From contig JAQGBZ010000226.1 of assembly GCA_034687125.1 (NCBI GenBank), positions 38,741-102,740 on the forward strand: DNA of 64,000 nt, in the 5' to 3' direction. The notes under the pieces are model-generated. The model was not told the origin of the DNA. It searched no databases and was given only the letters and a program-made list of their open reading frames with translations. This stretch comes from Neelides folsomi (lineage: Eukaryota > Arthropoda > Collembola > Neelipleona > Neelidae). The position numbers and the translations under genes were made by a program. Of this stretch, positions 1 to 64,000 are shown piece after piece (within the stretch, counting starts at the first letter, position 1; each line of letters starts with the position of its first letter).

Positions 1-3000
1 CATGCATTTACCTCAGATATTAAAACGTCTATTAAATAAATTCCCTTACTTAAATAAGCTAAATTTGCGAAATAATTCATTTCTTTATTCCGTTTGTTAA
101 TTTTGTGCTCTTATTGATTACAAATTATATTTCTAACAGTTTTGTTTGTTAATTTTAATTATATTTAAATGTATTCCACACCGTATTTTAATCTAATTAA
201 TTTCCTCTAATTGAAATATTCCTTTTATTAATTAGTTAATTCCTTCAATGGAGGAGTGAACAATTTAATTAATTAAAATAATAACAATTTAATTGGTGTT
301 CAAGTGGAACTGTGCAATTATTCTTTGAGTGAATTCATCTGATTGTTAATCATTAATTCATTGTTAATTAATTAATTAACTAATGTTAAATATTCATTAA
401 ATGTAAAAGGTGTCCGAGTGCTCATGAATTCAATCAATTAACCCGTAATGCGTAATCTAAATAAATTGTAAAAGGTATCAAACCAAGGCTTTCTTCGAAC
501 TATCCCAAAATCTCCTTCCTTTGGTTCATTGAATAATTAAAGTGAAAGTTAAGGCGGATAAATGTTTCAACTTCTACCAAATAAAATGATTAGTCAAATA
601 GTTAATTAATTATAAATACACTTTTTTAATTTGCTTTTTGTGTAAAAGAATTCTAGAGTGTTTAAAATAAAATGAAGTGAAAGTAGAATTTCATCAATTC
701 CTTTATTTATCATAACAATCATGAAAAATCCATCTAAACTTAACATCATTAACACTACAATTAAGAATAAATTAAATCAATATAAACTAACCATATTCAT
801 TAGTCTAAATACTGAACTTACTTTCTTACCCGCGAGATTCAAATTCACCGTTTTCTCCCAATTACATAATTATTCCAGAATCCGGAGCAAGAAACGACTT
901 AATTTTTATTATGAATTTCCATCCTTATGAAACTTAATCTTAATGACAGTTAAATCAACTTCTACTCAAATATGACAATTTGGCCCAAATATGCAGCTCA
1001 AACTAATTATGATTTATTTAATTGATTGTGATTTATCTTAATTGTTAAATGTACGAATGCTCAAATGTAGTTTTAAATGAAATTGATGAAAATTGATGTG
1101 AATGAAAGAACATTAATTTTATTGTAAGTAGTAAAGGCAGAAATTATATTTATTCATAATAATTATTCCTCCGTTCCGGAATCATAAAATTCACTTCCCC
1201 CTCAACTTCCTATTCAATTTACTAAATATCCTAAAAGTTCCTAACTTTATCAAAGACGTAGATTCGAATAAAATAACAAAAAACGGATCAAAATCCCCAA
1301 ATTCATTTAGACTAAAGGAGTCACAAAATATAATAGAAATATTATATTCTCAAAAAAACTTCATACTATTAACCAAACTAACCATAAATAAATTCTCCAT
1401 TAAATTACATTAAATATTCTTCCCCAAGAAAACTCAACGACTTAATTGAAAATGTTTGGTTATATTTGAAAATAACTCTCTTAATTGAATCATTAATTAG
1501 CCCATTTATCAATTAATTAACTTATCAATTAATTGAGTAATTAACCATTCAATTAATTACATTAGAAAAAACTTCTAAATCTTAAATTCCCTCCAAAACT
1601 AAATTAAATCTCGTAATCATAAAAGTAGTAAAAATAGGATAATTAATAATTTAATAATTAATGGTGGTCGGATGGTTGTTCTTGTTCATGTGGGAAAACT
1701 CCGAGAGCATATAATTAAAACTCTTAATTTGTAAATTAAATGTAAATGTATTCAATTGAAAAAAAACTAAACAAAATAATTATATTATAAATGTAAAAGA
1801 CAATAAATTTATAATCGGCGATTTGAATTGAATTCTCATTAAATTAATTAAAATTCCAAATGTAGTGATTCTAGTGATCAAGTTTAAAGTTAAATATTTG
1901 AAATATTAATGAAAAAATTAAGTGTGGGAAAGATAAATTTTTAAAATTAAGAGAAAAGCACTCCTTACATTTGTTTTCATTATTCAAATTGGACGATTTG
2001 GTTCTTTTGTGTGTCTCGGCCTTTTTCGCGCTTCTTTTAGTCTCCTAATTGGCCGGAAATCGCCGAAATTTGAATTGTTCGTAGAAGATTTGATTGAAGG
2101 GATCGGAAAAAGGATCGAACGGTTTTTCGTCTTTTTGTGGTGGAGTCGAAGAAGGTTTGTAGAGAATCAACTGTGCATAAATAAGGAACAGAGTTCGAAA
2201 TTCGTGATTTTTCATTTTTGGCATTTTAGGTAAAATATACTTTTTTTTATTTAGAAAAAAAATCTCAATTTGGATCATTTGGAATATATAAATATAATAT
2301 ATATTCAAAAATTCAAATTTCGCACACACATTTATTATTTAAAATTCCATTCATTCAGTTTTTACCCTCCCGGGGAAGATTTTTTATTTAAAATGAGCGA
2401 GCGGTGAAGTGAGGCGGGAAGAGGAAAAACAACAGGTGTGTGAGAAAAGCTACGTTTGGTATTTTTGATTTAATTAAATTTTAATTTTAATTATCAAACT
2501 AAAACTCCTGACGTACAAAGACCGAAGAAGGCGGAGAAGTTCAAAGTTTAAATATATTGACTACATTCCCGTTTACTCGGAGTTTATTAAACTAAATTGA
2601 AGGGAGAAGGAATCTGAAGGTCAAAGGTTGAGAAGTAATTGAAGTAATTACAAAAAATATTTTGTAATTCGAAATTCACAATTGCGAGAAACGAACAGTT
2701 TTGTTTTGGTATGGATTTAATTTAATTAACTATTGATTTGATAGCGAGCACAAGTTTCATCACAGTCCAGTAGTAAGCCAGGTATTGCATTTTAATTTAA
2801 AAATCCCCGCTCTCGTAAAGTTCAAACGTAAAAAGAACTAAATCAAGAGGATCGGGAATTAAAATAAATAAATATTCGCACACGGAGAACATTCGACATT
2901 TTGGAACATTTGGAGATTTTTACGATTTTTTACGAGACTCGAAGGATTGAAGTTTGGAGGTAATTTTTTGGCGAAAAGTATAATTTGCGAAAATTCATCG

Positions 3001-3587
3001 GAGCGTATCACAATGGCGAAGACCGAAGTCGTAACGTCAATTCAAAATAGCCACCGACCCTTCGTCGACTTTTGACATATATCATTGGAAATCTCACCTT
3101 TAATTTCCAAATCAATTATAGTCAAATTTAATTAAATTAAAGGTGAATTTGGAGTCTTTTTTGGTTTATTGGAAATCGGAAATCGTTGGAAATCGTCGAA
3201 TTGAGTCCTCAGTTTACGTAGAGGAACGAAGTTCAGTTTTAACGATTTAAACGTGTCATTTGACGTTGGCGATTTAAAATTGCAATCGAAGGCTTAGTAT
3301 CGGAGCGGAGAGGAGCAACGAAAAGACGGATTGGCGAAAAATAATAAATTCCTACGATTAATCTCATTCAAGTATTTCCCCCATCATTTATCAATCTTGC
3401 AGCGAAGGAGGCGAATTTTAATTAAATATTAAATAAAAGGTTGTGAAGGTTGTGTTTTTTGAAGGGGTCAAAATATATTTGGAGGGAAGAGAAATTCGAT
3501 GAGAAATACGAAAAATACCTTGAAAATCAAGTCCTATGTGTTACGCGAAGTGTCTCGAGAGAGGAATCTTTTGAATTGTGTGAACTT
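1..3587. other. Left intergenic region, no gene recognised
   Basis: This is AT-rich sequence with many short TTAATTAA-type runs. I found no open frame with recognisable protein content on either strand; the short ORFs at 721-930 and 2009-2329 are low-complexity and lack family motifs. The part next to 3587 should hold the 3' UTR and polyadenylation site of the Rsf1-like gene on the minus strand, but I cannot choose a site with confidence. Confidence 0.5.
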
Positions 3588-6500
3588 TTAATATCCGTAG
3601 TCGTCTCCGCCTCGAGAGTAGCCGCCGCCGCCTGACCCGCTGTCCTCGTAATATCCCCCACTACTACGTCACCCACCCCAAGTCAAAGGTTACTCGAAGA
3701 TATTTGATGAAGGGGTTGATTTAAAAAAAGCGGGAATTATTTGGAATAATTGGGAATTAATTAATTCAATTAATGAAAAATATTAAAGTTGAAAAATAAA
3801 GATATTAAACTAAACGCTGAGATTATTAAATTTCCTAAATACTGAATTTGAGATAGATAAAAAAGACTTTTAAAAGAATAAAAACTTTTATATAATTTAT
3901 GACTTAAAAGATAATTGGGAATCGAAGATTTTTTTGGTCGATTCAATTTCAATCGTTCGTAAAGTGCAGGGAAAATTTTTGTCGGTTCCATTTGAGTCTC
4001 GTCGATTTGAGATTTGTAATTATTTTTTGGATTCTACAGGTGAGTGGTGAGAAAATCACGTGAAGTGTTCGAAGCTCATTTTTTATATCAAATTCCGAAG
4101 TGGCTATTAAAAGCGAAGACTATAAAATTGTTTTGTTTTGTTGCGTAAATTGTAATTCGATTGGAGATCTCTTTGTTTAACTCTCAATATATAAAGAAAA
4201 CCCTGGAAAAATAAATGCTGAGTTGGTCGTGGCATTGAAAAAAAGGTTTAGGATCTAAAAGATACATCACATTCTTAAATAAAACTTAATAATTACTAAT
4301 TACTAAAAATTATCAAAAACTTAAATAAAGTCACTCTCAATCACTAATAAACTTAATATCAAATCTATCCTTAAAACATTCAACTTTATAATTTCTAATT
4401 AAAAATCTCATACAAAAATAAATTCATCTTTCTCAAAATATCACTGCATTATGTATAATCCTTTTAATCCTTATATACCAATAAAGGTATTTCTCTCTCA
4501 TCTTCTTAACTTCATAAATCTCTCTCCTATTAATGTCATAAAATGTAATTTAAATTTTCCTCATCAATAAACATCGTTTACTTAAAGTAATAATCTTTCT
4601 CCAACTTCTCCTATAAAATCATAATAAACCAAAAACATCAACTATCATACAGATAAAAATTAAATTAGTTTCATAAACTTCCTTAACTTAATTAACTATC
4701 AAAACTCATTAATTCATAGCTCATCAAATAACCCTAAGATCACAAATACATAATTAAGTATAAGTTCCATATAAGGTAAATATCAAAAATTAAAAGTTAA
4801 ATAAAGATCTCAATTAAATTATCAATTCAAAAACGTCCATCAACTCCTACAATAATAATAAAATAGTGCTAACTGACTTATTTGATTAAATATGAGAGAT
4901 TCCTACTTAACTGACATTAAATATGAAAGAGTTTCAAAGAGAGAAAAATTGGTTTCTCGTGAGTGTGGTGTTTTGTTGGTGGATGAAAGAAGAGTGGTTT
5001 TACCTTCCGCGGGCGACGGGCGAGCGGGAGCGATATCTCCCTCCTCCTCCTCCGGACCCTCCCCCTGACGAGTACCCGCCACGGCTCCCGCCACGGCTGC
5101 TGCCCCGAGATGAGCCATAGTCGTCGTAGCGACTCCGTGAGCCGCCGTCCCGCCCGCCGCCACCACCACCACCTCTGTACCCTACAAACAACGAGATACT
5201 CAATCCGTATTCGTTGACACACACACTCACGCAACCAACAAACCGAAAAACATAAATCTACAAAAAAACTATTCAAGTACCAAATATTCAATTAGGTAAA
5301 CACAATTAAAAACAAAAATTATAATTATTAGTCAAAAATAATTATGATTAGTCAATTTAAATTAACTAGAATTTAGTCATTATTAACTAGAATCATTTTA
5401 TAAGATAACTAAAGTTAATAAAAGTTAACCAAGTCAAATTGATAATACTTAATTATCCTTAATTACTTAAACTTAATTTAAATTTTAATTATAGTTAAGG
5501 AAATTAAAATTAATCAAAATGCGTGCCAGTAATAAAAAAGGTGAGGTGAGAACTGAAAAAAAGTGTTAACAACACTTGGCCAAATCTTTCAATAAACTTT
5601 TTTTTAATAAACTCCTAAACTCACTTCCAACTACACTCACACACGTCGTTGTTTCAAGTCATATTTAAAGTTAGCCGCTCTTTGTAAAAGATATATAAAG
5701 GAAAACGTAACAACACTTGTTTATTTTTCACTGATTAAATAGGTTTTCGATTTTGTAGTACAACTACAAAATATGTTTTTATTTACTTTGTATGTTTATA
5801 TTTATTAATTAATTAATTAAATATTTTTCCTCATCTGCGCCCTTCTTTCCACACAAATGAGACATTTGTAGATTTTTTTAGAAGTTAAAAAATGTTTTGT
5901 GTAACAAAGTTGGAAAATGATAAAACATTTTTTTATATCCGAAGTGTGATTTGATTATCAGCAGAGTTACCGACGATTTTTTATTATTTAAATATTTTAT
6001 TTTTTAAACTATAAAGTGACGATTTAATTAAATATATTGTAAAAAAATTAAAAAATTATTTTTTAATTTTCCATAAATATAAAGTTTGCAAAAAAGTTGT
6101 GTGAGAGAATGAAAAAAACATTTTAAAGGGGAAGAGTTTTGAAAAAGATTTTTTTATATATTTTTTAAATATCAACAATTTGAGTGATCGTAAAAAGGAA
6201 TTAACGTGTGTAGTTCTGAGGTTTACAATAAAAAGAACTAATTGAATTAATTAATAATTTAATAATCTTAATTGTAGCATGTTTGGAATAATAATAATTC
6301 ATATGTAGTGAAAGTTAGTTATTTAATATTTAATTAATTAATTGAATTATATATAAAGTGTTGATTTTAAAGGTTCGACTGCTGACTTCACAGGTACCGT
6401 GAGTTAATCATAGAGAAAAATGAGGTTTGAGTTGAAGATGGGGAAAACGGAGGGGAACAAGAGCCGGGTGGAGGGGGGCCAGAGGTCAGGTGTGAAAAAT

Positions 6501-7838
6501 ACAGGTTAAGTTTTGGTGTTGATGGTTGGTGGAGTTTTTTTGTGTCTAATTCCAATCTCCTCCTTCTCCTCCGTCGTCATTATACATACCGCCTCCACGG
6601 GAACCACCGCCGCGGCCGCCGTAGCCACGACCTCGACCACCGTCACGGTCATAGCCCCCTAAACCATAAAGCCCTGAGTTAAATAACTCATTCCCTAAAA
6701 ATCTCTATTTACCAAAACCCTCAATTTTAATCCTAATTAATCAACTTAATCCTAATTAGTTAATTTAAACCTAATTAATGGAATCCTACAGTAAATTACT
6801 TATCTAATCAAAATTAACTTAATGTTAGAAATCATTAATCAAAGCTAACTAAATATAGTAATAAAAAATAGGTCAATTAGTTATCATAATCTCAATTATG
6901 TATCTTAACTTTAACTATTATCCTAATAGTAAATCCCTGATAAAGTTAATGATTAATAAACGACACATTTTTCCACACTCTTGGCCCTCTTGCATATTTT
7001 ATTAGGTTTATAAGCCTTTAACAGATAAATCAAACCTCGATTTGTTATTTGTATAATTAAATGAATGATATTTAACCTATAAGTATTAAACTGGTATTTA
7101 TAATAAATATAATAAAAGACCAATATTGGTCATAAAAGATAACAATATAGAAAGAATATCAAAAATGAAAACAAATGATATCATAAGAGGAAAAAAAACT
7201 TGAAAAAATTTTAAAGCTAAATAATTAAGAGTTAATAATTGAACCAATCATAAATAAACAAATAATATTATAATGTTAAATAGACAACTAAGACTAAATG
7301 GATTTACAAATTATGTTTTTTAATAAATGAATTTCTTTCAAATAGAATAAATTGATACTTTTGAGTTTGCGGTTTTAAGAGTGTGTGTTTCTTAATTGAT
7401 ATACATCGTGGAGAATTAAATTATTAGTTTTAAATTTTAATAATCCTCACCACGTCCACCGCCGCCTCCACGATATCCGTCGGACCCGCCGTTGTATCCA
7501 CCGCGTCCACCTCCGTAGCCACCGCCACCACCTCCACGTCCACCACCGTAGCTGCCGCCGCCGCCACCGCCGCGTCCGCGACCGCCTCCGCGACCGCCTG
7601 GTTGTCTCGGACGAGAAACTTCAACTCTCAGCTTGCAGCCCATGAAATCCTCTCCGTTGAGTTGATCCACAGCCTCAGTGGCCGAGTCCTCAGACTCGAA
7701 GTTGACAAAGGCAAAGCCTGGAGGGTTGAAGGCAACCCACACGTGTTCGCATTTCCCGTACTTCCCGAACAACTCCTCTAAATGTTCTCGCTTAATCTCC
7801 TCAGAGATTCCGCCAACGTACAAACGCGTATTCGCCAT
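3588..7838 (-). CDS. Rsf1: Rsf1-like SR-type splicing factor (one RRM, Gly/Ser/Arg-rich tail)
   Basis: Four coding exons on the minus strand: 7838-7451, 6658-6590, 5181-5004 and 3660-3588. Lengths of 388, 69, 178 and 73 nt join in phase to give 235 aa. Residues 4-75 form one RRM, with RNP2 (LYVGGI) at 6-11 and RNP1 (GFAFVNF) at 41-47. The WVAFNPPGFAFV stretch closely matches the insect repressor splicing factor Rsf1, and the tail keeps the RSRSPV motif. The rest is rich in Gly, with Arg, Ser and Tyr. Family role: a nuclear RNA-binding protein that modulates splice-site choice. The start is the ATG just after an acceptor (TTAG, 7841-7840). Every intron begins with a good donor, but reading through each one meets a stop within a few codons to about a dozen, so retained introns would give shortened tails. 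SRSF3/7-type naming is the main alternative. Confidence 0.85.
6590..6658 (-). other. In-frame 69-nt cassette exon of the Rsf1-like gene
   Basis: This exon is exactly 23 codons long and has the same phase (1) at both ends, so it can be included or skipped without changing the frame. It encodes a Gly/Arg/Tyr-rich segment. Its donor is G|GTATGT. If the donor is not used, translation runs on for a further dozen codons to a stop, which gives a third possible tail. Confidence 0.6.
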
Positions 7839-8784
7839 CCTAATTGAATTAATTAAAATCAAAAAATTACCAAAAAATAAAAATATGCTCTTTAACTATC
7901 TTTAACCAAACTAACTTTAACAAGATTAACAATTAGAGTTAAATAACTCTCTTAAAGGCAGCTATAATTAAATGCCTTAATGGTATTATGAATTTCATGA
8001 ATGCCGGCTTTGGGCTTTAACCATGCTTTAACTTAAAAAATTCCAAAAAACTATAAAGTGTATGCTTTAATGATTTTAAACCTGTTTAAATGCAAATTAA
8101 CATTATGAATGAAATAATAAGGAACTTCCTAATATACCAATTATGATTATGATTAACACGTATGGTTTCACAAAGGAAGTTTATCTCATTGCTAAATGTA
8201 AAACGAAAGGTTTTGACCCTTTGGAGCGTAAGAATGTAAATGGAAGGAAGTGGTGATTATTAAATTTTATTAAATGCATTTAAACTAGTTAATTGTGACA
8301 AACATCGGTTTGATGCTCCTTAACTAGTGGGGAAATTCTTAGAATTGTATTGATGCAAAATGGCATTCACCTCGAGGTTGTGATTCAGCCATTCAGGATT
8401 AAAAAGCCACATCAGCTCTCCCGGCTCAAATGGGAACTTGTGGAAAGTGGAAAAGGGTCAATCATGTAAATGGCACCGTAAAGGTTAAAATAATTAAATG
8501 CTCAATTAACCTTAACCACCTTAACACAGTTAATAGGAAACTGATTAAGGAGTTAAATAGGTTAAGTTTAATTTAATTAATGGACCATGCCGTTGTGCTT
8601 GCCTCGTCCGCCCTTAAGCCTTAAAGGAATTGAAATGCACCGAACGGCGAGGAGGGACGGATGTTAATGTCAATTAAACTAAGGTCATTTCACTTGCCCG
8701 ACCTTTTAAATATAGCGGAAGCTGTGGAGGGAGTCGGGAGGGATGGTTTAGAAGAGTTAATTGTGATTAACTAGTTTAACTTAC

Positions 8785-8960
8785 GTGATGTGATGGAGTC
8801 GAAGTCGGGAGCCGGTGTGAAGAAGAGGTTGCGAGGAAGGAAGAACGCGTCTGGACAAATCCCCACAATGGCCGACCCAAGAGAGAAGCTAAAGGCAAAC
8901 AACCCCCGGCAGCTACCGTCTCTCGCGGGGTTCGCCTAAACTATCTCGACTTTTCTCCTT
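8785..8960 (-). other. Probable 5' non-coding exon and promoter-proximal region of the Rsf1-like gene
   Basis: On the minus strand a GC-richer stretch ends at 8785 with a strong donor (CATCAC followed by GTAAGT). The next usable acceptor is the one at 7841-7840, one base before the Rsf1 ATG. This fits a 5' UTR exon followed by a 944-bp leader intron. The exon start (transcription start) is not defined by the sequence; the upper limit given is only where the base composition returns to AT-rich. Confidence 0.45.
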
Positions 8961-9406
8961 CCTCACTTTTATTCTCTTTTTATTTTACATGTTAATGACA
9001 TGTCATGACATAGGAAATTGCTATTTAATTCAATGTTAAAATTAAACTAAAGTCCATCCCCCCGTTCAATTATAACTTTAATTATAATTAAATGCATTAA
9101 ACTTATGATTAATTATTAGATGAATTTTTGTATATCTCATTTATGAATAAATAATTATAATTGTTGCAACAATCTTGAATAAATAAAGAAGCTTTATTGC
9201 AATGCATATTTTTATTAGTAAATAAGAATGGCATATTACAATTTGTAAATACAATTCACAATTAATTACCATTTACTATACAATTACAATTATTTACAAA
9301 TACAGTCTGTAATAAGAGCAATAATTGCTATTATTATATAATTATGAAATGATAACATAAATAGAGAATTTTACGAACATTAAAAAATTAATAAAGAATT
9401 GTGAAC
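8961..9406. other. Intergenic spacer between Rsf1-like and MED17 genes
   Basis: AT-rich DNA without a recognisable gene. The left side should contain the Rsf1 core promoter (minus strand) and the right side the 3' flank of MED17. No TATA box or other clear core element could be assigned. Confidence 0.4.
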
Positions 9407-9412
9407 TTTATT
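9407..9412 (-). terminator. Polyadenylation signal (AATAAA) of MED17
   Basis: TTTATT on the plus strand is AATAAA on the minus strand, 24 nt past the MED17 stop codon. This is a suitable distance for a short 3' UTR. The surrounding DNA is AT-rich, so chance matches are common. Confidence 0.4.
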
Positions 9413-9435
9413 AAATTCATAAATTGGAAGGTTAT

Positions 9436-12138
9436 TTATTCAACTACATCGGCTAAGACAGCCATGAGAGTTTCCATCTTATTGAGGAAATTTCTTCCTT
9501 CGACATTCTCCATATCAATTTTCTTGTAAGAAGCTCCTTGTGGCAGAGCGATGGTTTCTTCACAATGTCCGTTTTCTTCTCCGTTCATCAGATCATCATC
9601 TTCGCTTATGCTCCGATCGCCGAAACTCCCCACATAAACTTCGACCCCTGACTTGCTCTCGTCTGAATATAATGAAGGACTTGAACGGACAGCGAGCATC
9701 CTAAACAAAAAATAAATAAATCTTATCAAATGTAAATTAACAAATTCAATTACCATTAAATAACTAGTTAACTTAATAAAATTGAACGAATAAATGGATA
9801 ACTATTAAAATAATCCTAAAGTTTCAAATATAAAATTTTAAATTAAAATAAAAACTGACGTTTTCCCATTCCTTGATGACAAAAGACATCCCGCTGCATT
9901 TCCAAGTCTTTCGCAAGTTCCAACACCAAGATGAGGACTCGAGGACAAAACCGTCCAACCCAAACATTTCGATAAAGATTGAATCGCATTCATTTGGTGA
10001 ATGGCAATCTAAAAAATTTGAAACGTAAAAAATTAGAAAAGTTAAAGTTATAAGCCAATTATTTATTTAAAATATTATTTAATTAAAGATTATTATCTAA
10101 CATTAATTTAGTTGGAAAAGTGTTCTTCGAGAGATTTTGTTCTTTACCTGACAAACGATGAGATCTCTGAGTTCTTGTGGTTCAAATGACAAATGAATTG
10201 CTTTCCCATCCTTCAAAATGCATTTGATAGTTTTTTCCTTCACATGAACCACAATTTGTGTTTTGGTCGTGATATCATAACCAGAGGAGACCAAACTGAC
10301 CCGAGCACAAGAATGGGTCACAGCGTTCAATGAAGACCAATGGGCCGTAATTAACGGATCTCGAACATCTTTAGCTAAAGTGTCAATGACGAACATTGTA
10401 CGAAGTCTCAAAACTACATGTTGAGCTTGTCTGATAATTTCTTCCAAAATCCCTTCCCTGCAAATTAACAAAATTAAATTAATTAATTAAATTTTATTAA
10501 TTTTATTGATCATCAATATTAAAATAATTATTAAAATAATTACTTTTTGGTCATATTTAACAAGGTTTGCCGGTCAAAGGCCAAAGGTCCTCCAAGTCTC
10601 CTCTTCTTTGAAACTCCAATAGGAGCAGTGACCGGATGCGGCAAAGGAACAGAAGCATTCGTTCGATGAACTTCTCTCAGTAATTGATGTAAAGAATGTT
10701 CCAAAACATGATTATGATCCAATTTAGGTGTCGGACCCGAAGGAGCATTTCCTTTCCCGCTACCTCCATGAAGAAGCGAAATGCTCAAAAGAATCCCCGG
10801 AAAAAGTGTCGCTGTGATTTGATTTCCAACAACTAAAGGCGGAATCGCTGAAGCTCCACAAGTCACCGCTTCCCTTGCAAGAACAGAAAACAATTCTCGA
10901 CAAAATAAAACATTTTGTGCAGCTTCCAATCGTTGTTGCCAATGTCCATCAATCGGTCCGGGTGTCGGACCCAAATTGGAAACTGACAAAACATCGGCGC
11001 CTTCTTCTTGGATGACAACTTGAATGTATGCCAATCCTTGGAGTTCTTTTGGAACGGAAACTCGAAGGGCAGAATTCTGGGGATGAGTTCGATCCTCTGA
11101 ATCGGACCCATCGTCATCTTCGGCTTTGGTTACTTCGAATATTCCTGCTTGGGGGAATCGGGAACCGGCGGTTCGGTAAGAGAGATCGCCCAAGATCGAA
11201 TTGCCGACTTTTCGGAGTCGCCAATTTTGACGGAGTTTGAGGAGCTCGATGTGGAAATCGGGCAGGGCATGGAGGGAGGATCGGGATTTGGCTTCGTTGA
11301 GGGAAGTTCTGAGTCGGTCGAAGCCGGTGGATAAAACTGAAGCTGCAGCTTGTAAAGCCTTTCAGAAAAATTAAAATTAACATTTAAATAAATTAAAAAA
11401 TGTTTATTTTAATAGTTACAAAGTACTCCTTTGATAATCCTTGCAAATTCTTTATTTTACTAACCTTCTTCTTATAATACAAATTAGCTGCAATTCTCGT
11501 CTCGGGAGCTTCAGCTTGAATGGGATCCAAAACCAAATATTTTTTCTCTTTCGCAATTGCGAGAATGTCGCTCAAAACGGAAAGCTCAGTTAAAGAATTT
11601 CTGTAAATTAAATAACAATTAATTAAAACAATCCATTTCATTCATTCATCCATCATGCATCATTAAAACAACTCATTAAATTAAAGAATTAATACAAGAA
11701 TATTAAGTAATTTATTTATATGCTTTATTTAATTAACCTGAGTTTATTCCTCACAGATTCCCAAGGCCAAGCCGGAACAGTTTTAAAAGTTTCCGATCCT
11801 TCTTCCTCCTTTATCTCAATATTCGAATTGCTCGCATTTGGATCATCTTCATCTTTGGCTGAAAATTCGATCCGCTGAGCCAAACGTGATAAATTCTCCG
11901 ACATCGTAAGCGGCCTAGGTATTCATTTAATTTAAAACATTCAATTAATTACACACATCCAGATGTTCAAACTAAACTAAAAAAACTTAAATTTTCTTAT
12001 ATAAATATTATTTAAGATTAATGATTAGGTTCTAAATATTTAATTGACTTACGTTTGTAGAATTTCTTGTCCATCGTAAGTAATTTCTTGGATGCAGTTC
12101 TCATGCGGAACTTCCATGGACAAATTGACCCCCGACAT
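9436..12138 (-). CDS. MED17: Mediator of RNA polymerase II transcription subunit 17
   Basis: Seven exons on the minus strand: 12138-12053, 11914-11738, 11600-11465, 11358-10544, 10457-10148, 10008-9860 and 9700-9436. They join in phase to a 645-aa protein, close to the usual length of animal MED17 (about 640-650 aa). The N-terminus contains the conserved pattern of Glu-Asn-x-Ile-x-Glu-Ile followed by Tyr-Asp-Gly. Residues around LRQNWRLRKVGNSILGDLSY in exon 4 are the hallmark MED17 core. MED17 is the architectural subunit of the Mediator head module, bridging activators and RNA polymerase II in the nucleus. The start ATG sits 676 bp from the RpL32 start, and the two genes are divergent. No missing segment or frame lesion was seen. 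Function rests on the family; the identity is strong. Confidence 0.95.
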
Positions 12139-12413
12139 CTTCGCCTTTACTTACAATGTCAAAGGATGTTAATAATCTCAATTAAACTTCTAATTTAACT
12201 TCTACAATTAGTTAATTGCTGTTTAACATTTAATGACGGATTCGGAATTACAGGAGAAGTCAGAAGCCGAATGCCAATCTAACATAAGCCTAAGCCTCGC
12301 CCAATGTATAAATTCCCTAGCGCCAAATTTTGTACATGTCTCAATTTCTCTCACTATCGCCCTCACGTGACATTCACTTGGACTTGCCTTCATTTGCAGC
12401 GTGGTCGGGATTT
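12139..12413. promoter_or_regulatory. Shared divergent promoter region of MED17 and RpL32
   Basis: The two genes point away from each other across this stretch. It contains a perfect CACGTG E-box at 12364-12369, and an open minus-strand frame with no recognisable protein content. Sequence near 12300 (TATAAA-like) could serve as a core element, but the window is AT-rich and I would not insist on it. Confidence 0.4.
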
Positions 12414-12439
12414 CTTTCGCGAGTCGGAGACCGAAACCT
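12414..12439 (+). other. Probable 5' non-coding exon of RpL32 with TOP-like start
   Basis: A pyrimidine run (TTTCTTTCGC, 12411-12420) resembles the terminal oligopyrimidine start of ribosomal-protein mRNAs. About 26 nt later there is a donor, CCT|GTAAGC, at 12440. The matching acceptor is TTTTCAG ending at 12805, 12 nt before the RpL32 ATG, giving a 366-nt leader intron. The exact transcription start is inferred from the TOP motif only. Confidence 0.45.
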
Positions 12440-12817
12440 GTAAGCCAATTAACTAAATACCTAATTAAATACTCATAATTAGCGTTTAAACCCATCATTA
12501 TCATGTTGACCTTTGTACTCGCCTTATTTCATTCATTATTTCAACATACTTTTCAACCCAGCTTGACCAATATAAAGGTCAATATTTTATCACAATTTAT
12601 TCCATACAAGAATCCAAATAGCGGTTTGGATTTGGCCATTTATTTTTATTTATTCTTTATTGTAGAATAAAATTCTTAATTTTATTTTAATCAGACTTGC
12701 TTTTGTCCTTAACTTACTTTAAATCCCGTTAATGTTGTGCTAATGTAGGATTTATAATTTAGCGAATGATTTATGAATTATTAAAATATTTGGTTTAATT
12801 TTCAGTAATCTCTCAAA

Positions 12818-13701
12818 ATGGCATTGCGCCCAGCGAAGAAACCTAAAATCGTTAAAAAGAGGACAAAGAGATTCATCCGCCATCAAAGCGATCGATATGT
12901 TAAGGTCCATGTAAGTAACTTCGACCTTCGACCTTTTTTACATTTATTCAATCTACATATTTTGACTTGTTTTACAGTTTTACATAATATTGTAAAATTG
13001 TTGTATTCATCAAAGTAGCCCATTACAAATTAACCCTGTATTGACCCCGAGTTCGACACTTGCGTGTTATATTGTTTAATTTAAGGATTTTTGTTATATT
13101 GTTTTAATAAGGAAAATAAGGATTTTTCAATATATTAATCACTTGATTAATTTTCAGGATAACTGGAGGAAGCCAAAGGGTATTGACAACAGAGTGAGGA
13201 GAAGGTTCAAGGGTCAATACCTTATGCCCAACATCGGTTACGGAACAGCTAAGGTCACTCGCCACATGCTCCCCACTGGATTCATCAAAGTCCTTGTTCA
13301 CAATGTGAAGGTAAAAACAATCACAATTAAAAATAAATCTTAGATAAACACGACAAAACTATGAAATTTTCTTTCATAATTTTTATTTATTTATTTTTAA
13401 TAAATATTTATTTCTTACGACTTTAACTTTCGAACTTATAAGTCAGGAAATAGCTAATATGTTAAAGCTATAAGATTGTGTTTAACATAATTAATGGCAA
13501 TTGTAGAGAAATTGATATAAATATTTTTTATTTGATTTTTAGGAGCTCGAGATGTTGCTGATGCAAAACCGTAAATATTGTGCAGAAATCGCCCACGGAG
13601 TTTCCTCCAAGAAGCGCAAAGTGATTGTCGAGCGAGCCCAAGAACTCGCCATTCGCGTCACCAACGCCAATGCGAGACTTAGAAGCGAGGACAACGAGTA
13701 A
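12818..13701 (+). CDS. RpL32: Large ribosomal subunit protein eL32
   Basis: Three coding exons on the plus strand: 12818-12910, 13158-13310 and 13543-13701. These are 31, 51 and 53 codons with all introns in phase 0, giving 134 aa, the same length as insect RpL32. Recognisable conserved blocks are [11 protein letters not shown] near the start, [17 protein letters not shown] in exon 2 and KCAEIAH-type sequence (here [13 protein letters not shown]) in exon 3. It is a structural protein of the 60S subunit in the cytoplasm. Both introns have standard borders (GTAAGT...TTTTCAG and GTAAAA...TTTTTAG). It is tail-to-tail with the haem peroxidase gene and head-to-head with MED17. Expression is probably TOP-regulated, given the leader exon described above. 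Confidence 0.97.
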
Positions 13702-13733
13702 AGATCCAATCTGCACTCCAATTTTTTTGATGA

Positions 13734-13739
13734 AATAAA
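13734..13739 (+). terminator. Polyadenylation signal (AATAAA) of RpL32
   Basis: AATAAA lies 32 nt past the RpL32 stop codon, giving a very short 3' UTR, as is usual for ribosomal-protein mRNAs. Confidence 0.65.
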
Positions 13740-13903
13740 TACCTTCAAGGAATCCTAAATCTTTTAATTTCATTTAATTACCATTAAATAACATTAATTT
13801 AATTTACCATTAGTATTTAGTATAGATTTTTACTTTGTAGTTTTTAGGTTTAGTTTAGTTTTTTCATGAATATGAAAGTAAATGGATTTAATTAAAAACC
13901 TAA

Positions 13904-13909
13904 TTTATT
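13904..13909 (-). terminator. Candidate polyadenylation signal of the haem peroxidase gene
   Basis: TTTATT on the plus strand (AATAAA on the minus strand) lies about 130 nt past the peroxidase stop. With the RpL32 signal at 13734-13739, it leaves the two convergent transcripts separated by roughly 165 bp. Confidence 0.35.
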
Positions 13910-14040
13910 TTTATTTCATGAATATAAAACATTGATAATGCAATAAATAGTGAGGAATGTTTAAAGTTGAATAAATAAGTTAATTAAGTTTAAGGGTAAA
14001 TAAATAAGTTAATTCTATACAAGTTCAATGGTTGTGAAAG

Positions 14041-17000
14041 TTAATGGTTAAAGATTCTCGTCTTCTTGATGGATTCGAACGTGAAGGGAAATTCCTCCTG
14101 GTTAGTTTCCGAACTTTGTGCGAAAGTGTTTGGATCGGAGGAATAAAAAGTTGGTTCTTCGGATGGGGATTCGAAAGGGAAAGAACTTTCATGGTTCGTA
14201 TGAATTTGTTCCGTTCCACGCCAAGGACTCAGATTAAGTTTTGCAATTGTTCTTTCATCATCGCAGCTTCCATAAGGATTCCTTTAAAATTAAATATTTA
14301 AATTAAAATTTAATCAATTTTATTAATTAAATATATTAATTAAATAATAGCAATAATAACTGAAAAATAATTATTGTAATAATTATTTATAAATACTTTT
14401 GCTGCAACACATGTTAAGTCTACTTATAATGACTTTAGATAAAATAATTTAAATTATAATTAAATAATGTCAACGACAATTTTAAAATCTTACTGTTGGT
14501 GTTGAGTGGTCATGAAGATGATTGGTTGCATGGAGGTAATTGAGTCAGAAGTATCACAAATAATTCGGGCCATCGTGGTTTGACGAATTTCTCTCAATTG
14601 ACTATTCGTAAACTGCCCGGGATTCTCGAACCAAAACCGATCGGCCAAACGCAAATTCCTAAATGTTTGTCCGATAATGCAGGCGAAGGTCGGGCCGACC
14701 AAACCGCCCCGAACCGGAAATTCAATCATTCCACCGGGAAACAAATCAACGTCCCACGGAGATTCATAAACTTTTGATAACATTTCAACTCGACCTAAAA
14801 AATCATAAATTTTAATTACAGTCAATTTCTAATTATATTTAACAAACTGTATAATTAAATTTAGTTTAATTAATTAAATAAATTTAATTAGCCTTAATAT
14901 TTAGTTAATTACTCATTTGAATTCCTGTAGCTTGAGAGAAATCTTCCCAATTGTTAATTGGCCCATTGTGTCTCAAAGGTTTCAAAAGTCCACAAGTTTC
15001 TCTCCATTTAAGATAAGGCGGAAGTCCATGATCGCGTCCTCTTTAAATATCAAAAATCCAAACATTAATTTTAAATTTATTCATTTTATCTTAATTTAAA
15101 TTTAAAATTATAGTTTATTTGTAGTTTTCTCCAATTTTTAATTTTGAACCTAATTGGTAGTTGAGTTTTAATTACCTTTGGATATTAATTGCAGCTAAAT
15201 CCATCCCTTTATGTTTTTTGGTCTCAAAGAGATGATTTGTAAGTTGGGCTGTGATGAATTCATCTCGACGTTGAGCCGCTTGGGAAGCCAAACCCAACGA
15301 GATTCGATCGACTTCGCCAAAATTGTGAAGATTCATTGGACTCATCAATTCTGAGCTTAAATCAACTTCTAGGAAATTTATAAAATAATTATAATCAATT
15401 AACCATACTTTAAATTTTAAATCTAAAAATTAAAAAAACATTAAATGACAAAACCTAAATTCACCTGGATTATCTCTATGAAAATAATTATAATTAATAA
15501 AAATAAATCATTTACTGTATGGCATTTCTCTGTGTTCTTGATCAGTTCGGAAAAGATGAGGTTGAACGAGTGAATGACCAAATCTGAACGCAGCAGCGGC
15601 AAAAGCAGAAGAAATCGTTCCATCTCCACTTTCATTATAATTGGTAAAATAACCGGACTTTAAAAGCCGTAAACTAAAAACCTTCAAAATCATAAAATTC
15701 ACAATATTAAGTTTTTAATTCAAAGTACAATTAGTTTAATTTATTAATTTTTCTCACTTGCATAACATTCGGTCCAAGGACCAAAGGAAGGAATTCCCTA
15801 TAAGTGATATGTTGAATTTGAGCCACAATGATTTTTTTCGTTTCTTGGAAAAGCGTTTCCTCGCTCCAGGTCGGATTGAGCAGAGCGAGTTGATCCGCTA
15901 TTAAATTATGTTGTCTCAGCCAGATTGTGTGCATTGCGGCCAATCCCGGCTGCTCGTTCACGCGCCCGTCCCCGGCCGAGAAACAAAAAAGTCGAGGAGA
16001 AGAAACGATGCATTCCCCATCATGGGGATGAGCCAACCGAGGGAGCAAACTTTTCCGACTCAACATCTTCGAATATTTCAAATGACCTTTGCGGTAAAGA
16101 CGGAGATCTTCAAGTTCCACTGAACTGCTGCCGTAAATGGCACTTCCATCGATCCAAGCTGTGACCTTCAAATAATTAAATAATTAGTTAATTGTAAAAG
16201 TAATTAGTTGATTGATTGATTAATTAATTGAAATTAAAATAATAACTCTTTTCCAAATGATATCAAACTATTACATAAAATAGCAATTTAACTTTTAATT
16301 ATGAAAAAATAAATATTTTACCTGGTTTAATTGCTCTCGTGGACCCAAAGTGCAATCAGGTCTTGGTGACGGAGAACTCCGTACAAATTCCATGCAATCT
16401 GTATTATTAAAGTACGGATCCCCAGGTGGGATTTTGATCGGGAGACAATCGGGGTGGGAAAGCTTGACGTGACAACATTTCGGGACGGAAGAGTTGAAGG
16501 CTCGAGTTTGAGAAGTCGCTGTTAAATCATGATCCAAAAACTGTCCCCATCTAAAATAACGTCAAATGTTATTATTTTAATTAAGTTTATAATTAAGATT
16601 TTTAATGTATATGAAATACAGATTTCTTCTGGTATATTTCTTGAAATTGTAATATGAATATAAAATAATTATTAATTTAATTACTGCATGAGCATGAGAG
16701 TGACAGTCGAGGAAGGTCTTGAAACATCTTTATGGACGCTGGTGGAGATCAGCCGAGGCGAAGGAAGTTCATTACCGGAAATTGAAGCTCGACGAATAGA
16801 AGAAACGCCTCAAGTCAATCATGGAAAATAATATAATTATTAGCTTGAATTTATTAATTTAATTAATATTAATAATTAACCTTAATTAACAATATATTTA
16901 AAATAAAAATGTATGTATAAAAAATGTTTAGTTCATATGACTCATGTGGACATGAAAACTGTACATGTATTTATAAGAAATATTTTATATTATCTATAGA

Positions 17001-18865
17001 ATAAAAAAATATCAAAGGTGATAGGTGGTGTGATATCAATAATATTTCTCCAAGTCCCGTTTTGGTATTTTTCATATTTTTTCTGTATTTTTTGTATGTA
17101 TTTGTTATAATGTTATTCCTGCAAGGCATCTTACCATCATCATATTGTGGAGGGAGAAATCGGGCAAAAGGTTGAAAGGCCGAACCCCAATGTGAATGTT
17201 TGATGTTGTTGCAAGTTCCGTCCACTCGTCGGTATTTCTCATCCACACATTCGTCCGCATCCCTCCTGTACAATATTTATTGACATTAGCTAAAGAGAAG
17301 ACTCAGAGAACCTTTACATTCTCAAACCCTAGAAAAAATGGTAAGGGAAGAACCGAAGAAACGTCCATGGTATATATCAAAAACTGACTTACATATATAT
17401 CAAAAACTAACTGTATGTATGTACCATATATCTTAAATACTTATATTAGTTATATTAAGGGAGAAAGGGAACAGGTGGCTGGAGGACCCTTGGGTTCCTT
17501 TTTTTCATTTATTATCTTCCGCATCTCATGACATAACCAGAAGATCCAAAAACTCTCCCGTGCTTTATGCTACACAAAATAAACCTCAAAATGGAAATTG
17601 GAAAATGAGAAAAATTCTCTGCTTAAACATTGAGGCTTAAACATTAAAATCCTATGCTTAAACATTTAAGCTTAAAGTGTAAACTCTCGAAACCTTAAAA
17701 TTGTATAAAGGTTAAAGTGTGAAGCTTAAAGGGAGCAATAAGTAATAGCTTAGTTGGCATTTTTAGCTTTAGATTCTTAAACGGTGAAACCTCACTCTTC
17801 ACATTTTGTTTCTCGACTTGTTTGTCTCAAGTTGAATGTAAGATATTATGTGATCATTTTTTACTGTTTTACTGATAGTCATACTCTTTATGATTTTACA
17901 CTTTTTACTTCTATTGGCTATATTAGAAGTTCTAACATACAATTTGTATCGTTGAATTTGTATCATGAAGTTTCGTGTATGTTTTTTTTACTTTTATATG
18001 GAGCAGGGTCACACATTAAAAAAAGCTCTATTCAACTCTATTAATAAAGGATGTTAAAAAGAAGTTTTTTTACCGAGTTGGGCAATTTGATGACTCCAGC
18101 GGAGTGTTTCTTAAAGAAAACTCTTCGACTGGATCGTCCCATTCGAAATTACCACCACGGAATTCTGCAACGCTGGAAAAACATGAAAAAGCTCATTAAA
18201 TTTTTTAATTTAATTTAAATTATTAAAGTTACTTATAATTTGGAATAAATGCTAAATAGGTCAAATTGTATCAAAGTGTTAAATTAAATAATTGAGCTTT
18301 TATGCAAAGCTTCTTTATGCAACTATTTATACAATGTAGGTATTTTATCTGGATTGAAATTTGAAATTTAAACTGTGTTTAAAATAAGTATGTTAAACTA
18401 TGTTATATAAAAATATATTAAAACTGATGATATTTAACTAAATACATAATAATGTTAATGATATTTAAAATAATAAAATAAGTTTAACTAATAATTAAAA
18501 ATAACTAACGTTTCTTTGAGTAAAGCAGTTGCTTTGAGCGTCGCATATGCAACTTTGGCCAAGGCCTTTGCTTTTGGATCTTGTCTGTTGATAGCGGCGA
18601 GATAAACGGCGGGATGTTCACCACGGAGGACCAAATCTGGATGGAAGGTTAAATCGCCCCTTCAAATGAACCCTGACCTCAAGTCAATGTCATTACCTCT
18701 TTTGTATAATTCCGGCTCGAAGGTGTCGTAGAGTTCCTGGGCCTCAGACAGGCCGGATTCCACCGCCCGGGCCACAACTCCCGCGTAGTAATGGAGAATC
18801 GACTTCCCTGACGCATCTTCACCGCTGCAACCCCCGGACAGGAAAAAGAAAATGAGGAGGATCAT
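14041..18865 (-). CDS. Secreted animal haem peroxidase (chorion-peroxidase/peroxinectin type)
   Basis: Twelve exons on the minus strand: 18865-18697, 18636-18510, 18172-18074, 17265-17135, 16808-16685, 16550-16322, 16165-15758, 15681-15516, 15368-15176, 15040-14913, 14794-14494 and 14281-14041. They join in phase to 771 aa. A short hydrophobic signal peptide (MILLIFFFLSGGCSG) is followed by the animal peroxidase domain. WGQFLDHD at about 218-225 holds the distal His (224) and its neighbouring haem-linking Asp. GRVNE at about 360-364 gives the catalytic Arg and the second haem-linking Glu. AFRFGHSL at about 460-467 holds the proximal His. All the residues needed for activity are therefore present. 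The family oxidises substrates with hydrogen peroxide outside the cell, for example in eggshell or cuticle cross-linking or in immunity. Which subfamily it belongs to is not settled. The last 60 residues are Ser/Glu/Phe-rich and unlike the core. Confidence 0.9.
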
Positions 18866-19335
18866 CGACGACGTTTACGCTCAGCTTGCAACGTCGAGAT
18901 CGCACTTACGCTACCAAAAAGCACACGGGCCGTGACCTGCATTAAATAATAAAAATTTTAATTTAACCTTTAATTTAATCTTGATTGGTAAATTAACAAG
19001 TTAACAATTGAACCACAAGTATAAACAACATTAAAAGTTGATTAAAATTTAACCCGACTTTACCTTCTTGATTTAACTCAATTAACTACTTTGAGTTTAA
19101 CTTTGAGTTTAAGTCGATTTTGAGTAAATTGGTTAAAGAGGTTTGTAAGTCAAATAAATGGCACTTGACATTGAACTTGAACTTTGCTAATTGAATTATA
19201 AAATCACAGGTGTGTGTAAATGGGTTTTTAATTTACCTGTACACTTGGCAGTTTGTCTCCCTGGTTCGGGGTTTGCGGCGGGGGCGAAGCTGTCGTTGGC
19301 GGCGTGGATGCTGAGCTTCCCGGACGAGCTGACAT
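18862..19335 (-). CDS. Upstream ORF in the peroxidase leader (57 codons, overlaps the main start)
   Basis: The minus strand has a 33-codon Pro/Ser/Thr-rich exon from ATG at 19335 to a good donor (CAG|GTAAAT) at 19237. It joins in phase 0 to an acceptor (TTAATGCAG) with coding from 18936. The frame then ends in TGA at 18864-18862, which overlaps the peroxidase ATG (18865-18863) as ATGA. No family is recognised. It may be a regulatory upstream ORF. A rival reading is that part of 18906-18841 is itself an intron (GTAAGT ... pyrimidine tract ... TTGCAG), which would remove the signal-peptide start. I could not find a frame that makes that form code for peroxidase. Confidence 0.4.
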
Positions 19336-19486
19336 GGTGTCTGGGGGAGAACGAAGGGCCGACTAACCGATTGACCCAAATCCCCAGCTTCTACTACGGA
19401 TGAGAGCGAGTCTGTCCCGTTAGGAGCCGAAAATACAACTCCCTATACGACGATTATACAGCTCCCATACAACTCCCATACACCGC

Positions 19487-19494
19487 CTATATAG
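19487..19494 (-). promoter_or_regulatory. TATA-like element upstream of the peroxidase leader
   Basis: CTATATAG, a palindrome, lies in a somewhat GC-richer block about 150 bp upstream of the leader ATG on the minus strand. Position and context suit a core promoter, but there is no direct evidence for the transcription start. Confidence 0.3.
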
Positions 19495-19499
19495 ACAAA

Positions 19500-20625
19500 T
19501 ATAAAAGAGACACTTGAGGTACTTTGAGAACAAAATCCCTTCCAGACAACCACCAGACAGATAGAAATTAAATACCCCCAAAACAATCGACAATCAAACT
19601 TACAATTAAGTACAATTAACTAATTACGCTTCAAATATTTCAAAGACTTCAATAATCAAATAATAATTAAACAAGGTCGAAAACTATCTCAATAATAATT
19701 GATTATTATATAATTGTTAATTGTTTATTATATAATTGTTAATCGTTAAATTTGTCAATTTGAAGTTAAATTTGTTAATTTGAATTCTTAATTTGGATAA
19801 TTCTTGTTAAAAGCAATAACGCGGGTTTTCCATCTATTAAAATTTTGTTAATAAACAATAAATTGAAAATAAGCTGCGATATCCTGGAAACCATATTTTA
19901 TTGATACTTCAATCACATCTGTTCTTTCTATAGTTTAAATATTAAAAATATTAAAAAATGCTCAAATGGGGCGGGGATTGATTTAATAACCAAATGCTTA
20001 GAAATTAGGAGAAGTCCCCTCAGAGCACTTATTTAATAATTTTAATAATTAATAATACAACAATGGGTCCTTGGAAACGTGAAATGAAAAAGACAATAAT
20101 TAAAAATCTAAAAATCGATTCAATGTTTAAATATCGTTAATATTAATTAACAATGGGTTTATTCAAAAATCTAACAATCCTTTATTTTAGTAAACGTAAT
20201 TTCCAATCGAACTCGTATATATACTTTATACGAATAAGACTAATCTTAGCGTAAATTAGATTTGAAGTTTTAAACATCGACCAACTATGAGACGTAATTG
20301 TAAAGCAACGAGGAACTTTTTCAAAAAAGTAAAATACCTTATTTTCAATCATGCTTTTCTGAACAGGAAATGTATTTGTACTTTTTAAAAATATTCAGTA
20401 TCAGAACTAATAAATGGAATTTGCCGAGACAATTTTAGGATTATTGATCCTTAAATAAAGATATTTATCAACCTTAAGGGAAGAATAACAATGAGGTATT
20501 TAATTGAGTTTACTAAATCAGGGTTGTAAAAAGCCTTAAAAGCAAAGGCCGACCTTTTGAATAAAAAACGAGGTTTGCCATTGTAGATCATTTGGGTATT
20601 GAATAAGGAACTGTGATTTGGTAAT
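19500..20625. other. Intergenic DNA, nothing recognised
   Basis: AT-rich spacer upstream of the peroxidase gene. No ORF with protein-family content, no tRNA-like B box and no clear repeat was seen. Confidence 0.4.
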
Positions 20626-20770
20626 GAATGTATGGTAATGTAATGAGTATATGGTAATGAGCATTAGAAAGGTATAGAGGAAGGGTATAAGGATGGGTAT
20701 AGCGAAGGGTATAATGAATAGGTATAATGATGGGTATAGTGATGGGTATTGGAAGTAGATCATGGGAAGT
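20626..20770. repeat. Degenerate minisatellite of GGTATAATG / GGGTATAGTGAT type units
   Basis: A purine/T-skewed tract repeats variants of GGGTATAGTGATGGGTAT with irregular spacing of about 12-24 bp. The long minus-strand frame through it is low-complexity and is not a gene. Confidence 0.6.
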
Positions 20771-21103
20771 GGGATTAAAAAATGGAGGTAAAGTGGGTTA
20801 GTGTGGTTAAGTAATTGGAGGTTCAATCCGGTCCATCCAACACATCACCCAACACAGTGACCCAAACACAAAAACCAAACACATCCTTCTCATGCCCATA
20901 CAGAATGCAACAATTGCACTTTTGCATTCTCCCACTCCGACCCACTTAAATAAACATTAAATGACATTTAAATAAAAGAAACCATGTTTAAGCTCCTCAT
21001 AATTGTAATTAAAATTCTTCAAATAAGGAAAGGCAAATGAGAGTTATCAATTAAAAATTTCTTTTCTTTTTCATTATTAAATATAAATAATTATTAACTA
21101 TAT

Positions 21104-21279
21104 TTTATTCCAGCCCGGAAAGGTCGTGAGTTTGGACGAACTGCTAAAATATTATTGAAAATGCTCATGATGGGGCTTACATAGTAACTTGCACAAGAGT
21201 TTCCTGGGCCCAACATATGCATTTTCAATAATATTTAAGCGGTTCGTTCAAACTGACGTCCTTTCCGGGCTGGAATAAA
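21104..21279. repeat. Long inverted repeat (61-bp arms, about 54-nt loop)
   Basis: The left arm, 21104-21164, is the near-perfect reverse complement of the right arm, 21219-21279. I count five mismatches in 61 positions. The arms begin and end with TTTATTCCAG / CTGGAATAAA and include a GC-richer block (CCCGGAAAGG) unlike the AT-rich surroundings. Transcribed on either strand it would fold into a long hairpin. It could be a foldback MITE or a hairpin-RNA/miRNA-like locus. No target-site duplication is clear because the flanking bases are part of the palindrome. Confidence 0.85.
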
Positions 21280-22739
21280 GAATAAATGGCTTTATTTTAA
21301 ATACGACATTAAATACAGATATATTATATTATAAGAAAAGTATGTACAAGTACTTAGATTTAGTAAAGGTGTTAAATAAAGCCCAGGTAAAATACAGGTA
21401 AGAAGTGAAGTAGAGATAATGAGTCAATAAATACAGGCAATCTACAGGTAAATTGTACAGGTAAATGTACAGGTAAAGGAGGAAAGGAAAACCAACGGTA
21501 TTGGAAAACTTCCATTCAACCACGCGAGACAACAAAGAAAGGAACAAAATAAAAATTCTCTTCATTCTTCCCAGACAAATGAAAAAATCCAAATCAGTCA
21601 AAATAACAAAAGGAGGATGAGGAAAACTGTTGGATTTTTTTAACTAAATGGAGGTTGATGTAAATGACTTTCCCATCGCACTCATTCCATACAATATTTA
21701 GATATATGGGATATGTATTGTGTACATAAAAAATATAACGGTTGCTCTCAATTCATTTGGCTCCTAAACACACTTTGACACTTTCTTTATATAAACACAT
21801 TAATCTTATTTTGCCAACTCACTAATTACTCAACTAAGGTCAGTGTTAATCAGATGTTAATCTTGATGTTTTTTAATAAATAAAAATTTAACTACAAGGA
21901 GCTTAAAATCTAATTTAATTAAATAAAAATTTATTCAATGTTCAACCAAAGTGCAAAACTGTTTAATATTTCTTAATTAATTAAAATTAAATAATAAAAT
22001 TGAATGGTTTTCTTACAAGAATTCGAGCAATTTGCAACAAGTTGGTTTTCTCCGATCGGCTTAAAAATCTTCGTTTCAAATATGAAGATTTTAATGGGGA
22101 TTTTGTTAATTGTATCAAATTGTGGAGATTTGACAGGACTGGAATTTAATTAAAGTTAAAGATGATTAATTTAAATGAATTCAGGTTTTGTGTTGGATTG
22201 TCTGATAAAGAATAATGAAAATAGCTTTGAATGACTTTGATTCTATTGGAGGGTGTGGGGAGATGCGCCGAGACTCCCAATTGATTTACTTAAATCCCTC
22301 CAATCCACCCGAGGAAAGCACAAGGAGAAACCCCGGGAATCACGATACCCGTATTATGGTAAATACCCGTTTTAACAAAATGTGACTTTCATAAAATCAT
22401 GAAACTTTTTTGATTTTTTATTCATTTGGGTTAAATTAATTTAATTTCTTTATTTACGTTTGGAATAAATGTAAAAACATTAAAGCAAACTAATAATTCT
22501 AATTAGTTTAACTTTAATAATTGAATAAAATAATTAAATAACTATCGACTTTGATGAATAAAAAATTATCGAAATGCACCTGATTTAACTAGCAAAAATG
22601 GGATTTTGGATTAATGATAATGTATGCGAACTTTAATGATTTTGATTGTTTGTGCAAATATGATATAGATGTGTAAATATAAGTAAATTGAAATATGATT
22701 GAAATGAACTTTGACATTTGAATGTTTGTCTAAACAAAA
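21280..22739. other. Intergenic DNA between the hairpin and RpL19
   Basis: Mostly AT-rich. A short run of AGGTAAA-type direct repeats lies near 21380-21480, and a GC-richer patch lies at 22240-22370. I see no convincing exon on either strand. The 3' flank of RpL19 lies at the right edge. Confidence 0.35.
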
Positions 22740-22745
22740 TTTATT
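22740..22745 (-). terminator. Candidate polyadenylation signal of RpL19
   Basis: AATAAA on the minus strand starts 9 nt past the RpL19 stop. That is very close to the stop codon, so another downstream signal may be used instead. Confidence 0.3.
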
Positions 22746-22753
22746 CTTGAAAT

Positions 22754-24195
22754 TTAGTCCTTTTGGGCTGCAGAGACGAGTTCGGCCTGTTTGGTCGCCT
22801 TTCTCTCTTCGCGTCTCTTCCTCGCCTCCTTCACCTTCGATCGTCGAGCCTCGGCTTGGTCACTAAAATAAAACATTGACAATTAGCAATTACATTCACA
22901 AATTAAACATCGTTTGGAATAAATCTCACTTGGATAAACAAGATAGGAATAAAGCAAATTAATATAAATCACACTGCGATAAATCAAATTAAAATAAACC
23001 TTATTTGAATAAATCACATAGAATAAATCATAATTGCAAATTAGGATGATGATAGTTATGATTTATGATGAATTAAGAATGTTAAACTTGAACTCACTTC
23101 AACATCTTGGAACGGGCATTTTCAGCCTTCTTCTTGTGGATGAATTCCATGAGGACTCGCTTGTTCTTGAATACGTTACCCTTCACCTTCATATAAAGTT
23201 CATGGTACAAGTGGCGATCGATCTTTTTTGCTTCCCTGAAATCAATAATTAAAGATTTTATTAATAATTAATGTCGCTTCATTTCATTAATATGATTATC
23301 CTCATTATCTCAAATAACTTTACATTCTTATTTACAGCTAATTGATTTAGATAATTATTATTGATTTTGACTATTATTTTATATTTAGAGCTTTTGAGGA
23401 AAATGAAGGATTTGAATTTTAATTAATAAGGACATTTGAATTATTTAGGACATTTGAATAAAAACTTAATTTTTCTGACCTGTATTTCTTAAGGAGACGC
23501 CTGAGGACTCTCATTCTCTTAATCCAAAGGGACTTTTCGGGCATCCGGGCATTTGCTGTTCCCTTCCTCTTTCCGGGCCCGCAATGCCTCCCTTTTCTTC
23601 TGGCCTCAGTGTTCGCACGAACTCGGGCTCTTGAATGGACAGCCACGGGCTTTTTGATAATAAGACCATCCTTTGCCAATTTCCTGATATATTGTCCTAT
23701 TAAAAATAAAATTCAATTATTTTCCATTCAATTAACACTATTTTCTATTTAATTAACATTAATTTAACATTAATCTTTTAATTAACATTTATCTCGAATT
23801 TAAATAATGATATCAATATCATTAAATGCCAATGGCGGCTTTGAATATTTTTATTAAACCGACTTATTCAAAATTGAAGTAGATTGAAAAATTTAACGAA
23901 TTCAGCCAATTAAATAAGCTAAATGTTTGTTAATCATAAGAAGCATAAAGTTAATTAAAGTTAATGAACATTAAAGCGGCTTTTGTGGCCATGATGTGAA
24001 AGTGAGCATACGTGAATTGGCAGCGGAAATTTCGGCCGACTCGTTGGGGTCAAGCCAAACCTTTTTCTTTCCGCATCTGAGGACTGCGGCCGCAAGGCGC
24101 TTCTGCAGCTTCAATGAACTACTACAATAACCATCAAAATTAGTTAATTAGGGTTTAATTGGAATTAAAAAGTGAAATAAAATTATTTACCTCAT
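22754..24195 (-). CDS. RpL19: Large ribosomal subunit protein eL19
   Basis: Five coding exons on the minus strand: 24195-24191, 24118-24012, 23696-23480, 23235-23098 and 22862-22754. They join in phase to 191 aa, slightly shorter than the usual 196-203 because the acidic tail is short. Conserved blocks include [48 protein letters not shown] and EARKRREER. It is a 60S subunit protein. The first coding exon is only five bases (ATGAG), as in other animals, where exon 1 of this gene holds little more than the ATG. Exon 2 has a tandem acceptor (TAGTAG, start 24118 or 24121), which would add or omit one Ser near the N-terminus. Confidence 0.95.
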
Positions 24196-24199
24196 TGTC

Positions 24200-25110
24200 G
24201 GCGATGGCAGAAAATCAGACTACGGAAAATGTCAAAACCTGGAACGGAGTTGGAAAGGGAATGAATGTGTCTGTGAAGTTCCACTCTTCTTTTCTTCACA
24301 CATTTTACAACACGCCCATCTTCACATGGAAAGCAAACTACGGCCGATCATGCAAGGTGGCGTTCAATACTCGCACCAATTATCTTAATGTCGCAATCTG
24401 CCCCGATGGTTCAAACTCGGCTTTTCTCAAATCCCAAAAAGTGAAAGCTGGGAAAGAAAAGAGGCAAAATGAGATGAATTGACTTCGGGTCAAATCGATG
24501 CACATCGGGGCGAAATGAGTTGGTTGCAAACGGGGCCAAATGAGACGATTCATTTTCTTCTTTTTGGTTTGGGAGCTTGCTATACCTATAACGAGGATTT
24601 TGGAAAATCAGAAGATTCGGCTCATTGAATAAAATGGAATAAAATGAATCAAAATGAATTAAAATTAATTAATTGTAGTTAAATACAATAAAATGGATCA
24701 AAATCGATTAAAATGGTTTAAAATGAAATAATATGGAATAAAATAAAATGAAAATAAGCTGCGATTTGGTTTTAAATGAATTTATTAATCATTTAACAAT
24801 ATAATTTAACCAATTTTAAGAAATTAAGAAATGTTGACCATAATTAATTAATTAAACTTTAATATAATATTAATTTAAGTATTAACAAAACAGTTTAATA
24901 ATTATAATTGAACTTTAACTTTAAGACACATTAAGACATCATAATAGAGTGAGATATTTGCTTAATGTAATGTAAATGCTTAGTATTGTAATAATGGTTA
25001 AATGCACCAGGCACTGTCCATTTAATTAACGTATTTATTTGAATTTTAATTGTATTTTATGTAATGAATTTAATGTTATTTAATGTTATTTAGTTAAAGA
25101 ATCTGAAAGA
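24200..25110. other. Spacer between RpL19 and the 25.1-26.4 kb gene, with a simple-repeat tract
   Basis: The RpL19 promoter must lie just right of 24195. From about 24620 to 24770 there is a degenerate tandem of AAAATGGAATA-like units. The plus-strand frame at 24159-24482 overlaps the RpL19 leader, has no family content and is not called. Confidence 0.4.
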
Positions 25111-26440
25111 TTAAAAATCTATTAGATTGAATGGCGGGAGAGACAACCTGTGTTTCTCATGCCTCAATGTTTTTTCATCTAGGAAACTTTTCAATTGTGT
25201 GAGTTCCGTTGTTGTGAAACTTCCTCTCGTATTTCTATAAAACCCCTCGTCCAATTTCCCTACCGAATCTTCATCTCTCAAAGATGAAGTTGGAAGCGAA
25301 GTGAAAGCTAAATTCGAACCACTAGGAAAACTATCACTTCCAATAGAATCAATAGAATCAATTAAACTAACATTTTCCGATGAAGAAATTGAAAATGAAA
25401 TTTCTTCATTTTCATTATTTTCAACCAAATTGTCATTTTCTTCACTTTTTGAATTCACCGCACTTTCAGTTGAAAATGACAAAATCTCAACTTTAGTTGA
25501 TAAATCATTTAAATCTTCATTTGAATCATTTGAATTTTCCGAATTTTTAACAATTTCAGTTGAATTTTCATAATTTGAATTTCCCAAATTTTCAGTTGAA
25601 TCATCGGTTTTAGTAATTTCGTCGTTTCCGAGAATAATTGAAGTATTTTGAATATCAACAAAGTCAGTTAAATTAAAATTAAGATTAAAATCCTCCGTGG
25701 AATTTGAATTAGTTGAATTTTCCTCTAACGGGAACGGAGTTGTAATAATTAAAGGTGAAATCGTCGTCGTCGTCGTCGGTGTCGAATTCTTCACTTTGTA
25801 AGTTTTTCTTAAAACGAGTCCTTCGGGGTTGATTCCTCCGTAAATGGCGACCATGCAGAATCCAAAGATGACGAAGAAGAGACAAAAGACGACGGCGATT
25901 GCGGACCTTCGTTGTCAAATTCGCTCGTTTTCTGCATCATATGGAGGGAGACTCCGTTGGTCCAAATCCTCAAATTCACCGATGAAGGAAGAATCGGAAT
26001 AATTGCGAGACGAAGACTCGAACCTTCGCCTTCATTCGTTTTTACACATTAATTACAATTAATCTGTGATAGGAATTTGAAGGTCAATTTACATTCAATT
26101 CCTCATGCTCTTTCATTTAAATGGATTTTGTACCTTTGTTGGGAACTTCGAGATCGGCTTGGTTGCCTTCCTGAACGGCCCTGGACACTGCGACCCTTTA
26201 ATTTAAATAACATTAAAATTGACACTTAAATCGACATTTAATTAAACTTAATTAGGCCAATAGAAATCTTTAAATAAATAGTTATAAATTTAACTTAATG
26301 ATTTAATTTTTTAAAACCCTTCGGCTGCTCCCAGAATCTTTTGAACTTGATGAATATCCCGTGTCTTGTCGATATTGAATACGATCGCTGCTCGCACCAG
26401 AACTACCAGAAATTTTATAAATCCCGGGATTTTCACTCAT
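25111..26440 (-). CDS. Unrecognised single-pass membrane protein gene with an in-frame TGA
   Basis: Three exons on the minus strand fit in phase: 26440-26318, 26195-26134 and 26023-25111. The first 97 codons (MSENPGIYKISGSS...) are Ser/Arg/Gly-rich, then acidic, and look like a cytoplasmic tail. A single TGA (25917-25915, followed by C) interrupts the frame. It is followed directly by QRRS and a strong transmembrane helix (AIAVVFCLFFVIFGFCMVAI). A 240-aa segment comes next, rich in Asn, Ser, Glu and Thr, with many N-glycosylation sequons (NST, NSS, NLT). With the TGA decoded, the product is about 365 aa and looks like a type II protein. Without it, there is a 97-aa soluble product. An internal ATG at 25854 lies late in the helix. 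The first ATG follows an acceptor (TTTTTTAG), so an upstream leader exon exists. No family is recognised. Confidence 0.55.
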
Positions 26441-26704
26441 CCTAAAAAACCATTTAGTTAATTACAATTTAATTATATTAATAAAATTTTTCTTAAATTT
26501 CAATAGATCTCTAAATTTTCTTTTAATATTAATTTTAATTATCATCCATATATTAAACTGTTCAATTTATTTAATTATAATTTAATTAAGGAATTTTATA
26601 TCAAATATAAAAAGATTATGTTACCAGAATCGTAAAAATCATAATATTATAATTAAGATTTAAAATTAAGATTTTAATGATTTTTAAAGTAATTATTGCA
26701 AATT

Positions 26705-31259
<4,555 letters not shown>

Positions 31260-31295
31260 CTTCCACCGCAGACGCTCCCGAGGACACTGAAACAT

Positions 31296-33983
31296 CTAAA
31301 CCAAGAAATCTCAATCTGCACATGCACACAAAACCACAATAGCAAAATGAATCAAAAAGGATAAACAGACTTAAAAGAAATTGAAACTGATTTAATTTAC
31401 CACAATTTAAACATTTTAATTATTTTAATTGTTTAGAATCGACTTTATTTAATTAATTAAGTTGTGATGTTTTATGCAAAAATCAAAAATGTTTCAAAAA
31501 TCACTTTTTTTTTTATTAAATCGACTTTATTTTAACATTCGCGCATATTTTTTAGTTAAATGTAAACAATTTTATTTTTATTAAATTCAACATTTTTTCT
31601 CACAAGTTTAAAATATCTTAAATGTAGATTTAAAGGAATTTCTCCCATATTGGTTTTATTTGGTTTTTTTTATTAAAAATTAGTTTTTTTATTGTTTTAA
31701 TTGGAACATGCAAACTTAATAAATAAAATTCTTACAAATACTCGAATAGGAATTTGACAAACAATAAAAAGGTAACGAGTTGAGAAATATTTAAAATTAC
31801 AATTTAAACTTTTATTAAACTTTAATTAATTCTTTGTGTAAACAGCACCTAAAGTTTTATTATTAGTTTTAAGTACTTTGACATATTTTAGCTTTATCTT
31901 TAGCTTGTAGCTTGAAAGTACTTGACAAATAAAATCATTTAAATTCTAATTGACTTTAACACAATCGAACAATTAAACATTCTTAATTCAAATATAAGTT
32001 GATGTTAAAACATTTAAATTTAGAGTTTAATAACATTGTAATTAAACGTGCCATTCTTAAAAGGGTTAACAATTAAAAGATTCATCAAAAGGTCTGAAAT
32101 AAGAAGACACAAATTAAGGAAAAAACTTGTAAACTTAGCGAGTATTTTCTAAATTGTAAAATAATACTTAATTTAAATACTTTTCAATTAATTCCTTTAC
32201 ATTTTAAAACTCGACCGAGAAAACACCAAACGTCAACTTTAATTATACAATGTTAACATTCAATTCAACATTAATTAAATACATATGAAGTTTTAGAAAC
32301 CATTGTGTTAAAACTATGTATTAAATTATAAGTAAATTAATTTATTAACAAAGTGCGAAAAAGAACCCATAAAATTATAAATTATTGCGATAAATTATTT
32401 TGCGCTGACTCGAACCAAAGTTTCAATTAAAGCTGCTTTTAACACACGAAAATGTATTTGTTATTTTCCGCATAAAATTTTAATTTTAAATTGTAATACT
32501 CATTAAATCATAATAGATTTCTATTAGATTAACTTGGTCAAAGTTTTGAATTTAAAAGTTGACCAATATTTAACAGTAATTTGACTAATTAGATTCACAA
32601 TTAATTTTCACTTATCATTTGTTCAAATTTCAAAATTTCCTTTTGCTAATGATTTTAATTTTTAAGTACAATTCGTTGTATTTCAGGTTTACAAAAATAT
32701 TCGTTCAAATTCATTTACTAACACTAATTTTCCAACCAAAATAGTAACTTGTAAAAACACACATTTTTAGATCATTAGTGGAATTTTTAAAGAAATGGTT
32801 CAAACAAAACCCTTTAATTTCTAACTAAATTAATTAAATCCTAATTAAAATTGACTAAAAATTCCTCACAGGTTTTTATATTAATTCACTCCTATCAATT
32901 AATTAATTATATCAATTCCTTTAAAAGCTTTCTCGTATTCTCCGATAAAATTTCCCATCAGTTCACAACGTCTCTTTTCCTTAAAAGCTGCTCAACTTGT
33001 AAATATTTCTGTACAAATCTTTAAATTGTATTTTAACACACATTGTTCATATTAATAGTTAATTTATTTAATTAACGTGATTACACAATTTACACTTACA
33101 TTATTTGAATTTCTCACTAAAAATTACAATCGTAATTGTGAAAACGAAACGAAATATCATTATCAAGTTTGTTTAAAAACCAAAAAAGCTCAATTACATT
33201 AGAAGCTTTTTATGGTTTTTTCTGGAATTTGAAGATTCCAAGTGAATTTTTGGGTGAAAAAAAGCCATGCGATTGAAATCATAAATTTCAGGCGTTATTA
33301 AACATTTTTAAACATTTCCCATTTCTATAATCTAAGATATTTAGCAGCACGCAATTTTATTCTTCGATAAATATTTATTTAAATCACAGATCTGACCTCT
33401 AAAACCAACGTGGTGATTGCCCTCTGGAAATTCTCATTTATTCCCATTACAATTAGAATTTCATTACCAGAGGGAGAAATCAAAAGTTGATGAGCAGAGT
33501 GCACAATTTAATTGCTAATTATTAATTCAATTAATTATTAATTCTTTTTCATATAAATTATTTACATTTCTTTGTGACTCGTCGTCTTTCCAAATGGCGC
33601 CGCATAAATTTCACAAATTATCAATTGTAATTAGTAAATCACAATTAATAATACTCAGTTAAATAGCCTTCACATTGTCCTTAAAATGTTTCCCATACAT
33701 TCCAATTAAACTCTCACGAATTGTATTTCTCTTCGTGGGTTTAATTCCAACATTCTTCCAACGGTGAAAATTCAAAGTATCAAATGGATTTGATATTTTA
33801 TGTGTAAAAGTAATTAAATTGTTCCATACAATATTAAGTAAACTCCGTGCATTTTACAACTTCGCGAAATCTACGGAAGTGGCCGGTGGAATGCGAAACA
33901 GAGCAAGTAAACGACTCTGATTCAAAATGTCCAGTGTTGAAGTCCAAATGAATTTGGGGAAAGTGCGGAAGCAGCGTGAGGTT
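31296..33983. other. Intergenic region between TMEM26 and Evi5
   Basis: Very AT-rich. It includes the presumed TMEM26 promoter at its left edge and the Evi5 3' flank at its right edge. I see no coding exon, structured RNA or clear repeat. Confidence 0.45.
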
Positions 33984-36900
33984 TCAAAGTCCGCACTCGA
34001 TCTCAACTCCGTTTTCACTCGGCATTGTGGCGAGTGCGGATTTGGGCGATGGGCGAGTTTCTCTCAATACGCTCATCTAAATAATTAAATATTTAATTAA
34101 ATTAAAAAATACTAAACATTAAATGTGACTCCATTATCAATAAAATTATATTTATATAATAAAGTATATAGAAAAGAATATATTCTATTCTATTTAAATA
34201 ATTCAATTACACCAATTAAATATTTTAATATAAGTCATAGTGTTAAAATTAAACTAAATAATAATTAGTTCATCGGATATGCAGGGGTGCAGCTATTGGA
34301 ATAAATTTAATAATTGCTAATATTCAAAATAATTTAAAATTTTGAGTTTGATTTCTATAATAATTATTAGAGGACGAAATTAAAGAAACAAACTTGTTGG
34401 TTGAGTTCAGCAATTGTATCTTGAAGTTCTTTGATTCTCTCCGCATTGTCCATTTCGTATTCCTCCATGAATTTGTCTCCGGATGAAGAATCTCCTTCCC
34501 CAGACGAAGTTGTCACTCGATCTGACATGAGTTCTTTCTCGGCCAACAGCTCTTGATTTTTAAGTCGCAGGGAGGAAATTTGTTGAGATAAATCAAACAT
34601 ACGCTGGAAAAACAAAAATTATTAAAATTCAAGAGTTATTATTTAAATATAAATAGTTAATCTCTTTAAAGTCAAATTTTAAATTTTAAATTTCTAATTA
34701 AAATCAAATATAATAAAGTAAATTATTAGTTAGATCAGGAGAATGTGATGAATAAGTACATAAAAGTATAAAAAAGAAAAGTTATGGTATAGAAGTATAA
34801 CAAGAAGTTAATTGTAATTAAATATAAATTGTCCTTACTTGACTTTTCTCTGCATCTTTAATCCTGGCATGAACGGAATCTTCTTTGAGCTTTGACTCCA
34901 AATCTGAATATTTCCTCGTTCCGTCTTTGAGCTTCGATTGGAGTTCTTTGTTCTGAAGAAACGAACTTTCAATTTCCTCCTTCAAATGACGACATTCGTC
35001 TTCTTGTCGTTTCAATTGGTTCGATGTCACTTGGACCTATTTAACAAATCAAGAGTTTAATGGATTGTTAACCAAATAAAAGCACATTGATTATTTTAAT
35101 AATTTAAAAATTAAAAAAAAATATTATTCGTCTACCTGAGTTTCTAATTCCATAATTTTCAGTCTATGTTCTTTGAGTTCAATGATGGTGTGCATTTCTC
35201 TGAGTCTGAGGGTCATGAGCTCTTCTTCCAATCTCGTCACTTCCACACGACTCGAAGTAAAAAGATTCCCAAGTTGATTTCCCTTCTTCTCAACAACATT
35301 CTCCTCATGGTCCTACAATTAAATTTTATAATTACATTAAATATTTAATTTTTTCACAATTAATTACACTCCATGATATATTTGATCTAATCAACTTGAT
35401 TTTAAATAATTCTTAAAAATCTTAATATTTATTGTAAACGTACCTGAAGGTGTTTCTGCCATTGTGCAGTGAGATCAGCAACTCGGGTGCGAAGATCTTT
35501 AAGGGAAAGCGAAGCTTCTGCTTCACGCAATTTAACCGCAATCAATTCCTCCTATTCCAATTAAAATAATTTCATTTTAATAATTTAAAAACATTTATCT
35601 TTATTAATTTAATTAGAAGTGTATATCTTCTTAAATTTGAGATAAGTAGAATACATAAGTACATATATAATATATGTACTTTATCCTTATTTAACTATTA
35701 GTTAGAAATGATTCTTTTTCTATAATTTGATCAATTCATTTCACCTGCAAATGAGCAACGGAATTATCGACGACTGATTCCCTCAACTTTTTCTTTTCCT
35801 CTTCCAATTCTTGGATTTTAGTTCGGAGATCTGCCATAATCACGGCGTTTTCAGCTTCTTGAAGTCGCACGTCCACCAATTCATTTTGCAAACATTGGAT
35901 CAATTCTTCCTTCTGCTTGATCAACTCCGACTTTAAGGAAATTTCATCCATCGACGTTTGCTTCGTATTATTCTAAAATAAATTCAAAATCAAATCTTAT
36001 CATATTCATCTTAAAAAGCCAATTAAATTAAATGAATTTATTCATTAAATTAGAACAACATTGAATAGAAATTGGATGCATGGTCTTATTGTTAAAATAA
36101 AAGTTCAATATCAAAAATTAACGTAAAGTTAAGTTAGCTAATGTTAAGTTAACTAAGGTTAAGTAAATGTTACTTTAGTTAAATCATTTAAAAGAACATA
36201 CGGTTTCATCAAGAACCAGAAGAAGATTCTGGTATTGTTGTGTGACATTCTCAAGATGTTTCATTGCTTCCAAGTAATGTTGTCTCACAGCCGCAAGTTC
36301 TCTCTTGAGCCCAAAAGTTGTTTCGACCTCTTCGGCCCTTCCAACCTGTCCCTGGATGAGCTTGTTCGCCAACTCGCTCGACTCCGATTCCAAGATCTCG
36401 ATCCGATGCTTCAAAAGCTTGTTCTCAGTCCGAAGTCGCTGCAAAAATCAACATTTATCATCCGCCCTCTTAATCCACTTCCATATACATAAACTGGATT
36501 ACAAAAACTTAACCTCACTTAACCTCAATTAAACCTCGTCCTACACCTTCCACTACAATTTTAATGTCAACCTTCTTCACATCAATTCATTTAAATTCAG
36601 CTTAATCCAAATGACTCGAAAATCACTCCAATTCATTCACCCATTTATTTCTATTCAACTCACAATGATTTGCTCTTTTTCTCAACAATGGGAATTGGGA
36701 ATTGTAATTCTTAAACAATCCAAATTCACCATTTAAATTCCTATAATTTAACTCACCATTTAACTCCATGAAAAATCAGGTGAATCAAAGTCCAATAAAT
36801 GAGGTGAAATTAAAAATGACAAATCATTTAAAAGCCATTAAGTAGAATGAATAATTTAACTACAATTACATTTAGAACTACATGAACAATTAAAATCTTT

Positions 36901-39900
36901 CATAAAATGTCAAAATGACACATGTATGTATGTATACAGTTCCAAATCCAAAAAATTTATCAACTAATATTTTTAATTCAAAGTTCTTTAAATTAATTCC
37001 GATTTAAAAAATTGAATGGAATTAAAAATTAACCAAAATCAATATTTACCCAATTAAAATTAAAATGTTAAAAAGGGTTAAAATGGAAATGTCGTTGGTT
37101 AAAAGCTTAAATTTTTCTATTTCCGAATTGAATTTCAAGTTGAGATTTTTAAAGTGGATTTTGTTTTCCTTCCATTAACTCCTCTACATTCTTTTCCCAT
37201 CTCCAGCTCTTCCGACATCCAATGAGCAATGGGCCAAGGGAAGGAAATGAAATGGAATAAATGGAAAACACGTTCATCCATATTTAACTAACTGCTCAAA
37301 AACATCCGCATTTAAACCTTCTATATACAAAATTTCTATCTACACCAAATATCCATTTTCCATATACTCCAACTACTGATACACTTTTTACCTATCCATA
37401 TACCATATTGGTATATTTAGTATATGCCTATATTATGTATGTATGTATTACAAAGAACTCATATATACCCTAAGTATTAAAAAGCAACTCATATGTATGT
37501 ATTATATTATATAGTGAATGAACAGCCCATTGAAGTTGATCTTATGTAAACCATTCGTCTCATCTCACGTCTTCATTTCATCTTCATACGATCTTATGCA
37601 TAATGAGGAAAAAAGAATGAAAAAAAGGCTCACTCTGAGTTCGACCATTTCTTCCTGTTCTTTGCTCTTCATGGCGGCATATTCTTTCTCCAACTTCTTC
37701 ATTTTCTTCGCATTGTATTTGACGGTGTAAGACAAACCGAATAAATTCTCAGCATCACTTTCGATCCGTGGGGGAAGTTCTTTTTGAAGGAACTACCAAA
37801 AAACATTCAACTTCAGCCAAATTCCTTTTTCATCCTTTACCACCTTTTTATTTTAATTCAAGAATAACATCATCATTCCCTTTTACGAATAAAAATTCCA
37901 CATTGACTTGCCAATTTACAAATTGAATATTTGCGAATTGGAATATTTGCGAATTGGAATAAACTGAAAAATGTGAATTTTGAAAATGGAAAAATTGAAA
38001 TATTTAAGAATTTTGGAACATTGCGTATAAATAAATATTTGCGAATGAAATTGAATTCTTGCTAAATTGAACTTTATGAAATGAATTGCGAATATTCTTA
38101 CCTTGAGCATTCCTTCCATATCTAGCGAGAGGAGTTCAGGTTTGGCTAATGAAAGGATGGCGAGGGCAATTCTAAAAATCACTTCGATGCCTTCCATTAA
38201 AAACATGTCCATGATTCTGGAAGCGACGGCCAAAGGGAGCGTTGTGGTGAAAATGGTCAGAAACCAAGATGATGCATACATCGATGTGTGGAATCCTTGG
38301 GACGTGAAGTGAAGATGCAACTCAGGAAATTGTTCCTTTAAAAATATTTCCGTTTTTATTTCCTTTCTGGAATTTCTTATTCAATTTCAACTTCAACTTC
38401 TTATTTATCTTCTTATTTATATTTAACGTAATATTTCCACTTGAATTCCATTATAAAAATTTCACTTACTTGAACACACATCTCGAGTTGGTACATGCAA
38501 AGGCCAAGTTCAGCCATTGAAGGTTTGAACATTTCACGAAGCCGGTAATCCTATCAATTCCATACATCAAATAAACAACCCGCTTTAAAAAAACATTCCA
38601 AAAAAGTTCCTTTAAAAACCACAAAAAACGAGCAAAAAACCCCCAGAAAAATTCTCCAATTCATCAATCAACTTAAACCATAAATATATTCATAAACTCT
38701 TAAATTATTCAAAATTCCGAATCCAACAATTAATCATTCATAATTATGTCAGAAGGCTTCGAATTGTTTGTATTATAACTTGCGAAAAATGATCGTGACT
38801 ATAACTTGCGAAGAATGATCGTGTCTATAATCAGCGACGAACGATCGCGTCGTATATACATAATGCTCATGTATTTATAATCTGTAATATCTGTCTATAA
38901 TCTGCCATGAATAATTGTTTCTCCAGTCAGAAATGTCTAAAATGAGTGATTATTTTTCACTGATTAATGTCTCCAATCAGCAATGAATAATTAAGTCTAT
39001 AATCTGCGAAGAGCGATTATACAAATAGATTTAAAATATGTATTTCTGTATTTAGCTGAATTTAGCTCCCATTTTGTTTTAAGTTAAAGGTGAAGGGCGG
39101 GAATTTTTAAAACTAACCTGCATAAGTTTGACGACTACAGCGAAGGCTTCTTCTTCCGGCATTTGCATAAGAAGGAGGCCAACAATGAAAGCCGACCCTT
39201 GGCAATAACCAACTTCTCGATCGTGTAGTGAATAGGCCTTCATGACATTAAACAAAGACTCTTGTCCAAGACCGTCCTTCTCCTTGAAGAATTCATGCTC
39301 GGGGTAAGTACGCGCGATGTCTCTTCGAATCACCTGCAAACAACCATTAGATAAATAAATACAATCAAACTATCTCTACTACAAAATACTAAATAAAACA
39401 ATATTTAACATTCTCGTTAAACTTTACACTTTTGGGCACAATTTCCTAAATAAACTCATAACTCAATATTCAACTTTTCCTCATTAAAAAAACTCATTAA
39501 CTAATTAACTCGTTTTAGCTCATTACCTATCAAAGTACAAATATTAAAGCAAAAAATTGAATCATGATTCTTCCCTTTTTCTCTTTTACATTTTCATTTA
39601 ATTTAACTTTAGAATTTATTTAAATGTTCTAAGTTACTAAATTTAAAAAAAAATGTTCTATTAAAAATAAATGAGTTTAACGAATTTAATAAAAATAATA
39701 ATTTTAATACATCGACTAAAAATTCATTTCAATTTCTCAATCCAAATCTTAATGAATTTCCAACAATTATATTCTTTCCAATGTGAAAGAAATGGAATCA
39801 AATGTACGAATATGAGCAAATCAGCAAACATGGGAAAAAGTAATTTTAGCAAAAGTAAAAAAGCTCATTTTTTTCTTTACCTTTTCGCATGCCGAAGTTG

Positions 39901-42900
39901 CTTTTATATAATCGGCATATTTTGCTTTATCAGGCGAATCGTTAGCTCCGCACAGCAGCTGCCAAACGATCCCCCGGAAATGATGGGGAATTCCTCTCTT
40001 GACCAAATCACGCACGAATTGATTCTTCTTCTTCCAATAGCAATCCCATTCATTCACGATTCGACCCCACGTGATCCAAAGGTCCTCCTCAGTTTCCTCG
40101 CTCGACCCTTTGTCTGACCCTTGACCGATGGACAATTCAGAAGTATCTGATGACTTCCGTGAATGGCTGCTAACATTATTATTGTTTGGGCTACTACCCT
40201 GCAGCGATTTGGGATCTGATTCAATCAACCTAAAAAAATATTAAAAATCAGTTAACCATTAATACATTAAAATTACAAAATGCCTATACATTTAATTAAT
40301 TCAAATTAACCGCCTTCAAAATTATCGCTTTAATTTCAAATTAACCAATAATACTGTATTATGATTCAAAGGCAGTTTTTAACCATTTCAAACACTATTT
40401 ATGCGGCAAAATTTAAAATAATGTTATAAATGCAAAATGTATTATTTTATAAATTTTCACATAAATTATTCTGAAATTGGCAAATTATACTTTAAATTAA
40501 TTATTAAATCCAGAGACTTCCTGAATAAAATTTAAATTAAGCCCCAAAGACTCCAAATTTAATAAAATCCCATCCTTGATGTAGGGCCATAAAATCACCA
40601 TCAAATTAAGCCCCTAATTTCCAATCGACTTGGTTGGGTTGGCCCAATTTGCCCAAATTGCTTCTTTTTTAACAAGGACTAGATAGGGAGATAAGATGAA
40701 GTGGGAATTTGTGAAATAATTTGATAATAAAATTCCAAATTGAAGTCCTTAAAGCTCAATTGACTCATCTCTCCCAACATTCCTCATTTTTTCACATCTC
40801 TCTCTCTTGATATCTCTCACGAGAAGACTCAAAGAGTTGGCCCAAACTATAAGATTTTTTCTCATATGTATTAACTCGATATTTCCCATATACAGAATAT
40901 GTTTCCCATATGTAACATCATATAAATTGTAAACTGTATCAACTGTATATATACTATATATTTTATATATGAAGGAAGTGTGTAGGAATTTTTGAGATCT
41001 CTAACCATCTAAAAATATCTCCAATGGTGTTCCTCCTCCGCGGCTTCACATCCTCAACAATCTTCAAAGTGTCAGACTCACCGAGACAATCCGTCAAATT
41101 AACCTGACTTGGAGACGAACCCAAACGAACCAAACTTTTTTTATCATCAATGCTTCCTCTAAAACTTGCGAAATCATTCGTTACCAACAGCCCTGCATTC
41201 ATAGAGTTTCCAACAGAGAAACTATTAACTGCCACACATTCTCCATTTTGTAAATTCTCCACTCCGGGATTATTCAAATTATTTAAAATTTCCTCATCAT
41301 CACATTTTTCACATCTTTCATCTGAATGTGAATTTAAAGCACTTGGAGTGTTTGACAACGCGGGATGAAATTCCTCAAGAGTTTTTTCAGACAAATCCCC
41401 TTCACTTAATTCAAAAAAGACTGAAGAAGTTTCAGAGTCATCTTCAGACGAAGAAGTATTTGGTTCAACAGTAATTGTAATTAGCGGCGCGAGGGAATTT
41501 CGATTCCAATCCACAATTTCCTCTTTTTCGCTTTCCCCTGATCCCCCAAGTCTCATTAAATACGTGGACTCTTCCTCATCACCGTAAGAGGAAGAAGGAA
41601 ACTCCATTTTAATTAATCATTTCACACTCAAATGATTACAAATCCAACACCACAATTTAACCCAAAAACTTCACTCAACAAAGTCGAAATCAGCAAAAAA
41701 CTCCAAATTGCAAAATCACATTTTGGGAAAATTTAATTAATTTTGGATAAAATTAATTTATTCACAAACTCACAATTTCCTATGCTTCCTAAAATAATTG
41801 CATTTTTATTGGAACTCGATTCAGGAATAAACTATTAATTAAAGTCTACAAAAGATTTTAATAAAGTTATGAATTAAGAAAATGTTCGACTTTAATAAAA
41901 TCTTTTTCTCCAGTTTTCTTTTCAGATTTATTTTCTAACTCTGATTGAGCTGAAAGTGGAGAAGTTTGTGAATGCGGCAGGTTTCTCCGATGCCTTGGCT
42001 TAAATTCATTCCCAATTTCTTCTCCGTGACACGTCAATGCTCAATTGAATTTCATAAGGCTCATTTGAATATAATGGCCAAAATCCCCCTTTTCGCCAAA
42101 CATTCCAATACGAAGCAAAATCCTCGCAACTGCGAACAAAACGGAAAAGTCAAATGGTCAAAAGAACCGGCGTACTTTCAAATAAACAAAATTCACCAAC
42201 AATCCTTTAAATATTCTTTCCATTTAAAACCTTCCATATAAACTCACAATGGAAAATTTTAGTTTACCATTAACTAAATGTCAATTAAGTAAATGTTAAC
42301 TATTGCCAATTAATGGTAATAATAATTAAGAAAATTTAAACTTATTTAGTATCTGTATTTAACCAAATGTTTAGCTGTTTAACTAATTATCCTAATGATT
42401 TAATTTATTATTATTTTATTAAATTAAGATTTATATACAAAACAACAGATATCCCTTTAAGGATTCTTCGTTATAAACATTTATATATAACGATGAATAT
42501 TAAAACCTTAAAAGTCGGTTTCTTTTGAAAAGTTTAAAAGGCCAAAATTTTTGGTAATTTGAATTTAATTTCTTCATTTTAATAATGATGATTTTAATGG
42601 TGATTGGTTCTTGTGTTTAGTTAATGGAGGCCGCAATTACAATTCCGACCATAAACAAAAGGAAGAACAACAATTTATTTGGTCAAGGAAAACCATCTAA
42701 AAGGATGGTCATTAAACTCCTTGTCTCATTAAACTCATTATTATTACTCATTACTCATTCAACCGTCATTCGGCTATTTAAAGAAAGGCTTCACTTTCAA
42801 TTATTTGCTTAAACCGCAATTAACCACAAATTAACCATAAGTGTATTAATAGGAAATCTAACTTTACTATATATGTTATATTAACAAAGCACATAGAAAA

Positions 42901-45900
42901 ACACAAGTACTTAATTAATATAACATACTTAAATAAGGAGTTATAAGCCCAAACAACAAAGGATGTTTATGAACTCATTGGTTAAATGATCATTTAACTA
43001 ATTGAAATATTTGTCATTGAAATTCATCTACAAGTGCAGATTCTAAATGTGTCATCATTGTGGTCTCAATTTCATAGATTTAAGAATCTTAACAGAACAA
43101 GGTTGTTTTAAATACCATAAAACATATAATTTATTAATAATTTAAAACTCGCTCAAAATAAGTTAATTAATAAAGATTATTTAAATTTTTATCAACTAGG
43201 TTAATCTTTGCCATTATTTATTCATTGACAATAAATTGTATTTATGAATGAATGATCTTAAGAGGAATTTGGGGAATTTAATATTTTAATCTCATAAAAT
43301 ATTTCCGTGTATGAAAGCTCTCCCGGGTAAATATTTGAGCTCAGGGAGTTTATATAAAAAATCAAATAAATCTTGCCGGTCGATGAGATCCAAAAGCGTA
43401 TTATATTTATATTCATATTGATCTCCCAAAATACCTTAACTTTGTATATGCGAATAAAGAAAAATTTCGCCGAGGCTTCAGACGACATTTTAGATAAAAC
43501 TTCTCCTTTATTTCACTCCACGTTGATAAATCAAATCTCAAAGAGAGCTCCTTATATCAATTCTTATAAATAAATATAGTTAAATAATCCATATGCTATG
43601 AGTCCAAGTTATTTACTGTATTTGGATCGAATCTCTATATTCTTATATATTCCTATATTCATATGTATTCCTATATTTATATTCTTATGTAGGTATTAGT
43701 TATATTGACCAAATGTTTATCTAAAATGTTTAACCAAATGTTTCTTCCTCCGCATTGAGGAAAAGCCCGGGTAAATGTAAATATTTGGAAAATCATTTAA
43801 ATTGATTACTCGAGGGATTTACGACTAGCCAAAGGTCAAGAACCATTTTACCATTTAGTTCCCATTTGCTCTCACTTTGGGATTTTGGCACAAAATGGTT
43901 ATTAAATCACATCTCTATATAAAAAGTAGCTATATATGAAAAATCCATAAATGCCGAATCTTATCTTATCCAAAAAGTTGAGTTAAAGTCAAATGCATTT
44001 TCCACAGTTGGCTCAGACTCTAATAACAAATTTCCTCTCTATATAACAAAATCTCTAATACAAAATCTCTACATACATAATGTATGATCCTTAGAACAAA
44101 TTCCCTATATACTTAGCTTTATAACAAATTCTCTATAAAATCTCTTAACAAATTCTCTCCGATATTTATAATAAATTCTGCTTATTTTCCCTTATAACAA
44201 ATTGTCCCTATCATCACTATCATCTCTGCTGTATACTGTAGATATAAATCCCCTAGTTCTTATTTCTCTTACTTCTCGGAACTACTCCGTCCAGATCCTG
44301 GTTCCAACAAGAAATTGCCAAATGGTCGAATTAATAAATTTCCATTTCTCCTAATAAAACTCTGATCAAAAATGAATATAAAACTGGAAGGTGAAGAAAA
44401 ATGAATGCCAATTTTTCACATCTTAAAAAATCTCATTTTATTCGAATTACCTTCAGAATCCTTCAGAATATTTTTTAACTCCTATCCTAAAATCCTAATA
44501 AATGGAAACTTGAAATTGTCGTTCTCAATTTATTCCAAAATTCCAACATGGAAAAGTCAAAGAAAACGTCTCATAGAAGAAGCCCAATAATAAGAAGAAG
44601 CCGAAAGGAACATTTATCATCCGAAGAATCCGAACCTCATAAAATAATGAAAATCTATTGGCCATATCAAAATTTATGTTTGCCATTTAAATTTATATTC
44701 GCCATTTATGAAACACTATCATTCATCTCATTTATGTATTTATGACACTCCTGTTTTAACACAATCCCTTTTACATTCAAATTTTGTATAACCAAAGTTA
44801 AATTGGCAATTTAATCAGAATATATTTCTTCTTTTAAATCAACATGTCTTTTTGACGTAACTCCTTGAGAAAATTCCCTAAAGAAATCCAATGGATCATC
44901 TCAAATCTCAAATGGATCTGACAACTCGAGAAGTTGTATATAAAATGAATTGAAATGAAAAGAACTTGAACTATTTTAAATCTAACTTAATGACCCGTCA
45001 CGCTCTTCACCTGAATATATTAAATGAGTCTCTTAATAAAATATTCTTTTCATAAATAAGAGTCATTTGGATACACAAAAGATTTAAATATATCTGTACT
45101 TGTAATTTAACGACTTGGCCCAAATTGTCATTTATTACATATTTATTATTATTTTTATAAAGGGCATGAAATCATTAAACTCCTGCTACATTTCTCTACA
45201 CATTTCCACACACAGTTATCTATGTATTTCATTCTCAATGCTTTTATCATATTATAATATATGTACAAGTATGTAGTATCTGTACTTGTAGCTTTTTATG
45301 TATATTATTTATATTTCTATACTTATTGATATACTTTTTCATATCTTTCATTTTGACACACATTTTTTAACTGACATGTGAATTGAAGGAGAAAGAAGGT
45401 CGGAAACTCATCAATACACGAAATTTCATAACACGCGCTTAAGCTGAACCTCCGATCCAAAAAACAATCAAACTCAACCACTTTGATCCACTTTCATATC
45501 AATTAAACACAAACATAAATAAATAATCAACCCAAACGACTCATTAAACATTTAAAATACCCAAATTGAACAAAAATGATAATTAACAAAATAACAAAAT
45601 ATTGCGCATCAAAAATAAAATTTACAAATGTGCCAAATTTAACATTTAATTAAAGATATAAAATTCTTTAAATCATTACTAAACTACAGATATGTAAGCA
45701 CGAATCACAGATGGTTATAAAAATATGAAAATATTTAAAATGATATTCATTCGTGCGTGTTTGTGCCACTCCCCTGAGCCAGAGAATAAATCAATAGTAA
45801 TAAGTTTCATAAAGAAAGACGTGTAAACAAGTCCAAGACTCCTTTATTATACGAGACTTTATTATATTACGTCCATGACTTATATACTTAAGTAATATAT

Positions 45901-48900
45901 CAAAAAGAGAAGAATGGGAAAGAAATAAATCCATAAAAGTCCAACACGGTTTTGGATGGTTTTTTCACAGTTGCAGTTCCACAATAGAAATTCGCCACTG
46001 GAACTTCCAAATACCAAAATCGCGCCTTCTGAGTTTCCAACGCCTTTCAATATTTGAAGGGTGGAACGTTAAATCGGGCAGAATGAAGAATAAGCGGGTT
46101 GAGAGGAAAAGAAGCACGAACATGTCTGGACATTAAAACCTATCGTCTAAATAAGAAAAAAAATCTTTTTTCTAATAACTAAAACCTTGAGTTCTAAAAC
46201 CCCGGGTTCTAAAACCCGTCTATTATTCCTTTCGTTAATGCTTCATGAGCCGGAGCGGGTTTTATCGGTGAGAATGCTGATAAGATTCTTTTGACAATTA
46301 ATTTCAATTTCAAGGACTCGATCAACTCAAAGGGAAATTTTCGTATTTGTATTTTGTATTTAGGATTTTGTATTTAGGATTTTAGTGGATTTGAGGATTT
46401 ATTTGATTTTTTACCTGTTCGCTTCTTCGATTTTAGCCAACATTGTTATTTCCTCTTGAGAGAGCGGAATCGGCTTTTCCAGCGCAAGGATTTCATTGTT
46501 GTTGTTATTGTTGAGATGAATCAATTGGGATTCCTCAACTTCTTCACCCAAAACCATTCTCCTGATCAAGCACAGAGAACTCTCAAGTCCCACTGACGAA
46601 AGAAGTCCTCCGCCGCTAAAATTTAAAAAATAAAATTTTATTGTTAAAATTTCCAAATAATTGTTCTTACATTTAGTATTAATTATATCTTGTTGGTTTT
46701 AACTTATTCAAAAATTTTACTTTATGTAGATTTTACTTTGATAAAGACATTATAGGAATAATGAATGTAAATTATGAATGTAATGTAAATTAATTATTTG
46801 TGATATTAATTTATTAGTATTGACAGCCAATAGGTAATGAACTCCATTACTCAAGTCAATTTAAATAAACCCTCAAGGCATAATCTCAAGTTTCTTAAAA
46901 GTCAAAGCCCGTTAAGTGAAACAAGTCATAAAGAAATGAAGGTAAAATAAGGAATGGAAAATGTGAAGCTAATGGCCTGACCAATGAAGGCGTTTTAATG
47001 ACCGAAGGTGAAGAAGGAGTGTTTAAAAAAGAAGGGGAATCGAAGGAGATTTAAAACTCTTTTTCATCTGCGTCAAATCTCATACAATTTATACAAATAA
47101 TCCAAAGCACCCAAATCCTTTCAACTCAATCCTCACGTATCATATACACCATACCTACAATATACCTATGTAAATATACCTATAACTATGTAATAAATAA
47201 TAAATGTCCTCTTTGAGAATCCATGCAAATTCTATCCACTTATTAAAAAGGATTAAACATTAGACCTCAAACATTAACCACCATTAACCGCTCATTCAAC
47301 ATACCGAAAATAAAAACCAGCATATTAACTATAATAATTAACAACAATAATATACCATATTCATAATACCATATAATACATATGTATATGAAAAATAAGT
47401 AAGTTTATAAGTATAATAATGACTCTTGGCTCAATGTCTCTATGTCTTTACATTTAAATACAAGTAATTTAATAGTTTTATGATTTCCATATAGGTGATA
47501 TTCAGGTGAGTTGCATGGCTGTTGCATTGTGTGTGTGGGTTGTGGATTGTGAATGTTTTAGAATGTAGGTCGATGGTCGTCCCTCACCGTTCCCAATCAC
47601 TCTCGCACTTCCACCGCCCTCCAAATTATTTCACTTTAAATATACACAGGAGCTTTTCAAGAACGCCCAAGAAGACAATACAAATGTTCATTAAGAAAAT
47701 GAAAGTAACCAAAAACTGCACACAAGGACATTTTCTTCAAATAATAATAATTGACAACTGGCTTAAACTCAATACCTATATCAATATTTAATTCCATACA
47801 TGCAAACTTAACTACTGACTTTATAAAATTGTAGTTATTTCTTATATATAATTATAATATATTTTCATTCTTCATTTTAGATATAATTAAGCATAAGCTA
47901 CTTGTACAGCAATTTCAAGCATCATGAATTCGTATTCATGTTATGTAAAATAAAACACTTTTTTAACTTCAATTTCCTGCCGGTGACAAATCACGTATAT
48001 TAAAACATTGAAGAATAATTTGAAACTTTGAAAGTGAATGTTTAATATTATTTTGCTTATGAAGAAGTATTTTGAAATCTGTATTTTATATCCTCATTTC
48101 CTTCTCAACTTTCCTATCATACTTTCAAACTTTGTATATTCCGACAATTCTCCCTTCAATGAGACGAAAGTGGAGTAGTTTAAAGAGAGAGCTTTATCAT
48201 TATACGAATAGACTTTGCTATTAAAGCCCAACCAACATTCTCTTAATAACACTCTCCCATGTAAGTAAGTACAACTAGTTATATTAAATATATTCTCACA
48301 CACTCACAGACTTGAATCAGACCAATGGAATTCTCACTTGAACCCTTCACGGTGGATTACTTAAACTACTTTCCTATCTCCCTTACAAACTTACATATGA
48401 AACAAGCTTTATTTAAGTTCATATACCTAATATGTAATAAGGTATTCTACAACATATTTATTTTCTATTATGTTGGGTACATATACTAGGTAAGGTATAC
48501 TGTATATATCGGTATATTTTAAATACAGGTTTATATTGCATACAGGATGTGTATTGGTTCCGTGTAAAATTGAACAAAAAATATTTATGGTACATATTTT
48601 GGTACAGATTGACATATCTAGAGCTATGAATATCTGGAGCTCTAATGAAAAAGTATGTAGGACTATAGTTGATATGAGTAAGAAAAGAATGTAGGGCTGT
48701 ATGAAAAGTATGTGAAATATGAAATGTCTGGAATTGTATAGAGATATTGTATGGGAGTGAATGGGAGGATTGTGGAACACTTCCACTTTGGTATTATATT
48801 TAGAAGTGATATGGAAGTGAATTGGAAGTCAAGTGGAGGATGTTTAGAATGTGAGGATTCTTGTGGGAATGTGAGGATTGGGAATCTCACACTCTCGCCC

Positions 48901-51900
48901 TCCATTCCTTACTCAGGTTCACTTATGTACAAATGGATTATAATGTGTTCAAATGCTTGAGACCGGATGGGAAAAAGAGGAATTAAGGAGTCAAAAGGCC
49001 GGCAAAAGACACAACTTACATTCAGTTCCTCAATTCCTTAATTTTAAATCCACATCAATTTTCTCACCAAAATCACCCGACCCAGGTTGAGAATTTAAAA
49101 TATCTGTAGCAGAAACAATGGAGTTGGATTTATTTTTAATTGCCAATCTCAAAACATATTTATATTTATTTATATTTTGATCAAAACACAAATGGAAAAT
49201 TATAGAAATTAATTATAATTACAAATACTTTGATATAAAATAAGGATCATCATCTATAAAATTTATTTCAAATTTTCCATTTAATATTTATTTAATTTTA
49301 TTTTAAATGAATTTTAATGACTTAAATTATTAGATCACTTTTCTTAAAAATTTAGAATGAAAATTATTTAAAAAAGACAAATTTTAGAATGAAAAGAGAC
49401 GAAGAGAAAAGTTGAAGATCTTTTGAATGGGAATGGCAAATGGATAAATTAAATAAGAGAAAAAGATGAGTTTGTTGGGCGTAGTTTTGTAAAAGCAATT
49501 ATGAACTTTTGCAACAACGGAGATGAGTTGATTACAAAAACAACCTCCGCTGAATGACCAATTCAGACAAGAAAAGACAATTAAAAGAAATTCCCAACTT
49601 CCATTTTGATGAACTCATTTCTTAACAGACCAAAACTTCTAATTTTGTTCAAGATCCCACAAAAGATTTATTTATGAATTACGAATACTTTTTTAATAAA
49701 ATATTTAAATAAAGAAAAATCTTCATTTATCTTACAAAGAATAAAAGCATTTCTGACTTGTGAGTGAATTAAAGTTGCTTTAAAGAATTTTAAGAGTTTA
49801 AACTTTAAAGACATTTAAAAGCATAAAAAGGATATTTGCAATAAAGAGAAACTGTTTTGATGGTTTTAAAGTAAAACGGAGAATTTCAACCTTGAAGGAT
49901 TTTGATCTTTTAATCCATTTCATAATTTGAGGATTCCGTTAGAGCTGGGTTAATTGTAAATTCTCCTATCTAAATGCCCATCAGGGGTCTTTCAGAAGGT
50001 TAAAGAGATAACTCTTCATTTTGTTCTTTACAATTTTAAATTTCATAATAAATACATTTAAATAATATCCTTATATAAAACTATCATTATACAATAGTTA
50101 TTTGCAAAAGGCTTATTTGATACTTTATTTGATACCTTATTTATAGTGTGTTTTAATTGTGTATTAATATAAGTATATCAGAATATCATCCGAACGAGTT
50201 TATCGCATGTAATAAAAATATTATGCAAACTGTATTTACTAACATTACATCCATTTATCATTCCATTTAGCTTGCATGAAACTCCCAAAGAGCTACTTTA
50301 GCTTTTATATCAATTTATCAATACGTAGCGTTTATATTGTATAAAATTAATAAAAAAAAAATTATATTTGTAACAATGAATTTAATATTTTATATAAATT
50401 TTATAGGAGGAGCAAAAAGGTAAATAAAATAAAACGATAAAAAGATTCAAACTTTAAGCTCCGACATTTCACAAAAAGATTATATAACATACTAATATTA
50501 TAACTACGATTTAACTAGTATTATAAAGTGAAATTGAACTTTAAACTCAATGTTTAAATATATTAATATTTTAACTTGTTTGACTCATAGACTAACAGAA
50601 TCGTTATATTTAATGTATTTAACTCGTTTAAACTCAACGTCCTTTCCAGAATGTACCTAAACCATAATTTGAGCATTTGTTTGAAGGGGGCTATAAGGCA
50701 AAGTGTGTTTTGGGAAGGGCGGCCATTGTATTCATTTATCTCATTCCGTGATTCATGTCATAACGAAAAAGACCCATCAAAATGATGTGGCTGAGGGATT
50801 CCGTAATGAGAAAATGAATTCCATACAACTCCCACGAATCATCCCCATTCAGCCCCCAATTATCATTGAGAAATTAATAGCTCTCTCCCTGTAACTCATC
50901 TTTTTCCGTGATCGAAATGTCCTTTGCTTCAAAAATATTATTTTATATCTTTTATTATTTTTCTATTCAGGGCCATATCTCAGAAGCTCTTCCTTCTCGG
51001 ATAAAAATAACAAAATATCATATTTTTTTAATAAGATATTTTTGATAAGATAAAGATACTATATGGTACACATATTAACTATTATACCTTCTGTATTTTG
51101 TAATATTAGGTATATATGTACGCATGGTTAATTGTTATACTTCTTATATATCCCGCTTATGTAAGTTCAGTTTTTTTATTTTCTCGTGTGACACAATTTA
51201 TATTACAATTAAAAACACGCCTTTGGCGCTTCCTGAGAAAAATAAATCAATCCAATTAACGGTTATAAAGAAAATAAAGATGAAAAAAGGATGTTGGGAA
51301 ACAATCGGGATATTTTTCCTCTCATTTGTCCCTAATTGACTCAAGTATTAAAATACAGATAGATACGTATGAAAATAATGAGCAAAATGGTGAGAATTTG
51401 TCATCAATAAAACAAGAGATGAAATCATGTTCAATTCCTCTACTATTCTTTTAACGTATCTGACATTATTTATGGGTAGAATGGAGCAGAATAGCAGAAT
51501 GATAAAAATATAAAGAGATAAAACCTCATAATTGGCTCAACTAACAATCTGCTGACAATAATGCTCAAATGGAAAAATTAATCATAAAATGCGTCGTGGG
51601 TCAAAATATTTTTATTTGGTTCATCGCAAAAAACCAATTGACTTTATGAGTGCTTTTCACAAAATGCCAGGCTACACAACATTTAAATATTAATCAAATA
51701 TTGAAAAATAAGATTTAAAAAGAATTGTTAATTCGGCTGAATTCATTTGAATAGTAATTTTTATGTATTGTAAAAAAATATTTTAAGATTAATAATTAAA
51801 ATCAGCTATAGATTTAAGAAAATGATTTTAAGCATCATTATAAGTACTTATGAAATGGTAATTCAATTAGAGTTCAATTAAATTTGCAAAGATTAATTAA

Positions 51901-53302
51901 CTTTTAAATCACCCTTTTCCTATCTCTTTTTATCTATAATTGAATTTTTCATTTCTCTTTTGAATCCATAAGAGAAATGAAAAGGTGAGCAAATGTGAGC
52001 CAATGGATTGAATAGGAAGGTAATGAAGTGTAATGGGAGTAATAGGAATTTATAATACGGAGGATTTCTCTTCATTATCTCCCTTTCAGTTCAATGGTTT
52101 CAATATCATTAAAACTGCACAGGGCTCTTTTACATCCTCCATATAAAACCAATCATGAGATCATGGCACAGGTAAAAGAACATGTAAAAGAACCAATTTG
52201 CAAAGCAATGTAAAAGGGAAAGAACCAATTTGATCAATTTGACCAAATATAAAATTCATTTGAGAGTAAACGTAAAAATACAAATGAAGAGCAAATGAAG
52301 ATCAAATGAAAAGACAGGTAAATAAATAAGAGAATGCAAAAACGTAAAAATACATTCAATTCAAATACATTCAATGCAAATAAGAGAATGTAAATAAAGA
52401 ATGTGGAATGAATTTAAAGGGAATATAAAAGAGATTGTCAATTGTCAATGTCAAGAGATTTCAAGATTTGGAGGTTTTGGTTAGAGCTCCTATGTGAATT
52501 GGCGATTTTGTAAATTGGCGATTGTTGAAGGTGGAAGTGGAAAGAGATAGAAAAATCATTATTTTGACTCAGGAAGGAAATTGAAGGAAATGTACAAAAT
52601 AGTTGAGGAAATTGAAACTTTGCATGCAAAGAAAATATTAAATGAAATGTCTGAATTCTGAAGGGAGAAAAGATCTTTAAAATTATTATTATTTGTTATT
52701 ATTATGATCCCAGAAGAACCCTTCCACTTTCCAATATGTATTTATTCAAATTAGATGGAAATTTGGTCATTTGACAAAGAGACGTTGAAATCAAGATTTT
52801 AATCAAACTAATTTAAATCCAGTTTGTATTTATTTAATCTTTTATTTATGTACTTGAAAACTTGAAATAGAGAAAACAGATTACCGAGAAAACATCTATA
52901 AAATGATAACCTAAATGTCTCAATATGATTTAATTTAATTTTAAAATGAATCGACATCATCGAATCGTAATTTTCAATTTAAATCCAAGTTTAATATTTA
53001 TAATGAACCTGAAGATTAATTTAGAAATAAAATCTAAAAGGAAAAGGGGAAAGTTACCATTTTCTCAAAAAGAGTCAAAACTTTCAAGATTTATAAAAAC
53101 CCAAAAGCTCGTTAATTAATTTAATTAACCAAATGTAATTACCCCAATGAGAAATTAATTCTCCACTAATTAAACTATAAAAACCCCACTTTAAATGTCA
53201 CTGGAAAATCCACTTTAAAATAAAATAAAAAAAGAAAACGGAAAAAGAAAACTGAAAATGAAGAGAAAATGAAACTTTGAATTACCTTAATGTGACGCTC
53301 AT
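33984..53302 (-). CDS. Evi5: Ecotropic viral integration site 5 homologue (TBC-domain RabGAP), isoform A
   Basis: Coding exons on the minus strand: 53302-53286, 46615-46415, 40229-39881, 39333-39118, 38550-38470, 38335-38102, 37792-37634, 36438-36202, 35972-35745, 35551-35444, 35312-35136, 35036-34839, 34603-34394 and 34076-33984. They join in phase to 835 aa, close to animal EVI5 (about 810). The exon at 46.6 kb ends with EITMLAKIEEANR, matching the conserved segment before the TBC domain. The TBC domain spans about residues 130-340. It has the arginine finger in RRDIARTYPEH and the glutamine finger in GYCQGSAFI, so it should be an active GTPase activator. A long coiled coil (KKMKKLEKEY, RLRTENKLLK) follows to near the C-terminus. 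Known EVI5 proteins act on Rab GTPases in membrane traffic and cytokinesis. From the second TBC exon on, all introns are in phase 0. Confidence 0.93.
34367..34393 (-). other. Alternative 3' end of Evi5 by reading into the last intron
   Basis: If the donor at 34393 (CAA|GTTTGT, a weak match) is not used, translation continues for eight codons and stops at 34367. This gives a C-terminus of VCFFNFVL instead of the 30-residue tail encoded at 34076-33984. Both forms are open and in phase. Confidence 0.35.
38755..39025. repeat. Degenerate tandem repeat in an Evi5 intron
   Basis: Variants of TCTATAATCTGCGAAGAACG recur about every 28-40 bp, among them ACTTGCGAAAAATGATCG, CAGCGACGAACGATCG and CTGCGAAGAGCGATTA. 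The tract lies in the intron between exons 39333-39118 and 38550-38470. It is probably an old minisatellite. Confidence 0.6.
41006..41607 (-). CDS. Evi5: Alternative first coding exon of Evi5 (isoform B, 963 aa)
   Basis: An open frame from ATG 41607 encodes 200 residues rich in Ser, Glu, Asp and Asn (MEFPSSSYGDEEESTY...). It ends with TG|GTTAGA, in phase 2. That is the same phase as the exon ending at 46415, so either can join the shared exon at 40229. Isoform B would have this acidic, probably disordered N-terminus in place of the 72-residue N-terminus of isoform A. No acceptor in phase was found upstream, so it is best read as a separate transcription start inside the 6.2-kb intron. Confidence 0.7.
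41608..46414 (-). other. Evi5 intronic DNA, including the presumed promoter of isoform B
   Basis: AT-rich sequence between the exon at 46415 and the alternative first exon. It holds an irregular AACAAATTCTCTATA-type repeat tract near 44020-44190. The plus-strand ORFs at 41972-42241 and 42624-42812 show no family content. No core-promoter element could be picked out. Confidence 0.4.
46616..53285 (-). other. Large first intron of Evi5 isoform A (6.7 kb)
   Basis: The intron is bounded by AG|GTAATT at 53285 and AATTTTAG|C at 46615. It is AT-rich, with TATAC/TATGTA microsatellite-like stretches around 47160-47400 and 48420-48720. I inspected it for exons of nested genes on both strands and found none that I could support. 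Confidence 0.5.
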
Positions 53303-53660
53303 GAACCGAATTCGGTAGCACTCGGGCGGGGCGGGAACGGGGGGTCAAGATGTCATTGAGCAGGGATTAATATTAAAATTGGGGTCATAGGGGTTCTAAG
53401 GGTATTTAATTGTCCTTTAAGTGTTGACAGGTGTAGTGACCCCGACACACTTCCGCTTCTCCATCGTCTCCTCTGGTAAGTGACGGGAGAGGCAATGGAC
53501 GAGAAGAGAGATAGAAAAGAAGCCTCGGGCGATGTCTCCCCATCACCCACCACCCCCCGTCCAAAGACATGTGTTAGATTGGATCATAGGGATTGTGAAT
53601 GTATTGGGTCGATTGTCCGGGGGGCGGCCCTTCCCCAACAACTCCAATTATCTCACCAAC
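53303..53660 (-). promoter_or_regulatory. GC-richer promoter/5' UTR region of Evi5 isoform A
   Basis: Upstream of the MSVTL start the sequence becomes clearly GC-richer than the flanks and stays so for about 350 bp. This is typical of a housekeeping promoter and leader. Open frames on both strands here have GC-skewed content without family matches. The transcription start cannot be placed. Confidence 0.4.
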
Positions 53661-56600
53661 TCCTCCGTTAACTCAACGTGAAAATGTTAAAGGAAGGATC
53701 AACCAAATGTTGAACAATTCAACAACTACCTGTCCAATTCTTATTTACTTACCTGTACAGGTAACAAGTATATAGAAATATAAGAATTACATATCTAATA
53801 TAAAATACATTTACTATAAAATACTTGCATCGTATATTTAATGTTAGCATCGTTTTATAAAATACATTACTTCGTGTTATATAAAATATTTAGCATCGTC
53901 TCGTTCTTCCTCAACGCCTTCGCTTAATATCAAAATTCCAACTCGTTCTTTAACCCATAACATTTAGCAAATTAACAAGTGAATGACAATGAAAGGGAAA
54001 AAGCTAAACAAACGGAGACATTTTTTAATAACTTCCTTATAATGGATAATCCAAATAACCAAAAATAACGTTTTTATTAACAATTAATATTCTGTTTATT
54101 AATTTACAATTTTTATAATTTTACGGTGATAAAATCGTTGAATTTTTATATAAATAATTTTATTTTAACAATTATTCACAATTGTTAAATAGTTTCATAT
54201 ATGGAATTTATGTGAGATTTAAGAAAGTTGCAAGGAGGAAATGCATTTTGAATTTGAATAAACCAAAGCTCATTAACCGTTTAAATTAAAATGAATTGAT
54301 GAATAAGAAATATGGAACTGAGAATTTTGCTGACCGTAATAATCTTTGTATAAATAATTCATAATTCATCCTCTGCGTGTTGGAGCATATTGTGAAGAAA
54401 AGGAGTGATGGGGAATGGAGATTAAATGCTTTTCTCATTCTTAACTTTTCCATATGATTTACATTTTGATGAATGAACTTCCTTGGCTTTAACATTAATA
54501 TAAACTTACTTGTTTTATGCTTTAAATGTGATCGGATATTTAAAGTATAAATTACCTATTATTTATTCTTATTGGCTTATTGGAGTATAAATTGTGAAAT
54601 TGATTAAAATTAACATAGAATGTCAATCATTGCGAAAAACCATCAAGCGTCAAAATAACTTTTTTATTATCCTTTTTATCTTATCTTATTTTGGCTGACT
54701 GAGAAAACAACAAAAAGTAGATGAAGGGCAAAAGTGCAGAGAAGGATTTGTGTCTTTCAGAGATATCTTTTTTCAATTTAACCTTCGTGGTTTCCGTTCC
54801 GTTCAGTGTCAGATCAACTATTTTGTCTTTGATAGGAAAACAATTACAATTTGGTAATACATTACAATTTTCTATTTATAATATATAATAAAGGTAAATT
54901 CAGTAAAAGGTAAATTCATTGAGATTAACAAAATCTCATTTGGGTCATTTTGAGTCATTTGCAACATTTATACTTAATGAATCTTTAGAGCTAAATAGAT
55001 GTTAAATCATGGTTTGGTTAAATATGGAACATTTGCCAAATAATATATCAAATATATGAAAAAAGAATCTCTCAATTTGTCAATTCAATTTGGTCCAAAA
55101 TGATGTTTAGCAATTTTGATCAATTTGTTCCTTCCGTGTAAAATTTGGCAAATGTGTAAAAAAGCTGTCTGATTTTGGGAGCAGAGTTCATAAATCGATG
55201 TTAAATAAGAAATGTGTTTTTGAGTCAAATCCTCCCATTGGTTTTTATCAAATTGGTAAATGTTGGATGAAGTTGGAGATGGAGATTAAAAACACTCTTG
55301 GGCTTTTTCTCCTTCCAACTCGCGTGTAAAAATAGGAAATCCAAGATTTACGATCCAAACCACAAAGATGAACGAGGAAACTCTGCGTGTTCTTTTAATG
55401 AGGGAAAATCAATTACAAAATTAAAACACCCCAAATCCCATAAACAAAATTCACAAACTCCAAAAAGGAAAACTCTTAAAATTCACAAACTCTAAAAATT
55501 CAAATACATAAAATAAAATGCAGAAAATCCAATACATAAAAATTAAATGCAAAATATTCAATAGGCAAAATTAAACGACAAAAATTAAATACAAAAATTA
55601 TATAGCAAAAATTAAATAACTAAAATGTCCAAAAATTAATAACAGAAATTAAAAATAGCAAAATTGCAATAGTTAAAAAGAAAACAATAAAATTAAAAGG
55701 GCAAACATCGTAATTACTTAAAAGTTACATCACTGAATATTTTTATTGCATTTTTAACCCACTTATGCAAATATTCAAATCATCCTCATCGTTGTTTTAT
55801 GTGTGATCTCAGCAAAACACAGTTATTAACAACGTTAGGAATTTGAATAGAAGAATCATGTTAATGTTACATTAATAATCCAATGTAAATACAAATATAA
55901 TGTAAAGTATAATGAATGGACCATTTTTAAAATTCCGTGTACAAATTGTTCATCACGTTCAACCCACAATCCCCAAGTTGACAAAATTTGGTCTAAATTA
56001 TGAATTATGTGGGAATTTGGTTTAAACTTACCTACTTAACTTAACATACAAATAAATTACTTAACATACTTTAAGTAATTTATTAAATATTTGAGTTATA
56101 TAAAAATATGAATCTAGTATATCATATACTATACTGTATATGTAATATGTACCTACCATATAGGTATAGCATAGCATGTAATATTGTATTAAATCAGAAA
56201 TGTTCAATATCATTACATGAATTGTACCGTGATGAATGTGAAATAAAGTATATTTTGGCAATAAGTGCGAAACTCCACCTTGGTTTGTGTTGGTTTGATG
56301 TTTTTGGGTTCGTTGTCCCTTTTCTTTCTCCCATGGTCCTCTTCCTTTCAACCTCCGTGGTTGAGTCATTGACATCCCCAAAGATCCTTCACTTCCTTCT
56401 CATTTACACACAACACCTTCAACTACAACTCAACATCTCGTACATCTCTCACATACACCAATACACCTCATATCTACATCCAACGCATTCATATCTCATA
56501 CATCTCACAAACCCAAAAGTACATATTAGTACATACTGTACATATGAAACTGATATTAGGAGATTTTTAAAGCGACGTTACTTTTGAGAAAAAATGTATG

Positions 56601-56873
56601 GTAAGGATAGGAGTTGAAAGGAGCGAGAAATTTTAATTACTCCCAACGACACATAGAGATCTCCATAATTACCATTAAAAACACCCCCACGGTTCTTCCC
56701 AACTTCCATAAGGAATCCTTCAAGAAGAAATTCGCAAAATATGCAAATATGCAAATAACGGGAAAAATTACATTGGGCTCATTGTTTTATTGTGGAAAAT
56801 GGGAAATTGAAAACGTAAAACTAGTTACACATTTTCATATACTATATTCTAAATATTTATTAGAAATTAGAAA
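53661..56873. other. Intergenic region right of Evi5, with an A-rich repeat tract
   Basis: AT-rich spacer. From about 55420 to 55690 the plus strand carries degenerate AAAATTAAATACAAA-type repeats. The plus-strand ORF at 56108-56587 is Tyr/Leu/His/Ser-rich low-complexity sequence over TATA-type repeats and is not called as a gene. Confidence 0.4.
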
Positions 56874-58756
56874 CTAATATTTATTTTGTGTTTTAACCAA
56901 AATCGTAAAAATTATGGGGCAAGTCTTTTTCCTTCTTATTCTGAATAATGTAAATATAATTTTTAATATATATATTAAATGCCAATAATTGAAATTGTTA
57001 TAAAGATATTCCAAAAGAAAAATTGAACATGAAATTGTCAATAACAAGCAACTGATGATAAAAATCGGGAGAACTTTTCTAATTATTAAAGGTGTCGGGT
57101 TGTAAGTTTGCGGGGGTTTAAGTAAACTCCTAAAAGTGTTAATTTTATCAAAATTAATTCTATTCCATTTTTTAGCCTCATAATATCGCGTTTTATTTTG
57201 GAAATATAAACTTAATAAAGGCCTAATATTATTATAATCTTCTTCCCACAATTTTCAGATTCCTGACTCAAACAAACAAGCAAAAATAAATTTAAAATTT
57301 TCATTAAAATTATATTTAAAATTAAATGTAATAAAAGTAAACTCAAACTCATTATTATTTTTTAACATAGTCAAATCATTATTTTGAACTTCTCTTTCTT
57401 TGACCATATAAAATTTTCCTGGGAAATTAAATTCGAGTAATCTTTCATATGCAATTATTTTTTCAATTTTATCCAATAGGAAAAAATTTAAGGGAATTTT
57501 AAATTTTGCCAATGGATTGGCAAAATAGAAATAATTTTTTAAATCATCAATTACTATTCTTTCGTTTGGGATATGCGTAATCTTATTTTTAAATAAATCT
57601 AGAGTTTTTTATATTTGGGGGATTTCTGCAAACTCCCTAAAAATGTGTTATTAATGTGTTACTTAGATTTTATCAATATTTTCTAAATTTAAATATTCTG
57701 TTAATTTAGACATCTCCTGTTTATAAGTAAATGAATAAATTGAAATACTTCTAGTCGTATGTGCCAATTGTTCAAAAGTTTCAAAAGATTTAGGATTTTG
57801 ATCAAGAGCAATAATTGAAAATAATTTAAATTTATATGCAGAACTTACAATAAAAAGCATTAGAATTAAATTACTTATTAAGATTGTATATTTAAAGCCC
57901 ATAATTGGGATTTTATCGAAAGTCGAATTTCCTTGTTCGATCATTAGATGAAAAAGTGCAAAAGATAAATTGCCGATTTTTAAAGATTTAACGTCAATAA
58001 AATTAATTGAAAATAAATAATAAAATTTTAAAAGTAAAATGATGACAATTATTGAAATTAAAAATAAAACCCAGAAAAAGTAAAAGAAAATAATTGATCA
58101 CAGTTGATTTATCAATAAAGTTTGTAAAGGTAAAATAAAATTTAAATGTATATCGTACATATTTTGAAGCGTACATATAATAATGGAATTTTATTGCTTT
58201 ACTTCCGTACATATTATTACTAATAGATCCGATAATCACATTTGGAACAGAGTTAAAACTAATCAATTGTATTATATCAATTCTTTTAATTTCCGAATTA
58301 ATAATAAATGATACATTTAAAAGTTTAGATACAATTTCAACAATGTAAGCGTACATTATACTAGGAAAAGGAATTTCAACCTAGTCATTGTTTCTAGGAT
58401 AATAATAAGCGAAATTACTTATAAGCCCACCTTCAAAATCTTTCAATCCTTTTGATTTATATTTTAATTTCATTAAATCAGACATTTCTTTTTCAGGAAT
58501 ATTCCTTAAATTAATTAGGAATTCTACGAAAATATTAAATCGATTTTCAACAATGTTTAAGTTTGTTTTCTTTTTTGATAGTTTTAGTTTAGCGTTTAAT
58601 TCATTGTCAATTTTTCTTATAAAATTTCCCTGTATAGTGTTTAATATTAAAATCGTTTTTCTTTTGTCTGAACTCGTATCCGTTTTAATAAATCCTTTTC
58701 CTCTGAATACAATCAAAGGTATCTGGTCTGAATTTTCAGGTATGAATTTTTAAATA
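56874..58756 (-). pseudogene. Ionotropic receptor (iGluR-related chemoreceptor) pseudogene, N-terminally truncated
   Basis: Adjacent minus-strand frames line up in the order of an insect ionotropic receptor. The first segment (about 58716-58381) is the poorly conserved extracellular part. A ligand-binding S1 segment follows (PFPSIMYAYIVEIVSKLLN). Next come a first membrane helix (FFYFFWVLFLISIIVIILLL), then GNSTFDKIP and a helix ending in SSAYKFKLFSII, an S2 lobe (FETFEQLAHTTRSISIY) and a last helix, ISCLLLTISCSIFLLEYLY. Such receptors are ligand-gated channels of sensory neurons. The frame is broken by a TAG at 58383-58381, a frameshift near 58080-58130, a stop near 57665 and a TGA at 57257-57255. 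The 5' side runs straight into zinc-finger relic sequence, so the start is lost. Short introns might explain one break but not all. Confidence 0.6.
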
Positions 58757-58766
58757 ATGGTTCTGC

Positions 58767-59400
58767 TTAAAAGAATATTGACATATTATAAGCACTTTTA
58801 TGGTTTTTGGTTTTCCAGTATGAGTTTTCAGGTGACTCATTTTGTCCAGATGAATATCGAATAATATTATGCACTTGTATGTTTTTTTTAGTATGAGTTC
58901 TTATATGAGATTTTAAAGATTCTTTATATGCAATGAACATTGACATATTTTGCATGTCCTGATGAAAACTGGCATAGTTTACACTTGTGGTTTTTCTGCA
59001 ATGTGAGTTTTGATATGACATACTAAGCTTGATTTCCATCCGAAAGAACATTGACATATTTGACATTTGTATGGTTTTTCTCCAGTATGAGTTCTCATAT
59101 GATAAACTAAACTTTCTTTTCGTGCAAATAAACATCGACAAAATATACCTTATGTGGTTTTTCCCCTGTGTGAGTTTTCATATGACGTTTTAAATGTCCG
59201 TTGCGCCCAGAGGAAAATTGACACGTGTTGCACTTATATGGCTTTTCTCCGGGGTGAATTTTCATATGACTTTCTAAATTTCCTATCTGTGCAAATGAAT
59301 ATTCACAAATCGTGCATTTATAAGGCCTTTCTCAAGTGTGAGTTCGAATATGGGTCTCTAAACTACTTCTATAACTAAAATACTTATACAAAATAAACAC
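58767..59400 (-). pseudogene. Decayed C2H2 zinc-finger array, copy 1
   Basis: Minus-strand sequence shows successive C2H2 fingers with TGEKP-type linkers: HIRTHT(stop)ERPYKCTIC, HMKIHPGEKPYKCNTC and HMKTHTGEKPHK. Further left, fingers are recognisable only in shifted frames (KSHIRTHTKK). A TGA replaces the linker Gly codon in the first finger, and at least three frame changes follow. It probably derives from a KRAB-less insect C2H2 transcription-factor gene. It is duplicated at 61150-61440. Confidence 0.7.
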
Positions 59401-59640
59401 TTTGAATTCATTTTAAAGTTAACTTCACATGCTTAAATTTTATATCGACAGATTATCATATTGAAAAGAGAATGAACAATAACTTACGATTATGATATGT
59501 TTGAATATGTAAGGTATACTACATATATATTCTGACCTTTTTAATTATTCTTAAAATTAGGTTAATACATCTATAATAAATTAAACTTAATAATAAATAA
59601 TAACTTTATGTAAATACTAAATATTATGTTGCAACTAATC
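59401..59640. repeat. Duplicated flank shared with 61441-61690
   Basis: The non-coding DNA right of zinc-finger copy 1 matches the DNA right of copy 2 for about 240 bp, with scattered substitutions and small indels. For example, both contain ACAAAATAAA...TTTGAATTCATTTTAAAGT and AAATTTTATATCGAC. This shows that the zinc-finger relic was duplicated together with its flank. Confidence 0.75.
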
Positions 59641-59929
59641 GGCTACAAATCTTGGACGGGGAGGAAGCGACTCAAAGCAGCGGTTTCACCCCAGAAATGG
59701 GGGACGATATCGGAGTTGGGCCCATGCGCCCTGGAACCGCTGTATTGTCTCAACAGAATCTGACCCGCTCTGTTGGGGGCAATCTGTCGGGTCCCCGACC
59801 GGCAGAGGCTTTGCAAGGGGAGGATGAAGGTGAGCCAATCCTTCACCCTGGTTTGGATGGGGCAAATAATCGAGGGGATTGCGTAGGGGAAAGTCCCGCT
59901 AGTCGGGCATCTATTCAAATACCCGAAAT

Positions 59930-60055
59930 TCGGGCTTCTAGTCAAAGTCCTGCAGGTCGGGCAGCATCTAGTCGAATTCCTGTCCGCATATCAGGATCTA
60001 GTCTAAGTCCCGCAGGTCGGGAAAAGTCTAGTCAAAGTCCTCCTAGTCGACCAAC
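59930..60055 (+). repeat. Degenerate tandem repeat, CTAGTCAAAGTCCTGCAGG-like units
   Basis: Four or so imperfect units containing TCTAGTC(A/T)AAGTCC(T/C)GCAGGTCGGG follow each other and encode Ser-Gln-Ser-Pro-Ala-Gly-Arg repeats in the plus frame. Confidence 0.6.
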
Positions 60056-60324
60056 AATTAATTACTGTATTAAAAGGGTAAAACTTGCATCAATAATAAT
60101 AGGTCCTGGAAATCATACAATGAAATTATAAGCTGTTAATCCATTGGTATTTCCCCTTTATGAAGGGCAGATGACTGAAGAAATTAAAATTTTGATTAAA
60201 AGAGATACAAGTAAGTTATTTACTGACACTCTCAAAAAATGGACAGAGGCTTATAAAAATAGATTCTTTAGTCAAAATGCAGAATGGCTTGATGCGAATT
60301 ATAAAATTCGTAATATAAACCAAT

Positions 60325-60445
60325 CAGTGGCGTCACCACCGACACAACCATTGGCATCACCACCGCCACAACCAGTGGCATCACCACCGCCACAGCCAGT
60401 GGCGTCAACACCACCACAACCAGTGGCGTCACCACAAACAGAAAC
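60325..60445 (+). repeat. 24-bp coding minisatellite (CCACAACCAGTGGCGTCACC units)
   Basis: About five units of 24 bp differ at a few third positions and encode PPQPVASP repeats. The period keeps the frame. Confidence 0.75.
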
Positions 60446-60760
60446 AAATCCTTTGGCTTCTTATACAGATATTGAAGCATTGGCTTTATAGATAATGATT
60501 TAAGCAAAAGAGCTAACCTGGCTTTAAGAGAAGGTTCTTTTTCCCCATCTCTCCCACCACCCAACTTCCTCGGTTCTTTGGCAGACAAACTGTCAGCCCG
60601 GTCAGCCCCGCCTCCGTCCTCTTAAGGCGCCGTTCTTTTCCGCCCGCCCATCCGTTTTTAGCGGGCCAAGCCACGCAAGACGTCGTTGCCGCCAAAATCA
60701 GGAGATCTTCCCGCTCATTTGTCACTTGGGTTCACAACGCCACCCAGGCGAAATAAAAGG

Positions 60761-61149
60761 AACTCAGTCCTCAACTCCCTCTACTCGCATTCACCTCAAC
60801 TCATTCCGACACATCCCCATACATTAACATATATCCTCATTCATTCCCATTCATTCACAACAATTAAATACTTAACCTAAACATTTAAATATACATCCCA
60901 TTATAATACATATCCCTAATTAAACCCACTCATCTAAATATACTAATATCATATTTACAATATTTACAGAACATTTAACATTAAATTAACTAATATTATA
61001 TTGAAACAATTTAATTTATGTTTATAAGTTATTTGTGTTGCTATTTAGAATTGAAAATTAACTATTTATTATTTTTATTAAAAATGTCCATACAAGCATT
61101 AATAAATAAATAATTTATTTTCACGAATTGATTCCTTCAATATTCCTTT
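60761..61149. other. Spacer, nothing recognised
   Basis: Pyrimidine-rich, then AT-rich DNA with CATTCA/CATACA-type short motifs. No gene or clear repeat was seen. Confidence 0.35.
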
Positions 61150-61440
61150 ATTATTTGCATTTGTAAGTTTTTTCAGCAGGAGTTTTCATGTGACTCGTTA
61201 AATTTCCTTTTTGTCCAGATGAATATTTGCATATTTTGCACATGTAAGGTTTTTCTCCAGTATGAGTTCTCACGTGTCTCGTTAAATGTCCTTTCTGTCC
61301 AGATGAATATTTACATAGTTTCCACTTGTATGGTTTTTCTGTGTTGTGAGTTTTGATATGGTTAGGTGCATTTGTAAGGCTTTTCTCCAGTGGGAGTTCG
61401 AATATGGAGCTTTAAACTATTTCTACAACTAAAATACTTT
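61150..61440 (-). pseudogene. Decayed C2H2 zinc-finger array, copy 2
   Basis: Minus-strand fingers read KYSSGQKGHLTRHVRTHTGE, then KPYMCKICKYSSGQKGNLT with a final SHMKTPAEKTYKCK and stop. The left finger has Trp in place of its first Cys (KPYKWKLC), and the upstream finger ([14 protein letters not shown]) has lost a metal ligand and ends in a stop. It aligns with copy 1 together with its right flank, so the two are a segmental duplication. Confidence 0.7.
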
Positions 61441-61690
61441 ATACAAAATAAATAATTTGAATTCATTTTAAAGTCAATGTTACTTGTTTAAATTTTATAT
61501 CGACTGATTATCATCTTGAAAAAAGTAAATGAACAATAAATTGCGATTGGGATGTGTTTGAATATGTATGGTATATTATATATTGACCTTATTAATTAGC
61601 CTTATAATTAGTTTGGTAACACATCTACAATTCTATAATCTATAAATGTATAATAATTTAAAATTAATAATAAATACTATGTTATAATCT
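61441..61690. repeat. Duplicated flank, copy 2
   Basis: This is the partner of 59401-59640. Order and spacing of the shared blocks are the same, with visible divergence, so the duplication is not recent. Confidence 0.7.
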
Positions 61691-61808
61691 GTCCCATACA
61701 AAGATTAAAATAACTACCTGCTTATGCATGATTTCATTTACTTATTTATAAATATTACATACCTACAATCTACATACAACACATGTACATACTTACAATT
61801 TTCATATA

Positions 61809-62226
61809 CAGTAAATACTTAAATAATTGCCCCCGGCAATTATATGAAACTTTGATTCGTTCCCCCGGCAATTAATTCAGACCCGGAAATTAATACAGAC
61901 CCGGCAATTAAATAAAATGGCATATTCAACATATATTGAAATATCGTAAAAAATAATAATTTTATTAGAAATATGAAAATATTGGATAAAAATTATATTT
62001 CAGGGCATTTGTAATTAATTAATTTATGTTTCAACTTGCATCTTTTATAATGCCATTGCCATCTTTTAGATTCATATGTAAAAAAGATATGTATACCCGG
62101 CAACTATTCGAGACCCGGCAATTATTTAAGACCCGGCAATTATATGAAAACTCTATTCATTCCCCCGGCAATTATTAAATACCTGGCAATTATTTAATAC
62201 CCCGGCAATTATTTAAGTATTTACTG
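61809..62226. mobile_element. pogo/Tc1-mariner-like MITE with TA target-site duplication
   Basis: The 418-bp element starts CAGTAAATACTTAAATAATT and ends with its reverse complement, TTATTTAAGTATTTACTG. TA dinucleotides flank both ends (61807-61808 and 62227-62228). CAGT-type ends with TA duplication are typical of the pogo branch of Tc1/mariner elements. The inside has no transposase ORF, so the element is non-autonomous. It carries about nine scattered copies of a motif like CCCGGCAATTATTTAA near both ends. Confidence 0.8.
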
Positions 62227-62229
62227 TAT

Positions 62230-63865
62230 GCAAGTATAGGTATTAATATTATATAAATATATTTATCCCATTAATGCAGAATTAGAAGAATTGTTGTAAT
62301 ACCGTATATTTTATCTAGGTAAAACCCACATAGAATTTTTAGAATTTAACCATTGCCCAAACTCAAAGTTAATAAAATTAGTTTTATCATTTAAAATTTT
62401 TGAATTTGTTTTATAAAAATGAAACTAAATAATAAAATAACAATAAAATGATACGAAATATAATATAATATATATTAAATATGCTGATGAATTTAAGTAC
62501 TTTATTTTCATCTCATTGAATTTCATTTTTATTGAATCATAAATGCATTGTGTGAGATTGCTTTTAATGAAAGGGAAGAGAAATTGAGTTTTGGGATAAG
62601 AGAGAGAAATCCTCCGCCCACGACGGAATTATCCACAGAGTTGCAACAAAGAACACAATTGAGAAATTGGCCAAGCTGAACGAACAAAAAACTCCCATCC
62701 AAATTACTTAATATCATCAAATCCTCATTATCATCATGCTGGCAATTTGATCATCTCCCCCACACTATAGAATTTGGAAAAGTCAATCATGTTGGCTTTA
62801 ATTACAATTAACTCTTAATTAAATAAAAAAAATATTTCATAAAAAACAAACTTAAAAATGTTTATTTAAATACAATAACGTGTTTAGATAAATGTTAAAT
62901 TTTGTTTCTATCGAATTAATTTAAATAGTCCAATGTGGTCATTTTCACTCTTTGTTTTGTTAAAAGCATTGTGAATTATTTTTTGGCCAAATCCGAAGGG
63001 GAAGAACGGCAGCATCGGGTCGCCAACGATCCTTTTACTATTCAATTTTCAGAAAGTAGTTTTTAATATTTCCATCATCTGGAAATAAAAGTTTAAACTA
63101 CGCCAAATAATTTTAATAGCCCTTGCTATGTTACATGTACCGTACCTATAAATTAAATGCTAATTTAACATTTTATTTAATCATATAACATAGTATTTCA
63201 TATAAAAACAAAACAAGATGTAGAATAAGCAATTTACACAGAGAATTGGCTCAAATGAAAGTAAAGCAATTTGTATGGTTTCAGTATTTAAGATTGTGGA
63301 TTCAATTAATTTCCGATCAAAGGTTTAAAGGCACATTGAGTATTTGCCATTTCAATTTAAGTAAATTATCATTCATAAACAGAATTAATAGTTTAACAGT
63401 TGTAAGGCTGTAATACAATTAATGTTCATACAATTTCTATACAAGGAAGAGTTCTTTATTAAGCTAAAACACTTATTGTTACTTTGAATAACACATTACC
63501 ATACATAGTATTATCATATCTTATTATCTAACTAATATTTGTAAAATCGAATTCAATATGTAATGAATTATTTTAATTAATATTTGTCATGTAATTAAAC
63601 TATCAAAATCTACAAATTTTGATTAAAACATAATACACAATTAAAACACTATAAAGTTGGGAATTTTCAATGAAAATCTATTTAGAAAGCCACAAATGGT
63701 GAAAATTAACCATTGTGAATGGGCTGGTTTGTTGAGTCGCCACTGTTCCATTCAAGTAGTTAATTTTATTCGCAACCTGAAAATAAATAAAAAATTATAA
63801 ATTTAACTATCTTTTTATTCATCTATAAACTTGTAACATAATTCTAAAATATTTTTAAATTGCAA
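62230..63865. other. Intergenic DNA, nothing recognised
   Basis: AT-rich sequence without a supported exon. The minus-strand ORF at 62529-62720 has no family content. Confidence 0.35.
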
Positions 63866-64000
63866 TTTATTTTCAATGATTTTTTAAAATATAATTTATT
63901 TTTAATGAATTATTTTAAAATACAATTTATTTTTAATGAATTATTTTAAAATACAATTTATTTTTAATGAATTATTTTAAAATACAATTTATTTTTAATG
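63866..64000. repeat. 31-bp tandem repeat at the right edge of the window
   Basis: The unit TTTTTAATGAATTATTTTAA plus 11 further bases recurs with an exact period of 31 (TAATG at 63903, 63934, 63965 and 63996). The last three copies are nearly identical, and the first is more diverged. The array continues beyond the window, so its size is unknown. Confidence 0.9.

What the first reader, a model, noticed from the sequence alone, without database searches (positions are those of the whole stretch)
25111..26440. Single in-frame TGA between a cytoplasmic tail and its transmembrane helix
Three exons join in phase to 97 codons, then TGA followed by C, then in the same frame QRRS, a strong membrane helix and a 240-aa sequon-rich ectodomain. 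The frame is open for about 365 codons apart from this one stop. Read-through at UGA-C is known to be frequent in insects. If it happens here, it would switch the product between a soluble 97-aa form and a membrane protein. Selenocysteine, RNA editing, a TGG-to-TGA mutation in this individual, or a sequencing error are the alternatives.
Basis: partly seen in the sequence, partly recalled or inferred. Interest (0 to 1): 0.75.

Follow-up and report, generated by a model that had tools for sequence, protein, structure and literature searches.

The report
Membrane-protein gene with one internal stop
An animal gene for a single-pass membrane protein carries one in-frame stop codon between its tail and its membrane helix; the part beyond the stop still looks like working protein code, but DNA from one genome cannot tell whether the stop is bypassed (by read-through or splicing) or is a recent mutation or sequencing error.

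Summary
On the minus strand, a gene finder trained on four neighbouring genes and given no exon constraints returns three exons (26440-26318, 26195-26134, 26023-) that reach TGA 25917-25915 after 97 codons. The same frame then stays open for 267 codons to TAA 25113-25111. Reading the TGA as a neutral codon raises the model score by 15.2 nats. The post-TGA frame is coding: the longest open run in 500 shuffles was 159 codons. The 'sequon-rich' claim fails (8 seen, 7.4 expected).

How the stop is dealt with is unresolved. TGA-CAA-CGA fits the leaky CAR-NBA consensus, as do 12 of 2494 codon pairs by chance. A recent nonsense change or base error also fits. No SECIS match and no stable downstream hairpin were found. 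No relative was found, so conservation of the stop is untested.

My ranking: nonsense allele or error 0.36, read-through 0.28, splicing 0.23. Interest is modest.

The parts
26318..26440 (-). Exon 1, ATG at 26440-26438, 41 codons, MSENPGIYKISGSS...SGSSRR, phase 0 end
   Evidence: Gene finder; the only one of three frames without a stop (one rival frame has a single stop, at its first codon), codon score +6.5 vs off-frame. Donor GAAGG|GTTTTA weak, 1.85.
26196..26317 (-). Intron 1, 122 nt, GC 0.156
   Evidence: Acceptor 26195 scores 7.43; GC; donor+acceptor 9.28, inside the curated range 6.9-15.9.
26134..26195 (-). Exon 2, GRSVQGRSGRQPSRSRSSQQ, leaves 2 nt
   Evidence: Phase set by exon 1; this frame has Ser+Arg 0.55 vs 0.10 and 0.15 in the other frames, continuing exon 1 at 0.41. 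Against it: its codon score is -2.2 while one rival frame has +4.5.
25918..26023 (-). Exon 3 coding part before the stop (26029 is the alternative first base), FESSSRNYSDSSFIGEFEDLDQRSLPPYDAENERI
   Evidence: Codon score 5.34 vs off-frame; a second frame is open too and scores 3.41. The 26029-25907 segment has GC 0.463; 0 of 872 intron windows of 123 nt reach 0.46.
25915..25917 (-). In-frame TGA, codon 98 (codon 100 if exon 3 starts at 26029)
   Evidence: Read directly.
25909..25914 (-). Hexamer CAACGA after the stop, fits CAR-NBA
   Evidence: 12 of 2494 in-frame codon pairs in the curated exons fit the consensus; 15 of 2573 TGA trinucleotides in the window (this one included) are followed by it. 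Consensus from PMC4446449 and PMC4132726 passages.
25907..26133 (-). Alternative intron 2: exon 2 donor to acceptor CAACGAAG|GTCCGC, first exon base 25906, in phase, removes the TGA
   Evidence: Of 12 AGs with first exon base 26110-25851, the only one in phase with exon 2 that leaves no stop; donor+acceptor 3.23 vs 2.32 and 5.28 for the stop-keeping acceptors.
25843..25899 (-). Predicted transmembrane helix IAVVFCLFFVIFGFCMVAI
   Evidence: Kyte-Doolittle 19-residue mean 3.06; next best in the post-TGA piece 0.58.
25114..25842 (-). Remainder of the post-TGA frame, Ser/Asn/Thr/Glu-rich, inferred extracellular
   Evidence: Open frame, codon score +41.3 over 25815-25114; sequons at chance.
25111..25113 (-). 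Distal stop TAA
25034..25039 (-). AATAAA, candidate poly(A) signal
26761..29729 (-). Upstream neighbour on the same strand, TMEM26 gene (context)
   Evidence: Pfam PF09772 E = 1.4e-67 for joined exons, 1.8e-08 for a further upstream exon.

Best explanation
This is a three-exon gene whose intended product is a single-pass membrane protein of about 365 residues: a Ser/Arg-rich cytoplasmic tail, one helix and an Asn/Ser/Thr-rich outer part (topology inferred). Shown here: the exon structure is the best parse of the model used, the frame beyond the TGA is coding, and the TGA is in the sequence. Inferred: the TGA is most likely a recent single-base nonsense change in this individual or lineage, or a base error in the assembly, inside an otherwise intact gene. 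On this reading the allele makes only the 97-aa tail, and the intact distal frame has not had time to decay.
For: There is one point defect and no other stop or frameshift in the 365-codon frame. Codon preference changes little at the TGA: the synonymous log-ratio is 0.093 over the 96 codons before, 0.054 over the 267 after, and 0.606 over the first 33 after. An intact 267-codon frame is compatible with neutral drift up to about 2-9% divergence, depending on the indel rate assumed. A 97-aa Ser/Arg-rich tail is an unlikely main product (inference), and known read-through genes have long first ORFs (PMC5100048 passages).
Against: The context of the stop is unusually leaky: CAR-NBA fits 12 of 2494 in-frame codon pairs. 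An in-phase acceptor just after the stop gives an ordinary way round it; one scoring as well lies within 12 nt of 70 of 2110 codons. Either coincidence would be unexplained. The two halves of the ectodomain have low codon preference (0.027 and -0.071), which could also mean long-standing weak translation. The base rates behind the ranking are my estimate from general knowledge, not a call. No reads were available.
Confidence: 0.36

Rival explanations
1. Functional stop-codon read-through. A near-cognate tRNA reads UGA in the leaky context UGA-CAA-CGA in a fraction of passages, so one mRNA gives a 97-aa cytoplasmic product and a minor membrane-anchored product of about 365 residues.
For: Post-TGA frame is coding and intact. 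UGA-C is the least efficient UGA tetranucleotide in yeast and CAR-NBA raises read-through further (PMC4446449 passages); a CARYYA context gave about 15% read-through in a mammalian reporter (PMC4132726 passages). Read-through extensions with predicted membrane helices are known: eight in Drosophila (PMC3840789 passages). The stop lies in the last exon of the model, so exon-junction-dependent decay would not be expected (inference).
Against: No stable structure downstream: the 101 nt after the stop fold less stably than shuffles, z = +1.81, though only about 10% of D. melanogaster candidates have a predicted structure (PMC5100048 passages). The stricter CARYYA is not met. First ORF of 97 codons is short for this class. 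The abundant form is reported only in Pancrustacea and the host is unidentified. No step down in codon preference at the stop. No conservation evidence.
Confidence: 0.28
2. Ordinary splicing. The exon 2 donor at 26134 joins the in-phase acceptor at 25906 (or a 117-nt intron 26023-25907 is cut out of exon 3), giving SQQ-R-SAIAVVFC... with no stop. If both acceptors are used, alternative splicing switches between a 97-aa soluble form and the membrane form.
For: Of 12 AGs examined, 25906 is the only one in phase with exon 2 that leaves no stop to 25114. Donor+acceptor 3.23 lies between the two stop-keeping alternatives, 2.32 and 5.28. Donor 26024 plus acceptor 25906 is also in phase, 117 nt, sum 3.18, with CGAAGGT at both ends.
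Against: Acceptor 25906 scores -0.64, about the median of all AGs (54th percentile), without a T-rich tract. The removed segment has exon-like GC 0.463, reached by 0 of 872 intron windows, and scores as coding (+8.66 nats vs background). In-phase AGs of any score lie within 12 nt of 347 of 2110 codons. The gene finder preferred the stop-keeping exon. Better-scoring in-phase acceptors lie further on (25336, 3.85; 25321, 4.19) but would skip the helix.
Confidence: 0.23
3. Recoding of the UGA by selenocysteine insertion or by A-to-I editing to UGG.
For: The codon is UGA, and the A of the stop is paired in a 71-nt local fold (-16.8 kcal/mol), though this is not exceptional, z = -1.23.
Against: No Rfam match at gathering thresholds in the window and no SECIS among the 3 sub-threshold matches in 23000-26500; that Rfam holds SECIS models is recalled. 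The 5' neighbour of the A is G, which ADARs disfavour (recalled).
Confidence: 0.04
4. The gene model is wrong: the upstream exons belong to something else and the membrane frame starts from an exon not identified here.
For: Exon 3 acceptors are weak. Exon 3 is open in a second frame for 79 codons with a similar codon score, and exon 2's best-scoring frame is not the one used.
Against: The automatic parse returns the same three exons at three penalties. Ser/Arg content picks the frame used in exon 2. The first ATG after the stop is inside the helix.
Confidence: 0.09

Closest known systems
Stop-codon read-through genes of Drosophila and Anopheles (PMC5100048 and PMC3840789, passages and one section seen)
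   Same: Single in-frame stop, leaky context, coding-like second ORF, membrane helix in the extension (eight fly extensions have a predicted one).
   Different: No comparative or ribosome evidence here; first ORF is short and extension long, whereas those genes have long first ORFs; taxon unknown.
CARYYA / CAR-NBA type read-through signals (PMC4132726, PMC4446449, passages seen)
   Same: The six bases after the stop, CAACGA, fit CAR-NBA.
   Different: CAACGA misses the stricter CARYYA at its fifth base. In the passages seen, CAR-NBA acts in yeast and CARYYA in TMV, plant viruses and a mammalian reporter; nothing is known for this organism.
Alternative 3' splice sites and exitrons (introns inside coding exons; recalled)
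   Same: In-phase GT-AG segment of coding-like sequence, weak sites; one form is 117 nt, a multiple of three.
   Different: No transcript evidence; acceptor no better than an average AG.
Polymorphic nonsense alleles / young pseudogenes (recalled)
   Same: One point defect in an otherwise intact gene.
   Different: No reads or second haplotype to show a sense allele.

Membership tests
Functional stop-codon read-through gene | Coding-like second ORF in the frame of the first | tested here: met
   267 codons, codon score and shuffle test.
Functional stop-codon read-through gene | Leaky stop context | tested here: met
   UGA-C and CAR-NBA fit, consensus. A sequence match only, not a measured rate.
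Functional stop-codon read-through gene | Stop codon and extension conserved in related species | tested here: inconclusive
Functional stop-codon read-through gene | Not explained by alternative splicing around the stop | tested here: inconclusive
   In-phase acceptor 25906 could remove it; transcripts not available.
Functional stop-codon read-through gene | Ribosome footprints or peptides beyond the stop | not testable with these tools
   No expression data.
Selenoprotein | SECIS element in the 3' UTR | tested here: not met
   No SECIS match in the window or, at E up to 5, in 23000-26500; Rfam is not the most sensitive SECIS test.
Alternatively spliced gene (alternative 3' splice site) | Two usable acceptors in the same phase | tested here: inconclusive
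   In phase, similar weak scores; no transcript evidence.
Recent pseudogene / nonsense allele | Sense allele present in other individuals or relatives | not testable with these tools
   No reads, no own genome, no relatives.
Known protein family | Match to a family model or solved structure | tested here: not met
   Pfam, E up to 0.1: 0 families for either side of the stop. PDB, E up to 1: 0 for the post-TGA piece; the upstream piece was not searched there.

The most novel reading that the evidence does not exclude
A leaky UGA-CAA-CGA stop placed exactly between a cytoplasmic tail and its membrane helix works as a translational switch: one mRNA yields mostly a free 97-aa tail and a minor membrane-anchored form, so read-through rather than splicing decides whether the tail is tethered to the membrane.
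Probability: 0.2. Interest if true: 0.62.

Novelty: new member of a known kind. Interest (0 to 1): 0.36.

Why it matters
If the stop is read through, it would be an unusual case in which termination decides membrane tethering of a disordered-looking tail, with a short first ORF and a long extension, and it would be easy to test. If it is spliced out or a nonsense allele, it is ordinary, and it is a caution that single-genome read-through calls need transcripts and a second individual.

Tried and rejected
Own-genome search: none held. Relatives: the post-TGA piece and TMEM26 in viral contigs, the upstream piece in genome contigs: no relative by tblastn. Two self-trained gene finders ran away, fusing genes across the window; only the version with curated sites is used for the verdict. 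Fusion of TMEM26 to exon 1: none of 10 GT donors in its last exon has the needed phase; rejected. Start of the membrane form at an internal ATG: the first one is inside the helix; rejected. An intron 25979-25907 (73 nt): not among the in-phase pairs; rejected. UGA as a sense codon throughout: not supported; all 32 curated exons have a stop-free frame and use TGG 31 times, though they were chosen partly for openness. Sequon richness: rejected. A PDB search of the post-TGA piece gave nothing. Organism: not identified; an arthropod is likely, from recall of sequence character only.

Caveat on the training set: the 32 exons and 28 introns of four genes were picked by me from the parse (95 introns in its last training round); the rest were dropped. 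They were not checked against aligned homologues beyond Pfam hits to parts of them: TMEM26, MED17 and peroxidase and one RabGAP-TBC exon. The name EVI5 is recalled. Score ranges of the curated genes are partly circular, since the models were fitted to them; leave-one-out values are given where I computed them.

Full report
WHAT IS THERE. The finding lies on the minus strand. Translation of 26500-25050 shows, in one frame from exon 3 onward...SLPPYDAENERI, TGA, QRRSAIAVVFCLFFVIFGFCMVAIYGGINPEG... The TGA is at 25917-25915. The post-TGA frame runs 267 codons to TAA 25113-25111, and an AATAAA follows at 25039. In 500 dinucleotide shuffles of the 1101-nt region 26100-25000 the longest same-strand open run was 159 codons, median 73.

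GENE MODEL. I took 32 exons and 28 introns of four neighbouring minus-strand genes: TMEM26, MED17 and an animal haem peroxidase (Pfam hits to parts of each) and a RabGAP gene that I call EVI5 from recall (RabGAP-TBC). I chose them from an automatic parse. They gave a codon table of 2526 codons and splice-site matrices. With the TGA allowed as a neutral codon it continued into the distal frame and gained 15.2 nats at intron penalties of -8, -10 and -12. The comparison is with a standard parse that starts a second gene at the ATG inside the helix. Only one gene-start penalty was tried. At the loosest intron penalty it also proposed a short 3' intron near 25148-25102, which I do not credit.

STRENGTH OF EACH PIECE. 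Codon scores against off-frame exon sequence: exon 1 +6.5; exon 2 -2.2 in the frame used (another frame scores +4.5); exon 3 +5.3 in the frame used (another open frame +3.4); the 33 codons after the TGA -0.6; the 234 codons after those +41.3. For 35-codon windows the median is 6.8 in true frames (133 windows, part of the training set) and -2.9 off-frame (258 windows, stops not charged). Exon 2 therefore rests on phase and on Ser+Arg content (0.55 in the frame used, 0.10 and 0.15 in the others), not on codon score. The coding case for the helix segment rests on the open frame and the helix itself, not on its frame score. Exon 1's donor (1.85) and exon 3's acceptors (26023: 1.41; 26029: -1.55) are weak, below all 28 curated sites in fitted scores. 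With leave-one-out scores, 2 of 28 donors lie below 1.85 and 2 of 28 acceptors below 1.41.

THE SPLICING ROUTE. Of 12 AGs with first exon base between 26110 and 25851, one alone is in phase with the exon 2 donor and leaves no stop: 25906, CAACGAAG|GTCCGC. Joined, it gives ...RSSQQ-R-SAIAVVFC. Its donor+acceptor sum is 3.23, against 2.32 and 5.28 for the stop-keeping acceptors 26029 and 26023; leave-one-out sums of the curated introns start at 1.6, 3.5, 3.8. A second form, a 117-nt intron 26023-25907 bounded by CGAAGGT at both ends, is also in phase (3.18). By chance an in-phase AG lies within 12 nt of 347 of 2110 codons, and one scoring at least -0.64 of 70 of 2110. Better-scoring in-phase acceptors lie at 25336 and 25321 but would skip the helix. 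Against this route, the segment 26029-25907 has GC 0.463, while 0 of 872 intron windows of 123 nt reach 0.46 (maximum 0.43) and 761 exon windows have median 0.45; it also scores as coding. So the segment is probably exonic in at least one form. Constitutive removal is unlikely; alternative use is open.

THE READ-THROUGH ROUTE. The stop and the next six bases are TGA CAA CGA. CAR-NBA is a yeast read-through consensus, and UGA-C is the leakiest UGA tetranucleotide there (PMC4446449, passages; PMC4132726, passages). The consensus fits 12 of 2494 in-frame codon pairs in the curated exons and follows 15 of 2573 TGAs in the window, this one included; C follows 322 of 2573 TGAs. The motif was noticed after the fact, so these rates overstate the surprise. 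The stricter CARYYA is not met. The 101 nt downstream fold less stably than shuffles (z = +1.81). Eight Drosophila extensions carry predicted membrane helices, and UGA made up 25% of the events in that study (PMC3840789, passages). Abundant read-through was found in most insects tested and in Daphnia, but in no non-Pancrustacean tested, the centipede and an arachnid among them; T. castaneum and A. mellifera also fell short of that paper's definition (PMC5100048, section 17). Read-through candidates there have long first ORFs (passages), unlike the 97 codons here.

THE NONSENSE ROUTE. Of random substitutions in the 267 codons (transitions weighted twofold), 4.0% create a stop. With indels at 0, 0.1 or 0.2 per substitution, an intact frame has 5% survival at 9.3%, 3.5% or 2.1% neutral divergence. 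An intact frame therefore excludes an old, unbypassed stop but not a recent one. The synonymous log-ratio, selected versus mutational usage, is 0.093 before the stop and 0.054 after it: 0.606 over the first 33 codons, then 0.027 and -0.071 over the two ectodomain halves of 117. The four curated genes lie at 0.178-0.206, and their 100-codon windows go down to -0.046. There is no step down at the stop itself, but preference is low on both sides and lowest at the far end. This may reflect composition or weak expression.

OTHER RECODING. No Rfam family reached its gathering score in the window, and the three sub-threshold matches in 23000-26500 are not SECIS. Editing is disfavoured by the 5' G (recalled).

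FAMILY. Neither side of the stop matches Pfam at E 0.1 (the 99-codon version of the upstream side was used), and the post-TGA piece matches no PDB sequence at E 1. The outer part has 8 sequons in 240 residues against 7.37 expected from its composition (P = 0.46). That the N-terminus lies inside is inferred from the helix and the basic QRR before it.

VERDICT. I rank a recent nonsense allele or base error first (0.36) because the first ORF alone is an unlikely product and no other defect was found. Read-through is next (0.28), with splicing (0.23) close behind. The ranking leans on priors that I could not measure here. Literature searches made. They were for read-through biology; none was for this gene, which has no name. 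Of the papers, passages of four were seen, plus section 17 of PMC5100048 in full; the rest were search listings only.

Noticed in passing
26441 and 7839, minus strand: Two start codons (MSENPG... and an RRM protein MANTRLYVGG...) sit directly after an acceptor-like TAG|GATG (TTTTTTAG|GATG and CAATTAG|GATG), which suggests 5' UTR introns or spliced-leader trans-splicing.
   Followed up: no
26761 to 26441, minus strand: The last TMEM26 donor (26761, score 3.71) and the acceptor before exon 1 (26441, score 5.49) would splice to give a TMEM26 ending at a TGA that overlaps the next gene's ATG (ATGA).
   Followed up: partly
26048-25809, minus strand: A second frame is open for 79 codons across exon 3 and the helix region, with a codon score close to that of the frame used.
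   Followed up: partly
intron acceptors of the four curated genes: Acceptor tracts are T/A-rich and poor in C; these introns average 9% C and 14% G on the coding strand, and 8 of 28 acceptors are AAG.
   Followed up: no
57666-58749, minus strand: Frames that resemble an ionotropic-receptor-like membrane protein (recalled resemblance), broken over several frames; three pieces gave no Pfam match at E 0.1.
   Followed up: partly
61154-61411, minus strand: C2H2 zinc-finger array with the repeated motif CKYSSGQKGxLT (Pfam matches).
   Followed up: no
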